Shown one piece after another: positions 1-64,000 of a DNA stretch of 64,000 nucleotides; positions within the stretch are counted from its first letter, which is position 1, and each line of letters opens with the position of its first letter. This DNA comes from Devosia sp. 66-22 (lineage in GTDB: Bacteria; Pseudomonadota; Alphaproteobacteria; Rhizobiales; Devosiaceae): NCBI GenBank assembly GCA_001899065.1, contig MKUZ01000017.1, positions 372,001 to 436,000 on the forward strand, in the 5' to 3' direction. A model generated the notes under the pieces. The model saw only the letters and a program-made list of their open reading frames with translations. It searched no databases and was not told where the DNA came from. The position numbers and the translations under genes are program-made.

Positions 1-1251
1 CCCGCCATGGAGCCGCGAGGTGAACTCGATCAGGCCGCCGGCCACGGCGACGCCCAGCGCAATCGAGATCTGCTGGGCGACGGCGGAGATGACTGTCGCC
101 TGGCTCGCCTCGGTTTCATCGACATCGGCGTAGCCGAACACATTGACGCCGGTGAAGAAGAACGACCGAGTGACCCCGCCCAGGAACAGGCAGAACATGA
201 TGAGAAGGTGCGGCGTCTGTGGCGTGAACAAGCCGTTGATGCCAAGGAACACCACGCCGAGGACGGCGCACGCGGTGAGCGTGCGGGGAAAGCCGAAGCG
301 CGCATAGACGCGCTCGGCGAGCACCTTGCTCATGATGGCGCCGAACGCCGTTACGAACGTCGTCATGCCGGACTCGAACGGCGTGAGCCCGAAGGTGAGC
401 TGCAGCATCAGCGGCATCAGGAACGGGAAGGCGCCGATGCCGATGCGGAAGAAGAAACCGCCGACGACCGTTGTGCGGAAGAACCGTCGCTGGAACAGCT
501 TTGGATCGAGCAGCGGGAACGCCGCGCGCCTGGTGTGCCGCAGGTAAAGCAGCGCCGCGGCCGCACCGACCGCGACGGCGACGTAGCCGGTGGCGACCGG
601 GATCGCGGGGAGGCTGATGACGGAGAGCCCGAAGATGATGCCGGCAAAGGCGATCGAGGTCAGCAGGAAGCCGAACAGATCGATCGGCCGCGGCGTGCGC
701 GGCTCGGATTTGGGCAGGAACTTCGTCGCTGCGAGGATGCCGATGATGCCGATCGGCACATTGATCCAGAAGATCCAGTGCCAGGTGAGATAGGTGGTGA
801 GGAAGCCGCCGACCGGCGGGCCGGTGAGCGGCCCGAGCAGCGCGGGCACCGACAGCCAGGAGGTGGCCGCCACCAGCTCGTTGCGCGGCGTGGCGCGCAG
901 CAGCACCAGGCGGGCAATGGGTGTCATCATCGAGCCGCCGACCCCCTGGAGGAAGCGCGACAGCACGAAGGTCTCGAGCGAATTGGAGAAGGCGCAGCAG
1001 ATCGAGCCGACCATGAACACGCCGATCGCGGCGCGGAAGACGTTGGTCGAGCCGAAGCGGTCGGCCATCCAGCCCGAGATCGGGATGAAGATGGCAAGCG
1101 ACACGAAATAGGCGGTGAGGGCCAGCTTGAGGGCGATCGGGCTGGTGCCGATGTCCGCTGCGATCGCAGGCAGCGACGTCGCAATCACGGTCGAGTCCAT
1201 GTTTTCCATGAACAGCGCGACGGCAAGGATGATGGGGACGACGCGGATCAA
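1..1251 (-). CDS. DHA2-family MFS drug transporter (partial, C-terminus off left edge)
   Basis: Inner-membrane multidrug:proton antiporter of the 14-helix EmrB/QacA group. About 417 residues are visible and the 3' end lies outside the window. The minus-strand translation opens with a hydrophobic helix leading into MDSTVIATSLPAIA, the DHA2 substrate-region motif. It continues with the loop GWMADRFG after helix 2, FLQGVGGSMMTP, and the antiporter-type PALLGPLTGPPVGG, then many further hydrophobic helices. The frame contains no ATG before the first helix, so I chose TTG at 1251; ATG at 1209 is the alternative but would delete most of helix 1. The gene diverges from the acyltransferase-like gene at 1464 and no regulator is visible. 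The family is clear; the substrate cannot be told. Confidence 0.85.
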   Translation of the reverse strand, partial: MIRVVPIILAVALFMENMDSTVIATSLPAIAADIGTSPIALKLALTAYFVSLAIFIPISGWMADRFGSTNVFRAAIGVFMVGSICCAFSNSLETFVLSRFLQGVGGSMMTPIARLVLLRATPRNELVAATSWLSVPALLGPLTGPPVGGFLTTYLTWHWIFWINVPIGIIGILAATKFLPKSEPRTPRPIDLFGFLLTSIAFAGIIFGLSVISLPAIPVATGYVAVAVGAAAALLYLRHTRRAAFPLLDPKLFQRRFFRTTVVGGFFFRIGIGAFPFLMPLMLQLTFGLTPFESGMTTFVTAFGAIMSKVLAERVYARFGFPRTLTACAVLGVVFLGINGLFTPQTPHLLIMFCLFLGGVTRSFFFTGVNVFGYADVDETEASQATVISAVAQQISIALGVAVAGGLIEFTSRLHGG

Positions 1252-1356
1252 TTCAAATATGGAATGGGTTCGCGGGGAAATGCGAGGGGGAGCAAGGCGT
1301 TGCGATAGGCCTCAACGCCGCCCCTGACAATGCCGCAATCGGCGGGGGCGGTCACA

Positions 1357-1407
1357 ATTGGCGGATTTGCCGAGAAACCACAGTCGTTAAGCTCAATTGC
1401 CGCCAAT
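1357..1407. promoter_or_regulatory. Spaced inverted repeat in a divergent intergenic region
   Basis: ATTGGCGG at 1357-1364 is repeated inverted as CCGCCAAT at 1400-1407, in the 212-base gap between the divergent MFS and acyltransferase-like genes. It could be a paired operator half-site or a chance repeat. No regulator gene is adjacent. Confidence 0.2.
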
Positions 1408-1463
1408 ATTGCCCGAACAGCAAAATCCGTGTCAGAACGGCAAAAAAGTCCATCTGTGTGCAC

Positions 1464-2747
1464 ATGAAGAGCTTCTCCTCCTCCAGCTTCGCCTCCGAAA
1501 ATGCCGTCGCCCTGGAATTCGCCGCCGATGCGGTAAAGGACAATCCGTACGCGCTGTTCACCGATTTCCAGTGGTTCCTGCTGGCCGGCAAGGACACCGT
1601 GTTCTTCACGGCGTTCTCGAAATCGCGGTTCGACGACACCATGCTGCAGGACCTCGTGGCCAAGATGGTCTCGCTGGCGCCGCAGCTCACGCACGGCTTC
1701 CGCGGCGCCAAGCCGGGCTACCCGTTCCCGCAGCGGATCCTCGAAGAGATCACCAGCGTCGAGGACGTCGACAGCTTCGAGGGCTATCCCGACAAATGGC
1801 TGAGCCACAGCCAGGACGTGTTCAGGCACCCCGAGCTGCCGCTGTTCCGCGTGATGGCGGCCAACCTCAAGAACGGCCCCGATGCCGAGGGCCGGATGTC
1901 GATCATCCAGGTCCGCTCGGCGCACTGCCTGATGGAAGGCTCGGACGCCGCGCTGCTCACCCGCTCGCAGACCGCCAATCACGGTATCCAGTCCGACAAG
2001 GGCCGCAGCGAAAACTGGTTCAAGCGTTTCCGCCAGGGCTTCCGCGGTACGATGATGGCCTGGGTCTACTCGGTCGCCGGCAATCTGATGAACGCGCCGG
2101 AGCGCAAGCTGCACTTCCGCACGCTCGCCATTCCGCGCCAGCGCGTCCGCGCGCTCGCCAATCGGATCGGCGTGCGCCAGCGCTCGCTCTATTTCGCGCT
2201 GGTGACCTTCGCGCTCCACTCCGAGAAGGACCGGCGCGTCAAAGAGAAGTTCATCACCGCCGCCTATACGATGCTCGACACCAAGCGGACGGCGTCGGAC
2301 GACGATTTCTTCCGCGTCCGCGCGCTCGAGGCGAAGTTCCCGTTCAATGTCGACTTCGTGAGCTACGCCAAGGCGGTCGACGCCGAGATGGAAGCGAGCG
2401 AGAACAAGGACATCACCAAGTTCCAGCTCACCATCCTCGCGATGATGGGGGCGCTGCGCCGGCTGAGCCGCACCTTCCCCTGGATGATCAACGACAAGGT
2501 GTGGCGCCTGCAGGGCGCAACCGCCGACATGGTGCTGACGCTGGTGCCGCCGCATCGCAGCGTCGGGCCGCTGACCGACTGGATGATCGAGCCGATCTAC
2601 TGCGGCGCGTTCCACCAGTCGACCAACATCAGCACCTTCTGCCCCGGTCGCGAATACATGACGATCAGCTTCGTCGTCGAAGAGCGTCACCTGCAGTATG
2701 TCGACCGGGTCAACACGCTGATCGACCAGCTGGAAACGCTGGGCTAA
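1464..2747 (+). CDS. WS/DGAT-like acyltransferase with variant HCxxxEG motif
   Basis: Predicted protein of 427 residues with no signal peptide or membrane helix. The layout resembles wax ester synthase/diacylglycerol acyltransferases: an N-terminal segment where a DxxF-type start and a search for an acceptor pocket are expected, then SAHCLMEGSDAALL near residue 154. That lines up with the HHxxxDG condensation motif, with Cys replacing the first-position partner of the His pair and Glu replacing Asp. A C-terminal segment NISTFCPGREYMTIS resembles the conserved NITxxSY-type end of the family. Start chosen at ATG 1464; GTG at 1458 is in frame two codons upstream. It is divergent from the drug exporter and 189 bases before guaB. 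A real gene (strong GC3 bias); the family assignment is inference of moderate strength, and activity may be altered or absent given the motif change. Confidence 0.6.
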   Translation: MKSFSSSSFASENAVALEFAADAVKDNPYALFTDFQWFLLAGKDTVFFTAFSKSRFDDTMLQDLVAKMVSLAPQLTHGFRGAKPGYPFPQRILEEITSVEDVDSFEGYPDKWLSHSQDVFRHPELPLFRVMAANLKNGPDAEGRMSIIQVRSAHCLMEGSDAALLTRSQTANHGIQSDKGRSENWFKRFRQGFRGTMMAWVYSVAGNLMNAPERKLHFRTLAIPRQRVRALANRIGVRQRSLYFALVTFALHSEKDRRVKEKFITAAYTMLDTKRTASDDDFFRVRALEAKFPFNVDFVSYAKAVDAEMEASENKDITKFQLTILAMMGALRRLSRTFPWMINDKVWRLQGATADMVLTLVPPHRSVGPLTDWMIEPIYCGAFHQSTNISTFCPGREYMTISFVVEERHLQYVDRVNTLIDQLETLG

Positions 2748-2936
2748 GTCCCGCCAGCCGCCCGGTCGGAGGGGCTTTCGTCATCCGACCGGAGCCGTGC
2801 GCCCGACGCATGCCACGCCATCGGGCGGGACCTTTGCAATTGCCCGACGCGATGATAATCACCCTCGCCAACCCGCGCGAGCGACCGAGTCGCCGGCGCG
2901 GGCTTCCTGTTTTCTGATGCACGGAAGGGCCGTTCC

Positions 2937-4439
2937 TTGGCGAGAATCATCACATCCATCACCGGCGATGCCGCGCTGACCTTCGACGACGTGCTGCTGC
3001 AGCCGGCGCGCTCCGACGTGCTGCCCACCGAGGTGAGCATCAGGAGCCGCGTCACCAAGGACATCGAGCTCAACCTGCCCATTCTGAGCGCCGCGATGGA
3101 CACCGTGACCGAGCACAACATGGCCATCGCCATGGCGCAGGCGGGCGGCATGGGTGTGATCCACCGCAACCTCGAGCCGGCTGAACAGGCCGAGCAGGTG
3201 CGGCAGGTCAAGAGCTTTGAAAGCGGCATGGTGGTCAACCCCATCACCATCGGTCCCGAGGCGACGCTGGCCGACGCGCTGGCGCTGATGAGCGCCAACC
3301 GCATCTCGGGCATTCCGGTGGTGGCCAATGGCGGGCAGGGCGGGCGCGTGCCGGGCCGGCTCGTCGGCATCCTCACCAACCGCGACGTGCGTTTTGCCAC
3401 CAATGAGCGGCAGAAGATCTCCGAGCTGATGACGCACGAGAACCTCGTGACCGTGCGCGACGGCGTCGGCAAGGACGAGGCCAAGGCGCTGCTCCACCGC
3501 AACCGCATCGAAAAGCTGCTGGTGGTGGACGAAGCGGGCAATCTGGTCGGCCTCGTCACCGTCAAGGACATCGAGAAGGCGCAGCTCAATCCGATGGCGG
3601 TCAAGGACGCGCAGGGCCGGCTGCGTGTCGCCGCGGCGTCGACCGTCGGCGACAAGGGCTATGAGCGCTCGATGGCACTGATCGATGCCGGCGTTGACCT
3701 GCTGGTGATCGATACGGCGCACGGCCATTCGGTACGCGTCGCCGAGCAGGTGGAGCGCGTCAAGCGCGAGAGCAATTCGACGCGCATCGTCGCGGGCAAT
3801 GTGGCGACCGCGGAAGCCACCCGTGCGCTGATCGATGCGGGTGCGGACGCCATCAAGGTGGGCATCGGGCCGGGCTCGATCTGCACCACCCGCATCGTCG
3901 CCGGTGTCGGCGTGCCGCAGCTCGCCGCCGTGATGGCGTGCGCCGAGGAAGCCGACAAGAACGGCATTCCTGTCATCGCCGATGGCGGCATCAAGTTTTC
4001 GGGCGATCTCGCCAAGGCGCTGGCCGGCGGCGCATCGGTGGCGATGGTGGGCTCGCTGCTCGCCGGCACCGATGAGAGCCCGGGCGAAGTCTACCTCTAC
4101 CAAGGCCGCAGCTACAAGGCCTATCGCGGCATGGGCTCGGTGGGCGCCATGGCGCGCGGCAGCGCCGACCGCTACTTCCAGCAGGAGGTGCGCGACAGTC
4201 TCAAGCTCGTGCCTGAGGGCATCGAGGGGCAGGTGCCCTACAAGGGCGCCGCGGGGAATGTGCTGCACCAGCTCGCCGGCGGCCTGCGCGCGGCGATGGG
4301 CTATACCGGCGCGCATGACCTCGAGGATTTCCGCAAGAACGCGACCTTCGTCAAGATCTCGGGCGCGGCGCTGCAGGAGAGCCATGTGCACGACGTGACG
4401 ATCACGCGCGAGCCGCCGAACTATCGCGGTGGCGTGTGA
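2937..4439 (+). CDS. guaB: Inosine-5'-monophosphate dehydrogenase
   Basis: Oxidises IMP to XMP with NAD+, the committed step of guanine nucleotide synthesis in the cytoplasm. The 500-residue protein starts with [16 protein letters not shown], typical of IMPDH. It carries a CBS pair inserted at about residues 95-215, the catalytic loop GSICTTR with the nucleophilic Cys near residue 316, and the flap segment [10 protein letters not shown]. Start is TTG at 2937 with AAGG eight bases upstream (GGAAGG), which matches the family N-terminus. The stop overlaps the ATG of the next gene by one base, and that gene in turn overlaps rsmB, so the three are probably one transcript. guaA, the next enzyme of the pathway, is about 7 kb downstream. 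Confidence 0.97.
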
Positions 4440-4795
4440 TGGCGCTGATCGATCGCATCGACACGGTCTTCGTGCCGGCCATCGACACCTCCACCGCCGC
4501 GGCCTGGTATGGCCGCATGTTCGGCATGACCCCCATCTTCGAGTCTGCTGGCTACATCGGCCTGCGCCTGCCGGGCGGCGAGGCCGCGCTGACGCTCTAT
4601 CCTGCGCGGAGCATCGACCGAGATGGCCACTACCGCTTCAACTTCTACAGCAGCGACCCCGAGGGGCTGCGCCAGGCGATCGTGACCGAGGGGCTCGAGG
4701 CGACCCCAATCAAGGATGCGGGGCCCATCCGCTATTTCGATTTCCGCGATATCTCGGGCAACTGGATCAACATCTGCGCGCCGGGTCGCGGCTGA
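4439..4795 (+). CDS. VOC/glyoxalase-fold protein
   Basis: A 118-residue single-domain vicinal-oxygen-chelate protein. Seen: N-terminal VFVPAIDTSTAAAWYGRMFG, the usual beta-alpha start where the monomer begins with a D-x-xxAxxWYxxxFG helix, a middle LRLPGGEAALTLYP strand, and the ending YFDFRDISGNWINIC, the D-xxGNxxxIC/F strand of the family. Start at ATG 4439 overlaps the guaB stop by one base; GTG 4436 is possible. Its own stop overlaps the rsmB ATG by one base, so translation is probably coupled on both sides. The ligand or metal is unknown, and no evidence ties it to purine metabolism beyond the overlap. Confidence 0.85.
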   Translation: MALIDRIDTVFVPAIDTSTAAAWYGRMFGMTPIFESAGYIGLRLPGGEAALTLYPARSIDRDGHYRFNFYSSDPEGLRQAIVTEGLEATPIKDAGPIRYFDFRDISGNWINICAPGRG

Positions 4796-6081
4796 TGCGT
4801 CTGCCCGGCCGCCTTTCCGCCGCCATCGAGGTTCTCGCCGACGTCGAGACGCGCCATCGACCGGTGGCCGAGGCATTGAAGGCGTGGGGACTGAACAACC
4901 GCTTTGCGGGCGCCGGAGATCGCGCCGCGATCGGCAACCTCGTCTACGACGCGCTGCGCAAGCGGGCGAGCCATGCCTATGCCATGGGCAGCGACAGCCC
5001 GCGCGCGCTGGTGCTGGCGGTGGCGGTGTTCGATTGGGGCACGACGCCTGAAGAACTCAACGACCTGTTCGCGGGCGATACCCACGCGCCGGAGGTGTTA
5101 AGCGCCGACGAGGTGCGTCGGCTGAGCGCGAGCGACCCGCTCGCGGACGCACCCGAGCATGTGCGCGCCGACCTCCCCGAATGGGCCGTGCCCTCGCTCA
5201 GGCAGTCGCTCGGTGCCTTCTGGCGCGAGGAGGGGCGGGCGATGGCCGGCCGGCCTGCGCTGGACCTGCGCGTGAACACGCTGAAATCGGACCGCGAGCG
5301 CGTGCTCCGCACGCTCGAGCGCGTCCAGGCGGTCGCAGCGGATATCTCGCCGGTGGGCGTGCGCATCGCATCCGGCGATCGCGACAGCCGGACGCCGAAC
5401 GTGCAGGCCGACGAGGGCTACCTCAAGGGCTGGTTCGAAGTGCAGGACCAGGGCAGTCAGATCGTGGCGCTGCTGGCAGGCGCGCAGCCTGGCGAGCAGG
5501 TGCTCGACCTGTGCGCGGGCGCGGGCGGCAAGACGCTGGCGATGGCGGCGGCGATGCGCAACAAGGGTCAGATCTTCGCCTATGACAGCGACCGCCACCG
5601 CCTTGCGCCGATCTACGATCGGCTGAAGCGCAACGGCGTTCGCAACGTCCAGGTCCGCGCTCCGGGCTCGGGCGCGCTCGACGACCTCACCGGCAAGATG
5701 GACCGCGTGGTGATCGATGCGCCCTGCACCGGCGCCGGAACGTGGCGACGCCGGCCCGACGCCAAGTGGAAGCTCACGGCCGAGCAGGTGGCTCAGCGCG
5801 TGGGCGAGCAGGCGGCGATTCTCGAGGAGGGGATGCGCTACGTGAAGCCCGGCGGGACGCTCGTCTACATCACCTGCTCGGTCCTGCATGAGGAGAACGC
5901 CGCGCAGGTCGAGGCCTTCCGCGCGGCCCATCCGGCATTCGCGCCGGTCGATCTGGCGCCGGCGCTCGATGCGCCGGGGGCGCGCGAGCGGGTGCATCTG
6001 GGCCGGCAGGGAGTGCTGCTGACGCCGCACAAGACCGGAACCGACGGTTTCTTCGTTTCGGTGCTGCGCAAGGCGCCGTGA
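4795..6081 (+). CDS. rsmB: RsmB/NOP-family rRNA (cytosine-5) methyltransferase
   Basis: Predicted to methylate cytosine C5 in 16S rRNA using SAM (RsmB makes m5C967 in E. coli). The 428-residue protein has an N-terminal NusB-like helical region and a C-terminal Rossmann methyltransferase. SAM motif I is DLCAGAGGKT near residue 240. The RCMT signature APCTGAGTWRRRPDAKW near residue 311 holds the release Cys, and YITCSVLHEEN near residue 358 holds the nucleophilic Cys. It starts at ATG 4795, which shares its A with the stop of the VOC gene. It is shorter than many RsmB proteins at the N-terminus. Could be called simply RsmB/NOP family; the exact target is inferred. Confidence 0.9.
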   Translation: MRLPGRLSAAIEVLADVETRHRPVAEALKAWGLNNRFAGAGDRAAIGNLVYDALRKRASHAYAMGSDSPRALVLAVAVFDWGTTPEELNDLFAGDTHAPEVLSADEVRRLSASDPLADAPEHVRADLPEWAVPSLRQSLGAFWREEGRAMAGRPALDLRVNTLKSDRERVLRTLERVQAVAADISPVGVRIASGDRDSRTPNVQADEGYLKGWFEVQDQGSQIVALLAGAQPGEQVLDLCAGAGGKTLAMAAAMRNKGQIFAYDSDRHRLAPIYDRLKRNGVRNVQVRAPGSGALDDLTGKMDRVVIDAPCTGAGTWRRRPDAKWKLTAEQVAQRVGEQAAILEEGMRYVKPGGTLVYITCSVLHEENAAQVEAFRAAHPAFAPVDLAPALDAPGARERVHLGRQGVLLTPHKTGTDGFFVSVLRKAP

Positions 6082-6114
6082 AACCCTGAGGCGCCGGCAT
6101 GCGTTGCTGCCCGC

Positions 6115-6597
6115 ATGGACACGCTCGCGCTCGACTACCGGAACCCGCGGACGATCATCGTCACGCTTCTCTTCATCGGCATTGTCGTTGGGGTGGGTGC
6201 CGTCATCGGCACGAGCACCGCACCGGATGCCTGGTACGCGGCGCTGCACAAGCCGCCCTTCAACCCGCCCAACTGGCTGTTCGCGCCGGTGTGGTTTGCC
6301 CTCTATGTGCTGATCGGCATCGCCGGCGCACGGACGTTCCTGCGCGATGCGTCGAGCCCGGCGATGTTCATCTGGGCCGCGCAGATGGTGCTCAACTGGG
6401 CGTGGTCGCCGACATGGTTCACCCTGCACCTGCTGTGGCCGGCCTTCGCCATCATCATCGCCATCTTCGTGCTCATCGTCGCCTTCATCGCCACGACGTG
6501 GCGGAACGACCGGATATCGGCGGTACTGTTCATGCCCTACGCGGCCTGGGTGGCCTTCGCCTCGACGCTGAACCTGTCGATCGCGGTCCTCAACTAG
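6115..6597 (+). CDS. tspO: TspO/MBR family tryptophan-rich sensory protein
   Basis: Inner-membrane protein of 160 residues with five hydrophobic segments, as in TspO/translocator proteins that bind porphyrins and tryptophan-like ligands. Seen: WYAALHKPPFNPPNWLFAPV, the signature loop between helices 1 and 2, then ALYVLIGIAGARTF and the Trp/Asn-rich VLNWAWSPTWF in helix 3, and a final helix YAAWVAFASTLN. Length matches the family (about 155-170). No strong ribosome-binding site precedes the ATG. It follows rsmB after 33 bases and is convergent with the DUF1349 gene, their stops overlapping. Confidence 0.93.
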   Translation: MDTLALDYRNPRTIIVTLLFIGIVVGVGAVIGTSTAPDAWYAALHKPPFNPPNWLFAPVWFALYVLIGIAGARTFLRDASSPAMFIWAAQMVLNWAWSPTWFTLHLLWPAFAIIIAIFVLIVAFIATTWRNDRISAVLFMPYAAWVAFASTLNLSIAVLN

Positions 6598-7175
6598 TCG
6601 CCGTGCAGCTCGCGGTCGCGGGGCTCAGCGAAGGCGATCCGGTGGAACGTCACCGGCAGGCTCTCGCCAACGGGAGAACAGCACATCGGACCAGCCTCGA
6701 CGGTTTGAGACATGCGCAGGAAGGCGAGGCGAACGAGACGGAACTTTCCGTCCGTCTCGATCTCGACGCGGAGCGCTTCGGCATGGCGGGTGAGGCGCAG
6801 CGTGACGGGGGCGTCCACGGCGCCGCCGATGGGCATCACCGACCAGTCGGACTGGTTGTCGCGGGTGACGACCGCCGAGACATTGCGGCGCCCGTCGGTG
6901 AATTCGACGCCGCATTTGAGCCAGTTGTCGTCATCGACACGCAGCATGGCGCCCGCCTGGTCGTACAGTGCGGCGTAGGGCGCCGAGAAGGTGACGGTCA
7001 GCGAGAAGTCACCGGTCACCGGCGTGGCGCGGAAATGGCCGTCGAGGTGCCTGAAGCCGTAGAAGGTGTTGTTCCACCAGTCCGTCTCCTTGCCCGTGGT
7101 GACGGAGAGCACGCCGCCCCTGTCGCTGTGCGCTGGCGGTTCGTTGATCCAGAACGGCGTTCCGAGCGTCGGCAT
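6594..7175 (-). CDS. DUF1349 domain-containing protein
   Basis: A 193-residue soluble beta-rich protein. Features of DUF1349 (concanavalin-like fold) are visible: DWWNNTFYGFRHLDGH, VTFSAPYAALYDQAGAMLR, and DDNWLKCGVEFTDGRRNVS, the K-x-GVE-x-xDG core. I start at ATG 7175 because it gives the family N-terminus and lies two bases after the stop of the upstream acyltransferase gene. The two are likely co-transcribed. Function of the family is not established; relatives may bind carbohydrates. Convergent with tspO. Confidence 0.85.
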   Translation of the reverse strand: MPTLGTPFWINEPPAHSDRGGVLSVTTGKETDWWNNTFYGFRHLDGHFRATPVTGDFSLTVTFSAPYAALYDQAGAMLRVDDDNWLKCGVEFTDGRRNVSAVVTRDNQSDWSVMPIGGAVDAPVTLRLTRHAEALRVEIETDGKFRLVRLAFLRMSQTVEAGPMCCSPVGESLPVTFHRIAFAEPRDRELHGD

Positions 7176-7177
7176 GG

Positions 7178-8389
7178 TCAACCTGCGGCGGGTGAGAGAG
7201 TGGGATTTGGTGTGGCCCGACCCTCGAGGCTCCGCGCCCAGCGGATGACCGGCTTTTCGAGCAGCGCATAGGAGAGCGTGGCGACAAGGAAGCTCAGCGC
7301 CACGACGCCAAGGCTGATCCAGGCCCAGGCGCTCACATTGGTCATGCCCCAATAGATGTAGCGCGGCTGCCAGAGCACGCGAACGATCTCCATGAGAAGA
7401 TAGTGCCAGACATAGACGCCGAAGGAGACGCGCGCGATGTAGGCGACGGGCGCGGTCTCGGTGACGCGGAACAGGGCGACCGACGACGGCGTGGCGATGA
7501 GGATCAGCGCCACGCCGATGGGGAAGAAGGGGAAGCCGTAAGGGACGTTGGCGAGGCCGAAGCCATCAGCCACCGGATAGAGCCACACCATGGTGCCGAT
7601 GGCGATGGCGAGGCCGGCGAGAGCCAGCAGGTCGAACCAGCCGGAGCGCAGACGCGCGACCTGCACCTGCACGCCCGCCGCGAGCGCGCCGACCGCGAAG
7701 ATGGCGAAAAAGCCGAACGGGCTGTAATTGGGCCACCAGAACTTGGCCCCGCCCACGGTGCCGTGCTCCCAGCCGCGTCCGAACGCATCCGGCTGCAGAT
7801 AGCGCAGGGCGAGGAACTGCAGGCCGACGATGGCGGCGATGACAGCCAGCCAGGCGAGGCGCGCCGGCCAGCCGCGGACGGGCAGCCTGAACAGTAGCAT
7901 CAGGCAGATGGGCAGCGCGGCGTAGGAGATGATCTCGGCGCCGATGGACCAGAGCGGGCCGTTGAACTCGACCGGGAACCAGGTGAGCCAGTGGAAGCCC
8001 GACACGAGGAACAGGCCCGAGAGGTAACGCAGCACGAGGATACCGTCGAACGGGAAGCGCAGAACCGTGAAGCTCAGCAGGAACGTCACCGTGAGCGCCA
8101 GCCACAGGCCGGGCAGGATGCGCGCGCCGCGGCGGATGGCGTAGATGCGCAGAGACGGCATGCGTTCGCCGGCATCGAGCGCCAGCCAGAACGGGCGCGA
8201 GAGCAGATAGCCCGAAAGGACAAAGAACGCCGACACGCCGAACGCGCCCATGGTGATGCTGAGCACAGTCCACGTCCCGGCGGGCGGCAGCACTTCGGGC
8301 GCGACCCGTTGTGCGACATGATGGGCGACGACCATCAGGCAGGCGAGGGCGCGGACGACATCGGCCCCGGCCAGGCGGGTATCAGCCAT
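7178..8389 (-). CDS. Acyltransferase family 3 (OafA/YrhL-like) membrane protein
   Basis: Integral membrane O-acyltransferase of 403 residues that probably moves acyl groups onto a cell-surface sugar or glycolipid. The N-terminal ADVVRALACLMVVAHH holds the R-x10-H catalytic motif of the family (RALACLMVVAHH). FFVLSGYLLSRPFW and IRRGARILPGLW follow, the usual F-x-x-SG(F/Y) and RR/K-RI-P loop. Ten or so hydrophobic helices are present. ATG at 8389 is preceded by GGAGGG five bases upstream, a strong ribosome-binding site, and is preferred over longer in-frame starts. The acceptor is unknown. Followed two bases later by the DUF1349 gene and divergent from the DUF2339 gene. Confidence 0.9.
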   Translation of the reverse strand: MADTRLAGADVVRALACLMVVAHHVAQRVAPEVLPPAGTWTVLSITMGAFGVSAFFVLSGYLLSRPFWLALDAGERMPSLRIYAIRRGARILPGLWLALTVTFLLSFTVLRFPFDGILVLRYLSGLFLVSGFHWLTWFPVEFNGPLWSIGAEIISYAALPICLMLLFRLPVRGWPARLAWLAVIAAIVGLQFLALRYLQPDAFGRGWEHGTVGGAKFWWPNYSPFGFFAIFAVGALAAGVQVQVARLRSGWFDLLALAGLAIAIGTMVWLYPVADGFGLANVPYGFPFFPIGVALILIATPSSVALFRVTETAPVAYIARVSFGVYVWHYLLMEIVRVLWQPRYIYWGMTNVSAWAWISLGVVALSFLVATLSYALLEKPVIRWARSLEGRATPNPTLSPAAG

Positions 8390-8538
8390 GACGTCCCTCC
8401 TCAACGCGCCGGACTGCCTGTCGCACTGCCTTTTTTGCGCCGATGTAATCCATTCCATCCGAAGCGACGGAGCGCAAGGCCGCAGCTTGACGAGCGGGGG
8501 CGGCGCGTGGCCCCTTGGCGCAAACGACCGGGGGCAGC

Positions 8539-11295
8539 ATGGACGACGACGCCGCAGCGGGAATAGGGGTCCTGGTCATCGCTCTGGTGGTCGTCGCTTT
8601 CGTGCTGGGGCGGCGTATCCGCAAGCTCGACCAGCGCGTCGCGCAGCTGACCGGTGCGCTTGCCGCGCGGATCGAACGGCTCGAGGGGACCGACCGCGAC
8701 GCGGCCGTGCTCTCCGGCATCCGGCTCACGGAAACCGCTCCGGCACCATCGCCGCCATCGCAGCAGGTGGCGGAGCCCCCCGGCGCGCCGGAAGCCGCCG
8801 CGCAGCCGACACCACCCCCCGCGCCGGAAGAGGCCGTTCCCGCGGCCCCTCCGCCACCCCCGGCACCACCCAGGCAGCGCTTTGACTGGGAGCGTTTCGT
8901 GGGGCTGCGGCTGCCGGTATGGCTGGGCGCCATCGCGCTCTCGGTCGCGGGCTTCTTCTTTGTCAGCTACGCCATCGAGAGCGGCTTCTTCACGCCCGAG
9001 ATGCGCGTTTTGTCGGCCGCCGCCGCCTCGGTGCTGTTCCTCGCCGGTGCCGAATTCGTCCGACGGCGCGTGAGGAGCGGCAACGTCGCGGCCATCGCGT
9101 CGGCGCTCGCCGCAGCCTCGATCGCCACGGCCTATGGGACGGCCTATCTCGCCACCAAGACCTACGGTCTCGTGCCGTCGGGCGCCGGCTTCATCATCAC
9201 CATCGGCGTCAGTATTGCCGCCATCGCCGTCGCGCTCGCCTATGGCGAGGCGGTGGCGCTGATCGGCATCGTGGGCGGCTATGTGGCGCCCGCCATCTAT
9301 GGTGGCGGCGAGGCGAACGCGCCGTTCCTCGTGATCTATCTCACGGCGCTGTCGGCCGTGACCTACGCCGTGATCCGCTTCAGGAGCTGGTGGCGCCTGA
9401 GCTTCGTCGGGCTCATCGGGCCGGCGTTCTGGGGCCTCGTCTGGGTATCGAGCGCGGCGCTTCGCCACGACTATGTCTGGGGCAGCATCTTCCTCATCGC
9501 GCTGCCGCTGATCGTCGCCGTCGCCTCCTGGCCCGGCTGGCAGGAGGATGGGCCTGTCATCGGGCTGCGCGGCTTCACCGCGATGCGGACGCCCGAGCGC
9601 GGGTCGCTGGTCGGCGCGACCATTCTCGCGGCGCTCGGCTTTGCCCTGTTCCTCGACAGCTCGCAATACGCCATCGGCTATTGGCAGGGGCTGATCGTGT
9701 TCGCCGCGGCCACCATCGCACTCGGTTTGGTGTCGCCGCCGCATCGGGCCCTGCAGCTTCCCGTTCTCATTGCGTCGGGCGTGGCCCTGCTGCTGTGGCG
9801 CAATGTCGATCCGGTGGCGGGCTTCATCGTCACGGGACTATTAGCTGTCGTATTCGGCTTCGGTGCGCTCGATCAGTTCCGCCGCCTGCGCGAGCCGGGC
9901 CTGTGGGCCGGCGTGCACGCCATCGTCGCGGTCTTCATGTTTTCGGTCGCGTTGTTCAAGGTCGAGGGCTGGGGCGACGCCATCGCCAACCGCCACCTCT
10001 GGGCGCTCGGCGCGCTGGCGCTGGCGGCGGGCTTCATCGTGCTGCTGCGGCTGTTCGCCGAACGCGTCGAGGGCGAGCTCGAACGCAGCCAGGTCTATGC
10101 GGCCTGGGGCGGAGCGGTGACGACACTGGTGTCGCTCGCGGTGGTCTTGGAACTCGATCCGCTGTACTTTCCCGCGGCCGCCGCGCTGGCCATCCTCGGG
10201 CTCGCTGCGGTGCACATGCGCGCGCCGGTGCGCGGGCTGAGGATCGTCGCCGCGATCTATCTCGCGATCTACGGCCTGCTGCTGCTCGGCGCCTTCAGCT
10301 ATGCCGACGGTCTCGCCTACACGCCGGACTATATGAGCTATGTGTTCGTGCGCGATACGAGCGACCAGGCGCTTGCCCTGCTCGTGATCCCCGGCATCGC
10401 GCTGCTTGCGGCCGGAACCCTGTTCCAGATAAGTCGCCCGGCCGAAACGAAGTCGCTCGTGGCGGTGATCGACATCGTCGCCATCATTGCCGAGGCCATC
10501 GGCCTGTTCTACCTGCTGGCGCTGCCTTATGGAAACTCGCGCTGGAGCGACACGCTGGTGCTGGCGGCGCGTATCGCCGCGCCGGAACTCGCCGTTGCCG
10601 CGGTGGCGGTCTATGTCGGCCGGCGCTTCGACCGGCAGGCGGCCTACACCGGCGGCATCATCCTCACCGGCGTCACGGTGCTCGCGATGCTCGCCGTCCT
10701 CATCCTGCCGCTGCTGCAGTTCTGGCCGCCTTACGCGGTGCCCGGCACGGTGATCATCAACGTCACCCTTGTCGCTTATGGCGTGCCGGCGCTGCTGCTC
10801 TATTTCATCGGCTGGTATCTGCGGCAGGAAACGCGCCGGGGCATCCGGCTGTTCGGTATTGCGGTTTCGATTTTCGCCGTCCTCGTCACCTATGCGATGC
10901 TGATGATCGACATCCGCCACGCGTACAATCTGGGCGCGCCGACGCTGCAGGGCGGCATGTCGCAATCCGAGTACTACGCCTATTCCATCGCGACCCTGGT
11001 TTTCGGGCTCGGGCTGCTGATCGGCGGCGTGGCGTTCAAGCATCGCGGGGCCCGCGCCGTCAGCTTCTTCTTCGTGCTGGCGGCGACCATCAAGGTATTC
11101 CTGTTCGATGCCTCGGAGCTGACCGGCCTCTGGCGTGTGCTGAGCTTCCTGCTGATGGGCCTCAGTTTCCTCGGGATCTCCTGGGCTTATGCGCGGTTCG
11201 TCTTCGGCATCGGGACGCGGAAGGAGCCGCCGCCGGTCCCATCCGCGCCGCCACCGCTGGAAAGCCCGGAGCCTCCGCCGGTCCCGCAGGGCTGA
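8539..11295 (+). CDS. Large DUF2339 polytopic membrane protein
   Basis: About 918 residues. An N-terminal membrane helix is followed by a short predicted coiled coil ([20 protein letters not shown]), then a Pro/Ala-rich linker near residues 70-115. A very hydrophobic region follows with more than twenty predicted membrane helices, typical of DUF2339. The junction [21 protein letters not shown] is the family's W-E-x-x-G..WxG entry segment. The C-terminus is again Pro-rich. ATG 8539 follows a G-rich stretch and is preferred to TTG 8515. Function is unknown; many relatives sit in envelope-related contexts. It lies upstream of guaA with 62 bases between, which may or may not be a transcription link. 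Confidence 0.85.
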
Positions 11296-11357
11296 TGCCC
11301 GCGCGGCGGAGGGCCGCTGCCCTTGCGGAATCCGCGGCGGCCCTTTATTTCGCCGCC

Positions 11358-12926
11358 ATGACAGAGCCAGCCAAGCCTCCCGTCGACTCCATCCTGATCA
11401 TCGACTTCGGGTCGCAGGTGACCCAGTTGATCGCGCGCCGCCTGCGCGAGACCGGGGTCTATTGCGAAATCCACCCGTTCAACCGGGCGGCCGAGGCCTT
11501 TGCCGCGATGCGGCCCAGGGGCGTGATCTTCTCCGGCGGTCCCGCCTCGGTGACCGACGAAGGCAGCCCGCGGGCGCCGCGGGAAGTGCTCGAGGCGAAC
11601 GTGCCGATCCTCGCCATTTGCTACGGCCAGCAGACACTGGCGCTGCAGCTGGGCGGCAAGGTCGAGGGCGGACACGCCCGCGAGTTCGGCCGCGCCGATG
11701 TCGAGATCAAGGAGCCGAGCCGGCTCTATGAGGGCGTGTGGGAGATCGGCGGGCGCTATCCGGTCTGGATGAGCCACGGCGACCGGGTGACCGAGTTGCC
11801 CGAGGGCTTCCGCGTGGTCGCGACCTCGCCCAACGCGCCGTTCGCGATCGCGGTGGACGAAGCGCGCAGCCGCTACACCACGATGTTCCACCCCGAGGTG
11901 GTGCATACCCCTGATGGCGGCAGGCTGCTTGCCAACTTCGTGCACAACATCGTGGGTCTCAAATCCGACTGGACGATGTCGGCCTATCGCGCGCGCATGA
12001 TCGACAAGGTCCGTGCGCAGGTCGGCAAGGGCAGGGTGATCTGCGGCCTCTCCGGCGGCGTGGATTCGTCGGTGGCGGCTGTGCTGATCCACGAGGCGAT
12101 CGGCGACCAGCTCACCTGCATCTACGTCGACCACGGCCTGATGCGGCTCAACGAGTCCGAGGAGGTCGTGACGATGTTCCGCGACCACTACAACATCCCG
12201 CTGGTGCATGTGGACGCGAGCGAGAAGTTCCTGGGTGCGCTGGAGGGCCAGACCGACCCCGAGGTGAAGCGCAAGACCATCGGCCGGCTGTTCATCGAGA
12301 CGTTCGAGGACGAGGCGCGCAAGATCGGCGGGGCGCAGTTCCTCGCGCAGGGCACGCTTTACCCCGACGTGATCGAGTCCGTCAGTTTTTCGGGCGGCCC
12401 TTCGGTCGTCATCAAGTCGCACCACAATGTGGGCGGGTTGCCCGAGCGCATGAACATGCAGCTCGTCGAGCCGCTGCGCGAGCTGTTCAAGGACGAAGTG
12501 CGCGCGCTGGGCCGCGAGCTCGGGCTGCCCGAAAAGTTCGTCGGCCGCCATCCGTTCCCCGGCCCCGGCCTCGCCATCCGGCTTCCGGGCGGCGTGTCGC
12601 GCGAAAAGCTCGACATCCTGCGCCAGGCCGACGCGATCTACCTCGACGAGATCCGCAAGGCGGGGCTCTACGATAAGATCTGGCAGGCCTTCGCCGTGCT
12701 GCTGCCGGTCCAGACGGTGGGCGTGATGGGCGATGGGCGAACCTACGAGTTCGTCTGCGCACTGCGCGCCGTGACCTCCGTCGACGGCATGACGGCCGAC
12801 TTCTACCCCTTCGAGATGGACTTCATCGGCCGCGTCGCGACCCGCATCATCAACGAAGTCCGCGGCATCAACCGCGTCGTCTACGACGTGACGAGCAAGC
12901 CGCCCGGCACGATCGAGTGGGAGTGA
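11358..12926 (+). CDS. guaA: GMP synthase (glutamine-hydrolysing)
   Basis: Converts XMP to GMP using glutamine and ATP; 522 residues, the normal length. Domain order is an N-terminal class I glutamine amidotransferase, an ATP-pyrophosphatase and a GMP-synthase C-terminal dimerisation domain. The amidotransferase has the nucleophile in AICYGQQT near residue 88 and the His/Glu pair in MFHPEVVHT. The ATP-PPase P-loop is SGGVDSS near residue 233. The protein ends with the canonical [12 protein letters not shown] 11358 gives the usual N-terminus (ILIIDFGSQ soon after). The 3' end of guaA is a known integration site for genomic islands in other bacteria, which bears on the atypical stretch that follows. 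Confidence 0.98.
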
Positions 12927-13170
12927 TGCTTGCGACGTAAGTCGTCGTAAGGTAAATACTTGCGCATCGCGCCGTTCGCCACGACGGCGATTGCTGAAGG
13001 CGGAAGAAAGAGCCCGCAGCAGTTGGGCCCTCGATGAATGGGTGAACTCGCTCTCCGTGGCCACGCGACCTCGCTGGACATCGACCGTCGTCCAGTCCCT
13101 CCCGGCCCGCACGACAAGGCGAGTGCCCATCCTTGAAACGGTGTGACGCTAAACGCGAGGAGGGCAGGGG

Positions 13171-14136
13171 ATGACTTTACGGATCGCCATATTCGGAGCG
13201 GGCCGTATCGGTTGCTGGATCGCGGGCCCCCTGGCGGCGCAGGGCCACGACGTCACCCTGATAGGCCGGGAGCCAACCGGTCGCGAGATCGCCGAGCATG
13301 GCCTGACCGTGCTCGATGCCGACGAGGTGATCGCAGCCACGCGCAACCTGCGCTACGACGTGGGACCGGAGTCATTGGCGTCCGCCGACCTAGTTCTGGT
13401 GACCACCAAGTCCGGAGGCCTCGCCGCCGCAGCTGCAGATATCACCCGCCTGGCTCGCGACGATACCGTCCTTGTTACGCTGCAGAACGGGATCGGCGTT
13501 GCGGCAGCGTTCGCTCCCTTGGTGCCGCGCCAGAAAGTGCTTGGCGGGATTGTCGGCTTCAATGTTGTCCACGCCGGAGGCGGACGCTGGAGCAAATCCA
13601 GCAAGGGTATGATCCATTGCGAGAAACACCCCTTGCTGCGCGATTTCGGCTGGCACCTGGTGGAGGACCTGCGCCCGATCGAATGGGGCAAGCTGTTGCT
13701 CAACCTCAATAACCCGATCAACGCGCTTTCCGGCCAGCCGCTGAAGCAGCAACTCGAGCAGATTGGCTATCGCCGCATCCTCGCTACTGCGATGGACGAG
13801 GCGCTGGCGGTGGCAAAGGGCGCCGGAGTCAGGCCGGCGAAGCTCGGTCCCACCGCGCCCGCCTTGCTGTCGGCCGGTTTGCGCGCGCCCGACTGGTTGT
13901 TCAACCCGGTCCTCCTGCCGCGTCAGAAGATAAGCGACACCGCGCGACTGTCGATGTCTGACGACTACGACACCGGGAAGCCCACTGAAATAGCCGAACT
14001 CAACGGCAAGGTCGTCGTTCTAGGCCGCCAGTTCGGCATCGAAACGCCGGTCAACGCCGCCCTAGTCAAGCTCATCGAAGCGGGCGGCGGCAATCATTTC
14101 GACGCGAGAACCATGCTGCGACTGGTCGGGCTGTAA
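13171..14136 (+). CDS. 2-dehydropantoate 2-reductase-like protein
   Basis: A 321-residue Rossmann reductase of the PanE/ApbA fold, which reduces ketopantoate to pantoate with NADPH in the best-known members. Seen: nucleotide-binding IAIFGAGRIGCWIAGPLA at the N-terminus, LVTTKSGG and VTLQNGIG in the first domain, WGKLLLNLNNP with the family catalytic Lys, and SMSDDYDTGKPTEIAELNG in the C-terminal domain, matching the S-M-x-x-D-...G-x-x-TEI motif. ATG 13171 is preceded by GAGGAGGG. Base composition is a little lower in GC3 than neighbours, with codons such as ATA and CTA. Members of this family often act on other 2-keto acids, so I give no gene symbol. Confidence 0.85.
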   Translation: MTLRIAIFGAGRIGCWIAGPLAAQGHDVTLIGREPTGREIAEHGLTVLDADEVIAATRNLRYDVGPESLASADLVLVTTKSGGLAAAAADITRLARDDTVLVTLQNGIGVAAAFAPLVPRQKVLGGIVGFNVVHAGGGRWSKSSKGMIHCEKHPLLRDFGWHLVEDLRPIEWGKLLLNLNNPINALSGQPLKQQLEQIGYRRILATAMDEALAVAKGAGVRPAKLGPTAPALLSAGLRAPDWLFNPVLLPRQKISDTARLSMSDDYDTGKPTEIAELNGKVVVLGRQFGIETPVNAALVKLIEAGGGNHFDARTMLRLVGL

Positions 14137-14319
14137 ATGATGGCCGTCGCTGAGCCCATGTCGCGAGGACGCCGGCAGGCATCGGGCCGCAGGGACGCCG
14201 TGACCACCAACTGAGCGCCTGGCGCGACACTGGGCTTAGAGGTGCGACCGGTGGAGACGATTCTGCGACGTTTGCGCTTGTCCGTCGTTTAGCCGAGGCT
14301 AACGACAAGGAGCATAACG

Positions 14320-14691
14320 ATGGCCGATGAGATCGCGCTTGGCGGCAGGGCGGGGGAGCTGTTCGCCGGCATCCCCGTCAGGGATTTCCAGAAGTCGCTC
14401 GACTGGTACCAGCGCCTGCTTGGCGCGCCGCCGAGCTTCTTCCCCAACGACCGCGAGGCGGTGTGGATGCTCGCCGGGCATCGCTGGCTCTACATCATCG
14501 TCGATCCACGGCGCGCCGGCGGCGCCGTGCAGACCATCATCTGCGACGAGCTCGAGGCGCTGATTGCGGAGATCGCCGGGCGTGGCATCGACTTCGTGGA
14601 CGAGGAAGCGCCCGGAAAAGGCGTGCGCAAGGTGATGTACAACGATCCCGACGGCAACGAGATCGGCCTGGGGCGTGTCCCCGCCCAGTGA
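14320..14691 (+). CDS. VOC/glyoxalase-fold protein
   Basis: A 123-residue single-domain vicinal-oxygen-chelate protein. It contains FAGIPVRDFQKSLDWYQRLL at the N-terminus, the A-SxxWYxxLLG-type helix, and ends in the strand KVMYNDPDGNEIGLGR, where the DPDGNxI/xxL motif carries a family metal ligand position. ATG 14320 is preceded by AAGGAG eight bases upstream. It is not close in sequence to the VOC protein at 4439 beyond the fold. Substrate unknown; it stands alone between atypical genes after guaA. Confidence 0.85.
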   Translation: MADEIALGGRAGELFAGIPVRDFQKSLDWYQRLLGAPPSFFPNDREAVWMLAGHRWLYIIVDPRRAGGAVQTIICDELEALIAEIAGRGIDFVDEEAPGKGVRKVMYNDPDGNEIGLGRVPAQ

Positions 14692-14741
14692 GGGGCGGCC
14701 ACGGCAGTTGCGCTTGCGGGCGAAAGCGCTAGAGAAAGCGC

Positions 14742-14996
14742 ATGAGCTTTCGCAAGGACTCCGATCAATCCGTCGAGCGGCGCATCAAGCGGCGGCTGGC
14801 GAAGTATCTGCTGGATCTGCTCAAGGCGCAGCGACCGACGCCACAGGTCAAGGCGCATGGCGGCTACAAGCTGCGGGATGCGCGAAGCGGCAAGATCGTG
14901 TTCGGCGAGAAGGGCTACGAGTTCTCGGCAACCCTCGATGACATCGAGGCCTGGCTCGACGAAGAGGAAGCCAAGCTCCACGGCACAAAACAATAG
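14742..14996 (+). CDS. Small hypothetical protein, 84 residues
   Basis: An 84-residue, highly charged soluble protein. A basic N-terminal half (SVERRIKRRLAKYLLDLLKA) precedes a glycine turn (AHGGYKLRDARSGKIVFGEKG) and an acidic C-terminal helix (DDIEAWLDEEEAKL). I do not recognise a family. ATG 14742 has a purine-rich AGAGAAAG upstream. A probable terminator follows directly at 14995-15022, which supports this as a real transcription-unit end. No function is proposed. Confidence 0.6.
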   Translation: MSFRKDSDQSVERRIKRRLAKYLLDLLKAQRPTPQVKAHGGYKLRDARSGKIVFGEKGYEFSATLDDIEAWLDEEEAKLHGTKQ

Positions 14997-15022
14997 GGCG
15001 ACCGCTAGGGCCGCCCTTCTTT
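14995..15022 (+). terminator. Rho-independent terminator candidate
   Basis: AGGGCG at 14995-15000 pairs with CGCCCT at 15012-15017, followed by TCTTT. It sits at the end of the small ORF at 14742-14996 and between convergent genes. The stem is only six base pairs and the T tract is short. Confidence 0.5.
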
Positions 15023-15041
15023 GTGGTCCGGCATCCGGGCC

Positions 15042-15557
15042 CTAGCTGCGGATCAGGCTGATCTTGGTGTTCTTCATGCCGATCTTGTTGACGAGATCGA
15101 ACAGCAGCTCGGCATTGTCGGGGTGGAGGCGCACGCAGCCATGCGACGCGACCTGGCCGAGATTGGCGAGGTCGGTCGTGCCGTGGATGGCGTAGCCACC
15201 GTAAAAGAAGATCGAGTGCGGCATGGGCGCGTTCTCGTATTTGGACGAGTACCACATCTTGTGCATGCGGATCGGCTTGAAGCTGCCGATGGGCGTGCCG
15301 TAGCCCTTGCGTCCGGTCGACACGTCGAAGGTGTAGATCGTGCGTCCGTCGGAGGCGACGGTCATCTCCTGCGTGGTGATGTCGACCGTGATCTGGATTG
15401 GTCCGGTCACCTCGCGGGGGCGCACCGGCGTGAGCGACAGCGACGCCCGTGTGACCGAGGATTTCTTGAACAGGTCGCCGAACAGCGAGGGTGGGGCGGC
15501 GAGGGCGGATGAGGTCAAGCCGAGGAACACGGCGACCAGCAGAATGACGCGCAGCAT
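15042..15557 (-). CDS. Secreted L,D-transpeptidase (YkuD)
   Basis: Periplasmic peptidoglycan-modifying enzyme of 171 residues. A Sec signal peptide (LRVILLVAVFLGLTSSALA) is followed by the YkuD domain, with QITVDITTQEMTV as the first strand. The active site is HGTTDLANLGQVASHGCVRL, containing the catalytic S-H-G-C-V-R with Cys and upstream His. YkuD enzymes make 3-3 or lipoprotein crosslinks in the wall. The gene is monocistronic on the minus strand, convergent with the small ORF and divergent from the YfgM-like gene. A second L,D-transpeptidase at 55534 carries SSGC in place of SHGC. Confidence 0.93.
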   Translation of the reverse strand: MLRVILLVAVFLGLTSSALAAPPSLFGDLFKKSSVTRASLSLTPVRPREVTGPIQITVDITTQEMTVASDGRTIYTFDVSTGRKGYGTPIGSFKPIRMHKMWYSSKYENAPMPHSIFFYGGYAIHGTTDLANLGQVASHGCVRLHPDNAELLFDLVNKIGMKNTKISLIRS

Positions 15558-15645
15558 GAAAATCGAGCTCCCAAGTGTCCCAGGATACTCGCAAAGTCCA
15601 CTTTAAAACTGGTTAAACGGGGCGTTCGTGCCGCAGTCGGGCCAT

Positions 15646-15674
15646 TTGCATTCGCAGGGCTCACTCTCTATGTT
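15646..15674 (+). promoter_or_regulatory. Sigma-70-type promoter for the YfgM-like/der operon
   Basis: TTGCAT at 15646-15651 and TATGTT at 15669-15674 are separated by 17 bases. It lies 35 bases before the ATG of the gene at 15709. Pattern only; the start site is not mapped. Confidence 0.45.
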
Positions 15675-15708
15675 GCGGCCCGATTTCTAAGGGTTCTCAA
15701 GGGTCTTC

Positions 15709-16503
15709 ATGTCCAACGATACACTTCTTCGTGAAGTCGACGAGGAGCTGCGCCGCGACCGGATGCGCAAGCTGTGGCGGCAGTCGGCGCCGTTCATCTT
15801 CGGCGCTGCGGCGGCCGTGGTCCTGCTCGTCGCGGGCTATGAAGGCTGGAACTGGTGGACCGACAGCAATTCGGCCCGCTCGTCGGACCAGTTCTACGCC
15901 GCCGCACAGGCCGCCGACGGCTCCGATCTCGCGGCAGCCGAGAAGGCGCTGGACGACGTCATCGCGCAGGGTTCGGGCGCCTATCCGGCGCTGGCCCAGT
16001 TCCGCGACGCCTCGCTTCTCGCCCAGCAGGGCAAGATCGATGAGGCCGTGGCGGCTTACGATTCGCTCGCCACAACGCAGTCGAGCACGCATCTGCGTGA
16101 GCTGGCGCTTGTCATGGGCGCGAACCTGCTGATCGACAAGGGCGACGTGCCGGCGGTGGAGCAGCGTGTTGGCGGCTCGATCGTGCCGGAATCGCCGATG
16201 CGCAATGCGGCCCGCGAAGTGCTGGGGCTGACGCAGTACAAGGCCGGCCAGTTCGATGCGGCGATGACCACCTTCCAGGCGATCATCGATGATCCGCTGG
16301 CGTCGCGCGACCTGCAGAGCCGCGTCCAGATCTACATCCAGCAGCTGCGGGCCGAGGGTGCTGCGCCTGTGGTGACGTCGGAGGAACCGCCCGCCGATGT
16401 GTCGAGCGAGCCTGTCGCCTCGAGCGAGCCGGTGACCTCCAGCGAGGCGCCCACGTCGAGCGAGCCGGTCTCGTCGGCTGAGGTTTCGTCCTCGGCGCCG
16501 TAA
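15709..16503 (+). CDS. YfgM-like tetratricopeptide membrane protein
   Basis: A 264-residue protein with a cytoplasmic N-terminus (SNDTLLREVDEELRRDRM), one membrane helix at about residues 30-48 and a periplasmic tail of TPR-like helices. This matches the YfgM/ancillary SecYEG subunit family, which escorts proteins leaving the translocon. The last 50 residues are a low-complexity run of SSE-P/A units. It lies 18 bases before der, as yfgM-like genes commonly do in Proteobacteria. A TTGCAT-17-TATGTT promoter is upstream. Family is fairly clear; the tail's role is unknown. Confidence 0.85.
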   Translation: MSNDTLLREVDEELRRDRMRKLWRQSAPFIFGAAAAVVLLVAGYEGWNWWTDSNSARSSDQFYAAAQAADGSDLAAAEKALDDVIAQGSGAYPALAQFRDASLLAQQGKIDEAVAAYDSLATTQSSTHLRELALVMGANLLIDKGDVPAVEQRVGGSIVPESPMRNAAREVLGLTQYKAGQFDAAMTTFQAIIDDPLASRDLQSRVQIYIQQLRAEGAAPVVTSEEPPADVSSEPVASSEPVTSSEAPTSSEPVSSAEVSSSAP

Positions 16504-16521
16504 CGCGCCGGGGAGCACAAG

Positions 16522-17937
16522 ATGAGCGCGCTTGTCGCCATTGTCGGCCGGCCCAATGTCGGCAAATCGACGCTGTTCAACCGGCTCGTCGGCCGGAAGA
16601 TCGCGCTCGTCGACGACACACCGGGCGTGACCCGCGACCGTCGCGAGGCCGAGGGGCGGATCGGCGATCTGCGCTTCCGCATTCTCGACACCGCCGGCTA
16701 TGAGGACCGCTTCGACGGCTCGCTCGAAGACCGCATGCGGCAGGGCACCGAGCTCGCGATCCGCGAGGCGGACGTGATCCTGTTCATGATCGACGCGCGG
16801 GCCGGCGTGACGCCGCTCGACGAGCGCTTCGCTCAGGTATTGCGCAAGTCCGGCAAGGAAGTGCACCTCATCGCCAACAAGGCCGAGGGCAAGGCCGCCG
16901 ACGCGGGGTTGATGGAGGCCTTTTCGCTGGGCTTCGGGGAGCCGGTGCCACTCTCGGCCGAACACGGGCTGGGGCTCGCGGACCTGCACGCGATCATCGG
17001 CAAGGCGGTGGACGCCAAGACGCCGCCGCCGACACTCGACGACGAGATGCCGGACGTCGATATCGAGCTGCCGCCCGACGACGGCACCATCGAGGACGGT
17101 CCGCCGCTGCGCTGGAACCCGAAGCGCTACCTCAATGTCGCAATCGTCGGCCGTCCCAACGCCGGCAAGTCGACGCTGATCAACACGATGGTCGGCGAAG
17201 AACGGCTGCTGACCGGTCCCGAAGCGGGCATCACCCGCGACTCGATCATGGTCCCCTGGGAGTGGGAGGGCCGGACCATCAATCTCGTCGATACCGCCGG
17301 CATCCGCAGGAAGGCGCGCGTCGAGGGCAAGCTCGAGAAGCTGTCGGTCGGCGATTCGCTGCGCTCGATCCAGTACGCCGAAATCGTCGTGCTACTGCTC
17401 GATGCGACGATCCCGTTCGAAAAGCAGGATCTGGCGCTCGCCGACCTCGTCCACCGCGAGGGGCGGGCGATGGTGATCGCGCTCAACAAATGGGACCTGA
17501 TCGAAGACAAGCAGGCGACCCTGGTGAAGCTGCGCGAGGAGTGCGAGCGGCTGCTGCCGCAATTGCGCGGCGTGCCGCTGGTCACCATCAGCGGCCTCCA
17601 GGGCCGCAATATCGATCGGCTGATGGGCGCCATTTTCAAGATCGAGCAGGCCTGGAACACCCACCTGTCCACCGCCAAGCTCAACCGCTGGCTCTACGCC
17701 GTGATCGAGAAGCATCCGCCGCCGGCCGTGAGTGGCCGACGCATCAAGATGCGCTACATGACGCAGGCCAAGATGCGGCCGCCCAGCTTTATCATCTTCG
17801 GGTCGCGCGCCGACGCGGTGCCGGCCTCCTATCAGCGCTATCTGATCAATTCGATGCGCGAGACGTTCGACATGCCGGGCACGCCGATCCGCCTGTGGCT
17901 GCGGTCGGGCAAGAACCCCTACGCGGACAAGGACTAG
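16522..17937 (+). CDS. der: Ribosome biogenesis GTPase Der (EngA)
   Basis: Cytoplasmic GTPase needed for late 50S subunit assembly; 471 residues. Two tandem G domains are visible, with P-loops GRPNVGKST near residue 9 and GRPNAGKST near residue 210, switch-II DTAG/DTAGI motifs, and NKWD in the second domain. The first domain uses NKAE in place of NKxD. A KH-like C-terminal domain follows, with the conserved [16 protein letters not shown] stretch. GGGGAG precedes the ATG. The linker between the G domains is long and acidic. Follows the YfgM-like gene by 18 bases, so probably one operon. Confidence 0.97.
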
Positions 17938-18033
17938 CGCCCCGAGCAACCCAGCCCCAGCGAACAGAGAATAGCCAATGCCGGCCCGACTGCCGTAGTT
18001 TGCTGCTCCCTGTCCACTGCTCAAGGGAACAAA

Positions 18034-19311
18034 GTGTACGTCGAGCTTCTGATCGTCGTCGTCCTCACGCTGATCAACGGCCTGCTCGCCATGTCGGAGC
18101 TGGCCGTCGTCTCCGCCCGTCCGGCCCGCCTCAAGGTGATGGCCGCCGACGGCAACAAGGGCGCGACGGTTGCGCTGCAACTGGCTGACGATCCGGGCAA
18201 GTTCCTGTCGTCGGTACAGATCGGCATCACGCTGGTGGGCATCCTGTCGGGCGCTTTTTCGGGCGCGACGCTGGGCGATCGCCTGACCGCTTTCCTGCTC
18301 GAGCGCGGCCTTCCCGATGCGGTGGCCTCGGCGCTGGGCGTCGGCATCGTGGTCATCTCGATCACCTACATCTCGCTGATCATCGGCGAGCTCGTGCCCA
18401 AGCAGATCGCGCTGCGCGATGCCGAGGGCATCGCCGCGCGCGTCGCGCCGGCGATGAAGATCGTCGCCAGCGTCGGTGCGCCGCTCGTGTTCATCCTCGA
18501 TGTGTCGGGCCGTCTCGTGCTGCGGCTGATTGGACAGTCGGGGGCGACGGACGAGCGGGTGACCGACGAGGAGGTCAAGACCATCATCGCCGAGGCCGAG
18601 AGCCAGGGCGTGCTCGAGACCGAAGAGAAGGCGATGATCTCGGGCGTGATGCGTCTCGCCGACCGCGCGGCGCGCGGCCTGATGACGCCGCGGCTTGATG
18701 TCGAGACGGTGGACCTCAGCGATCCGCCCGAAGAGATCATGCAGATGCTGCGCACCTCGCATCGCTCGATGCTGCCGGTGCACGAGGGAGAGCCCGACAA
18801 GATCATCGGCGTGCTGGTGCGCAAGGACCTGATCGACATCTTCGCCTCGGGCGCGCCGCTCGATATCCGCGCGCTGGTGAAGCCTGCGCCCGTCGTGCTC
18901 GACCGGGCCGATGCGATCTCGGTGCTGGCCGCGATGCGCTCGTCCGTCGTGCACATGGCGCTGGTGTTCGACGAATACGGGCACTTCGAGGGCATCGTGA
19001 CGCCCGGCGATATCCTGGGCGCCATCATCGGCGATTTCCAGGAGGAGGAGGGCGGCGAGACCGCCTTCACGCGCCGCGACGACGGTTCCTATCTGGTGTC
19101 GGGCTGGATGCCGGTGGACGAGTTCGCCGACAAGATCGGCGTTCCAATCCCGAAGGACCCGCCTTACGAGACGGTGGCGGGCTACATCCTCTCCGAGCTC
19201 AATCACCTGCCGGTGGTCGGCGAGACGTTCACCCGCGAGCCCTGGCGGTTCGAGGTGCTGGACCTCGATGGGCGACGTATCGACAAGGTGCTCGTGGGCA
19301 GGATCGGCTAG
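18034..19311 (+). CDS. CNNM/CorC-type hemolysin-family membrane protein with CBS pair
   Basis: Inner-membrane protein of 425 residues built as DUF21 (about residues 1-190, four helices), a CBS pair (about 205-330, RGLMTPRLDVE at its start) and a C-terminal CorC/HlyC domain (DGSYLVSGWMPVDEF). This family is proposed to take part in magnesium or cobalt handling; the hemolysin name is historical. Start is GTG 18034 with AAGGGA upstream. Convergent with the SDR gene, and only four bases separate their ends. Transport function is inferred from family. Confidence 0.9.
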   Translation: MYVELLIVVVLTLINGLLAMSELAVVSARPARLKVMAADGNKGATVALQLADDPGKFLSSVQIGITLVGILSGAFSGATLGDRLTAFLLERGLPDAVASALGVGIVVISITYISLIIGELVPKQIALRDAEGIAARVAPAMKIVASVGAPLVFILDVSGRLVLRLIGQSGATDERVTDEEVKTIIAEAESQGVLETEEKAMISGVMRLADRAARGLMTPRLDVETVDLSDPPEEIMQMLRTSHRSMLPVHEGEPDKIIGVLVRKDLIDIFASGAPLDIRALVKPAPVVLDRADAISVLAAMRSSVVHMALVFDEYGHFEGIVTPGDILGAIIGDFQEEEGGETAFTRRDDGSYLVSGWMPVDEFADKIGVPIPKDPPYETVAGYILSELNHLPVVGETFTREPWRFEVLDLDGRRIDKVLVGRIG

Positions 19312-19315
19312 TCGC

Positions 19316-20041
19316 CTAGAGCGGCTTGGTCTCGGCCTTCTCGTAGTCGTAGACGACACGCGTGTCGGTCCAGGCCGGTGCGACCATGTCGACGAGCTTG
19401 CCGGCCACTTCGCGCGGATGGGGCAGGGTGTCGGGATTCTCGCCCGGCATCGCCTTGGCGCGCATCGCCGTGCGCACCGCGCCGGGCCAGAAGACGTTGG
19501 CCTTGACCTGCGTTGTGCTGAGCTCGCCGGCATAGCTCTTGACCATCGTCTCGAGCGCCGCCTTGGTCGCGGCGTAGAGGCCCCAGAAGGGCCGCGCCGA
19601 ATGCGACGAGGACGACGACACGAACACCGCGCGGCCGGCCGCGGACTGGCGGAGCAGGGCGTCGACGGAGCGGATCAGCCGATAATTGGCGGCGACGTTG
19701 ACGGCGAAGGCCTGGTCGAAATCCTTGACGTCGAGATGCGACAGTGGGGTGATGGTGCCGAGCACGCCGGCATTGCCGATGAGGCCGTCGAGCCGGCCCC
19801 AGCGCTCGAAGATGGCCTTGCCCAGCCGGTCGATGCCGTCGCCGTCGCGCAAATCGAGCGGCACCAGCGTCGCGTCGCTGCCCGCTGCCTTGATCTCGTC
19901 GTCGAGGTCTTCGAGGCCGCCCACGGTGCGCGCCACGGCGACGACATGCGCGCCGCGCCGCGCCGCTTCGAGCGCCGCCTGATAGCCAATGCCGCGGCTT
20001 GCCCCGGTGACGAGGACGATCTTTCCCGAAAGGTCGGACAC
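19316..20041 (-). CDS. SDR family oxidoreductase
   Basis: A 241-residue classical short-chain dehydrogenase. Seen: the NAD(P)-binding TGASRGIG, the Asn of GNAGVLG (GNAG in place of the common NNAG), a Ser-rich SSSSSHS active-site strand, and the catalytic YAATK. The start is GTG 20041, two bases after the stop of purF, which makes translational coupling likely and places it in the cvpA-purF-SDR run found in many alphaproteobacteria. Substrate unknown. Confidence 0.9.
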   Translation of the reverse strand: MSDLSGKIVLVTGASRGIGYQAALEAARRGAHVVAVARTVGGLEDLDDEIKAAGSDATLVPLDLRDGDGIDRLGKAIFERWGRLDGLIGNAGVLGTITPLSHLDVKDFDQAFAVNVAANYRLIRSVDALLRQSAAGRAVFVSSSSSHSARPFWGLYAATKAALETMVKSYAGELSTTQVKANVFWPGAVRTAMRAKAMPGENPDTLPHPREVAGKLVDMVAPAWTDTRVVYDYEKAETKPL

Positions 20042-20043
20042 GG

Positions 20044-21525
20044 TCAACTCGCCTCGCGCATCAGCGAGATGGTCTTGGGATCGCTCTTGCCGCGGCCGGT
20101 GAGGTCGGTGAGCGTCGTCGGATAGTCGCCGGTGAAGTAATGGTCGGTGAACTGCGGCGCCGCATTGTTGCGCGCCTCGCCGCCGACCGCCTGGTAGAGC
20201 CCGTCGATCGACAGGAACTGCAGCGAGTCGGCGCCGATGTAGCGCGCCATCGCCACGACATCGGCATGCTGGTTGGCGAGCAGGCTGTCGTGGTCGGGCG
20301 TGTCGATGCCGTAATAGTCCGGATGGAAGATCATCGGCGAGGCGACGCGGATATGTACTTCGCGCGCCCCGGCTTCGCGGATCATCTGCACGATCTTGAT
20401 CGAGGTGGTGCCGCGCACGATCGAGTCGTCGATCAGTACGACACGCTTGCCGTCGATCTCGGCGCGGTTGGCCGAATGCTTGAGCTTGACGCCGAAGGCG
20501 CGGATCGACTGCGTCGGCTCGATGAAGGTGCGGCCCACATAATGGTTGCGGATGATGCCGAGCTCGAACGGGATGCCGCTCTGCTGCGCGTAGCCGATGG
20601 CCGCGGGCGTCCCGCCATCGGGCACCGGCACCACCACGTCGGCCTCGACCGGGTGCTCCTTGGCGAGATTGATGCCCATGTTCTTGCGCGCGGCATAGAC
20701 CGAGCGGCCGCCCACGACGGAGTCGGGACGGGCGAAATAGACATATTCGAACAGGCAGAGCCGCTCCGGCTTCTGGCCGAACGGCATCGACGAGGTGATG
20801 GTGATCCGGCCGTCGGCCTGGATCTCGGCAACGATGACTTCGCCGTTCTTGACGTCGCGGACGAACTTGGCGCCGATGATGTCGAGCGCGCAGGTTTCCG
20901 ACGCGAAGATCGGCTTGCCGTCGAGGTCGCCGAGGACCAGCGGGCGGATGCCGTTGGGATCGCGGGCGCCGATCAGCTTGGTGCGCGTCATGGCGACCAT
21001 GGCGAAGGCGCCCTCGACCTGGCCCAGTGCATCGACGAAGCGCTCGTCGGAGCCCTTCTTGCGCGAGCGGGCGATGAGGTGGAGCACCACCTCGGTGTCG
21101 GAGGTCGACTGGCAGATCGCGCCGCCGGCGATCAGCTCGCGGCGCAGCGTCAGGCCGTTGGTGAAGTTGCCGTTGTGGCCGATGGCGATGCCGCCCACCT
21201 CGAGCTCGGCGAACAGCGGCTGCACGTTGCGCAGGATTGTCTCGCCGGTGGTTGAGTAGCGCACATGGCCCATGGCCATGTGGCCGGGGAGGCGCTTGAC
21301 GACGCCGGGATCGGTGAAGTGATCGCCCACGAGACCCAGATGGCGCTCGGAATGGAACTGCCGGCCGTCGAAGCTGACGATGCCCGCCGCTTCCTGCCCG
21401 CGATGCTGCAGCGCATGCAGGCCGAGCGCGGTGAGCGTGGCGGCCTCGGGGTGGCCCAGAATGCCGAACACGCCGCACTCTTCATGCAGCGTGTCGCCGT
21501 GGAGTCCGAGCGGATCGTCGGTCAC
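20044..21525 (-). CDS. purF: Amidophosphoribosyltransferase
   Basis: First step of de novo purine synthesis: PRPP and glutamine to 5-phosphoribosylamine. The 493-residue protein has a short propeptide before ECGVFG, whose Cys becomes the N-terminal nucleophile of the Ntn-hydrolase domain. The C-terminal phosphoribosyltransferase domain carries VVLIDDSIVRGTTS, the PRPP-binding loop. GTG 21525 is preceded by AGGAG. Upstream cvpA is 16 bases away, the conserved purF neighbour, and the SDR gene follows. Purine repression (PurR-like) is not visible. Confidence 0.97.
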   Translation of the reverse strand: MTDDPLGLHGDTLHEECGVFGILGHPEAATLTALGLHALQHRGQEAAGIVSFDGRQFHSERHLGLVGDHFTDPGVVKRLPGHMAMGHVRYSTTGETILRNVQPLFAELEVGGIAIGHNGNFTNGLTLRRELIAGGAICQSTSDTEVVLHLIARSRKKGSDERFVDALGQVEGAFAMVAMTRTKLIGARDPNGIRPLVLGDLDGKPIFASETCALDIIGAKFVRDVKNGEVIVAEIQADGRITITSSMPFGQKPERLCLFEYVYFARPDSVVGGRSVYAARKNMGINLAKEHPVEADVVVPVPDGGTPAAIGYAQQSGIPFELGIIRNHYVGRTFIEPTQSIRAFGVKLKHSANRAEIDGKRVVLIDDSIVRGTTSIKIVQMIREAGAREVHIRVASPMIFHPDYYGIDTPDHDSLLANQHADVVAMARYIGADSLQFLSIDGLYQAVGGEARNNAAPQFTDHYFTGDYPTTLTDLTGRGKSDPKTISLMREAS

Positions 21526-21541
21526 GCTCCTGCCTTTCGTT

Positions 21542-22144
21542 CTACGCGCTGGGCGCGGGTTCTTCGCTCGACACGTCGGCCGGCGGCGTGGTCTCGTCAG
21601 CCGGCTCTTCGGGAGCCCCTTCCTCGGGGTTCTGGCCGCCGCGCTCGAGGAACTCGCGGAACTGCTCTTCGAGGTCGGGCGGCAACAGGCCGATCAGGTA
21701 GTCGCCCGCGCTCAGCAGCGGCGGGAAGCTCTTGGAGTCGCGCAGCATGGGGTCCTGCGCGCCGATGAGGAAATTGGCAAACACGGCGGCCACGACGCAG
21801 ATCAGGACGCCGCGCGCGGCGCCGAACACGAAGCCCAGCGTCCGGTCGAGCGGGCCGACACGCGAGTCGACGACGAGGTCGCCGATCCACATGGTGAGCA
21901 GGTGCAGTACGATCAGCGCCACGAGGAAGCTGCCGATCACGGTCACGCCGGTCGCGAGCAGCGGTTCGGTGAAATACCGCGCGGCAAGGTCGGAGTGGTA
22001 GAAGTACATGTAGGCGGCGATGGCGGCCGCACCGGCCCAGGTCGCCAGCGACAGGACTTCGCGGGTAAAGCCGCGCGCCGTGGCGAGGATCGCCGAGATC
22101 AGAACGAGGACGGCGACGCCGACGTCGACAGCTGTAAAGACCAT
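21542..22144 (-). CDS. cvpA: CvpA family inner-membrane protein
   Basis: A 200-residue protein with four hydrophobic segments of the CvpA (colicin V production) family: VDVGVAVLVLISAILATARGF at the start, then LATWAGAAAIA and the GARGVLICVVAAVFA segment. After the membrane part a 60-residue hydrophilic tail ends in PADVSSEEPAPSA, low complexity. Placement directly before purF is the classic arrangement. The precise cell function is uncertain; relatives affect envelope stress and bile or antimicrobial tolerance. Confidence 0.9.
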   Translation of the reverse strand: MVFTAVDVGVAVLVLISAILATARGFTREVLSLATWAGAAAIAAYMYFYHSDLAARYFTEPLLATGVTVIGSFLVALIVLHLLTMWIGDLVVDSRVGPLDRTLGFVFGAARGVLICVVAAVFANFLIGAQDPMLRDSKSFPPLLSAGDYLIGLLPPDLEEQFREFLERGGQNPEEGAPEEPADETTPPADVSSEEPAPSA

Positions 22145-22195
22145 GCTTGGACCGATCCCAGACCGCTTTGCGTGACCGTTTAGCCGCTAATCCCC

Positions 22196-22222
22196 GCCCT
22201 GCCAAGCCGCGCGCGGCAGGGC
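22196..22222. other. Hairpin between radA and cvpA
   Basis: GCCCTGCC at 22196-22203 pairs with GGCAGGGC at 22215-22222 around an 11-base loop. It lies downstream of radA and before cvpA on the minus strand. No T tract follows on the minus strand, so it is not a standard intrinsic terminator. Confidence 0.3.
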
Positions 22223-22262
22223 AGGGGCGATGTGCACGGAAAGCATGAGGAAATTGCGGCCG

Positions 22263-23666
22263 CTAGTCGTCTCTCTCGGCCTCCGGCTGCGACCGCTTTC
22301 CCTTGGCGGCGATCTGGCCGATGAGGTCGGCGAGCTCTGAGTATTCGCCCACGGCGAGGCCGTTGCCGGAATCGCCGGCGCCCAGCTTGCCCGTATTGGC
22401 CGAGCGGAAGCCGAGCTTTTGCGCCTCGCGCAGCCGCAGCGACGCGTGGACCACGGGGCGGACGCCGCCCGCCAGCGAGATCTCGCCGAAATAGACGGCG
22501 TCGGGTGGTAGCGGGGAATTGGTGAGCGAGGAGATGAGCGCGGCGGCAACGGCGAGATCGGCGGCCGGCTCGTTGATCTTCAGCCCGCCCGCGACATTGA
22601 GATAGATGTCGTTGGCGCCGATACGGACGCCGCAGCGCGTCTCGAGCACCGCCAGTACCATTGAGAGCCGCGAGGCGTCCCAGCCGACGACGGCGCGGCG
22701 CGGGGTGCCGAGCGGGGAGGGGGAGACGAGCGCCTGGATCTCGCACAGCACCGGCCGTGTGCCCTCCATGCCGGCGAACACGGCGGAGCCGGCGGCATCC
22801 TTGTCACGCTGGTCGAGGAAGAGCGCCGATGGATTGGCGACCTCGCGCAGGCCCAGCGTCGTCATCTCGAACACGCCGATCTCGTCGGTCGCGCCGTAGC
22901 GGTTCTTGACGCCGCGCAGGATGCGGAAGGTGTGGCTTGAATCGCCCTCGAAATAGAGCACGGCGTCGACCATGTGCTCGACCACGCGCGGCCCGGCGAT
23001 CTGCCCGTCCTTGGTAACGTGCCCGACGAGCACGACCGCGGCGCCGGACTTCTTGGCGAAGCGCGTGAGCGCCTGCGCCGAGGTGCGCACCTGCGTGACG
23101 GTGCCAGGCGCTGAGTCGACGCGGTCGGTCCACAGCGTCTGGATGGAGTCGATGATGACGAGGTCAGGGGCTTCGCCCGCCTGCAGCGTCGACAGGATGA
23201 TCTCGACATTGGTCTCGCTGGCGAGCTGCACATTGGCCTGGCCGAGGCCGAGCCGCTGCGCTCTGAGGCGGACCTGGGCCACGGCCTCCTCGCCCGAGAC
23301 ATAGACGACGCGCTTGCCCTGGTTGGCAAGCGCCGCCGCGCCCTGGAGCAGCAGCGTGGACTTGCCGATGCCCGGGTCGCCGCCCACCAGCACCGCCGAG
23401 CCCATGACAAAGCCGCCGCCCGTGACACGGTCGAGCTCGCCGAGCCCGGTGACGACGCGCGCCGCGGTTTCCGTTTCGCCCGAGAGCGGCACCAGCGCAA
23501 TCGGCCGGCCATTGGCCGTCGCGGCCTTGGGCCCGGCGCCGATGCCGGAATCGACCTGTTCCTCGACGATCGAGTTCCACTCGCCGCAGCCCTCGCAGCG
23601 GCCCTGCCAGCGGACATGCGTGGTACCGCAGGACTGGCAGACATAGGCGAGCTTGGCTTTGGCCAT
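22263..23666 (-). CDS. radA: DNA repair protein RadA
   Basis: Helicase-like factor in recombination and branch migration; 467 residues. An N-terminal zinc finger (CQSCGTTHVRWQGRCEGC), the ATPase Walker A GGDPGIGKST near residue 95, the RadA-specific KNRYGATDE, and a C-terminal Lon-protease-like domain are all present. It is on the minus strand before cvpA. The start codon sits just 5' of a tRNA-T-arm-like sequence (see the feature at 23675). Confidence 0.97.
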   Translation of the reverse strand: MAKAKLAYVCQSCGTTHVRWQGRCEGCGEWNSIVEEQVDSGIGAGPKAATANGRPIALVPLSGETETAARVVTGLGELDRVTGGGFVMGSAVLVGGDPGIGKSTLLLQGAAALANQGKRVVYVSGEEAVAQVRLRAQRLGLGQANVQLASETNVEIILSTLQAGEAPDLVIIDSIQTLWTDRVDSAPGTVTQVRTSAQALTRFAKKSGAAVVLVGHVTKDGQIAGPRVVEHMVDAVLYFEGDSSHTFRILRGVKNRYGATDEIGVFEMTTLGLREVANPSALFLDQRDKDAAGSAVFAGMEGTRPVLCEIQALVSPSPLGTPRRAVVGWDASRLSMVLAVLETRCGVRIGANDIYLNVAGGLKINEPAADLAVAAALISSLTNSPLPPDAVYFGEISLAGGVRPVVHASLRLREAQKLGFRSANTGKLGAGDSGNGLAVGEYSELADLIGQIAAKGKRSQPEAERDD

Positions 23667-23674
23667 GGCGGGTC

Positions 23675-23700
23675 TCGAGGTTCGAATCCTTGTAGCGCCA
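23675..23700 (+). other. tRNA T-arm-like remnant beside radA start
   Basis: CGAGG at 23676-23680 pairs with CCTTG at 23688-23692 around a TTCGAAT loop, followed by TAGCGCCA, like the 3' end of a tRNA. No matching acceptor strand is found upstream, and no encoded CCA in the right place. It may be a recombination scar or chance. Confidence 0.3.
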
Positions 23701-23778
23701 GCCTAGGCGAGGTTCAAGAACGAAGAGTGAACAAGCGGCAGGCTCCGCCGTTTCCCCTCTCCGATGGGGAGCGAGACC

Positions 23779-24378
23779 TCATACCCACAGCGTCTCGTAG
23801 GTGTGACTGCGCCGGTGGCTGCAGATCAGCTCGAAGCCGGTGATGCGGGCGCCGAACGGAGGATCGAGCGCGGTGAGGGGGACACGGATGCGGTCGCGCA
23901 GCAGGGTCATGTGGGGCGAGGGCGGGGCTTCGCCCTCGATGGGGAGGCGGCGGTGAAGTTTCGCTTCGATGTCGCGGGCGAGGGCGATGATCTCGGCGGC
24001 GCCGTCTGCGACCGGGAAGACGACCGCCGGCCGGCTGTCGCGCCGCGCATGGCCGTCATAGCTCATGACCAGTTCGAAGCTGACCGGGAACGGCGTGACC
24101 CGCACCTGCGATGCCGCGCGGCGCAAGGCATCGATATCGGCGTCGCTCAGCTTGTCGCGGTCGCCGACGCGCAGCAGCGAGACATGCAGACGGTCCTCGC
24201 CATAGGCCCGGCCGGTGAGGCCGTGGCTGCGCCGCAGCATGCGGCAGACCTCCGCCGCATCCGGCGCGAGCTCCGGCAGCCGGATGCCGAAGAACACGAC
24301 GGAGCGGTCGTGATAGGGCACGGCGGCCGGCACCGTTTCAAGCGGTAGAGGGTCGTCGAAGAAGGAAAGCTGGTCCAT
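23779..24378 (-). CDS. 2'-5' RNA ligase / 2H phosphoesterase-like protein
   Basis: A 199-residue cytosolic protein of the 2H phosphoesterase (ThpR/LigT) type. It carries both HxS/T motifs: LHVSLLRVG near residue 64 and PHMTLLRD near residue 154, each followed by hydrophobic strands. These two His motifs form the active site in the family, which acts on 2',3'-cyclic or 2'-5' phosphates in RNA. It lies alone between radA and alr on the minus strand. The true substrate is unknown. Confidence 0.8.
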   Translation of the reverse strand: MDQLSFFDDPLPLETVPAAVPYHDRSVVFFGIRLPELAPDAAEVCRMLRRSHGLTGRAYGEDRLHVSLLRVGDRDKLSDADIDALRRAASQVRVTPFPVSFELVMSYDGHARRDSRPAVVFPVADGAAEIIALARDIEAKLHRRLPIEGEAPPSPHMTLLRDRIRVPLTALDPPFGARITGFELICSHRRSHTYETLWV

Positions 24379-24499
24379 GGCTCATCTCCAGGGGGAGGAA
24401 GCCTAACGCGCGCGACTGGCGCAAACAAGAACAAAAAGAGAACATTGCCCTATGGCCCGCCCCTCGATTGCGCGCGGGAGCGACCCGTTGCGGCGCGGG

Positions 24500-25642
24500 C
24501 TACGCTGCCGGCTGCTCCGCGGCGCTCACATAGGTGCGCGGGTAGCGGCCCTTGAGGCTGGTGAGGATCTCGTAGCCGATGGTGCCGGCGGGGTCGGCTT
24601 GGTCGTCGACCGAGACGTTGGGGCCGAGGACTTCCACCATCTCGCCGGGGATCGGGATGTCGTTGCCGAGGTCGGTGATGTCGATGGCGAACATGTCCAT
24701 CGAGACGCGGCCGATCAGCGGGCAGAGCGTGCCGCGCAGATGAACGCGACCGCCCGCATGCTGGTTGGTGGACGAGGCAGCACGGATGAAGCCGTCGGCA
24801 TAGCCCAGCGCGATGATAGCGAGGCGCGTATCGCGCGGCAGGATATAGCTCGCGCCATAGCCGACCGACTCGCCGGTCTTGCATTCGCGTATCTGGATGA
24901 CCGGCGCCTCGAGCGTGACGGCGGGCACCATCGGGTTCTTGCGGCCGTTGACGGCGCGTCCGCCATAGAGCGCGATGCCCGGACGGACCATCTGGAAGTG
25001 CATCTCACGGCTGGTCATGGTCGCGGCCGAGTTCGCGAGCGAGGCCGGAATGCCGGGGAACTGGTTGATCACCGAGGAGAACAGCGCCAGCTGCGTGCGG
25101 TTCTTTTCGTGCTGCGGCTGGTCGGCGCAGGCGAGGTGGCTCATGATCATCTGCGGCGCGTAGCCGACGTCCTCGATCATGCGCTTGACGATCGAGGTCT
25201 CGTTGAGGCGGAAGCCGAGCCGGTTCATGCCGGTGTCGAAATGGAGCGCCGCGGGCAGGGCCTCGTTGCGGCCGAGGCAGGCGACGAGCCACTCCTCGAG
25301 CATGGGCAGCGAGTTGAGCACCGGCATCAGCCGCTCGCCGACATAAAGTGGGGCGGCGCCGGGGAACAGGCCGTTGAGCACGAAAATATGCGCTTCGGGC
25401 AGCGCTGGGCGGAGGGCGAGCCCCTCGTCCGGCGTCGCGACGAAGAAGAACCGCGTTCCAGCCACGTAGAGCGCCTTGGCCACGGGAACGGCGCCAAGCC
25501 CGTAGCCGTCGGCCTTGACCGCCGCGCCGGTGAGCGCGCCGGCCGAAACCTTGTCGAGTGCCTGCCAGTTGCGCTGGATGGCTCCCAGGTCGACCGTGAG
25601 CCGCGGGCCATAACCGGTAACGATCGCCGGGGCGCTCGTCAT
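24500..25642 (-). CDS. alr: Alanine racemase
   Basis: PLP enzyme giving D-alanine for peptidoglycan; 380 residues. AAVKADGYGLG holds the PLP-Lys near residue 43, VGYGASY near residue 270 holds the second catalytic Tyr region, and VRPGIALYGG is the PLP-phosphate segment. The start ATG overlaps the dnaB stop by four bases, so the two are translated together. This dnaB-alr-radA order is standard in alphaproteobacteria. Confidence 0.97.
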   Translation of the reverse strand: MTSAPAIVTGYGPRLTVDLGAIQRNWQALDKVSAGALTGAAVKADGYGLGAVPVAKALYVAGTRFFFVATPDEGLALRPALPEAHIFVLNGLFPGAAPLYVGERLMPVLNSLPMLEEWLVACLGRNEALPAALHFDTGMNRLGFRLNETSIVKRMIEDVGYAPQMIMSHLACADQPQHEKNRTQLALFSSVINQFPGIPASLANSAATMTSREMHFQMVRPGIALYGGRAVNGRKNPMVPAVTLEAPVIQIRECKTGESVGYGASYILPRDTRLAIIALGYADGFIRAASSTNQHAGGRVHLRGTLCPLIGRVSMDMFAIDITDLGNDIPIPGEMVEVLGPNVSVDDQADPAGTIGYEILTSLKGRYPRTYVSAAEQPAA

Positions 25643-27129
25643 TCGAATCTTTCGGGCAGGTACTGGTCGCGCGCCAGATTGCCGAAGCGGGTGAACTGCG
25701 CCTCAAAGCTGAGCTGCACGGTGCCGGTGGGGCCGTGGCGCTGCTTGCCGATGATCACTTCGGCGCGGCCATGCACGGCTTCCATTTCCTCCATCCACTT
25801 CATGTGCTCGGGCGTGCCTTCCTTGGGCTCCTTGTTCTTGAGGTAATACTCCTCGCGATAAACGAACAGAACCACGTCGGCGTCCTGCTCGATGGAGCCC
25901 GATTCACGCAGATCCGAGAGCTGCGGATGCTTGTCGTCGCGGTTTTCGACCTGACGGCTGAGCTGGGAGAGGGCGATGATGGGGACTTCGAGTTCCTTGG
26001 CCAGCGCCTTGAGCGTGGTGGTGATCTCGGTGAGCTCCTGCACGCGGTTCTCGCTGGCCTTGCGCGAGGAGCCCGACAGCAGCTGCACGTAGTCGATGAT
26101 GATGAGGTCGAGCCCCTTCTGCCGCTTGAGCCGGCGGGCGCGCGCGGCGAGCTGGCTGACGGCGAGGCCGCCCGTATCGTCGATATAGAGCGGGATCGAT
26201 GAAAGCATGTTGCTCACATCGACGAGGCGCGAGAACTGGCTCTCATGGATGTTGCCGCGGCGGATGTCGGCCGAGGAAATCTCGGCCTGCTCGGCGAGGA
26301 TACGGGTGGCGAGCTGCTCGGCACTCATTTCGAGCGAGAAGAAGCCGACCTGTCCGCCATCGATCGTCTTGCGATGTCCGTCCGGCGTGACGTCGCCCTT
26401 CCACGAGCGCGCCACGTGGAAGGCGATGTTGGTGGCGAGCGAGGTCTTGCCCATGGCCGGACGCGCCGCGAGGATGATGAGGTCGCTCTTTTGCAGGCCG
26501 CCCATCAGGCGGTCGAGATCGTGCAGGCCCGTCGCCGCGCCCGACAGCGACCCGTCGCGCTGATAGGCCTCGCCGGCCATCTTGATGGCTTCGGTGAGTG
26601 CTTCGCTGAAGCCCTGGAAGCCGCCATCATAGCGGCCCTTCTCGGCGAGATCGAAGAGCGACTTCTCGGCTTCCTCGATCTGCTTGCGGGCGGTCATGTC
26701 GACATCGGCCTCATAGGCCGTCGAGGTCATGCCCTCGCCGATCTGTATGAGGTTGCGGCGGATCGCGAGGTCGTAGATCGCCTGGCCGTAATCGGCCGAG
26801 TTGATGACTGTTGTGGCCTCCGCCGCAAGGCGCGCGAGATATTGCGGCAGCGTCAATTCGGCCGTGAGCTGGTCGGGCAGGTAGGTCTTGACGGTGATGG
26901 GCGTCGCGGCCTTGCCGGCGCGGATGATCTTGCCCGCGATTTCGTAGATCTCGCGGTGGACGGGCTCGTAGAAATGCTCGGGTCCGAGGAAATCGGAGAC
27001 GCGATAGAACGCCTCGTTGTTGACGAGGATGGCGCCCAGCAGCGCCTGCTCGGCCTCGATGTTGTGCGGCGCGAGCCGGAAGCTCTTTTCGTCCGGCGGA
27101 CGAATGCGCGCGACGTTGGACTCAACCAT
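25639..27129 (-). CDS. dnaB: Replicative DNA helicase DnaB
   Basis: Hexameric fork helicase; 496 residues. An N-terminal DnaB domain (PHNIEAEQALLGAIL) and a C-terminal RecA-like domain with Walker A ARPAMGKTS near residue 222. IIDYVQLL and the R-finger-adjacent ALSQLSRQVE are present. A 4-base overlap with alr follows. No intein is seen. Confidence 0.97.
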   Translation of the reverse strand: MVESNVARIRPPDEKSFRLAPHNIEAEQALLGAILVNNEAFYRVSDFLGPEHFYEPVHREIYEIAGKIIRAGKAATPITVKTYLPDQLTAELTLPQYLARLAAEATTVINSADYGQAIYDLAIRRNLIQIGEGMTSTAYEADVDMTARKQIEEAEKSLFDLAEKGRYDGGFQGFSEALTEAIKMAGEAYQRDGSLSGAATGLHDLDRLMGGLQKSDLIILAARPAMGKTSLATNIAFHVARSWKGDVTPDGHRKTIDGGQVGFFSLEMSAEQLATRILAEQAEISSADIRRGNIHESQFSRLVDVSNMLSSIPLYIDDTGGLAVSQLAARARRLKRQKGLDLIIIDYVQLLSGSSRKASENRVQELTEITTTLKALAKELEVPIIALSQLSRQVENRDDKHPQLSDLRESGSIEQDADVVLFVYREEYYLKNKEPKEGTPEHMKWMEEMEAVHGRAEVIIGKQRHGPTGTVQLSFEAQFTRFGNLARDQYLPERFE

Positions 27130-27223
27130 GGGCTGCTAGACTCTCCCCCGACCGTTAAGACTGCTTTAACCACGGGCCGGGCCGCTGCCGATAGCGCCGA
27201 CGCGAGCACTGCACCAGACGGAA

Positions 27224-27238
27224 TCACACCTCGTGTGA
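27224..27238. promoter_or_regulatory. Palindrome between dnaB start and marR end
   Basis: TCACAC-CTC-GTGTGA, a perfect six-base inverted repeat around three bases, lies 95 bases before the dnaB ATG. It could be an operator in the dnaB leader. No matching regulator is known here. Confidence 0.35.
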
Positions 27239-27260
27239 CTAGTGTTGATAGTGGGGGAAA

Positions 27261-27752
27261 CTATGACCGGCGCGAGGTTCGCGGCTTGCTAACCGGCAGG
27301 GCCGGCAGCGCCGATTCCTGCGCGTCGGCATCGAGGTTCCGCGCGATCCGATGCAGCAGCGCGAACAGGACGTCGCGCTCGGCGGGCTTGAAGCCTTCGA
27401 GGGCGAGGGCGTTGACGTCCTGCGCCGATGCGAGGGCTTCGCCCGCGCGCTGGCGGCCGAGTCGGGTGAGGCCGATGAGGGCGCTGCGCCGGTCGTTGGG
27501 ATCGGGCGTGCGCTCGATCAGCTTGTCGCGCTCCATGCGGTTGAGCGTATTGGCCATTGTCGGCTGCTCGACGCTGGCCCAGCGGGCGAGGGCGGTCTGC
27601 GACATCGTCCCGCCGTCCGCCAGCGCGAAGAACACCGGCATCGGTCCGGCGCTGCCGCCCGCCAGCCGTCGCTCGATGGCGCGCACGAACAGCCGCCCCG
27701 CCCAGTTGGTGAGGTAGCCCGCCGATTCGTCACGCTTGTACGTCACGTCCAT
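27261..27752 (-). CDS. MarR family transcriptional regulator
   Basis: A 163-residue winged-helix regulator. A dimerisation helix leads into the DNA-binding segment MSQTALARWASVEQPTMANT, followed by NRMERDKLIERTPDPNDRR, the recognition helix and wing DPxDRR. Divergent from the cytochrome b561 gene, with two palindromes in between, one overlapping its own start codon. This fits autoregulated control of the divergent pair. Ligand unknown. Confidence 0.93.
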   Translation of the reverse strand: MDVTYKRDESAGYLTNWAGRLFVRAIERRLAGGSAGPMPVFFALADGGTMSQTALARWASVEQPTMANTLNRMERDKLIERTPDPNDRRSALIGLTRLGRQRAGEALASAQDVNALALEGFKPAERDVLFALLHRIARNLDADAQESALPALPVSKPRTSRRS

Positions 27753-27782
27753 AGCTTGCTATTGAATTGCATAGTGTGCTAT
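27751..27782. promoter_or_regulatory. Paired MarR-type operators
   Basis: ATAGCTTGCTAT (27751-27762) and ATAGTGTGCTAT (27771-27782) are two palindromes whose centres are 20 bases apart, about two helix turns. The first covers the marR start codon. TTGAAT-17-ATATCA in the same stretch could be the cytochrome promoter. Confidence 0.65.
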
Positions 27783-27820
27783 CCATATCATGAAGGCACG
27801 GACAATGCGAGGAGATTGAG

Positions 27821-28348
27821 ATGGGCATGAAGAGCACATCGACGCGCTACGGCAGCATGGCGATCACCATTCACTGGACCAGCGCGCTGGCGGTGGTACT
27901 GGCCTTCATCGCCGGCCTCGCGCTGGCCAATGCCGCGACGGTGACGGTTCCGCTGCTCGTGGCCCATATCGTGCTCGGCGTCTCGGTGCTGCTGCTGACG
28001 CTGCTCAGGATTGTCTGGTGGCTCGCCGCCGGCGACCGGCCGCCGCTTCCCGCCGACCAGCCGCGGCTGCAGCAAGTCGCGGCCAAGACCGTGCACACGC
28101 TGCTCTATGTGATCCTCATCGTGATGGCGTGGAGCGGTATCGCGACGATCGTGACATCCGGGGCGATTGCGGCGCTGGCCAGCGGCGCGTCGCTGCCCGA
28201 TTTCTCCGAGGTGCTCCCACGCCTCGCGCACGGCATCATGAGCAAGGTGCTGCTCGTGCTGCTCGCCGGCCATATCGGCGCGGCGCTCTACCACCAGTTC
28301 ATCCGCCGCGACCGGCTGCTGGCGCGGATGGGGATAGGCCGCGCCTGA
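27821..28348 (+). CDS. cybB: Cytochrome b561 / superoxide oxidase-like membrane protein
   Basis: Inner-membrane haem b protein of 175 residues with four helices, of the CybB family, which in E. coli oxidises superoxide and reduces quinone. The His positions expected of the haem ligands are in MAITIHWTS, VAHIVLGVS, VHTLLYVIL and LAGHIGAALYHQF. The last is followed by the basic RRDRLLARM end. It is divergent from marR. Redox-sensed control through the MarR protein is an inference from the shared operators. Confidence 0.87.
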   Translation: MGMKSTSTRYGSMAITIHWTSALAVVLAFIAGLALANAATVTVPLLVAHIVLGVSVLLLTLLRIVWWLAAGDRPPLPADQPRLQQVAAKTVHTLLYVILIVMAWSGIATIVTSGAIAALASGASLPDFSEVLPRLAHGIMSKVLLVLLAGHIGAALYHQFIRRDRLLARMGIGRA

Positions 28349-28395
28349 GCTTGCGCCGGCGGCGCGTCCATGCTGACACCATCCCCGGACGGGGG

Positions 28396-28989
28396 ATGGG
28401 CGGCATGCGCATTGCGGTGACCGGCACGCATGGCAGCGGCAAGACGACATTGATCGACGATTTCGTCGACCAGCACGCCGACTATGAGCGCGAGCTCGAG
28501 CCCTATTGGGCGCTGGCGCAGGATGGTATTCCGTTCGCCGACGGCGCGTCGCTGCCCGATCTCGAACAGCAGCTCGCCGCAAGTGCGCAGCTTATCCTCG
28601 CGCGGGCCGGGACGCCGGACGTGATCTTCGACCGCAGCCCGCTCGACTTCATTGCCTATCTCGAGGTCGTGAGCGAGGACGAAGGGCTCGAATGGGAGCC
28701 CTCGGGCCGGCTTCTCGGCCAGATCGAGAAGGCGCTCGCCACGCTTGACCTGCTGGTTTTCCTGCCGCTGTCGAACCCTGACGAGGTACGCGTACCCATC
28801 GAGCTGCCGCGCCTCCGCGCCCGCGTCGACCGTCGGCTCAAGGCGATCCTGCGCGAGGATGCGCTGGAGCTGCTGGCCGATGGGCCGAAAGTGCTCGAAC
28901 TGAGCGGCAGCCGGGCGCAGCGGCTCGCGACGCTCGATCGGGCAGTCAAGTCGGCCTACGTGCTCGCCGCGCAGCAAGCGTCGCGGTGA
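28396..28989 (+). CDS. P-loop nucleoside-kinase-like ATP-binding protein
   Basis: A 197-residue P-loop protein. Walker A is TGTHGSGKTT near residue 10; FDRSPLDFIAYLEVV is a DRS-type lid/substrate motif as in deoxynucleoside and thymidylate-kinase-like enzymes; DLLVFLPL is Walker B-like. Start is ATG 28396 with a second ATG at 28405. Its 3' end overlaps the convergent WapI-like gene by 44 bases. Substrate unknown. Confidence 0.75.
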   Translation: MGGMRIAVTGTHGSGKTTLIDDFVDQHADYERELEPYWALAQDGIPFADGASLPDLEQQLAASAQLILARAGTPDVIFDRSPLDFIAYLEVVSEDEGLEWEPSGRLLGQIEKALATLDLLVFLPLSNPDEVRVPIELPRLRARVDRRLKAILREDALELLADGPKVLELSGSRAQRLATLDRAVKSAYVLAAQQASR

Positions 28990-29389
28990 TCAACAGTGCG
29001 CGTAGCTGGCTGAGGGATGTAGGGAGATAGGTCTGGTCGACTGTCCAGATAATCCGGTGCGTCTGGTCGCCATCGCGCGACATGAGATCGAGGGTGATCT
29101 CGATGTGCCCCATCCCATCGCCCTTGACGCGAAGGTTCATGTCGGGCTCCGGGCTGCAAAGCTGTGCTGTTCCCAACAGACACTTATGGACCGCCGCGAG
29201 CTCCCTGCAAAATGATCGGAAATCCATGCGACGAAGGAAGGGGCCCGCGATTTCGATCCGCGCGCCCGGTGCCTCGGCGACGGCGCGCAGTTCGAGCCAC
29301 TGCCTGTCGACGTGGCCGTTCCCATAGGTCTGCGGTCCTTCGACCCAGATCGACAGGCCGGCGATGGTGAGGTCGGCGTCGCGGTCCAT
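28946..29389 (-). CDS. WapI-like putative immunity protein
   Basis: A 147-residue soluble protein. It reads like the WapI immunity family: DLTIAGLSIWVEGPQTY, then RAVAEAPGARIEIAGPFLRR, LAAVHKCLLGTAQLCSPEP, and MGHIEITLDLMSRDG followed by HRIIWTVDQTYLP. The family protects against contact-dependent toxins, though many copies are orphans. I start at ATG 29389 because the alternative at 29407 lies in the rplI terminator. No toxin gene is near. Overlaps the kinase-like gene 3' end. Confidence 0.65.
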   Translation of the reverse strand: MDRDADLTIAGLSIWVEGPQTYGNGHVDRQWLELRAVAEAPGARIEIAGPFLRRMDFRSFCRELAAVHKCLLGTAQLCSPEPDMNLRVKGDGMGHIEITLDLMSRDGDQTHRIIWTVDQTYLPTSLSQLRALLITATLAARRARRPT

Positions 29390-29406
29390 GGGGTGTCTAT
29401 AAGACA

Positions 29407-29430
29407 AAGGCCGGGATTTCTCCCGGCCTT
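29407..29430 (-). terminator. Intrinsic terminator after rplI
   Basis: AAGGCCGGGA (29407-29416) and TCCCGGCCTT (29421-29430) form a perfect ten-base stem with a four-base loop. It ends the rpsF-rpsR-rplI transcript on the minus strand. The following T tract is weak. Confidence 0.7.
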
Positions 29431-29454
29431 GTGTGTTCGATGCTGAAGCGACGC

Positions 29455-30033
29455 TTACGCGTCGGCTTCGTACGCGTCGGCGGCGGCAGAGCCGGCTTCG
29501 GCCTGGCCGGCGGCGAACTCGGCCGCGGCCTCGTCGTCGAAGGTCTGGACGGTGAGGTCTTCACCGGCGGCCTGGCGGGCCGCCTCGTCGTCCGAGCGGG
29601 CGACGTTGACGTTGACCGAGACCGACACCTCGGCGTGCAGGCTGAGCGGCACGACGTGCAGGCCCACCGACTTGATCGGATCGGCGAGCACGACCTGCGA
29701 GCGGGCGACGGTGAAGCCGGCCGACGACAGAGCCTCGGCGACGTCGCGCGAGCTGACCGAGCCATAGAGCTGGCCGGTCTCGCCCGCCTGGCGGATGATG
29801 ACCACGGTCTGGCCGTTGAGGCCGGCCGCAATGCCGGCGGCGGCCTCGCGGCGCTCCGCATTGCGCTTTTCGATCGAGGCACGCTCGACTTCGAACTTCT
29901 TGCGGTTGGCTTCGGTGGCGCGCAGCGCCTTGTGCTGCGGCAGCAGGAAATTGCGGGCGTAGCCGTCCTTGACGGTCACTTCGTCGCCGATGTGACCGTG
30001 CTTGCCGATACGCTCGAGCAGAATGACTTTCAT
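29455..30033 (-). CDS. rplI: 50S ribosomal protein L9
   Basis: A 192-residue L9 with the usual N-terminal [18 protein letters not shown] and [11 protein letters not shown], which contact 23S rRNA. The C-terminal domain extends into an acidic Ala/Glu-rich tail, longer than in E. coli L9 (149 residues) but common in alphaproteobacteria. Last gene of the rpsF-rpsR-rplI set. Confidence 0.97.
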
Positions 30034-30109
30034 TGTACTGTCCTTGGCTGTCCCGGCTCGGGGCCGGTTAGAGGCGGCGGACCATCCGCCACCTCAACGT
30101 TCAGTGCGG

Positions 30110-30364
30110 TTACGAAACCGCGTAGGGCATGATGCCGATGAAGCGGGCGCGCTTGATGGCGCGGGCCAGCTCGCGCTGCTTCAGCGCCGAAACGGCGGTG
30201 ATGCGCGAGGGCACGATCTTGCCGCGCTCGGAGACGTAGCGCTGCAGCAGGCGCACATCCTTGTAGTCGATCTTGGGCGCATTCGGGCCCGAGAACGGGC
30301 AGGTCTTGCGGCGGCGCTGGAACGGACGGCGGGCCTGCGAAGTCGAGAGGTCTTTAATGGCCAT
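30110..30364 (-). CDS. rpsR: 30S ribosomal protein S18
   Basis: An 84-residue S18 of the small subunit platform. [17 protein letters not shown] and [19 protein letters not shown] are signature stretches, and it ends in the usual [13 protein letters not shown]. Lies between rpsF and rplI. It lacks the four-cysteine form. Confidence 0.97.
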
Positions 30365-30382
30365 TTGGCGAGTGTCCTTTCC

Positions 30383-30778
30383 TTAGAACCGGCGCGGCGG
30401 GCGCGGACCACGGTCACGGTCGCCGCCGGGGCGGTCGCCGCGCTCGTCGTCGCGATCACGCTTCTGCAGCATGGCCGACGGGCCTTCCTCGAGCTCGTCG
30501 ACGCGCACGGTCATGAAGCGCAGGATGTCTTCATTGATGCGCATCTGGCGCTCCATCTCGGCCACGGCCGGAGCCGGAGCGTCGATGTTGAGCAGGCTGT
30601 AATGGGCCTTGCGGTTCTTCTTGATACGGTAGGAGAGGGACTTGAGGCCCCAATATTCGTTCTTGGTCACCTTGCCGCCGCCCTGGGACAGGACTTCGGT
30701 GAGGTTGTTGGTCATTTCCTCGACCTGCTGGGGCGAAACGTCCTGGCGGGCGAGATAGATATGCTCGTAAAGGGGCAT
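30383..30778 (-). CDS. rpsF: 30S ribosomal protein S6
   Basis: A 131-residue S6, partner of S18 on the platform. It begins [15 protein letters not shown] and carries [18 protein letters not shown] charged R/D/G-rich tail follows residue 105. The 5' leader can fold back near the start codon (see 30780), as in S6:S18 autoregulated leaders. Confidence 0.97.
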
Positions 30779-30779
30779 G

Positions 30780-30847
30780 CGCCTTCCTTCTCAGCGTGTT
30801 GAACACCAATCCCTTCGGCGCGGAGCCCCCTTGAAGCCGGAAAGGCG
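30780..30847 (-). promoter_or_regulatory. Possible rpsF leader stem near the start
   Basis: CGCCTTCC at 30780-30787 pairs with GGAAAGGCG at 30839-30847 with one bulged base. The stem lies directly before the ATG and takes in the AAGGAAGG that should serve the ribosome. This fits translational feedback by S6:S18, which is known for rpsF in other bacteria. Confidence 0.45.
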
Positions 30848-31037
30848 ACAAAGCAGTCTTCTAAAGAGCGGGAACACGGGAGGCCGGGATTTTCACCCTA
30901 TCGGCAATAGCCGACCCTCCGTTCAGCCCCCGGCCGAACGAATTCGAGCGGCGATGTAGGGGAAAACGGGCGAAAGCGCAAGCCTTGCGGCCCGATTGCT
31001 TGACATGTCGCAGGCAACCCGCCACACGCCCGCCAGC

Positions 31038-31066
31038 TTGAAGCGGCACCGGGCCAGTCCTAGGCT
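31038..31066 (+). promoter_or_regulatory. Promoter candidate for fabD
   Basis: TTGAAG at 31038-31043 and TAGGCT at 31061-31066 with a 17-base spacer, 28 bases before the fabD ATG. Pattern only. Confidence 0.45.
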
Positions 31067-31093
31067 GACTCGAAACATCAAGAGGCGGAGCAC

Positions 31094-32044
31094 ATGGCCA
31101 AGCGGGCATTCTCTTTTCCAGGGCAGGGCAGCCAGGCCGTGGGCATGGGCAAGGAACTGGCCGAGACCTATGCCGAGGCCCGCGCGGTGTTCGACGAGGT
31201 GAACCAGGCGCTCGGCGAGGATCTCGCCCGGACCATGTTCGAGGGGCCGGACGAGACCCTGCGGCTGACCGAAAACGCCCAGCCGGCGCTGATGGCGGTG
31301 TCGATGGCGGTGGTCCGCGTGCTTGAGGCCAGGGGCGTGAGCGTCGCCAGGCATGCCGATTTCGTCGCCGGCCATTCTCTCGGCGAGTACTCGGCGCTCT
31401 GCGCCGCGGGCGTGTTCTCGATCACCGACGCGGCACGGCTGCTGCGCACCCGCGGCAAGGCCATGCAGCAGGCGGTGCCGGTGGGGCAGGGCGCGATGGC
31501 GGCAATCCTCGGGCTCGACCTCGAAACCGTGCTGCGCGCGGCCAATGATGCCGAGGATGGCGAAGTGTGCGGCGTCGCCAACGACAACGCGCCGGGCCAG
31601 GTGGTGATTTCCGGCCATGCGGGCGCGGTGAACCGGGCCATCGAACTGCTGAAGGCGGCGGGCGCCAAACGCGCGCTGCCGCTGCCGGTCAGCGCGCCGT
31701 TCCACTGCGCCCTGATGCGCCCGGCGGCCGATGCGATGGAGCACGCGCTCTCGCAGGTCGCGATGAGCGCGCCGAGCAAGCCGTTGATCGTCAATGTCAC
31801 GGCGCGGCCGACCTCGGACATCGAGGCGATCCGCAGGCATCTCGTCGAGCAGGTGACGGGCATGGTGCGTTGGACCGAGAGCATCGGCTGGGCCGCGGGC
31901 GAGGGCGGCGTCGGCGAGCTCTACGAACTGGGCACCGGCAAGGTGCTGACCGGCCTCGCCAAGCGCATCGCCCCCGACGCGCAGGCGACCGCGATCAACG
32001 TGCCGGCCGATATCGACGCCCTCGTCGCGGCGCTTGGCGCCTGA
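31094..32044 (+). CDS. fabD: Malonyl-CoA:ACP transacylase
   Basis: Loads malonyl groups onto ACP for fatty-acid elongation; 316 residues. FPGQGSQAVGMG begins the protein, GHSLGEYSAL near residue 91 contains the catalytic Ser, and PVSAPFHCALM near residue 200 contains the catalytic His. First gene of fabD-fabG-acpP-fabF; 27 bases before fabG. Confidence 0.97.
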   Translation: MAKRAFSFPGQGSQAVGMGKELAETYAEARAVFDEVNQALGEDLARTMFEGPDETLRLTENAQPALMAVSMAVVRVLEARGVSVARHADFVAGHSLGEYSALCAAGVFSITDAARLLRTRGKAMQQAVPVGQGAMAAILGLDLETVLRAANDAEDGEVCGVANDNAPGQVVISGHAGAVNRAIELLKAAGAKRALPLPVSAPFHCALMRPAADAMEHALSQVAMSAPSKPLIVNVTARPTSDIEAIRRHLVEQVTGMVRWTESIGWAAGEGGVGELYELGTGKVLTGLAKRIAPDAQATAINVPADIDALVAALGA

Positions 32045-32071
32045 ATCAGTTTCCGAGAAAGGTGCAGCTAA

Positions 32072-32812
32072 ATGTTTGATCTGACCGGCAAACGTGCCCT
32101 CGTGACTGGCGCTTCGGGCGGCATCGGCCGCGAGATCGCCAAGGCGCTGGCCAAGGCCGGCGCGACCGTCGCGCTGAGCGGCACGCGCGTCGCCGCGCTC
32201 GAGGATACGGCCAAGGAATTGCCGCCGGGCAACCATCCGATCCTGCCGTGCAATCTCAGCGACCACGACGCGGTGGACAAGCTCGTGCCGAGCGCCGAAG
32301 CGGCACTGGGCGGCCTCGACATCCTCATCAACAATGCCGGCATGACCCGCGACAACCTCTTCATGCGCATGAAGAACGAGGAGTGGGACGAAGTGCTGGC
32401 CGTGAACCTCACGGCGGCGTTCCACCTGACCCGCGCGGTACTGCGCGGAATGATGAAGCAGCGCTTCGGCCGCATCATCTCGATCACCTCGGTGGTGGGC
32501 GTCGCCGGCAATCCCGGCCAGGCCAATTATGCTGCGTCCAAGGCCGGCCTGATCGGCATGAGCAAGTCGCTGGCGCAGGAAGTGGCGAGCCGCAACATCA
32601 CGGTCAACACCGTGGCGCCCGGCTTCATCGCCTCGGCCATGACCGACGAGCTCAACGACAAGCAGCGCGAAACGATCCTGGTCAAAATCCCGTCCGGACG
32701 CCTCGGCACGGCCGAGGAGGTCGCCGGCGGCGTGGTTTTCCTTGCCTCCAACGAGGCCGGCTACATCACCGGGCAGACCCTGAACGTCAACGGCGGCATG
32801 CTGATGGTCTAA
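32072..32812 (+). CDS. fabG: 3-oxoacyl-ACP reductase
   Basis: NADPH-dependent reductase of the fatty-acid cycle; 246 residues. TGASGGIGREIA, NNAGMTRDN, and the catalytic YAASKAG with upstream SVVG. Ends INVNGGMLMV-like (LNVNGGMLMV). Ribosome site GAAAGG upstream. The gap to acpP is 202 bases, with its own likely promoter. Confidence 0.97.
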   Translation: MFDLTGKRALVTGASGGIGREIAKALAKAGATVALSGTRVAALEDTAKELPPGNHPILPCNLSDHDAVDKLVPSAEAALGGLDILINNAGMTRDNLFMRMKNEEWDEVLAVNLTAAFHLTRAVLRGMMKQRFGRIISITSVVGVAGNPGQANYAASKAGLIGMSKSLAQEVASRNITVNTVAPGFIASAMTDELNDKQRETILVKIPSGRLGTAEEVAGGVVFLASNEAGYITGQTLNVNGGMLMV

Positions 32813-32910
32813 GGGGCCGGAACCGGCCCTGTGAGCGGGCCGTTTCACAATATGGTCAAAGCCAATCGAGTGTGTTAGTTGCCGCCGCTGAATTGGGGTC
32901 CACGGCTCAC

Positions 32911-32939
32911 TTGCGGGCTTAGTGAAGCCCGCCTAAAGT
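32911..32939 (+). promoter_or_regulatory. acpP promoter overlapping an inverted repeat
   Basis: TTGCGG (32911-32916) and TAAAGT (32934-32939) are 17 bases apart. GCGGGCTT-AGTG-AAGCCCGC (32913-32932), an eight-base perfect hairpin, overlaps the -35 and spacer. It could be an operator or an upstream RNA end. Confidence 0.45.
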
Positions 32940-33014
32940 CGTGTCCGACTGGACAAAAACCGTCGGTCGCGACCGAAACGAACCGAACCAGACTGCAATA
33001 AGGGAAGTCAAAAC

Positions 33015-33251
33015 ATGAGCGATATCGCTGACCGCGTCCGCAAAATCGTCGTCGAGCATCTCAACGTCGATGCGGAGAAGGTTGTCGAGAAGGCGAGCTT
33101 CATCGACGATCTGGGCGCCGACTCGCTCGACCAGGTCGAGCTGGTGATGGCGTTCGAAGAAGAATTCTCGGTGGAAATCCCCGACGATGCCGCCGAGTCG
33201 ATCCAGACCTTTGGCGACGCCGTCGCCTATCTCACCAAGGCCGTCGGCTAA
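33015..33251 (+). CDS. acpP: Acyl carrier protein
   Basis: A 78-residue acidic carrier of growing acyl chains. [12 protein letters not shown] contains Ser37, the phosphopantetheine site. AGGGAAG precedes the ATG. The normal length and the position between fabG and fabF confirm it as the fatty-acid ACP. Confidence 0.98.
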
Positions 33252-33278
33252 GTCACAGCCGCCGGAACGGCTCGATTG

Positions 33279-34547
<1,269 letters not shown>

Positions 34548-34550
34548 GAG

Positions 34551-34660
34551 AGCGAATGGCGAGTAGCGAGTAGCGAGTAGCGAGTAGCGAGTAGCGAATA
34601 AAGGCTCGCGGCCCTTGCAGGGTCCCTTCCCCTATTCGCTATTGGCCATCGCCATTCGCT
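34551..34660. repeat. Tandem 7-base repeat within a nested palindrome
   Basis: GCGAGTA is repeated five times without error at 34559-34593, flanked by degenerate copies GCGAATG (34552) and GCGAATA (34594). AGCGAATGGCGA (34551-34562) is inverted at 34649-34660, and TAGCGAATA (34592-34600) is inverted at 34633-34641. An intergenic REP-like element between fabF and mltG. Confidence 0.8.
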
Positions 34661-34762
34661 TCCTCCGCGATTTCCCCTTGTTTCCGTTGCCACCACGTCC
34701 TTGTTTTGCCCGCTTCCTTAGGGCAAATGCTGACCACGACGCCGTTCCAAGAGGGAAGCCGC

Positions 34763-35839
34763 ATGGCCCGCAAGAAGCGCAGATCCGGCGCGCTCGCCTT
34801 TCTCAACGCCCTGCTGACGCTGGTCATCATGGGCATCATCGTGGCAGGCGGCGCGCTCTATTGGGGCATCACCCAATACTACGCCGAGGGACCCCAGACC
34901 GAGGAAACGGCATTCCTCGTCGAGAAGGGATCGGGCTTCAACTCGATCGGCACGCGGCTCGAGGAGCGCGGCCTCATCGACAATTCGCTGCTGTTCCGCG
35001 CCGGGGTGTGGGCCACTGCCCGCGAGGCGACGGTGCTGCCGGGCCAGTACCTGATCCCGGCCAAGGCCTCGATGGCCGACATCCTGCGCATCATCACCGA
35101 GACCAAGCCACAGGAATTCTTCCTCAACGTCATTCCGGGCGAAACCTCATGGCAGGTGGCGCAGCGGCTCAACGATCCGGCGCAGAGCTTGTCGGGCGAC
35201 CCGGTGACCGTGCCGCCCGAGGGCAGCCTGCTGGCCGAGCGCCACGATTTCTTCCCCGGCGATTCCCGCCAGTCGGTGATCGACGCGATGTCGGCCAAGA
35301 TGAAGGACGAGGTCGCCCGCATCTGGGCGAGCCGCGATCCGGGGATCGACGACGTGATCAAATCGCCCGAGCAGATGGTGATCATGGCCTCGCTCGTGGA
35401 GAAGGAAACCGGCGTCGAGACCGAGCGGCCGCAGGTGGCCTCGGTGTTCGTCAACCGGCTCAGAAAGGGCATGCGGCTCCAGACCGACCCGACGGTGATC
35501 TACGGCATCACCGAGGGCAAGGGGCCGCTGGGCCGCGGTCTGACGCGCGCCGAGCTCAACGCCAAGACGCCCTACAACACCTACCAGATCGACGGCCTGC
35601 CGCCCGGCCCGATCGCCAATCCCGGCATCGCGGCGCTGGAGGCCGTCGCCAAGCCCGCGCAGACCAACTACCTCTATTTCGTCGCCAAGGGGACCGAGCC
35701 CAGCGACGGGCATTTGTTCGCCGCCACCTATGCCGAGCATAGGAAGAACGTCGCTCTCTACCGCAAGGCCGAGGACGAAGCGGCGCGCGAAGAGCTGGAA
35801 GCGCAGGAAGCGGCCGAGGGCGGAGACACGACCGAATAA
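34763..35839 (+). CDS. mltG: Endolytic transglycosylase MltG
   Basis: Inner-membrane lytic transglycosylase that ends nascent glycan strands; 358 residues. A basic N-terminus and one membrane helix (LLTLVIMGIIVAGGALYWG), then the YceG domain with the catalytic Glu in ASLVEKETG near residue 216, and LQTDPTVIYG and PYNTYQIDGLPPGPI typical of the family. An acidic tail follows. ATG 34763 follows GAGGGAAG and gives the family N-terminus. Confidence 0.95.
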   Translation: MARKKRRSGALAFLNALLTLVIMGIIVAGGALYWGITQYYAEGPQTEETAFLVEKGSGFNSIGTRLEERGLIDNSLLFRAGVWATAREATVLPGQYLIPAKASMADILRIITETKPQEFFLNVIPGETSWQVAQRLNDPAQSLSGDPVTVPPEGSLLAERHDFFPGDSRQSVIDAMSAKMKDEVARIWASRDPGIDDVIKSPEQMVIMASLVEKETGVETERPQVASVFVNRLRKGMRLQTDPTVIYGITEGKGPLGRGLTRAELNAKTPYNTYQIDGLPPGPIANPGIAALEAVAKPAQTNYLYFVAKGTEPSDGHLFAATYAEHRKNVALYRKAEDEAAREELEAQEAAEGGDTTE

Positions 35840-35858
35840 TTCGTGTATCCGGCGCGTT

Positions 35859-36752
35859 ATGGCCAACGCCCTATCGAGCATGACGGGTTACGCGCGCGCC
35901 CAGGGTGGCGTGCCGGGGATTTCCTTTTCGGTCGAGATCAAGACGGTGAATGCACGCGGGCTCGACGTCCGCATGCGCATGACGCCGGGCTATGACGCGC
36001 TCGAGGGCGAGATCCGCCGGCGCATCGGCAAGGCGCTGGCGCGGGGCTCGGTGACGGTGAACCTCAATGTCGATCGCGACGGCGAGGGCGGCCGCGTGGT
36101 GGTGAACCACGAGGCGCTGAGCGCGGTGCTGGGCGCGTTGCGCGAGATTTCCGGCACGATCGATGCACAAAAGCCCACGCTCGACGGGATCCTCGGTCTC
36201 AAGGGCGTGCTCGAGCAGCACGACGCGCCGCTCGACGCCGACGCCGAGGATCGCCTGCAGGCCGCCATCTACGACGCCGTCGACACGGCGCTGCACGATC
36301 TGCGTGCCTCGCGCCGAGCCGAGGGCGTACATTTGGGCGAAATCCTCGGCACGCAGGTGACCGAGATTGCGCGCCTGCGCGACCTGGCGGCGGCGCATCC
36401 GGGCCGCAGTCGCGACGTGCTGCTGGCGCGGCTCAAGGAGCAGATCGCTGACCTGCTGGCCGCCAATGGCGGGCTCAACGAAGACCGGCTGGCGCAGGAG
36501 GCCCTGCTGCTCGCCACCAAGGCCGACATCCGCGAGGAGCTCGACCGGCTGAGCGCCCATGTCGCCTCGGCCCGGGCGCTGCTCGGCGAGGGCGGTCCGG
36601 TGGGCCGCAAGCTCGACTTCCTCTCACAGGAATTTAACCGGGAGGCGAATACCCTGTGCTCCAAGTCCAATGCCGTGGACCTGACGGCGATCGGCCTTGA
36701 TCTCAAGGCGGTGATCGACCAGTTCCGCGAGCAGGTGCAGAACCTGGAGTAG
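35859..36752 (+). CDS. YicC family endoribonuclease
   Basis: A 297-residue YicC-like protein. It begins ALSSMTGYARAQG and contains EIKTVNARGLDVRMR, the N-terminal signature; the C-terminal DUF1732 part ends LDFLSQEFNREANTLCSKS. E. coli YicC is an RNase linked to small-RNA turnover. It lies between mltG and gmk, its usual place. Confidence 0.93.
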   Translation: MANALSSMTGYARAQGGVPGISFSVEIKTVNARGLDVRMRMTPGYDALEGEIRRRIGKALARGSVTVNLNVDRDGEGGRVVVNHEALSAVLGALREISGTIDAQKPTLDGILGLKGVLEQHDAPLDADAEDRLQAAIYDAVDTALHDLRASRRAEGVHLGEILGTQVTEIARLRDLAAAHPGRSRDVLLARLKEQIADLLAANGGLNEDRLAQEALLLATKADIREELDRLSAHVASARALLGEGGPVGRKLDFLSQEFNREANTLCSKSNAVDLTAIGLDLKAVIDQFREQVQNLE

Positions 36753-36756
36753 CCCA

Positions 36757-37398
36757 GTGGCGGAGCTCACTCGCCGTGGCGTGATGATGGTGCTGGCCTC
36801 GCCCTCGGGCGCAGGCAAATCGTCCATCTCGCGCGCCATCTTCGAGCAGGACCCCAATATCTCGCTGTCGGTGTCGGTGACCACCCGGGCGCGCCGTACC
36901 GACGAGATCGACGGCAAGCACTACCACTTCATCGACGTCGCCGAGTTCCACCGCATGCGCGCCGCCGGCGAGCTGCTGGAGAGTGCCGAAGTGCATTCCA
37001 ATTTCTACGGCACGCCGCGCGCGCGCGTCGAAGAGAAACTGAGCCAGGGCCGCGATATCCTGTTCGACATCGACTACCAGGGCACGCTGCAACTGCTCGA
37101 AAAAGTGCGCGCCGACATGGTGACGATCTTCATCCTGCCGCCCTCCATCAAGGAGCTGCGCAAGCGGCTCGAGCGGCGCGCGCAGGACAGCAAGGGCACC
37201 ATCGAGAAGCGGCTCAAGAACGCCCGCATCGAGATGGATCATTTCGCCGAGTACGACTACGTGATCGTCAACCGCGATCTTGAGGAGTCCGTGCACAAGG
37301 TCCGCACGATTCTCGCGGCGGCCCGGCTGGAGCGCGAGCGCTACAAGGGTCTCGCCCCTTTCGTGCGGCGGCTGCAGAAGCAGATCGACACGCTCTAA
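36757..37398 (+). CDS. gmk: Guanylate kinase
   Basis: Phosphorylates GMP to GDP; 213 residues. P-loop SPSGAGKSS, SVTTRARR for GMP contact, and DIDYQG. Start GTG 36757, four bases after yicC. Links to guaB/guaA earlier in the window. Its end overlaps the convergent hypothetical gene by four bases. Confidence 0.97.
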   Translation: MAELTRRGVMMVLASPSGAGKSSISRAIFEQDPNISLSVSVTTRARRTDEIDGKHYHFIDVAEFHRMRAAGELLESAEVHSNFYGTPRARVEEKLSQGRDILFDIDYQGTLQLLEKVRADMVTIFILPPSIKELRKRLERRAQDSKGTIEKRLKNARIEMDHFAEYDYVIVNRDLEESVHKVRTILAAARLERERYKGLAPFVRRLQKQIDTL

Positions 37399-37739
37399 TA
37401 GCGCAGACGGCGCACAAATCCTGAATCGGTGTTCTGCTTGAGGCCGGGTGTCACCCCCGTGCGGACGCTGGACGACTTGTTCCCGCACGCGGCCACAGCC
37501 AGCGAGTACTTGGCCGTAGCCTGTGCCTGGCACAGTTGACGCAGCTCGATGTTGGGGTTCGTGTTGTGGCACATGGCGTAGTCGAGGCTGTACTGGATCG
37601 CGGCCCTGTTCGCGCAGTCCGCCACCGGATCGGGCGTGCCGTTGGGAGCGGCAAGCGCGGCCGAGGTGAGCACGATTGTGGCGAAGGCGGAAAGCGTGGT
37701 TCTGCGGCAGACACCCATCAAAGCCTCCATCGGCATTGG
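37395..37739 (-). CDS. Secreted cysteine-containing hypothetical protein
   Basis: A short protein with a Sec signal peptide (TLSAFATIVLTSAALA followed by AP) and a mature part of about 80 residues with four Cys (VADCANRA, DYAMCHNT, RQLCQAQ, VAACGNK), possibly two disulfides. No family is recognised. Start uncertain: ATG near 37739-37733 or a longer form from 37760. Real signal-peptide coding looks sound. Confidence 0.6.
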   Translation of the reverse strand, partial: PMPMEALMGVCRRTTLSAFATIVLTSAALAAPNGTPDPVADCANRAAIQYSLDYAMCHNTNPNIELRQLCQAQATAKYSLAVAACGNKSSSVRTGVTPGLKQNTDSGFVRRLRY

Positions 37740-37811
37740 GTCTCGAACGCCCTGGATCATGGGACCATGCCGATGAACGGTCGCTGAAGCGGTTCGACAG
37801 GGATTGCGGGC

Positions 37812-38648
37812 CTAGTCTCGCAGCGCCTTGGCCATCGCCAGAAACGCCTCGACGGGCAAGGTCTCGGCGCGCTCATCCCCTCTGAGGCCGGCGGCAGCGA
37901 GCAATTTGTCCACTGGAACGCTGGTCGATTTGAGGCTCTGGCGGACCATCTTGCGACGCTGGCCGAAGGCGGCGCGGGTGATGGCTTCGACGTCGCGCAC
38001 GCGGATGTCCGCGGCAACCGGCTTGGGGACGAGGTGGACGACTGCCGAGGTGACATTGGGCGGCGGCGTGAAGTTCTCGCGGCCGACATTGAAGGCGATG
38101 CGCGCCTCGGTGCGCCAGCCGCAGAGCACGCCGAGGCGGCCATACTGGTCGTCGCCGGGCTTCGCGACGATGCGCTCGGCGACCTCGCGCTGGAACATAA
38201 GGGTCAGCGACTGGAAGAAGGGAGGCCAGGGATCGGCCGTGAGCCAGCCGACCAGCAGTTCGGTGCCGATATTGTAGGGAAGGTTGGCGACGATGCGCGT
38301 CGGGCCGTCGGCGAGCGCGGCATAATCGGTGGTCATCGCGTCGCCCGAGATGATGTCGAGCCGGCCGGGATAGGCGGCCGCGATCTCGGCGAGGGCGGGC
38401 AGGGCGCGCTCGTCGCGCTCGATGGCGATGACCTTGCGCGCGCCCTCGGCCAGCAGCGCGCGGGTGAGGCCACCGGGGCCGGGACCGACCTCGATGACGG
38501 TGACGCCCGTGAGCGGGCCGGCGGTGCGCGCGATGCGCGCGGTGAGATTGAGGTCGAGCAGGAAGTTCTGGCCGAGCTGCTTTTTGGCACTGAGGCCATG
38601 CCGCGCAATGACCTCGCGCAGCGGCGGGAGAGAGTCGATCTGACTCAC
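37812..38648 (-). CDS. rsmA: 16S rRNA dimethyladenosine transferase
   Basis: Dimethylates A1518/A1519 of 16S rRNA; 278 residues. [12 protein letters not shown] and [14 protein letters not shown] are the RsmA SAM signatures, and NLPYNIGT is the catalytic NLPY motif. GTG 38648 overlaps the pdxA stop (GTGA), the typical pdxA-rsmA coupling; the longer upstream start gives no family sequence. Confidence 0.97.
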
Positions 38649-39643
38649 GCCGTCAGCCGGTCCGCGAGCCGCATGGCCGACAGCATCGAGTTCCACGAGC
38701 CGTTGCCGGTTCCCGCGAGGTCGAACGCCGTTCCATGATCGGGCGAGGTGCGGACGATCGGCAGCCCCAGCGTGACGTTGACCGCGTCCTCGAAGGCCAC
38801 GGTCTTGATCGGGATCAGCGCCTGGTCGTGATACATCGAGATCACGGCGTCGTACCTCTCCCAGTTCGGCCGGTGGAAGGCCGTGTCGGCGGAGAAGGGG
38901 CCGTCGATGCGCATGCCGCTGTTCTGCAGGTCCAGAACGGCAGGCACGATGATGTCGTTTTCCTCGGTGCCGATCGCGCCGCTCTCGCCCGCATGCGGAT
39001 TGAGGCCGGTGACGGCGATGCGCGGCTCGTCGATGCCGAAGCGTGTCCTCAGGTCATGCTCGACGATCTGCGCCGTGTCGCGGATGAGCCGGCCGGTGAT
39101 GAGCCCCGGTACGTCGCGCAGCGGCACATGGATGGTGAGCGGCACGACGCGGAAGCCCTCATGGGCGAGCATCATGACGGCACGCGGCGCCGGTCCGCCA
39201 TTGCCGCACAGCGCCGCGAGAAACTCGGTGTGGCCGGGATAGCGGAAGCCCGCGGTATAGAGCGCGGCCTTGTGGATGGGCGCGGTGACGATGGCCCGGC
39301 ACTTGCCCGCGAGGGTCTCGGCGACGGCGCGGCTGATCGCTTCGATCACCACCTTGCCCGAGAGCGGGCTCGTGTCGCCCGGCTTGTCGGGGACGAGGCC
39401 ATCGATATGTGCGACGGGCAGGGCGACGGGGAACTCGGCGGCCGCCTGCGCGACGGTGGTCTGGGCGAAATTGATACTGAGCCCCAGCCGCCGGGCGCGC
39501 GCTGCGAGGAACGCCATGCTGCCGAACACGATGAAGGGCGGAAGCGCGAGTTCCGCCCGGTTCGCGTAGAGCTGGAGGATGAGATCGGGACCAATGCCCG
39601 CGGGCTCGCCCATGCTGACCGCAATAGGGGCGGGCTCGCTCAT
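38645..39643 (-). CDS. pdxA: 4-hydroxythreonine-4-phosphate dehydrogenase
   Basis: Pyridoxal phosphate synthesis step in the cytoplasm; 332 residues. [31 protein letters not shown] and [11 protein letters not shown] hold the metal/His residues of PdxA. Between surA and rsmA, the conserved surA-pdxA-rsmA order. Confidence 0.97.
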
Positions 39644-39644
39644 G

Positions 39645-40529
39645 CTATCCCTTGATGATCTGGGCTTTGGCCTTGAGCTCGGCCAGATACTTGTCCGCCT
39701 CGGCCTTCATGCCGGCCGAGCCGGTCTCCTGGCGGATATTGTTGGCGATGTAGGTGGTGTCCTGCGAGGTTTCCTTCGCGCACACCGCCAGCATCGACAC
39801 GCCGCCCTCGACCACGCGCGGCTTGGTGATGCCGCCCACATTGAGCTTGGCCAGCTCGTTGGCGAGCGCGTCGGGGAACTGCGTGGCGTGGCGTCGTCCG
39901 ATGTCGCGGACCGCGGCATCGGTGTAGGACAGCGAGAGCTCGACGGCGCTGTCGCAGCCCTTGAAGCTCTTGCGGTATTTGTTGGCCTGCCCGGTGCGGG
40001 CGCTGGCATTGCCGCCGATGAACAGCACTTCCTTGAGGATGTAGTCGAAGCTGTTGGCCGCGGTGAGTTCGGCCTTGGCCTTGGCGTCGATGTCGGCTTC
40101 CGAGACATTGACGCGGGCGCTGACCACCTGCTGCGTCACGCGCGACCAGGCAAGGCTCGCCTTGAGCCGGGCGCGCAGCGTCGACATCGGCACGCCATTG
40201 TCGGTGAGGATCTTGCTGAGGTTGCTGGCCGAGACCTTGATCTGGCGCGCCACGTCGAGCACCGCGTTGTCGATCTCGGCTTCCGACACGGTGTAGCCCA
40301 GCCGTTCGGCTTCCTGGATCTGCAGCACTTCGTTGATCAGCTCGTTGAGCGCCGCCGTACGGTTGCCCTTGCCCTCGATCTTGTGGAGGGCGAGCCGCTG
40401 CGCCAGCTGCACATCGGTGACCGGCGTGCCGTTGACCGTGACAACGGCGCTGGCCGCCTGCGCCGGCAGGGAAGCGGTGAGGAGGGTAAAGCCCAGCAGC
40501 ATGGCGCTCAGAAAGCGAAGCATCGTCAT
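39645..40529 (-). CDS. surA: SurA-type periplasmic chaperone/peptidyl-prolyl isomerase
   Basis: A 294-residue periplasmic chaperone for outer-membrane proteins. A signal peptide (LLGFTLLTASLPAQAA) precedes VVTVNGTPVTDVQLAQR, the SurA N-terminal fold, and a C-terminal PPIase-like part with weak parvulin features. Directly downstream of lptD and next to pdxA, which supports the assignment. The PPIase may be degenerate, since I see no clear parvulin active site. Confidence 0.85.
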   Translation of the reverse strand: MTMLRFLSAMLLGFTLLTASLPAQAASAVVTVNGTPVTDVQLAQRLALHKIEGKGNRTAALNELINEVLQIQEAERLGYTVSEAEIDNAVLDVARQIKVSASNLSKILTDNGVPMSTLRARLKASLAWSRVTQQVVSARVNVSEADIDAKAKAELTAANSFDYILKEVLFIGGNASARTGQANKYRKSFKGCDSAVELSLSYTDAAVRDIGRRHATQFPDALANELAKLNVGGITKPRVVEGGVSMLAVCAKETSQDTTYIANNIRQETGSAGMKAEADKYLAELKAKAQIIKG

Positions 40530-40593
40530 GGTCCGTCTATATCGTTGGAAGCCCGTGGCTTTGTCCCTGAGAATTGCGGCTGAAATCGGTGCG

Positions 40594-42906
40594 TCAGAAG
40601 GCCATCGCGCCGTCGGGGCCCTTGATGTTCAGGCTCACGCCGAAGCCCCAGGTGGTCGGTTTGAAGTAGAGGCTGCCGCCGAGGCCGAGATAGCCGTCGT
40701 CGTAGCGCAGGCTGGTGTCGGTGCGGACCCACGAATTGGTGCGGATGTCCCAGATCACGCTGCCGGCGAGGGTGTAGTAATCGGCGATCTTGACGCTGCC
40801 GCGCCCGGTGATTTCGTGCGCATCGAGATCGGTCCCGAGCGCCGGAGTGGCGGCGATGTAGGTGTAGTCGGCGCCCAGCGTGAACCAGCCGCCCCAGGGC
40901 GCATAGTCGGTGCTGATGCGGGCGCGCGTCACGTCCCAGACGGACGGGTCGACCTGCACCTTGGCGCCGCCCGACAGGCCCCACGAGGTGCCGTAGCGTG
41001 CACTGCCCACGAGGAACGACGACGCCGTGCCGAGGCCTGTGCTCGTTCCCACCTGCACCTGGTCGCTCACGCCATAGGCGTTGACGCCGGCGAGTTGGAA
41101 CGACTGGCCGGCGACCAGGTCGAGCCAGCTTCCATCGGCGAACGTGCCCAGATAGTGCGCGCCGATATTGGCCCGCGCGCCAGTCTCCTGCCGGTCGATG
41201 CCGGAGAAGCGGTTGTAGGAGAACAGGTTCGACGTGTCGAAGATCAGGCTCTGCGCATCGTCATTGGTGATGCCCACTTTGGAGACGCCCGAGCCGCGAT
41301 AGACCACCTGGGCGATCGGCTCGATCAGATGCGTGCTGGCCCCCCAATTGGCCATCAGCGGCCAGCGCAGGTCGAGCGCCGCGATGGGCGTCGCCGAGAA
41401 CAGCGTCGCGTCGGGCTGGTTGGGGTAGGGCGCCGGGAGCGGCGCCGCATTGCGGTTGTAGGTCGCCGCGTCGAGGCGGAGGCCGAGATAGGGCGTGACG
41501 GTCAGGCCGCCCGGAACGATGATCTGGTTTTCCCAGGCGCCCTCAAGCATCCCGTGGAGCTTGGTGCCCTCGTAGCCCCAGACATAGGGAACGGCGCCGG
41601 CGCCATAGACGCCGACCTGGTCGAGGCCGCGATGCACGCCCAGCAGCTCGCCGCTGAGGTTGATGCGGCCCCAGCCCTCGGGCAGGTCGGCCACGTGCTG
41701 GCCCTGGATGCGGGGCAGGTTCATGCCCTGGCGGTTGTCGTCGTCGCCTGAATAATTGCCGATGCGGTTGAAGCGCTGGACGCGGGCGTCGAAAAAGGTC
41801 GGCTGCGTCAGATAGGTCGCGTAGACCTCGTTGGTCCAGCTCTTCGCATCGGTCAGCTCGTAATCGCTCAGATAGGCGTTGTCGGTGAAGGCCGCGTACG
41901 ACCAGCCGACTGTCCAGTCCTGGTAGGGCTTGAACTTGCCCGAGGTCTGGATGGCGCCGCGCCAGTCGCGATCGCCCGGCAGGCCGGCGAAGGCGGATTT
42001 GTCGAGCTGGTAGATGCCCGATGCCTTGACGTCGAGCGCGCCATTGAGCTGCGGGATGCGCCAGGTCAGCTCGCCATGCATGAGAAAGCCCTGGCGGCTC
42101 ATCAGCGTGGGGCTGAGGAGCAGGTCGATGTCCTTGTGGACCGGCACGAAATAGGGGACCGTGAGCTCGGCGCCGCGGGTCTCGGAATAGTCCACCGACG
42201 GCATGCGCAGACCCTGCGCGCGCGGCTGCGTGGGATCGGGCACCCAGAACCAGGGGAGCCAGGCGACGGGGATGCCGAGGAACTCGATCGACGGCCCTTC
42301 CAGCGTCACCGACGCCTTCTCGCGGTCGTAGATCATCCGTGCCGACTTCACCTTCCAGCCGATCTTGCGGCCCTTGCTGTCGATGCACAGGCCGCAGGGC
42401 GAGTAGGAGGCTTCGGTGAGGATCGTCGCGAGCGCGTTCTGGTATTCGACGCTGCGCGCCGTGACGATGGCGCCGGCAGATGTCGTGATGGTGAGGGAAT
42501 CGACGAAGGCTTCCTTCATCGCGCCGGTGACCTCGACGCGGTCCATCTCGAACAGATTTCCGCTCGAATCCTTAACGGCGACCGAGCCGACGGCGAAAAG
42601 CTGGGCGGTCTTCTGGTTGAACTCGAGGCGGTCAGCCCGGATCGTGAAGCCCTGGTAGGACAGCAGCACGTCGCCGCTGGCGGTGATCACGCCGGTATTG
42701 GCGTCGAACGCCAGCATGTCGGCCTCGACCGCCGCGGCACCCTCGCCGGGGCGGATCTGCATGTCGAAGAAGCCGGGCGGCAGCAGCGCCGCGCTCGCCG
42801 GGCCGGCGGCCAGGGCGAGCAGTACGGCAAGGCCGAATCCGGCAGCAACGCGGACCAGGGCAGGGCGCGGCAGTATGTCGGCAAAGAGTCGTGGGCGGGA
42901 TGTCAT
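40594..42906 (-). CDS. lptD: LPS-assembly outer-membrane protein LptD
   Basis: Inserts LPS in the outer leaflet; about 770 residues. Signal peptide, an OstA-type N-terminal domain (FDANTGVITASGDVLLSY) then a long beta-barrel ending in F. An N-terminal CGLC pair may be part of the disulfides. ATG 42906 overlaps the lptG stop; GTG 42909 is possible. Confidence 0.95.
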   Translation of the reverse strand: MTSRPRLFADILPRPALVRVAAGFGLAVLLALAAGPASAALLPPGFFDMQIRPGEGAAAVEADMLAFDANTGVITASGDVLLSYQGFTIRADRLEFNQKTAQLFAVGSVAVKDSSGNLFEMDRVEVTGAMKEAFVDSLTITTSAGAIVTARSVEYQNALATILTEASYSPCGLCIDSKGRKIGWKVKSARMIYDREKASVTLEGPSIEFLGIPVAWLPWFWVPDPTQPRAQGLRMPSVDYSETRGAELTVPYFVPVHKDIDLLLSPTLMSRQGFLMHGELTWRIPQLNGALDVKASGIYQLDKSAFAGLPGDRDWRGAIQTSGKFKPYQDWTVGWSYAAFTDNAYLSDYELTDAKSWTNEVYATYLTQPTFFDARVQRFNRIGNYSGDDDNRQGMNLPRIQGQHVADLPEGWGRINLSGELLGVHRGLDQVGVYGAGAVPYVWGYEGTKLHGMLEGAWENQIIVPGGLTVTPYLGLRLDAATYNRNAAPLPAPYPNQPDATLFSATPIAALDLRWPLMANWGASTHLIEPIAQVVYRGSGVSKVGITNDDAQSLIFDTSNLFSYNRFSGIDRQETGARANIGAHYLGTFADGSWLDLVAGQSFQLAGVNAYGVSDQVQVGTSTGLGTASSFLVGSARYGTSWGLSGGAKVQVDPSVWDVTRARISTDYAPWGGWFTLGADYTYIAATPALGTDLDAHEITGRGSVKIADYYTLAGSVIWDIRTNSWVRTDTSLRYDDGYLGLGGSLYFKPTTWGFGVSLNIKGPDGAMAF

Positions 42907-43961
42907 CACGCTCGCCCGTCTTCCTTGTACAGCAGCACTGTCAAACCAATAACAATCGCCACAAAAGCCGGCCCTGCGGCGGCAAATGCGGGGTCCAATA
43001 CGCCAGCGTACCCGGAACGGTTCGCCAGTTCAGTCACGACATAAACCACAAATCCAAGAACGACGCCATAAAGGACGGCGCCACCATACTTATTTGTCCT
43101 TCGATAACCCGACGTAAAAGCAAATCCGATGAGCACGGAGCCGGTCAGCAGGACCGGGAGAGCCAAGAGCCTGAGAAGGCTGGTGATTGCCGATGAACGG
43201 AGGGCCGGATCGGCCACATTCTGAGAGACCACGTTAACCAATTCACCAAAAGTGAGGTCGCGTGCCGAGGTCAGGCGCACGCGCATATCGGCGGCGGTTG
43301 TTGCGGTCGGGACACGCACATTGGCGAGGCTTTCGGGCGCCGAGTCGGCGCGGTAGCGCACGGCATTGGTGAGTTCCCATGCGCCGGCGGAGAGCCGGGC
43401 CTGTTCGGCCTCGATGCGCGTCCGAGCCGCCGGATCGGTGAAGAACAGCGAGACCCGGTCGAGCGTCGTGCCGTTGGTCCGGGCCCGCTCGGCCTGGAGG
43501 ATGTAGGGCCCGTCGGCGCCGCGCTGCTCGAGCCAGATGGCGTCGCCGCTGGTGCGGGCGGCCGACACCGGCAGGATGCGGCTGACATTGAGGGTGAGCG
43601 GAGCGATGACGAAGGCCGCGACGCAGCCGAGGATGACGGCCCCGATGAGCGGCATGCGAAGCACGCGCCAGATCGATACGCCGGTAGCCCTGATGACGGT
43701 CAGCTCGCGCCGCACCTGCAGGTCGAGGACGCCGATGATGGTGCCCACCAGCACCGTCACGGCCAGCGTGCCGATCGATGTCCGCGCCGCGCCGTTGACG
43801 ATGGCGGCCAGCGCAAGGAGCGGGCCGCCGATCTTGTTGAGGGTCTCGAACCGCCACGTATCGAGCGATTCCACGAGGCAGAGCAGGCCGAAGAACACCA
43901 GCACGACAAGGCCGATGCGGGCGCCGAGGCGGCGGAGGATGATCCAGTCGATGCGGGTCAT
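42906..43961 (-). CDS. lptG: LPS export permease LptG
   Basis: One of two inner-membrane permeases that pull LPS with LptB; 351 residues. Six helices in two groups of three around a periplasmic beta-jellyroll. Begins RIDWIILRRLGARIGLVV. Overlaps lptF and lptD by four and one to four bases, so the three are a tightly coupled operon. Confidence 0.95.
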   Translation of the reverse strand: MTRIDWIILRRLGARIGLVVLVFFGLLCLVESLDTWRFETLNKIGGPLLALAAIVNGAARTSIGTLAVTVLVGTIIGVLDLQVRRELTVIRATGVSIWRVLRMPLIGAVILGCVAAFVIAPLTLNVSRILPVSAARTSGDAIWLEQRGADGPYILQAERARTNGTTLDRVSLFFTDPAARTRIEAEQARLSAGAWELTNAVRYRADSAPESLANVRVPTATTAADMRVRLTSARDLTFGELVNVVSQNVADPALRSSAITSLLRLLALPVLLTGSVLIGFAFTSGYRRTNKYGGAVLYGVVLGFVVYVVTELANRSGYAGVLDPAFAAAGPAFVAIVIGLTVLLYKEDGRA

Positions 43962-45046
43962 GCCGGCTGCCTCCCGATGCGCAGCGGCACGAAGAGCCGG
44001 AAACGGATCGCGAGGATGGCAAGCGCGAGGGCGATGAGCAGCGCCGGGCCGGCGGCGGCGTCGAACGGCGCCGGGATCGGCGCGTAGGAGGTCACGCCGC
44101 GTTCGAGGAAGGCGGCGCCGAGCGCCACCAACTCGATGGGGGCATTGACCCGCCGGCGGTTGCCGGTGGGGAACATGGCCAGCGCGCCGATGAACAGGCA
44201 GAGCGCGAACACCCGCACGCCCTCGACCGTGCGGCGGACGAGGGCGCGCGTTTCGGCCCGGTCGAGCCCGGCGCCCGACAGCGCCTTGCCCACGATGTCG
44301 ATGCTCGATGTGCGCGCCAGGGGATCGGTGGCTTCCGCCTCGCCGGTCAGCTCGTCGAGCGCCAGGTCGTAGCGGGCGAAGGAGACCTCGGACAGCCGCT
44401 TGGTGTCGCTGAACTGCTGCAGCGCGCCGTCACTCAGACGGAGGATGAAGCCCTGGTCGTCGCGGGTGATGAGGGCGGATTTGGCAAAATAGGTGCGGCG
44501 CGACTGCGGGTTGCGCCTGTCGTCGGCGAAGAAGTCGGTGATCTGGCCCTGGGAGTCGCGCGAGCCGATGATCATCGACACGCCGCCCACGATTTCGGTG
44601 AAGCGGTGCGGGATCATGCTGCGCGACACGAGGTCGGCGGCGATGCTCTCGGACCAGTCGTCCGTGGTGCGTACGCTCGCCGGGTCGACGATATGCGCGA
44701 GGAACAGCACCGCCACCGTGCCGCCGAGCGCGTAAACGACGACCGAGCGCACCAGCGCGGGGACCAGCGCGCTGACATGGATGATCTGAAGCTCGGAGCG
44801 GTCCTGCAGGCCGCGCTGGGCGCGACCGAGCCCGATGGCGAGGCAGACATAGAGGAAGACGATGCCGAGCGACGGCATGCCGAGCGCGGCCTGCCCCAGG
44901 AGCGTCAGCACGCTCTGGCCGCGAGTCGAAACCAGGTCGAACAGGCGAAGGCACTGAATCAGGAACAGCAGGAAGGCCGCGACGGCAAACAGGGCCATCG
45001 CCTCGACGGAGAAAAGCCTGAGGAGATAGCGACTTAGGCGAGCCAT
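43958..45046 (-). CDS. lptF: LPS export permease LptF
   Basis: Partner permease of LptG; 362 residues. Begins RLSRYLLRLFSVEAMALFAV, with the LptF ending helices. Start ATG 45046 chosen as the family start; an upstream start would add non-family residues. Divergent from pepA. Confidence 0.93.
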   Translation of the reverse strand: MARLSRYLLRLFSVEAMALFAVAAFLLFLIQCLRLFDLVSTRGQSVLTLLGQAALGMPSLGIVFLYVCLAIGLGRAQRGLQDRSELQIIHVSALVPALVRSVVVYALGGTVAVLFLAHIVDPASVRTTDDWSESIAADLVSRSMIPHRFTEIVGGVSMIIGSRDSQGQITDFFADDRRNPQSRRTYFAKSALITRDDQGFILRLSDGALQQFSDTKRLSEVSFARYDLALDELTGEAEATDPLARTSSIDIVGKALSGAGLDRAETRALVRRTVEGVRVFALCLFIGALAMFPTGNRRRVNAPIELVALGAAFLERGVTSYAPIPAPFDAAAGPALLIALALAILAIRFRLFVPLRIGRQPA

Positions 45047-45185
45047 TGGCCGCCCCGCTTGAACTTGCTTATGCGCGCACCCTGTCGGTTCGTCCCCCGA
45101 CCCGGGACTCTGCGGAGGTTCGGCGGCGATGGCAAGGCGGGGCTGTGGGATTGACGCAATCGGCCAAGACCTGTTGCTTGGCTGC

Positions 45186-46688
45186 ATGCTCCAGAATCTC
45201 GTGATCAAAACCGCCCCGCTGCCGCTCGGCCAGGCCGGGCTCGTCGTCCTCTATGCCAGCGACGGCCAGCCGCCCGCCGCCGCCGCCGCCCAGATCTGGG
45301 CGCGCACCGGGCTCGATTTCGAGCGCATCGCCGCCAGCATCGGCTTCAAGGGCAAGCCGGGCCAGGCGATCGACATCGCCGGGCCGAACGGACTCGACGC
45401 CAAGCGGCTGCTGGTGCTGGGCGCCGGCAAGGCCGATCCGGACAAGCCGCTGTCGGGTGCAGCCTGGGCCGACCGCGGCGGCTCGCTCGCCGCAAAGACC
45501 CTGGGGCTTGCCGGCGGCTCGGTCAGCGTCGTGCTCGATGGCACCGAAGCAACGCCGGCAGCCGTGGCGGAGCTGGCCGCGGGCCTGAGGCTCCGGCACT
45601 ACAAATTCGACAAGTACAAGAGCCGCAAGAAGGACGACGACACGGTCGAGGAAATAACCGTGACGCTGCACGTCGCCGATCCGGCCGCGGCGGATGCGGC
45701 GATTGCCGCGCGCCAGCCGGCGGTCGAGGGACAGATCCTCGCGCGCGACCTCATCAACGAGCCGCCCAACGTGCTGGGGACGGTCGAGTTCGCTGACCGG
45801 GCCGCGGCGCTGTCCGGCCTCGGCGTCGAGGTCGAGGTACTGGGCCAGGGCGAGCTCGAAGCGCTCGGCATGTATTCGATGCTGTCGGTCTCGCAGGGAT
45901 CGGCGCGGCCGCCGCGGCTTGTCGTCATGCGCTGGAACGGCGGCGACCCGGGAACGGCGCCGGTCGCCTTCGTGGGCAAGGGCGTGGTGTTCGACTCGGG
46001 CGGCATCTCGATCAAGCCGGCTGCCGGCATGGAGGAGATGAAGGGCGACATGGGCGGCGCGGCCGCCGTCACCGGCCTCATGCATGCGCTGGCGAGCCGC
46101 AAGGCGAAGGCCAATGTCGTGGGGATCATCGGCATCGTCGAGAACATGCCCAGCGGCACCTCGATGCGCCCCGGCGATATCGTTCGCGCCGCGTCGGGCG
46201 TGACCATCGAGATCGTCAACACCGACGCCGAGGGCAGGCTCGTCCTCGCCGACGCGCTCTGGTACGCGCAGGAAAAGCACAAGCCGCGGGCGATCGTCGA
46301 CCTCGCGACGCTCACCGGGGCGATCGGCGTGGCGCTGGGCAGCGACCATGCCGGGCTGTTCTCGAACTCGGATGAACTGGCGACCAAGCTCGTCGCGGCC
46401 GGCCTCGAGACCGGTGAGAAGCTCTGGCGGCTGCCCATGGGCCCCGCCTATGACAAGCTGATCGAAAGCCGCTTCGCCGACATCAAGAACTCGGCCGGAC
46501 GCCCGGCCGGATCGATCACCGCGGCGCAGTTCCTCGCGCGCTTCGTCACCGAGGGCACGGCGTGGGCGCACCTCGACATCGCCGGCGTCGCGCTCAACTC
46601 GCCGGCGAGCGAAACCAATGCCGGCTGGGCCTCGGGCTTCGGCGTGGCGCTGCTCGACCGCTTCGTGCGCGACGGCTACGAGACGTGA
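45186..46688 (+). CDS. pepA: Leucyl aminopeptidase
   Basis: Manganese/zinc aminopeptidase of the M17 family; 500 residues. Metal and catalytic motifs GKGVVFDSGGISIKP, NTDAEGRLVLADAL and MKGDMGGAAAV are present. ATG 45186 gives the usual N-terminus. The stop overlaps holC by three bases (GTGA). PepA also binds DNA in E. coli; no sign either way here. Confidence 0.97.
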   Translation: MLQNLVIKTAPLPLGQAGLVVLYASDGQPPAAAAAQIWARTGLDFERIAASIGFKGKPGQAIDIAGPNGLDAKRLLVLGAGKADPDKPLSGAAWADRGGSLAAKTLGLAGGSVSVVLDGTEATPAAVAELAAGLRLRHYKFDKYKSRKKDDDTVEEITVTLHVADPAAADAAIAARQPAVEGQILARDLINEPPNVLGTVEFADRAAALSGLGVEVEVLGQGELEALGMYSMLSVSQGSARPPRLVVMRWNGGDPGTAPVAFVGKGVVFDSGGISIKPAAGMEEMKGDMGGAAAVTGLMHALASRKAKANVVGIIGIVENMPSGTSMRPGDIVRAASGVTIEIVNTDAEGRLVLADALWYAQEKHKPRAIVDLATLTGAIGVALGSDHAGLFSNSDELATKLVAAGLETGEKLWRLPMGPAYDKLIESRFADIKNSAGRPAGSITAAQFLARFVTEGTAWAHLDIAGVALNSPASETNAGWASGFGVALLDRFVRDGYET

Positions 46689-47137
46689 CTGAAGTCCTGT
46701 TCTATCACCTCGAATCCCAGCCGCTCGAGCGCGTGCTTCCGACGCTGCTCGAGAAGTCGCTCGAACGCGGCTGGCGGGCGGTGGTGGAGACATCGAGCCG
46801 CGAGCGGGCGAGTGCGCTTGACGCACTGCTGTGGACCTATCGCGACGACAGCTTCCTGCCGCACGCCATTGCCGGAGAAGAAACCGATCCGGACCAGCCG
46901 GTGCTGATCACGATGGACGACGGCAACGCCAACGCCGCCCATGTCCGCTTCTTCGTCGACCGCGCGGTGCCGCGCTTGGGCGAGGGCTATGAGCGGATCG
47001 TCTTTCTGTTCTCGGGCCACGATCCCGATGCCGTGACCGAGGCGAGGGCCGCGTGGAAGGGGCTGCTGCCGGGCAATGCGCTGACCTACTGGCAGCAAGA
47101 CGAGGGTGGCCGCTGGGTCAAGAAGGCCACGGGGTAG
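46685..47137 (+). CDS. holC: DNA polymerase III chi subunit
   Basis: Links the clamp loader to SSB; 150 residues. EVLFYHLESQPLERVLPTLL and GWRAVVETSSRERASALD are HolC-like, ending LTYWQQDEGGRWVKKA. GTG 46685 overlaps the pepA stop, the conserved pepA-holC pair. Confidence 0.93.
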   Translation: MTEVLFYHLESQPLERVLPTLLEKSLERGWRAVVETSSRERASALDALLWTYRDDSFLPHAIAGEETDPDQPVLITMDDGNANAAHVRFFVDRAVPRLGEGYERIVFLFSGHDPDAVTEARAAWKGLLPGNALTYWQQDEGGRWVKKATG

Positions 47138-47196
47138 CTCCCGGTGGACTTTCGCCCCGGCTGGGCTAGGGTGCGCCGGTTCGGGGGGACACAATC

Positions 47197-48114
47197 ATGC
47201 CGCGCTGGCTACGGATCGCGCTGACCATTGTCGTCGTGCTGCTCATCGCGGCCGCCGGCGCCTATTACTGGTACATCGGCGACGGCAACCCGCCGGGCAA
47301 CCTCCAGCCCTCCCGCTTCGACATCGAGGCGGTGCGCGCCAAGGCCGACGAGCTGCCGGGCGGCAAGGCCAGCGAGGTGCGTGTCGAGACGGTCGCGAGG
47401 TTCGATTTCCCCGCGGTCGCCTCGGTCGGCGGCGACGGCTGGGCGATGGTGCCGATGGCGGCGTTCTCCTATCAGGTGGTGCTGCCCACCGATACGGTCA
47501 TCATCGATACCGCCTTCCCCGCTGCGATGGGCGCCTCACTCGGTGCGCGGATCGATGACGACGCCTATGCGCGCATGGAGATGGCGATGGCCGATGCCAC
47601 GCAGATCGTCGTCACGCACGAGCATTCCGACCACATCGGCGGCATCGTCGCCTACACCGATCCCGTGGGTATCGCGCGGGCGCTGCGGCTCAACCCCGAG
47701 CAGCTCGCGAGCCTGCCGCGCTACGGCCTCACCTGGCCGTCGCAGCTGAGCGACTACGCGCCGATCGACTATTCCGACATGCTGTCGATCGCGCCGGGCG
47801 TTGTCCTCATCCGCGCGCCCGGTCACACACCGGGCAGCCAGATGGTCTATGTGAAGCGCGAGGACGGGCGCGAGCTGCTGTTCATCGGCGACATCGGCTG
47901 GACCCTGCGCAATGTCGAGACCGGCAAGGGCCGTCCGCGGCTGCTCTCGCAGTTCATGCTCAACGAGGATCGCGACGCCGTCTTCGCGCAGCTCGCGATG
48001 CTCAAGGCGCTGCGCGAGGCAGCGCCCGATCTCGTCATCGTGCCCGGCCACGATGTGGCCGCCATCGACGCGCTGATCGCCAGCGGCGCGATGAGCGCGC
48101 AGTTCAGGATGTAG
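47197..48114 (+). CDS. Membrane-anchored MBL-fold metallohydrolase
   Basis: A 305-residue protein with an N-terminal membrane anchor (IALTIVVVLLIAAAGAYYW). Its metallo-beta-lactamase fold has THEHSDHIGG near residue 147, GHTPGSQM near 212, GDIGW and PGHD. Location is periplasmic or at the membrane. Substrate unknown; MBL lactonases and phosphodiesterases share these motifs. Its end overlaps the convergent acyltransferase. Confidence 0.85.
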   Translation: MPRWLRIALTIVVVLLIAAAGAYYWYIGDGNPPGNLQPSRFDIEAVRAKADELPGGKASEVRVETVARFDFPAVASVGGDGWAMVPMAAFSYQVVLPTDTVIIDTAFPAAMGASLGARIDDDAYARMEMAMADATQIVVTHEHSDHIGGIVAYTDPVGIARALRLNPEQLASLPRYGLTWPSQLSDYAPIDYSDMLSIAPGVVLIRAPGHTPGSQMVYVKREDGRELLFIGDIGWTLRNVETGKGRPRLLSQFMLNEDRDAVFAQLAMLKALREAAPDLVIVPGHDVAAIDALIASGAMSAQFRM

Positions 48115-49240
48115 CGAGGGCCGCCTTCGGCCTGCGGCTGAGCAGCCGGTCGATCTGCTTGACCACCCATGTGGCGAACGTCTCGACTGGCAGGAAGGCC
48201 CACGAGACCACCAGCGTCAGCGCGATGGAGGCGAGCACGATGCCGAGCGCGCTCCATTCGTTGAGCATGCCCTGCGCCTGCGCCCACACGACGAGCCACG
48301 ACGAGAACGAGATGATCAGCGCGCACTGTACGAGGTAGACCGGGAACGAGATGCGGCTCATGAACAGCGAGACGCGGCGCGTGAACAGATAGTCGAGCGG
48401 CCGGCTGCGGATTGTCGCCATCAGCACCACGCCTGAGAGCAGGGCATGGATGATCTGCCCGTTCTTGCCCCACATGATCACGGCGCTCGACACGAGGATC
48501 GCGCCTACGAAGGCGATGGTGGCGAGCATGCTTTCGCGCCGGCTCGGCGGCGCGCGAAACAGCAGTCCGTCACGCTGCATGAGGGCGATGATCGCACCGA
48601 TCGGCATCGCCGCTGCAGGCGGGTAGAGGTTGAGGAGCGCCACGATGGCGAGGATCAGCGGCGTATACTGTTCGCGCAGCAACCGGTGACCATAAGCGAT
48701 GGGAAGGATGACGAACGAGCCCCAGAGCTGCACTGCCATGGTCCATAGGAACGGACCGTAGCTCTGCTCGCGCGCCAGCAGGTAGACGCGGTAGAGCCCG
48801 TAGGTGAAGGCATCGAGCAGATTGGGGTCGGTATCGCCGAACTTGCCCAGCCATCTCTCGCGGTGGAGGATGTCGGCCGCCGGGTTCGAGTGCGAGAGCC
48901 CGAGCGCCAGCACGAGATAGAACATCAGCACCGAGCCGAAGATCGGAATCGTGAGGCGCACATAGCGCTTGAGCATCTGCACCCAGAGCCGCTTTTCGTC
49001 GCTGACATGCCAGCGGTGGATGGTGAGCAGGTAGCCCGAGGTGCAGAAGAACGTGCATACCGCCAACGCCCCGCCGCCGGTCGGGATCGCGGCGAGGTAG
49101 CTGCGATAGACCGGATAGAGGACGCCGAACATCTCCCAGGTGAGATGGTAGATCAGCACGCCCAGTGCGGCCCAGCCGCGCAGGCCGTCGAGCGCGCCGA
49201 CGCGGGCGGGAATTGGCGGTCGCGCGGTGGTTTGGCTCAT
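48104..49240 (-). CDS. Acyltransferase family 3 membrane protein
   Basis: A 378-residue OafA-like O-acyltransferase. DGLRGWAALGVLIYHL contains R and H of the catalytic pair, FFCTSGYLLTIHRW follows. Ten or so helices. Closely similar to the next gene at 49315 in length and motifs, so the pair is probably a duplication. Acceptor unknown. Confidence 0.88.
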   Translation of the reverse strand: MSQTTARPPIPARVGALDGLRGWAALGVLIYHLTWEMFGVLYPVYRSYLAAIPTGGGALAVCTFFCTSGYLLTIHRWHVSDEKRLWVQMLKRYVRLTIPIFGSVLMFYLVLALGLSHSNPAADILHRERWLGKFGDTDPNLLDAFTYGLYRVYLLAREQSYGPFLWTMAVQLWGSFVILPIAYGHRLLREQYTPLILAIVALLNLYPPAAAMPIGAIIALMQRDGLLFRAPPSRRESMLATIAFVGAILVSSAVIMWGKNGQIIHALLSGVVLMATIRSRPLDYLFTRRVSLFMSRISFPVYLVQCALIISFSSWLVVWAQAQGMLNEWSALGIVLASIALTLVVSWAFLPVETFATWVVKQIDRLLSRRPKAALATS

Positions 49241-49314
49241 GCCCTGTCCGGCTGACGAATGGGGCGCAAGGGATGGCCCGGACGTCTCGCCGCGTCAACC
49301 GGGCTCATCGGCGT

Positions 49315-50430
49315 TCAGCCGGTGGCCGGCGCGACCGATGCGCGCGGGTCGCGGCGGCGGCGGTCGAAGCGGCGCAGCAGGGCCAGGGTGCCGAGCTCGA
49401 CCGGCAGGAACAGCACCGCGAGGGCGAGGCTGGCCGCCACCGACAGGGCGGCGATGCCGAGCGCCGAGGTGGCGGTGAGGGTGGCGTTCGCGTCGGTGAG
49501 GACAATCAGATTGGCGCTGAGCGACACGATGACGGCAAACTGAACGAGATAGAGCGGGAACGAGATGCGGCCGAGGAACTGCGAGATGCCCAGGCTGAGG
49601 AAGCGCTGCGCCGGCAGGCCGTAGCGGGCCGCGACGAAAATGCCCGTGCCGATCAGCGCATAAGTGCGCAGGTCGCGCTCGAGCAGTTGTGCGAAGGCGC
49701 CGACCAGCAGCAGCGTGAGCAGCGCCATCGAGGCGAGAAAGCTGCCGAGCGGCGCGGCCGTCTTGGGGAGCAGGCCGTCGCGTTCGGCCAGCGCGACGAG
49801 CGCGCCGACAAAGAAGCATGCGGCCAGTGGGAACATCAGCAGCGTCAGCGCGGTGAGCAGGAGCAGCGGCGAATAGGGCTCGCGCTGGTAGTGCTCGTTC
49901 TGCGACAGCACGAACAGCGCGAACGAGCCCCACAGCTCGATCAGCATCGTCCACAGGAAGGGATTGTAGTTGTGCGCGACGGGCCAGGTGTAGGTCCACG
50001 CAAAGGCGAAGGCGATCGCGCTCCCTAGATGCGGATCAAAGCGCAGGAACGAGCCGTACCATTGCGGCATGGCGGTGATCCGGTGCGCCTCACGCGTCGG
50101 CGTCAGCCCGAGCGCCATCAGCAGCAGCACGAGCGCCGTGGCGGCAATGATCGGCACGGTGAGACGCACATAGCGGCGCAGGAATGCGACGAGCAGCGGC
50201 GGGTTGTCCGGATTGCGCCAGCGGCGGAGCGTCAGCACATAGCCCGAAATCGTGAGGAACACCGCGACGGCGACGATACCGTTGCCCACGAGTGCCGCGA
50301 CGAAGGTGTGCAGCTCGGGGAAGCGCACGCCGAAGGTCTGCCACAGGCAATGGTAGATCACCACCGACAGCGCGGCCCAGCCCCGTAGGCCGTCGAGCAC
50401 GGCAAGTCTGTGTTCCGGCGCCGCCACCAT
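49315..50430 (-). CDS. Acyltransferase family 3 membrane protein
   Basis: A 371-residue paralogue of the gene at 48104. DGLRGWAALSVVIYH, then FLTISGYVLTLRRW and LRRYVRLTVPI. Upstream of it in the same direction, with 74 bases between. Likely modifies a surface polysaccharide or lipid. Acceptor unknown. Confidence 0.88.
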   Translation of the reverse strand: MVAAPEHRLAVLDGLRGWAALSVVIYHCLWQTFGVRFPELHTFVAALVGNGIVAVAVFLTISGYVLTLRRWRNPDNPPLLVAFLRRYVRLTVPIIAATALVLLLMALGLTPTREAHRITAMPQWYGSFLRFDPHLGSAIAFAFAWTYTWPVAHNYNPFLWTMLIELWGSFALFVLSQNEHYQREPYSPLLLLTALTLLMFPLAACFFVGALVALAERDGLLPKTAAPLGSFLASMALLTLLLVGAFAQLLERDLRTYALIGTGIFVAARYGLPAQRFLSLGISQFLGRISFPLYLVQFAVIVSLSANLIVLTDANATLTATSALGIAALSVAASLALAVLFLPVELGTLALLRRFDRRRRDPRASVAPATG

Positions 50431-50482
50431 CGGTGCTCCCCCCGCGCCCGATGCTTGTCGGAGCGGGGGAGGCGCGTCAACC

Positions 50483-52366
50483 CTAGGCCCGCTCTGCCGC
50501 CTCGAGCTGTTCGCTGAGCGCGAGCCAGCGCTCTTCGGTCGCCGCGATGTCGGCGCTGAAGCGGGCCTTGTCCTTGCCCAGCAGGATCACGCGCTCGGGC
50601 GCGCCGTCATAGACCTTGGGGTCGGCGAGGATGGCCTCGACCTTCTCGAGTTCGGTGCGCAGGCGCGTGAGCTTCTGCTCGGCCTCCTTGATCGACTTGC
50701 GCAGCGGCGCCACTTCGAGCCGGCGCGCGGCGCTGTCCTGCCGCGCTGCCTTCTTGTCGACGAGCGGCGCAGGGACGGGGGCCGCGCTCTTCTGCGGCTT
50801 GTCCTTTCCCGAAGTCAGCATGCGCTGGTAGCTGTCGAGGTCCTCGTCGAACTCCTCGATCGTGCCGTTCTGCGCGATCCACAGCTTGTCGACCGTGGCT
50901 TCGATCAGGTGCCGGTCGTGCGAAATGATCAGCACGGCGCCGGTGTAGTCGTTGAGCGCCTCGACCAGCGCGTCGCGGCTGTCGATGTCGAGATGGTTGG
51001 TCGGCTCGTCGAGAATGAGCATGCCCGGTCCGCCGAAGGTGATGAGCCCCAGCAGCAGGCGCGCGCGCTCGCCGCCCGAGAGGTTCTTGACCAGCGTGTC
51101 CATGCGCGAGGTGGTGAGCCCCATCTGCGCGATGCGCGAACGCCGCTTGGCCTCGCTGTCATAGGGCATCAGCGCGATGACGTGCTCGAGCGGCGTCTGC
51201 TCCGGCTTGAGCTTGTCCATCTGGTGCTGCGCGAAATAGGCGATCTCGAGCCCCTTGCTCCGCCGCATCTCGCCGCCCATCGGCTTGAGGTCGCCGGCCA
51301 GCAGCTTGGCGAAGGTCGACTTGCCGTTGCCGTTGACACCCACCAGCGCGATGCGGTCGTCCGGATCGATGCGGTTGGTGATGTGGCGCAGCACGACATG
51401 GTCGCCATAGCCCACCGACACATTGTCGAAGGTGAGCATGGGCGCCGCCGGAATCTTCTTGGGATTCTGAAACTGGAACGGCGCTGCATATTCGTCGAAC
51501 ATCGCGGCCGGCGGCTTGAGCTTGGCGATCATCTTGACGCGCGCCTGCGCCTGCTTGGCCTTTGTCGCCTTGGCCTTGAAGCGGTCGACGAAGCTCTGAA
51601 GGTGCGCGATCTGCTCGAGCGTGCGTTCGCGCGCCTTGTTGTTGAGTTCCATCTGCATACGGCGCGTTTCCTCGAAAACGTCGTAGCCGCCCTTGTAATA
51701 GGTCAGCTTGCCGCGCTCGAGATGGACGATCGAGTTGACCGCCTTGTTGAGCAGGTCGCGGTCATGGCTGATCATGAACACGGTGTAGGGATAGGTCGCG
51801 AGATACTTCTCGAGCCACAGCGTGCCTTCGAGGTCGAGATAGTTGGTCGGCTCGTCGAGCAGCAGCAGGTCGGGCTGGCTGAACAGCACCCCCGCCAGCG
51901 CCACGCGCATGCGCCAGCCGCCCGACAGCTCCGAGGTCGGGCCGAGCTGCCGGTCCTGCTCGAAGCCGAGGCCCTTGAGGATGGTCGCGGCGCGCGCTTC
52001 GGCCGTGTGCGCATCGATGTCGGCGAGGCGCATGTGAATGTCGGAGATGCGGTGCGCATCGGTCGCCGTCTCGGCTTCCGCAAGGAGCGCGGCGCGCTCG
52101 GCGTCGGCGGCCATGACGGTTTCGAGCACGCTCAGATTGGTGGCGGGGGCCTCCTGCGCGACGCCGCCGATCCGGGCGCGCCTGTTGACCTCGATGGTGC
52201 CGGCATCGAGCGCGATCTGGCCCTGGATCAGCTTGAACAGCGTAGTCTTGCCGCTGCCGTTCTTGCCCACGAAGCCGGCCTTCGCCCCATCCGGCAGCAC
52301 AAGGGAAGCGCCCTCGAACAGAGGACGGCCCTGGATGCGGTAGGTGATGTTTGAAATCGTGAGCAT
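50483..52366 (-). CDS. ABC-F family ATPase
   Basis: A 627-residue translation-factor-type ABC protein with two ABC domains and no membrane part. Walker A GKNGSGKTT near residue 35 and GVNGNGKST near 346; signatures LSGGWRM and LSGGERAR. The interdomain linker is typical of ABC-F. A C-terminal coiled coil follows (from about residue 555). Relatives (Uup, YheS) act on ribosomes. ATG 52366 chosen. Confidence 0.93.
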   Translation of the reverse strand: MLTISNITYRIQGRPLFEGASLVLPDGAKAGFVGKNGSGKTTLFKLIQGQIALDAGTIEVNRRARIGGVAQEAPATNLSVLETVMAADAERAALLAEAETATDAHRISDIHMRLADIDAHTAEARAATILKGLGFEQDRQLGPTSELSGGWRMRVALAGVLFSQPDLLLLDEPTNYLDLEGTLWLEKYLATYPYTVFMISHDRDLLNKAVNSIVHLERGKLTYYKGGYDVFEETRRMQMELNNKARERTLEQIAHLQSFVDRFKAKATKAKQAQARVKMIAKLKPPAAMFDEYAAPFQFQNPKKIPAAPMLTFDNVSVGYGDHVVLRHITNRIDPDDRIALVGVNGNGKSTFAKLLAGDLKPMGGEMRRSKGLEIAYFAQHQMDKLKPEQTPLEHVIALMPYDSEAKRRSRIAQMGLTTSRMDTLVKNLSGGERARLLLGLITFGGPGMLILDEPTNHLDIDSRDALVEALNDYTGAVLIISHDRHLIEATVDKLWIAQNGTIEEFDEDLDSYQRMLTSGKDKPQKSAAPVPAPLVDKKAARQDSAARRLEVAPLRKSIKEAEQKLTRLRTELEKVEAILADPKVYDGAPERVILLGKDKARFSADIAATEERWLALSEQLEAAERA

Positions 52367-52561
52367 TTGCGGCGGCTGATATAGCGGCCCGGAGCAGATG
52401 TCCAACGGCGGCGTGGCCGGCCAGCCCTCCCACCGGCTGTGCCGGGGACCCGCGCGGCGTGGGTATGGGCGCTTTGCCGCGCCACCAGCCGCCCCGTCTT
52501 GCGCCGGTCATCCCCTTTGGATATGAACCCCCACCTTTTCCGCCAGTTTCAGGACATTCCC

Positions 52562-52984
52562 ATGGCTCTCGAGCGCACCTTCTCGATCATCAAACCCGAC
52601 GCGACCCGTCGCAACATCACCGGCAAGATCATTGCCAAGATCGAAGAGGCCGGTCTGCGCGTCGTGGCGTCCAAGCGCATCCACATGACCCGCGAGCAGG
52701 CCCAGGGCTTCTACGCCGTCCACAAGGACCGCCCGTTCTACGGTGAACTGGTCGAGCAGATGATCGCTTCACCGGTCGTCGTCCAGGTGCTGGAAGGCGA
52801 GAACGCCATCCTCAAATACCGCGAGACGATGGGCGCGACGAACCCGGCCAATGCGGCGCCGGGCACCATCCGCAAGGATTTCGCCCTCTCGGTCGGCGAG
52901 AACTCGGTGCACGGCTCGGACGCTCCCGAGACCGCGGCGCAGGAGATCAAGTTCTTCTTCACCGACGCCGAAATCGTCGGCTAA
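52562..52984 (+). CDS. ndk: Nucleoside-diphosphate kinase
   Basis: Makes NTPs from NDPs; 140 residues. [12 protein letters not shown] near the start, and His117 in NSVHGSD is the phospho-His. AGGA upstream of ATG 52562. A terminator follows. Confidence 0.97.
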
Positions 52985-52993
52985 GACTTCAGG

Positions 52994-53022
52994 GGCCGGC
53001 AGCGATGCCGGCCTTTTCGTTT
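52994..53022 (+). terminator. Intrinsic terminator after ndk
   Basis: GGCCGGC (52994-53000) pairs with GCCGGCC (53007-53013), followed by TTTTCGTTTT. Good stem and T tract ten bases after the ndk stop. Confidence 0.8.
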
Positions 53023-53051
53023 TGGGCCGTCGTCTTCAGGGGAAATGAGCC

Positions 53052-53351
53052 ATGCCTTACGTCCGCGTCGATATTCTCGAGGGCCTGACGACCAAGCAGA
53101 AGCTCGCGATCCACAAGGGCATCACGGACCTCCTGGTCAAGGTTGCCGGTAAGAACCCGGACTACACCTTCATCTCGATCAACGAAGTCTCCGACGAGAA
53201 CTGGGGCCACAAGGGGACCTCGATCGCCGAGCTGAAGAAGGCGGGGCAGTTCGGGGTCAAGGCGGCTCCGGCCAAGACGGCCGCTTCGAAGGCTCCGGCA
53301 CGGAAAGCTGTCGCCAGGGCGCCGATCAAGCGCGGCCCGGCCAAGAAATAA
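53052..53351 (+). CDS. 4-oxalocrotonate-tautomerase-like protein with basic tail
   Basis: A 99-residue protein. The first 60 residues are a tautomerase fold with Pro2 (MPYVRVDILEG), the catalytic Pro after Met removal. Residues 68-99 are a Lys/Ala/Pro tail like histone H1 (AAPAKTAASKAPARKA). The tail is unusual for the family. Its stop overlaps the next gene by one base. Confidence 0.85.
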   Translation: MPYVRVDILEGLTTKQKLAIHKGITDLLVKVAGKNPDYTFISINEVSDENWGHKGTSIAELKKAGQFGVKAAPAKTAASKAPARKAVARAPIKRGPAKK

Positions 53352-53536
53352 TGCCGGAAATTCTCATCCATATCGCCGAGGGCCGCTCGGCCGAATCCAA
53401 GAAGGCGCTGATGCAGGACATCACCGATGCGGTGGTGAAGAACTTCGGTGTTCCGCCCGACCGCGTCGTGGTGCAGATCGTCGAGTCGCCCAAGCACAAC
53501 AAGTCGCGCGGCGGCGTGCTGTTCAGCGAGATGTAG
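53351..53536 (+). CDS. 4-oxalocrotonate tautomerase family protein
   Basis: A 61-residue, single-domain tautomerase with Pro2 (MPEILIHIAEGRS) and the usual length. Starts on the last base of the upstream tautomerase stop, so the pair may form a hetero-oligomer or just be coupled. Substrate unknown. Confidence 0.88.
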   Translation: MPEILIHIAEGRSAESKKALMQDITDAVVKNFGVPPDRVVVQIVESPKHNKSRGGVLFSEM

Positions 53537-53660
53537 CCCGGCGCTCCGGCCACCAGACGAGCGCCATCACCGCCTTGCCGCCCCACGCCATCCAGCTGCC
53601 GATCGCAAAGATCGGCAGATAGTGCTGTGCGCTCGTGGTGAGCGCGAAGATGCCGGCCGA
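53523..53660 (-). pseudogene. Fragment of a membrane protein C-terminus
   Basis: Minus-strand reading ends in IFALTTSAQHYLPIFAIGSW and MAWGGKAVMALVWWPERR, strongly hydrophobic and with high GC3, like a real C-terminus. No start or upstream sequence is found, and the DUF3606 gene lies beyond. Probably a remnant of a lost membrane protein. Confidence 0.35.
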
Positions 53661-53718
53661 TGGAACCCTCGGACTCCGCTCTCGTTTCGCCTGCACGACG
53701 AGACCGGAGACGCATACC

Positions 53719-53907
53719 ATGAGCGACAACAAGAGCTTTGTCGGCGGGCAGGATCGCGCCCGCGTGGCCGGCGAGGAAGAGTACGAAGTCCAGGCCTTCG
53801 CTCGCCGCCACGGCATGTCGCCGCAGGAAGTGCGCGACATGATCGAGCGTATCGGCGGCGACCGCGACGCGCTCGAACGCGAGGCCGCCAAGCTGCGGCG
53901 GCACTAG
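53719..53907 (+). CDS. DUF3606 small protein
   Basis: A 62-residue soluble protein of the DUF3606 family: QDRARVAGEEEYEVQAFARR and HGMSPQEVRDMIERIGGDRD. Common in rhizobia, often in stress contexts; function unknown. ATG 53719. Confidence 0.85.
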   Translation: MSDNKSFVGGQDRARVAGEEEYEVQAFARRHGMSPQEVRDMIERIGGDRDALEREAAKLRRH

Positions 53908-54003
53908 CCCGCCGAACGCCCCGGGGCATGGCTGACATGCGTGCCCGGCGCTTGCCGGGCCGTTCCTTTGCGCCCATTTTCCGGGCGTGAAAGGAGAGCC
54001 GCT

Positions 54004-54165
54004 ATGGGTCTTATCCAGAACCTCAGGAACGCCCTCCGTAGCCCGTCTCGGCAAGAGCTCGAGCTGAATTATCTCAACGGCGCCACCTCCCGGGTGGACC
54101 TCGAGATCCGCCAGCGCGAGATCGACCGCGGCAAGTTCCGCCGCTCGACGCAGTTCGGCTACTAG
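54004..54165 (+). CDS. DUF3563 small protein
   Basis: A 53-residue protein. ELELNYLNGATSRVDLEIRQ and REIDRGKF match DUF3563. AAAGGAG precedes ATG 54004. Function unknown. It is upstream of the riboswitch. Confidence 0.8.
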   Translation: MGLIQNLRNALRSPSRQELELNYLNGATSRVDLEIRQREIDRGKFRRSTQFGY

Positions 54166-54177
54166 GCTAGAAGCCCC

Positions 54178-54226
54178 GGCGCGGGGACGACCCTGCGCCT
54201 TCACCTCTTTCGGACGGGACGACCCG
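54178..54226 (+). promoter_or_regulatory. Guanidine-II (mini-ykkC) riboswitch before sugE
   Basis: Two hairpins with ACGA loops. The first (54178-54199) is a nine-pair stem (one G-U) around ACGA at 54187-54190; the second (54215-54226) is CGGG-ACGA-CCCG. Tandem ACGR hairpins before a SugE/Gdx gene are the mini-ykkC signature, which senses guanidinium. The AGGAG ribosome site (54233) is seven bases after the second. Confidence 0.85.
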
Positions 54227-54245
54227 GCAAACAGGAGAAATCCCA

Positions 54246-54560
54246 ATGGCTTGGGTCTATCTCGTCACCGCTGGCCTGCTGGAAGTCGGCTGGGCCATCG
54301 GCCTCAAATACACCGAAGGCTTCACCCGCCTCGTGCCATCGGTGCTTACCGTGGGCAGCATGGTCCTGAGCGTTGCGCTGCTCGGCCTCGCGTTGCGCGA
54401 CCTGCCCGTCGGCACCGCCTATGCGATCTGGACCGGCATTGGCGCGGTCGGCGTCGCGGCTCTCGGCATCATGCTCTTCCAGGAGCCCGCCACGGCGATC
54501 CGCCTGGCCTCCATTGCCCTGATCGTGGTGGGCATCGTCGGCCTCAAATTCGCCTCCTGA
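54246..54560 (+). CDS. sugE: SMR transporter, guanidinium exporter type (Gdx/SugE)
   Basis: A 104-residue, four-helix small multidrug-resistance protein. The first helix carries Glu13 in [15 protein letters not shown], and [14 protein letters not shown] is in helix 3, both Gdx-type. With the riboswitch, the natural substrate is probably guanidinium, exported for protons. AGGAG precedes the ATG. Confidence 0.93.
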
Positions 54561-54750
54561 GCTGACGCGCCGCCGCGCGTTGCGGCGTCGCCACGGCGCC
54601 GCGACATTTTCGCGGGGCCACTCAAAAAATTATGGAACCTTTTGGGTTTTCGCGTAAGCATATGGACGCACGGACGAAATTCCGTGCCTCCAGGAGCAAC
54701 CCCTCGCAATGGCGGAGCGTCGGCCAAAGCGGTTTGTTGAAAGGCAAACC

Positions 54751-54939
54751 ATGCCCGTACGCGTGCCCGAAGTCGCCTCGGTTCTTGCGCTTCTTCTCGT
54801 CCTTCTCGTCGCCAGGCAGTTCCCCATGTTCGATGGCGTGCCCATCAGGAGCATCATGGGGATCATCTCGCTGTCGTTCGCGATCTTCCTGTCGCTCCGG
54901 CTGTTCCAGTTCGAGCTGGCCAAAATCCGCGCCGAATAG
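54751..54939 (+). CDS. Small hypothetical membrane protein
   Basis: A 62-residue protein with two hydrophobic segments (ASVLALLLVLLVARQF and IMGIISLSFAIFLSL). ATG 54751 has AAAGG six bases upstream; ATG 54709 gives a 14-residue longer form. Not recognised. Confidence 0.5.
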   Translation: MPVRVPEVASVLALLLVLLVARQFPMFDGVPIRSIMGIISLSFAIFLSLRLFQFELAKIRAE

Positions 54940-55106
54940 CCTGCGCTGGAGATGAATCCGGCTCGCGCTGCCCTGTGATAACTTGGCATCACCCCGCCGC
55001 TTTCATTGAAATTGGCGGCTCTGGCGCCCGGATTCGGCTCACAAACGGGAGAGCCATGCGCGGAGCGGGGTTCCTCAGGTCCCGGTCGTGGGCTAGGAGC
55101 GCGGCC

Positions 55107-55451
55107 ATGACCCGCGTCTTGGCCATCGTTGTGACGCTGCTTGCCCTGGGCAGCGTCTTTGCCACCGCCGGTGCCCATGCGGCGCCGGTGGCGATGGTCG
55201 TCGTCCAGGCGGCACCGGCGGCCGACAGCTGCGCCGAGCCACGGATCGAGATCCGCTACATGGTCAAGCTCTGCGCCAAGCGGCATGCCGCGGGGCTGCC
55301 CTGTGCACCGGTGCCGGTTATCCTGCCGCCGCTGATGGGGGCGTTCGGGCAGGTGCAACCGCCGGTCGAGATCGCCTCGATCGTCGAGGGCGGACGGCTC
55401 GATGCGCAGTGGGACCGCCTCTACCGACCACCACGGTCGGCGCTGGCCTGA
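55107..55451 (+). CDS. Secreted hypothetical protein
   Basis: A 114-residue protein with a signal peptide (LAIVVTLLALGSVFATAGAH) and three Cys in the mature part (SCAEP, KLCAK, LPCAP). AGGAG precedes ATG 55107. No family recognised. Confidence 0.6.
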   Translation: MTRVLAIVVTLLALGSVFATAGAHAAPVAMVVVQAAPAADSCAEPRIEIRYMVKLCAKRHAAGLPCAPVPVILPPLMGAFGQVQPPVEIASIVEGGRLDAQWDRLYRPPRSALA

Positions 55452-55533
55452 GCCTTTGACCTGAGCGCGGCACGCGGGTTTCGCGGCCTTTCACCATTCG
55501 CCGGAGCGATCCGGCCAGACGAGACATTTCGAC

Positions 55534-56202
55534 ATGACCACCATGACCCTTGCGCGGCCCGATCGCCGCAGCTTTCTCATTGGCGCGGCGAGCATCGCGG
55601 CGCTCGGCCTCGCCGGCTGTGCCACCACGCCCAGCAGGATCGAGCCGGACCTGCCGTCCGAAGAGACGCGCCGCATGTATGGCGCGCTCCCCAATGAGCG
55701 CTTCCCCATCCCCGCCGCCCGCATCGACCGGCTCGACTCGCGCTACTACCGCCAGGTCGTGACCGACCCCACCGGCGCGCGCCCCGGCACCGTCGTCGTC
55801 GATACGCCCAACCGGTTCCTGTACTGGGTGATGGAAGGCGGCCGGGCCATGCGCTATGGCGTCGGCATCGGCCGCGACGGCTTCGACTGGGGTGGCACGG
55901 GGACGATCGCCTACAAGCGCGAATGGCCGCGCTGGACCCCGCCGGCCGAGATGATCGTCCGCCAGCCCGAGCTCGAAAAGTACCGCAACGGCATGGAGCC
56001 GGGCCTCGAGAACCCGCTCGGCGCGCGCGCCCTCTACATCTTCCAGAACGGGCAGGACACGCTCTATCGCATCCATGCCACGCTCGATGTCGAGACCATC
56101 GGCAAGGCCATTTCGAGCGGCTGCGTGCGGCTGCTCGCGCAGGACGTCATCGATCTCTATGAGCGCGTGCCCAGCGGCTCGCCGATCATCGTCCAGCAGT
56201 GA
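55534..56202 (+). CDS. L,D-transpeptidase lipoprotein (SSGC variant)
   Basis: A 222-residue YkuD protein. The N-terminus has RRSFLIG (twin-arginine type) and a lipobox LAGC. The domain runs from TVVVDTPNRFLYWV to the active site AISSGCVRLLAQD; upstream His in RIHATLD. Ser replaces the usual His of SHGC, common in one subgroup. Confidence 0.9.
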   Translation: MTTMTLARPDRRSFLIGAASIAALGLAGCATTPSRIEPDLPSEETRRMYGALPNERFPIPAARIDRLDSRYYRQVVTDPTGARPGTVVVDTPNRFLYWVMEGGRAMRYGVGIGRDGFDWGGTGTIAYKREWPRWTPPAEMIVRQPELEKYRNGMEPGLENPLGARALYIFQNGQDTLYRIHATLDVETIGKAISSGCVRLLAQDVIDLYERVPSGSPIIVQQ

Positions 56203-56271
56203 TGTCAGGCATCACAGCAATCAATGGGCGGTCCTGCTGACAGCGGGGCCGCCCCGGCGTAGTTTCGCGCC

Positions 56272-58362
56272 ATGAACAAGCCTGTTGTCGCTCGCGTTGC
56301 CCGTTCGGTCTGCCCGCATGACTGCCCGTCGACCTGCGCACTCGACGTCGAGATCGTCGACGCCCACACCATCGGACGCGTCCGCGGCGCCAAAGACGAC
56401 CCGTACACGGCCGGCGTGATCTGCGAGAAGGTGGCGCGCTACGCCGAGCGCATCCACCATCCCGGCCGCCTGACCCATCCGCTGCGCCGCGTCGGCGCAA
56501 AGGGCGAGGGGCGCTGGCAGCCGATCTCGTGGGACGACGCCTTCGACGAGATCGTCGCCAGATGGGAGCGGATCGAGGCCGAGTTCGGCGCCGAGGCGAT
56601 CTGGCCCTATTTCTACGCCGGCACGATGGGTCATGTGCATCGCGACGGCATCAACCGGCTGCGCACGGCGCGCGGCTATTCCGACCAGTACGACACCATC
56701 TGCACCGGCGCGGCCTGGCCGGGCTATCTCGCCGGCACGGGCCTTCTCGCCGGGCCGAACCCCGAACTGATGGCCGAAGCCGACTGTGTCGTGATCTGGG
56801 GCACCAATGCGGTCAACACCCAGGTCAATGTGATGACCCACGCCATGCGCGCCCGCAAGGAGCGCGGCGCCAGGATTGTCGCCGTCGACATCTACATGAA
56901 CGGCACCATGGAGCAGGCCGACATGCCCATCCTGCTCCGCCCCGGCAGCGACGGCGCCTTCGCGCTGGGCGTCATGCATGTGCTGCTGCGCGATGGGCTC
57001 GCCGATCGCGCGTACCTCGCGCGGATGACCGACTTCGACGCCGAGGTTGAAGCGCACATCCTGTCGAAGACGCCGGATTGGGCGTCGTCGGTGACGGGCG
57101 TGCCGGTGGCCGACATCGAAGCCTTCGCCCGTCTCGTGGGCACGACGCCTAAGACCTATTTCCGTCTCGGCTACGGCTTCACGCGCCAGCGCAACGGCTC
57201 GACCAACATGCATGCGGCGCTCTGCATCCCCGCAGTCACCGGTGCGTGGCAGCATCGCGCGGGCGGTGCCTTCCACTCCAATTCGGGCAGTTGGCATCTC
57301 GACAAGTCGCTGATCGAGGGCACGCGCATGGGCAAGGCCGGGCGCGAGCTCGACATGTCCGAGATCGGCAAGATCCTCACCGGCGACCGCAAGGCGCTCA
57401 AGGGGGCGACGCCGGTCAAGGCGCTGTTCATCCAGAACACCAATCCGGTCAACGTCGCGCCCGAGCAGGAGCTGGTGCGCGCGGGCGTCGCGCGCGACGA
57501 CCTGTTCACCGTCGTGCACGAGCAGTTCATGACCGAGACGGCGCAGGTCGCCGATATCGTGCTGCCCGCCACGATGTTCCTCGAGCACAATGACTACTAT
57601 CGCCGTGGCGGCCACACCCGCATGCTGATCGGCCCCAAACTGGTCGAGGCGCCGGGCGAATGCCGTTCCAATTTCGAGGTGGTCAACGAACTGCTGCGCC
57701 GCTTGGGCAGCACCGACGAGTCGCTGGGCTTCACCGACCGGCAGATGGTCGCCGAGACGATGCGCCGGTCCGACTATGGCGATCTCGACGAGATCGAAAA
57801 GACCGGCTTCATCGAGCTGGGCATGTCCGACGAGAGAGCGCGCTTCGCCGACGGCTTCAACTTCGCCGATGGCCGGTTCCGCTTCCGCCCGGCCTGGGCC
57901 GAGATCGCGCAGCGCAAGGGCTATCTGTGGACCATCGACCCCGCTGCCGTACCGCCCATGGTCGACTGGTGGGACATCAACGAGAAGACCAGCGCCGAGC
58001 TGCCGTTCCGGCTTTCGACCAGTCCCTCGCGCAGCTTCCTCAACTCGACCTTCACCGAGACACTGGGCTCGCAGAAGCGCCAGCCGATGCCGACTGTCCT
58101 CATCCGGCCTGACGACGCGGCGGCCAACGGCATCGCCGACGGCGCCAAGGTGACGCTCGGCAATCATCGTGGCACGGTGGAGCTGACAGCGGTGCTCTTT
58201 GCCGGCCTGCCGCCGGGATGCCTCATCGCCGAGGGCGTTCACCCCAACCGCTCGCATGAGGGCGGTAAGGGCATCAACACGCTGATCGGCTCCGACCAGG
58301 TGCCGCCCTTTGGTGGAGTGGCGTTCCACGACGCCACGGTGTGGATTCGTACGGCGAGCTAG
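56272..58362 (+). CDS. Molybdopterin oxidoreductase
   Basis: A 696-residue, bis-MGD enzyme of the DMSO-reductase family. C14-x3-C18-x3-C22 and C51 bind a 4Fe-4S cluster. No twin-arginine signal, so cytoplasmic. Substrate not clear. No Fe-S or membrane subunit is adjacent; the next gene is a TauE exporter, convergent. Confidence 0.88.
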   Translation: MNKPVVARVARSVCPHDCPSTCALDVEIVDAHTIGRVRGAKDDPYTAGVICEKVARYAERIHHPGRLTHPLRRVGAKGEGRWQPISWDDAFDEIVARWERIEAEFGAEAIWPYFYAGTMGHVHRDGINRLRTARGYSDQYDTICTGAAWPGYLAGTGLLAGPNPELMAEADCVVIWGTNAVNTQVNVMTHAMRARKERGARIVAVDIYMNGTMEQADMPILLRPGSDGAFALGVMHVLLRDGLADRAYLARMTDFDAEVEAHILSKTPDWASSVTGVPVADIEAFARLVGTTPKTYFRLGYGFTRQRNGSTNMHAALCIPAVTGAWQHRAGGAFHSNSGSWHLDKSLIEGTRMGKAGRELDMSEIGKILTGDRKALKGATPVKALFIQNTNPVNVAPEQELVRAGVARDDLFTVVHEQFMTETAQVADIVLPATMFLEHNDYYRRGGHTRMLIGPKLVEAPGECRSNFEVVNELLRRLGSTDESLGFTDRQMVAETMRRSDYGDLDEIEKTGFIELGMSDERARFADGFNFADGRFRFRPAWAEIAQRKGYLWTIDPAAVPPMVDWWDINEKTSAELPFRLSTSPSRSFLNSTFTETLGSQKRQPMPTVLIRPDDAAANGIADGAKVTLGNHRGTVELTAVLFAGLPPGCLIAEGVHPNRSHEGGKGINTLIGSDQVPPFGGVAFHDATVWIRTAS

Positions 58363-58378
58363 GGACCGCTGGCGCCGC

Positions 58379-59146
58379 TCAGGCGGCGTAGGTCTGCCAG
58401 AAGAAATACACCGTCAGCCCCACGCCATAGACGATCACCAGCGTCCGGATGATACCGGTGGGGATGCGGGTCGAGAGCCGTGCCGCCACATAGGCGCCGG
58501 TCGTCACGCCCAGGAGCGCGATGGTGCCGTGGTACCAGTCGATCGAACCGGCGATCGCAAAGCGGATCACCGCGACCAGCGCGATCAGCGACGACATATA
58601 GAGCTTGAGGCCGTTGGCGGCGTGGATGTTGGCGATCCCCGCCAGCGTCAGGAAGGCGAGCAGCAGCACGCCGAGGCCGGCATTGAAGAACCCGCCATAG
58701 ACCGACACGCCCGCGAGCAGCACGTAGAGCAGCACTGCGCCCAGCGCCTTGGCGCCGCGGCTGGTGCCGGCACGCGCGGCAACGAGCGCATTGATCTGCC
58801 CGCCGAACGCGAACAGCACCACGGCAAACAGCATCAGCCACGGCACCACCAGCGAGAACTGCGCGTCCGAGACCCTGAGCAGCAGCTCGGCGCCGAGATA
58901 GCCGAACACCACCGAGACGATGCCATAGGGCAGGAACAGGTGCTTTTGCGCCACCATCTGCTTCCACAGCCCGATGGCGCCCGAGATGTAGCCGGGCAGG
59001 GCGGCGAAGGTGTTGGACGCATTGGCCAGCACCGGCGGCACGCCGACCGCGAGCAGGGCGGGGAACACGATGAAGCTGCCGCCACCGGCGAGCGTATTGA
59101 GGGCGCCGCCGAGCAGGCCGGCGAGAAGGAGCAGAAGTTCGGTCAC
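58379..59146 (-). CDS. TauE/SafE family transporter
   Basis: A 255-residue, eight-helix protein. GLLGGALNTLAGGGSFIVFP and LANASNTFAALPGYISG are signature repeats; the second repeat starts YGGFFNAGLGVLLLAF. May export sulfite or sulfonates, or be unrelated; substrate inferred. Convergent with the Mo enzyme. Confidence 0.9.
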   Translation of the reverse strand: MTELLLLLAGLLGGALNTLAGGGSFIVFPALLAVGVPPVLANASNTFAALPGYISGAIGLWKQMVAQKHLFLPYGIVSVVFGYLGAELLLRVSDAQFSLVVPWLMLFAVVLFAFGGQINALVAARAGTSRGAKALGAVLLYVLLAGVSVYGGFFNAGLGVLLLAFLTLAGIANIHAANGLKLYMSSLIALVAVIRFAIAGSIDWYHGTIALLGVTTGAYVAARLSTRIPTGIIRTLVIVYGVGLTVYFFWQTYAA

Positions 59147-59405
59147 CCTTCCGGGCTAGCGCGGGAGCCGGCCGGAGGCAAACGCAATTGTGTGATCGGT
59201 GCCATCAGCCGCGCAGCTTGACAAGCGTGCCTCGTCGCCCCATCTACCGGTTTGGTTGCTGGCACCAGCCGCTCGCCGGGAAACCCCCGATGGTGAAGCC
59301 AGCCCGCGTTTGGCACGCGGAAACCCAGCATGGACGCATCTTTCACGAGGCGGTCATGGCAAGGCGGGCCCCATGCACGAATGCCTCGGTTCGAAGGACC
59401 GATCC

Positions 59406-59846
59406 ATGACCTATTCTCTCGACACTCTCTCCATTCAGACCCTCAAATCCGAGGCCAAGGCGCTGCGCGAAGATCGCGCGCTGGCCGGCACCCCGCTCGG
59501 CCACGGCCAGGCGCTCGAGGAGATCGCCAAAAGGCACGGCTACCGCGACTGGAACACCGCCAGCGCGGCGCTGCCCGAACGCATCGCCATCCCGGTGCAG
59601 GTCGGCCAGCGTGTGAAGGGCTCCTATCTGGGCCGCCCGTTCGCCGGGCTGGTGCTGGGCATGCAGCTTCTTGCCGACATGCGGCACTACGAGGTGACCG
59701 TGAAGTTCGACAAGCCGGTCAATGTCAGCAGGTTCGACTCGATGGTCATCGAGCGGCAGCGGGTGCGGGCGACCGTCAATCTCGACGGTGTCTCTCCGGC
59801 CCATACGTCGGACGGAGAACCGCATATGCGCATCCGTCGCGGCTGA
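59406..59846 (+). CDS. Glyoxalase-related (Glyoxalase_8-like) protein
   Basis: A 146-residue protein. LKSEAKALREDRALAGTPLG then HGQALEEIAKRHGYRDWNT is the helical Glyoxalase_8-type start; a small beta domain follows. AAGGA upstream of ATG 59406. Function unknown. TTGACA at 59218 may be part of a promoter. Confidence 0.75.
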   Translation: MTYSLDTLSIQTLKSEAKALREDRALAGTPLGHGQALEEIAKRHGYRDWNTASAALPERIAIPVQVGQRVKGSYLGRPFAGLVLGMQLLADMRHYEVTVKFDKPVNVSRFDSMVIERQRVRATVNLDGVSPAHTSDGEPHMRIRRG

Positions 59847-59853
59847 GGGAAAA

Positions 59854-59900
59854 AGCAACCCTTGGTGGGCGGTTGCTCTATATCGTCATTTGCCGATATA
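59854..59900. promoter_or_regulatory. Two hairpins before the GST gene
   Basis: AGCAACC (59854-59860) pairs with GGTTGCT (59871-59877). TATATCG (59879-59885) pairs with CGATATA (59894-59900). The first may end the upstream gene; the second, an eight-base-spaced palindrome, may be an operator for the GST gene 66 bases downstream. Confidence 0.4.
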
Positions 59901-59965
59901 AGAGCCCCAGACTTCCCTGGCGGCGCGCTTCAACCGGGCGCGCCGCTTCTTCTTGAAGGCACGCA

Positions 59966-60682
59966 ATGACCACTCAGACCCTTCCCATCGATCTCTATTA
60001 CGCAGCCACCCCTAACGGGCGGAAGATCACCATCATCCTCGAAGAACTAGGCGTGCCCTATAGCGTGCACCCCATCTCGATCAGCCGCGGCGACCAGTTC
60101 ACCCCGGAGTTTCTCGCGATCTCGCCCAACAACAAGATTCCGGCGATCGTCGACCCCGAGGGGCCGGACGGCAAGCCCATCTCGATCTTCGAGTCGGGCG
60201 CCATCCTCAAATACCTGGCCGAGAAGTTCGGCCGTTTCTACGGCAAGTCGTGGGCCGAGCGGGTCAAGATCGACGAGTGGCTGTTCTGGCAGGTTGGCGG
60301 CTTCGGCCCCATGCTGGGACAGGCCAACCACTTCGCGCGCTATGCCAAGGAGAAGATCCCCTATGCCATCGACCGCTACATCAACGAGACGCACCGGCTG
60401 TACAAGGTGCTGAATGGCCAGCTCGGGCGGCAGGCGGCGGCAGGCAAGGACTACATCGCGGGCGACGACATCTCGATCGCCGATTTCGCCATCCTCGACT
60501 GGTCGAACGGCTATGCCAACTACGCCATCGACGAGTCCGAGTTCCCGCACTGGCTGGCCTGGCGCGAGCGCATGCGCGCCCGTCCGGGCGTCGCGAGGGC
60601 GCTGGCGTTCCAGTTGCCGGAAAAGCCGGTCGACATCTCCAGGGACGCTGAAGCGCAGAAGGTCCTGTTCGGCCAACGATAG
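59966..60682 (+). CDS. Glutathione S-transferase (nu-class like)
   Basis: A 238-residue GST. The thioredoxin part has TPNGRKITIILEELGVPY and SPNNKIPAIVD with FESGAIL (the glutathione site). The helical part has WLFWQVGGFGPMLGQ, typical of the YfcG/YghU group, which is disulfide-reductase active. A palindrome precedes it. Confidence 0.92.
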   Translation: MTTQTLPIDLYYAATPNGRKITIILEELGVPYSVHPISISRGDQFTPEFLAISPNNKIPAIVDPEGPDGKPISIFESGAILKYLAEKFGRFYGKSWAERVKIDEWLFWQVGGFGPMLGQANHFARYAKEKIPYAIDRYINETHRLYKVLNGQLGRQAAAGKDYIAGDDISIADFAILDWSNGYANYAIDESEFPHWLAWRERMRARPGVARALAFQLPEKPVDISRDAEAQKVLFGQR

Positions 60683-60683
60683 A

Positions 60684-61217
60684 TCAGCCGCAGCTGAAGT
60701 CGGGCGTCTCCGCGCGGTCGGGGACGCGCGGCCAGTCCTGCGTCACCGCGCACATCGAGCCCAGGCACCCGCCGCCGAGGGTGAGCCTGTCGCCCCTGGT
60801 CCACAGCAGCACGTCATACGCCTTGCCCTCTTCCGCATTGTAGATGTTGGCGGTGTAGGCATTGGGATCGTTCGTGGGCTTGATCGACACCGCCTGCAGC
60901 CCGAGCAGCGAGCGCGTCTGCAGCGCCTGGTTGGGGTTCTTGTAGTCGAGGATCAGCGTGGCGAAGGCGGCCTTGTCCATGCCGCGGCAGGCGTCCGCAT
61001 CCTTGCCGGGCGGAATCACGATGAAGCTGAAGGTGCCGCAGAACTCGGCGCCGCAGGGCTGCACATTGATCTCGGTGCCGGTGAGGGTCCGCCACGTGCC
61101 TTCGATCGGCGCGGGCGTGCGGGTCGCGGCGGGGTCCTGGGCCAGCGCGGGGCAGGCGAGCAGCCCAAGGGCCAGAACCGGGCCTGTGGCCCTGCAGACT
61201 AGGTCACTGAGTGTCAC
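60684..61217 (-). CDS. DUF2147 secreted protein
   Basis: A 177-residue secreted protein. A signal peptide (VLALGLLACPALA) then PIEGTWRTLTG, CGAEFCGTF and a C-terminal RGDRLTLGGGCLGSMC, typical of DUF2147. Start GTG 61217 with AGAGG upstream. Function unknown. Confidence 0.85.
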   Translation of the reverse strand: MTLSDLVCRATGPVLALGLLACPALAQDPAATRTPAPIEGTWRTLTGTEINVQPCGAEFCGTFSFIVIPPGKDADACRGMDKAAFATLILDYKNPNQALQTRSLLGLQAVSIKPTNDPNAYTANIYNAEEGKAYDVLLWTRGDRLTLGGGCLGSMCAVTQDWPRVPDRAETPDFSCG

Positions 61218-61277
61218 GAGGTCACCTCTTGCCGGAGAATCCGGACCCATCGAAACGTCCGCCCCGCCACTAGGCTG

Positions 61278-61295
61278 CGCGCAAATCGCGCAAAT
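61278..61295. repeat. Two tandem 9-base repeats
   Basis: CGCGCAAAT occurs twice in a row, 61 bases before the DUF2147 start on the minus strand. May be a regulator site. Confidence 0.35.
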
Positions 61296-61455
61296 ATATG
61301 GCGCCTGAAACGCGCACAGTACGGATTGGCTGCCGTCAAAAGGCAAGACGATTCGCGCGCACGATTGGCGTCGCCGCGCGATTTAGGTGGCGGGTGAGCT
61401 TCCGGAACAACGGGCGCGTGCGCCCGGCGATTCGTCCGCCGTCCGATCGCGCCGG

Positions 61456-62744
61456 CTAGACGATACCGCCGCCGCCGGACTCGACTGCGGGCCGTTCGAG
61501 CGCGACCCGCTTGCGATAGCCGGCCGCCCGATAGGCGCCGACCGGATCGATCGCACCGCCATCCTTGAGCCGCGCCATGGCGAGGATCGGTTCCACATCG
61601 GTGCGGAACGCAGCCTTGAGCGTCTCCGACGCCATCAGCGCGTCATTGCTGTCCTGGTAGCCGGCGAGCGCCTTGCGGTCGACCAGCAGCCCCATCGCAT
61701 AGGCGCGACGGATTTCGTTGGCCGAGCGCATCAGACTCTCGATCGGGTCGGTCACATTGTGCGACTGGTCGAGCATATGCGCGGGGGCAAAACCCCTGGC
61801 GTGGCGCAGCTCGGCGTCGACCAGCTCGTTGAACACGAGGAACAGCCGGAACGGATCGATCGAGCCGGCGTCGAGGTCGTCGTCGCCATACTTGCTGTCG
61901 TTGAAATGGAAGCCGCCCAGCTTGCCGAACTGGATCAGCCGCGCCACGATCATCTCGATATTGACGTTGGGCGCGTGGTGGCCGAGGTCGACGAGGCAGT
62001 AGGCTTTGTCGCCAAGCTCGGTGGCGATCATGTAGTTGGTGCCCCAGTCCTGCACCACCGTCGAATAGAACGCCGGTTCATACATCTTGTGCTCGGTAAA
62101 GAGCTTCCAGTCGCCGGGGAGGGCGGCATAGATCTCGCGCATCGCATCGAGATAGCGCTCGAAGCTGCGGGTGAAGTCGGCCTGGCCGGGAAAGTTCGTG
62201 CCGTCGCCGATCCACACCGTCAGCGCCTTGCTGCCGATGGTCTCGCCGATCTCGATGCATTCGAGATTGTGCTCCACGGCCTGCCGCTGCGTGCCGGCAT
62301 CGGCATGCGACAGCGAGCCATATTTGTACGAGCTCGCCTGGCCCCTGGCATCCGAGAAGGTGTTGGAGTTCATCGCGTCGAACGAGAGGCCGAAGCGCGA
62401 GGCCGCCTGCTTCAGCCGGTTCGGATCGGCCTTGTCCCATGGAATGTGCAGCGACACCGTCGGGGTCGCGCGCGTCAGCTCGTTGATAACGGCGCAGTCC
62501 TCGATCTTGTCGAAGATGTCGCGCGGCTCGCCCGGGCCGGGGAAGCGCGCAAAGCGCGTGCCGCCGGTGCCCACGCCCCACGACGGAACCGCGACATGGA
62601 ACGTCGCGACCTTGTCGCGGATCGTGTCGATGTCGATACCGCGACGGCTCAGCTGCTCGCCGAGATGGGCGTAGTCGCTCTCGAGCGCCGACTGACGTGC
62701 CTTGTTGTCGTTGCCGAGGATGTCGGCGGAGATCAGTGTGTCGG

Positions 62745-62748
<4 letters not shown>
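61456..62748 (-). CDS. rhaI: L-rhamnose isomerase
   Basis: Isomerises L-rhamnose to L-rhamnulose; 430 residues, of the rhizobial RhaI type. HIPWDKAD, VWIGDGTNFPGQ and LVDLGHHAPNVNIE, GGFHFNDSKYGDDDLD carry metal ligands. The start overlaps the rhaD stop by four bases. Confidence 0.92.

Positions 62749-64000
<1,252 letters not shown>

Follow-up and report, generated by a model that had tools for sequence, protein, structure and literature searches.

The window analyzed here, a stretch of 64,000 nucleotides from Devosia sp. 66-22 (contig MKUZ01000017.1, positions 372,001 to 436,000; genome size, 4.36 Mb), carries a guanidine-II (mini-ykkC) riboswitch directly upstream of gdx (sugE), which, with a probability that we put at about 95%, turns on the translation of this exporter gene when guanidinium builds up in the Devosia cell. 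The pairing of mini-ykkC with SugE had been called a known one in an earlier note on this DNA, and the class itself, its association with gdx, and the logic of an on-switch are indeed already in print; the finding in the window is therefore ordinary, comprising a known class, a known partner gene, and normal dimensions. It adds one more gdx control site and predicts a guanidinium defense in Devosia.

Identification of the guanidine-II element

A scan of the whole window with Rfam returned RF01068 as the only match, at positions 54179 to 54227 of the forward strand, with 43.2 bits against a cutoff of 32 (11 bits above it; E value, 2.8e-5), while a permissive scan of positions 50000 to 58000 gave one additional match, far under its cutoff. 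The riboswitch, placed at 54178 to 54226 (+) by the Rfam match and the sequence, begins with hairpin P1 (54178 to 54199), in which nine pairs, one of them G-U (54178 to 54186 with 54191 to 54199), enclose an ACGA tetraloop at 54187 to 54190. A 15-nt linker (54200 to 54214) leads to hairpin P2 (54215 to 54226), in which four pairs (54215 to 54218 with 54223 to 54226) enclose a second ACGA tetraloop at 54219 to 54222. Both hairpins are backed by the sequence, by the Rfam alignment, and by covariation in relatives. A Shine-Dalgarno sequence, AGGAG, follows at 54233 to 54237 (+), 8 nt before the ATG at 54246, and the gap from the end of the element to the gdx start is 19 nt. Thus, the two ACGA-loop hairpins directly before sugE, one of them with nine pairs, and the AGGAG just after the second, all described in the earlier note, are present in the sequence, and its identification of the class was confirmed by running the Rfam mini-ykkC model that it had proposed as a check. 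Both loops are of the ACGR type and closed by GG/CC, the element lies in the gdx leader close to the ribosome site, and nothing speaks against the class assignment.

A chance pair of hairpins in this G+C-rich DNA might be suspected, considering that single GGACGRCC cores are no commoner in the window than expected (7 found versus 10.9 expected). For the same reason, however, it is the tandem arrangement that carries the signal: the window contains GGGACGRCCC-N5..35-GGGACGRCCC a single time and none of 100 dinucleotide shuffles contains it, a result that, together with the Rfam score and the covariation, already refutes a chance origin and leaves it a negligible probability.

Across 33 aligned related elements, covariation scored 0.427 compared with 0.142 in shuffles, and the number of cells changed on both sides was 88 compared with 34.2, neither value being reached by any of 500 shuffles; slid versions of the alignment structure scored between 0.029 and 0.127. 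The plain count of doubly changed pairs showed no excess in these 33 elements (10 versus 9.7 in shuffles, reached in 350 of 500). All rows except L002 had been chosen by a pattern demanding stems of at least 4 pairs, which favors paired rows in the inner stem. Since the score and the paired cells exceed every one of the 500 shuffles as well as each slid version, the stems appear to be kept by compensatory change.

Among the fetched loci, 26 distinct gdx leaders contained the tandem GGACGRCC element, counted where the gene start ATGGCNTGGNTNTA lay no more than 90 nt from P2, so that L025 and L041, which have different starts, were missed. Across these leaders P1 measured 4 to 10 bp and was exactly 9 bp in 9, the commonest length, which rules out an unusual P1 and contradicts the description of the first stem as unusually long in the earlier note. 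The 15-base linker that was also singled out there does have this length but not a notable size: linkers spanned 7 to 20 nt in the 26 leaders (15 nt in 3), and the value lies inside the class range of 7 to 40 nt given in the available text of PMC7544219.

The gdx gene and its surroundings

The gene behind the element (54246 to 54560, +) encodes a protein of 104 amino acids of the SMR family, which by sequence is predicted to be a Gdx-type guanidinium/H+ antiporter. The product matched PF00893 (8.7e-28) and the NCBIfam SugE equivalog NF008512 (140.5 bits; cutoff, 126), and its best match among solved structures was Gdx-Clo (6wk5; 112.7 bits, 8.5e-32), with EmrE at 42.7 bits. The substrate-site residues E13, W16, S42, Y59, and W62, whose roles in SMR exporters are treated in the accessible portion of PMC7695847, are all present. 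A Qac-type multidrug pump, to which the riboswitch would be incidental, could be argued from membership in the SMR family and from the title of the NCBIfam model ("quaternary ammonium compound efflux SMR transporter SugE"), but it is very improbable in view of the margin of Gdx-Clo over EmrE and of W16, since that portion of PMC7695847 names Trp16 as the Gdx marker and Gly or Ala as the residue there in Qac proteins. The SugE equivalog score, the Gdx-Clo match, and the five residues support the Gdx-type exporter proposed in the earlier note. This was the sole SMR gene found in the genome in a search at E values up to 0.001.

Small genes related to DUF3606 and DUF3563 (the latter match below its cutoff) lie directly upstream of the riboswitch at 53722 to 54165, with 12 nt from the end of the stop codon of the DUF3563-like gene to P1. 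A conserved operon with these genes was rejected, since a DUF3563 relative preceded gdx in just 3 of the 12 loci tested, including the window (2 of the 11 others). A scan for promoters of the sigma-70-like type found none between 53850 and 54700, and searches of the genome found neither DUF1989, for guanidine breakdown, nor a guanidine-I riboswitch. Of 61 genomes searched, 28 had guanidine-II elements (over the cutoff in 24), including 14 of 19 genomes of the host's genus, its own genome included.

Proposed switching mechanism

The class is described as a translational on-switch in the available part of PMC12186494, and the scheme in the accessible text of PMC7544219 includes an anti-Shine-Dalgarno strand and two loops that kiss upon guanidinium binding. 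As published for the class, each ACGA loop of the window element would bind one guanidinium, followed by loop-loop kissing. Without ligand, the ribosome site would be held back, most likely by CUCUU in the linker (54205 to 54209), which by complementarity can pair with AGGAG around P2 in the same layout as the published scheme. The resulting protein would then move guanidinium out and protons in, as is known for the Gdx type.

Folding gave a mixed picture of the off-state. In the 85-nt window leader, the best fold with the linker:ribosome-site helix was suboptimal (−34.6 kcal/mol) compared with the minimum free energy (MFE) fold (−36.9 kcal/mol), in which the 3' arm of P2 pairs with gdx codons instead. 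Among the 23 gdx leaders folded with their gene start (start at most 40 nt from P2), the helix around P2 was at minimum energy in 5 (L006, L055, L064, L087, and L100), and the MFE fold lacked P2 in 15. The MFE fold of the window leader and the folds without P2 agree with a different off-state of the same riboswitch, in which early gdx codons (GGGTC) would capture the 3' arm of P2 and the ribosome site would be covered by a small hairpin, GGA-GAAA-UCC, until the ligand locks P2 and breaks both. We regard this alternative as possible but distinctly less probable, because the energy parameters are ignorant of the kissing contact and the ligand, the pairing may be incidental given that it uses the conserved MAW protein start, and leaders such as L064 and L087 do not fit it.

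As for pairing between the linker and the ribosome site, shuffled linkers paired equally well (window fraction, 0.69, not significant; mean over the 26 leaders, 0.59, with a single leader at 0.05 or below), and this pairing is consequently unsupported as a proven feature. Likewise, when both hairpins were forced in the 23 leaders, the ribosome site was on average no freer (mean unpaired fraction, 0.40 free and 0.36 forced), with unpairing up by more than 0.05 in 6 and down in 8. Because of the different MFE fold in the window, the folds without P2, the shuffled linkers, and the forced hairpins, sequestration by the linker is an off-state that we infer.

A second element and an orphan atpB in the same genome

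This genome also holds one copy of the element together with an orphan atpB. This second guanidine-II element is on another contig (C18:281380-281424, equal to L002:1545-1501, minus strand on L002) and scored 38.8 bits, with an identical score in the Rfam scan. It is flanked by a chaA-like gene and by an open reading frame of 57 amino acids that matched no Pfam family, after which comes a gene for the a-subunit of ATP synthase. The latter is a paralog of the housekeeping atpB elsewhere in the genome, which by eye is preceded by atpI and followed by atpE and a b-type subunit gene. GTTTTT follows P2 of the second element, which might for this reason also end transcription. The chaA-like gene (L002:2724-1559, minus strand) is split over two overlapping frames, through either a real frameshift or an assembly error, and forms one frame in all four relatives read (L021, L034, L037, and L040).

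An orphan AtpB clade associated with the element

AtpB proteins were counted only when they contained S-x-x-[VI]-RLF-[AGS]-x-[MIV]-[LYF]-AG, and those alike in their last 150 residues were counted once. The resulting 116 distinct proteins came from 79 of 80 loci of the nearest named relatives, from 8 of 30 and 27 of 30 loci in two further sets, and, for the remaining 2, from the search that found the second a-subunit gene of this genome. The 80-locus set (L049 to L128) comprised the named sequences nearest to the orphan AtpB among those found by a word search that included FAVMLAGH among its six words, thereby favoring Val; the searches for the two 30-locus sets did not use this word. An arginine of ATP-synthase subunit a is essential, and four residues after it Val was present in 79 of the 116 proteins and Asn, which we take to be Asn214 of E. 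coli subunit a, in 37. All 79 Val-type proteins were without atpE downstream (no same-strand tblastn match of the genome's own AtpE within 1,500 nt), and 68 had the tandem hairpin upstream by the strict pattern (11 did not), whereas all 37 Asn-type proteins had atpE downstream and none had the hairpins. For 78 of these 116 proteins (each of the 37 Asn-type and 41 of the 79 Val-type rows), a tree inferred by a quick method placed the Val group on one side of a branch with an SH-aLRT value of 98.

The upstream element was also sought with R2, a model built from 33 elements of Hyphomicrobiales (Rhizobiales), partly Devosiaceae atpB leaders. In 69 of the 80 loci, R2 had a match no more than 350 nt upstream of atpB at E values up to 0.1, three of the 80 (L049, L050, and L052) holding sequences used to build it. 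The 11 loci without an upstream R2 match comprised four Asn-type (L102, L125, L126, and L128) and seven Val-type loci; two of the latter, L112 and L124, do match the pattern. With Rfam's own model, an upstream match was found in 11 of 13 loci hand-chosen from the 80. In a control of 61 AtpB loci, taken from the two 30-locus sets and from the search that found the second a-subunit gene of this genome, R2 matched before atpB in the five of the Val type (L047, L160, L161, L162, and L165), and the sole other match, a weak one, was in L181 (21.7 bits; E value, 0.076), on the strand opposite to its atpB. An additional element also stands downstream of the orphan atpB in 18 of the 80 loci; of the 8 of these that were read, 7 have gdx after it, and L123 has no clean gdx frame. 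The same order, orphan atpB, element, and gdx, occurs in the Devosiaceae genome G024.

As a pattern across these sequences, the link between the element and the orphan AtpB is solid, and guanidinium control of this protein is likely by analogy, because the element belongs to the same class. The link was not mentioned in the literature searched, from which the original class paper was absent, so that prior notice is possible; the supplement of Weinberg 2010 reportedly contains a list of gene families behind mini-ykkC.

A probable wider guanidinium-stress regulon

The window switch probably belongs to a larger regulon for guanidinium stress in Hyphomicrobiales (Rhizobiales), in which the element also stands before the orphan atpB clade, characterized by Val for Asn, by the lack of a downstream c-subunit gene, and by a position beside chaA-type cation exchangers or directly upstream of riboswitch-gdx, depending on the genome. 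The boldest reading, which we consider unlikely, is that guanidinium, resembling the side chain of the essential arginine, disturbs the a-subunit channel and that the switch leads to production of a spare a-subunit that tolerates it and takes the place of the normal one. The orphan AtpB may instead form a cation or proton path of its own, or it may work with the chaA-type exchanger to keep ions in balance. If a guanidinium-sensing switch does precede this altered a-subunit, the target or cost of guanidinium in these bacteria may lie in the proton channel of ATP synthase, a possibility relevant to why bacteria treat this compound as a stressor.

In relatives, guanidine-II elements also precede genes for PACE-type (PF05232), DUF1989, and ACT_3 proteins, among other genes, with a single example of each of these types scanned. 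Proteins that look PACE-like by eye lie directly behind elements in L019, L020, L023, L024, L026, L029, and L036 (that of L024 was the one scanned as PF05232), and all but one of these seven loci have a P1 of 4 bp. In L027 and L028, an element below the Rfam cutoff precedes an ACT_3-type protein (scanned for L027). On an Agrobacterium contig, four guanidine-II elements occur within 1.7 kb (L071:3154-4847), and one of them, which is divergent, stands before an MrpF-like gene.

Comparison with known systems

The window protein belongs to the same family as Gdx-Clo and other Gdx-type SMR exporters and has the same substrate-site residues, differing from them by ordinary sequence divergence. For the second element, a parallel is offered by Na+-I riboswitches, some of which control genes of Na+-driven ATP synthases according to the available text of PMC9971707. 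Both are ion-sensing riboswitches before ATP-synthase genes, but the ligand and the RNA are different, and in the Devosia genome a lone a-subunit gene follows rather than a whole synthase operon. The window element closely resembles the RF01068 element before E. coli gdx/sugE, which likewise consists of two ACGR hairpins with a short linker and has the ribosome site directly after P2. The E. coli loops are ACGA and ACGG in the accessible part of PMC13064478, whereas both window loops are ACGA; otherwise, only the letters and the stem lengths differ.
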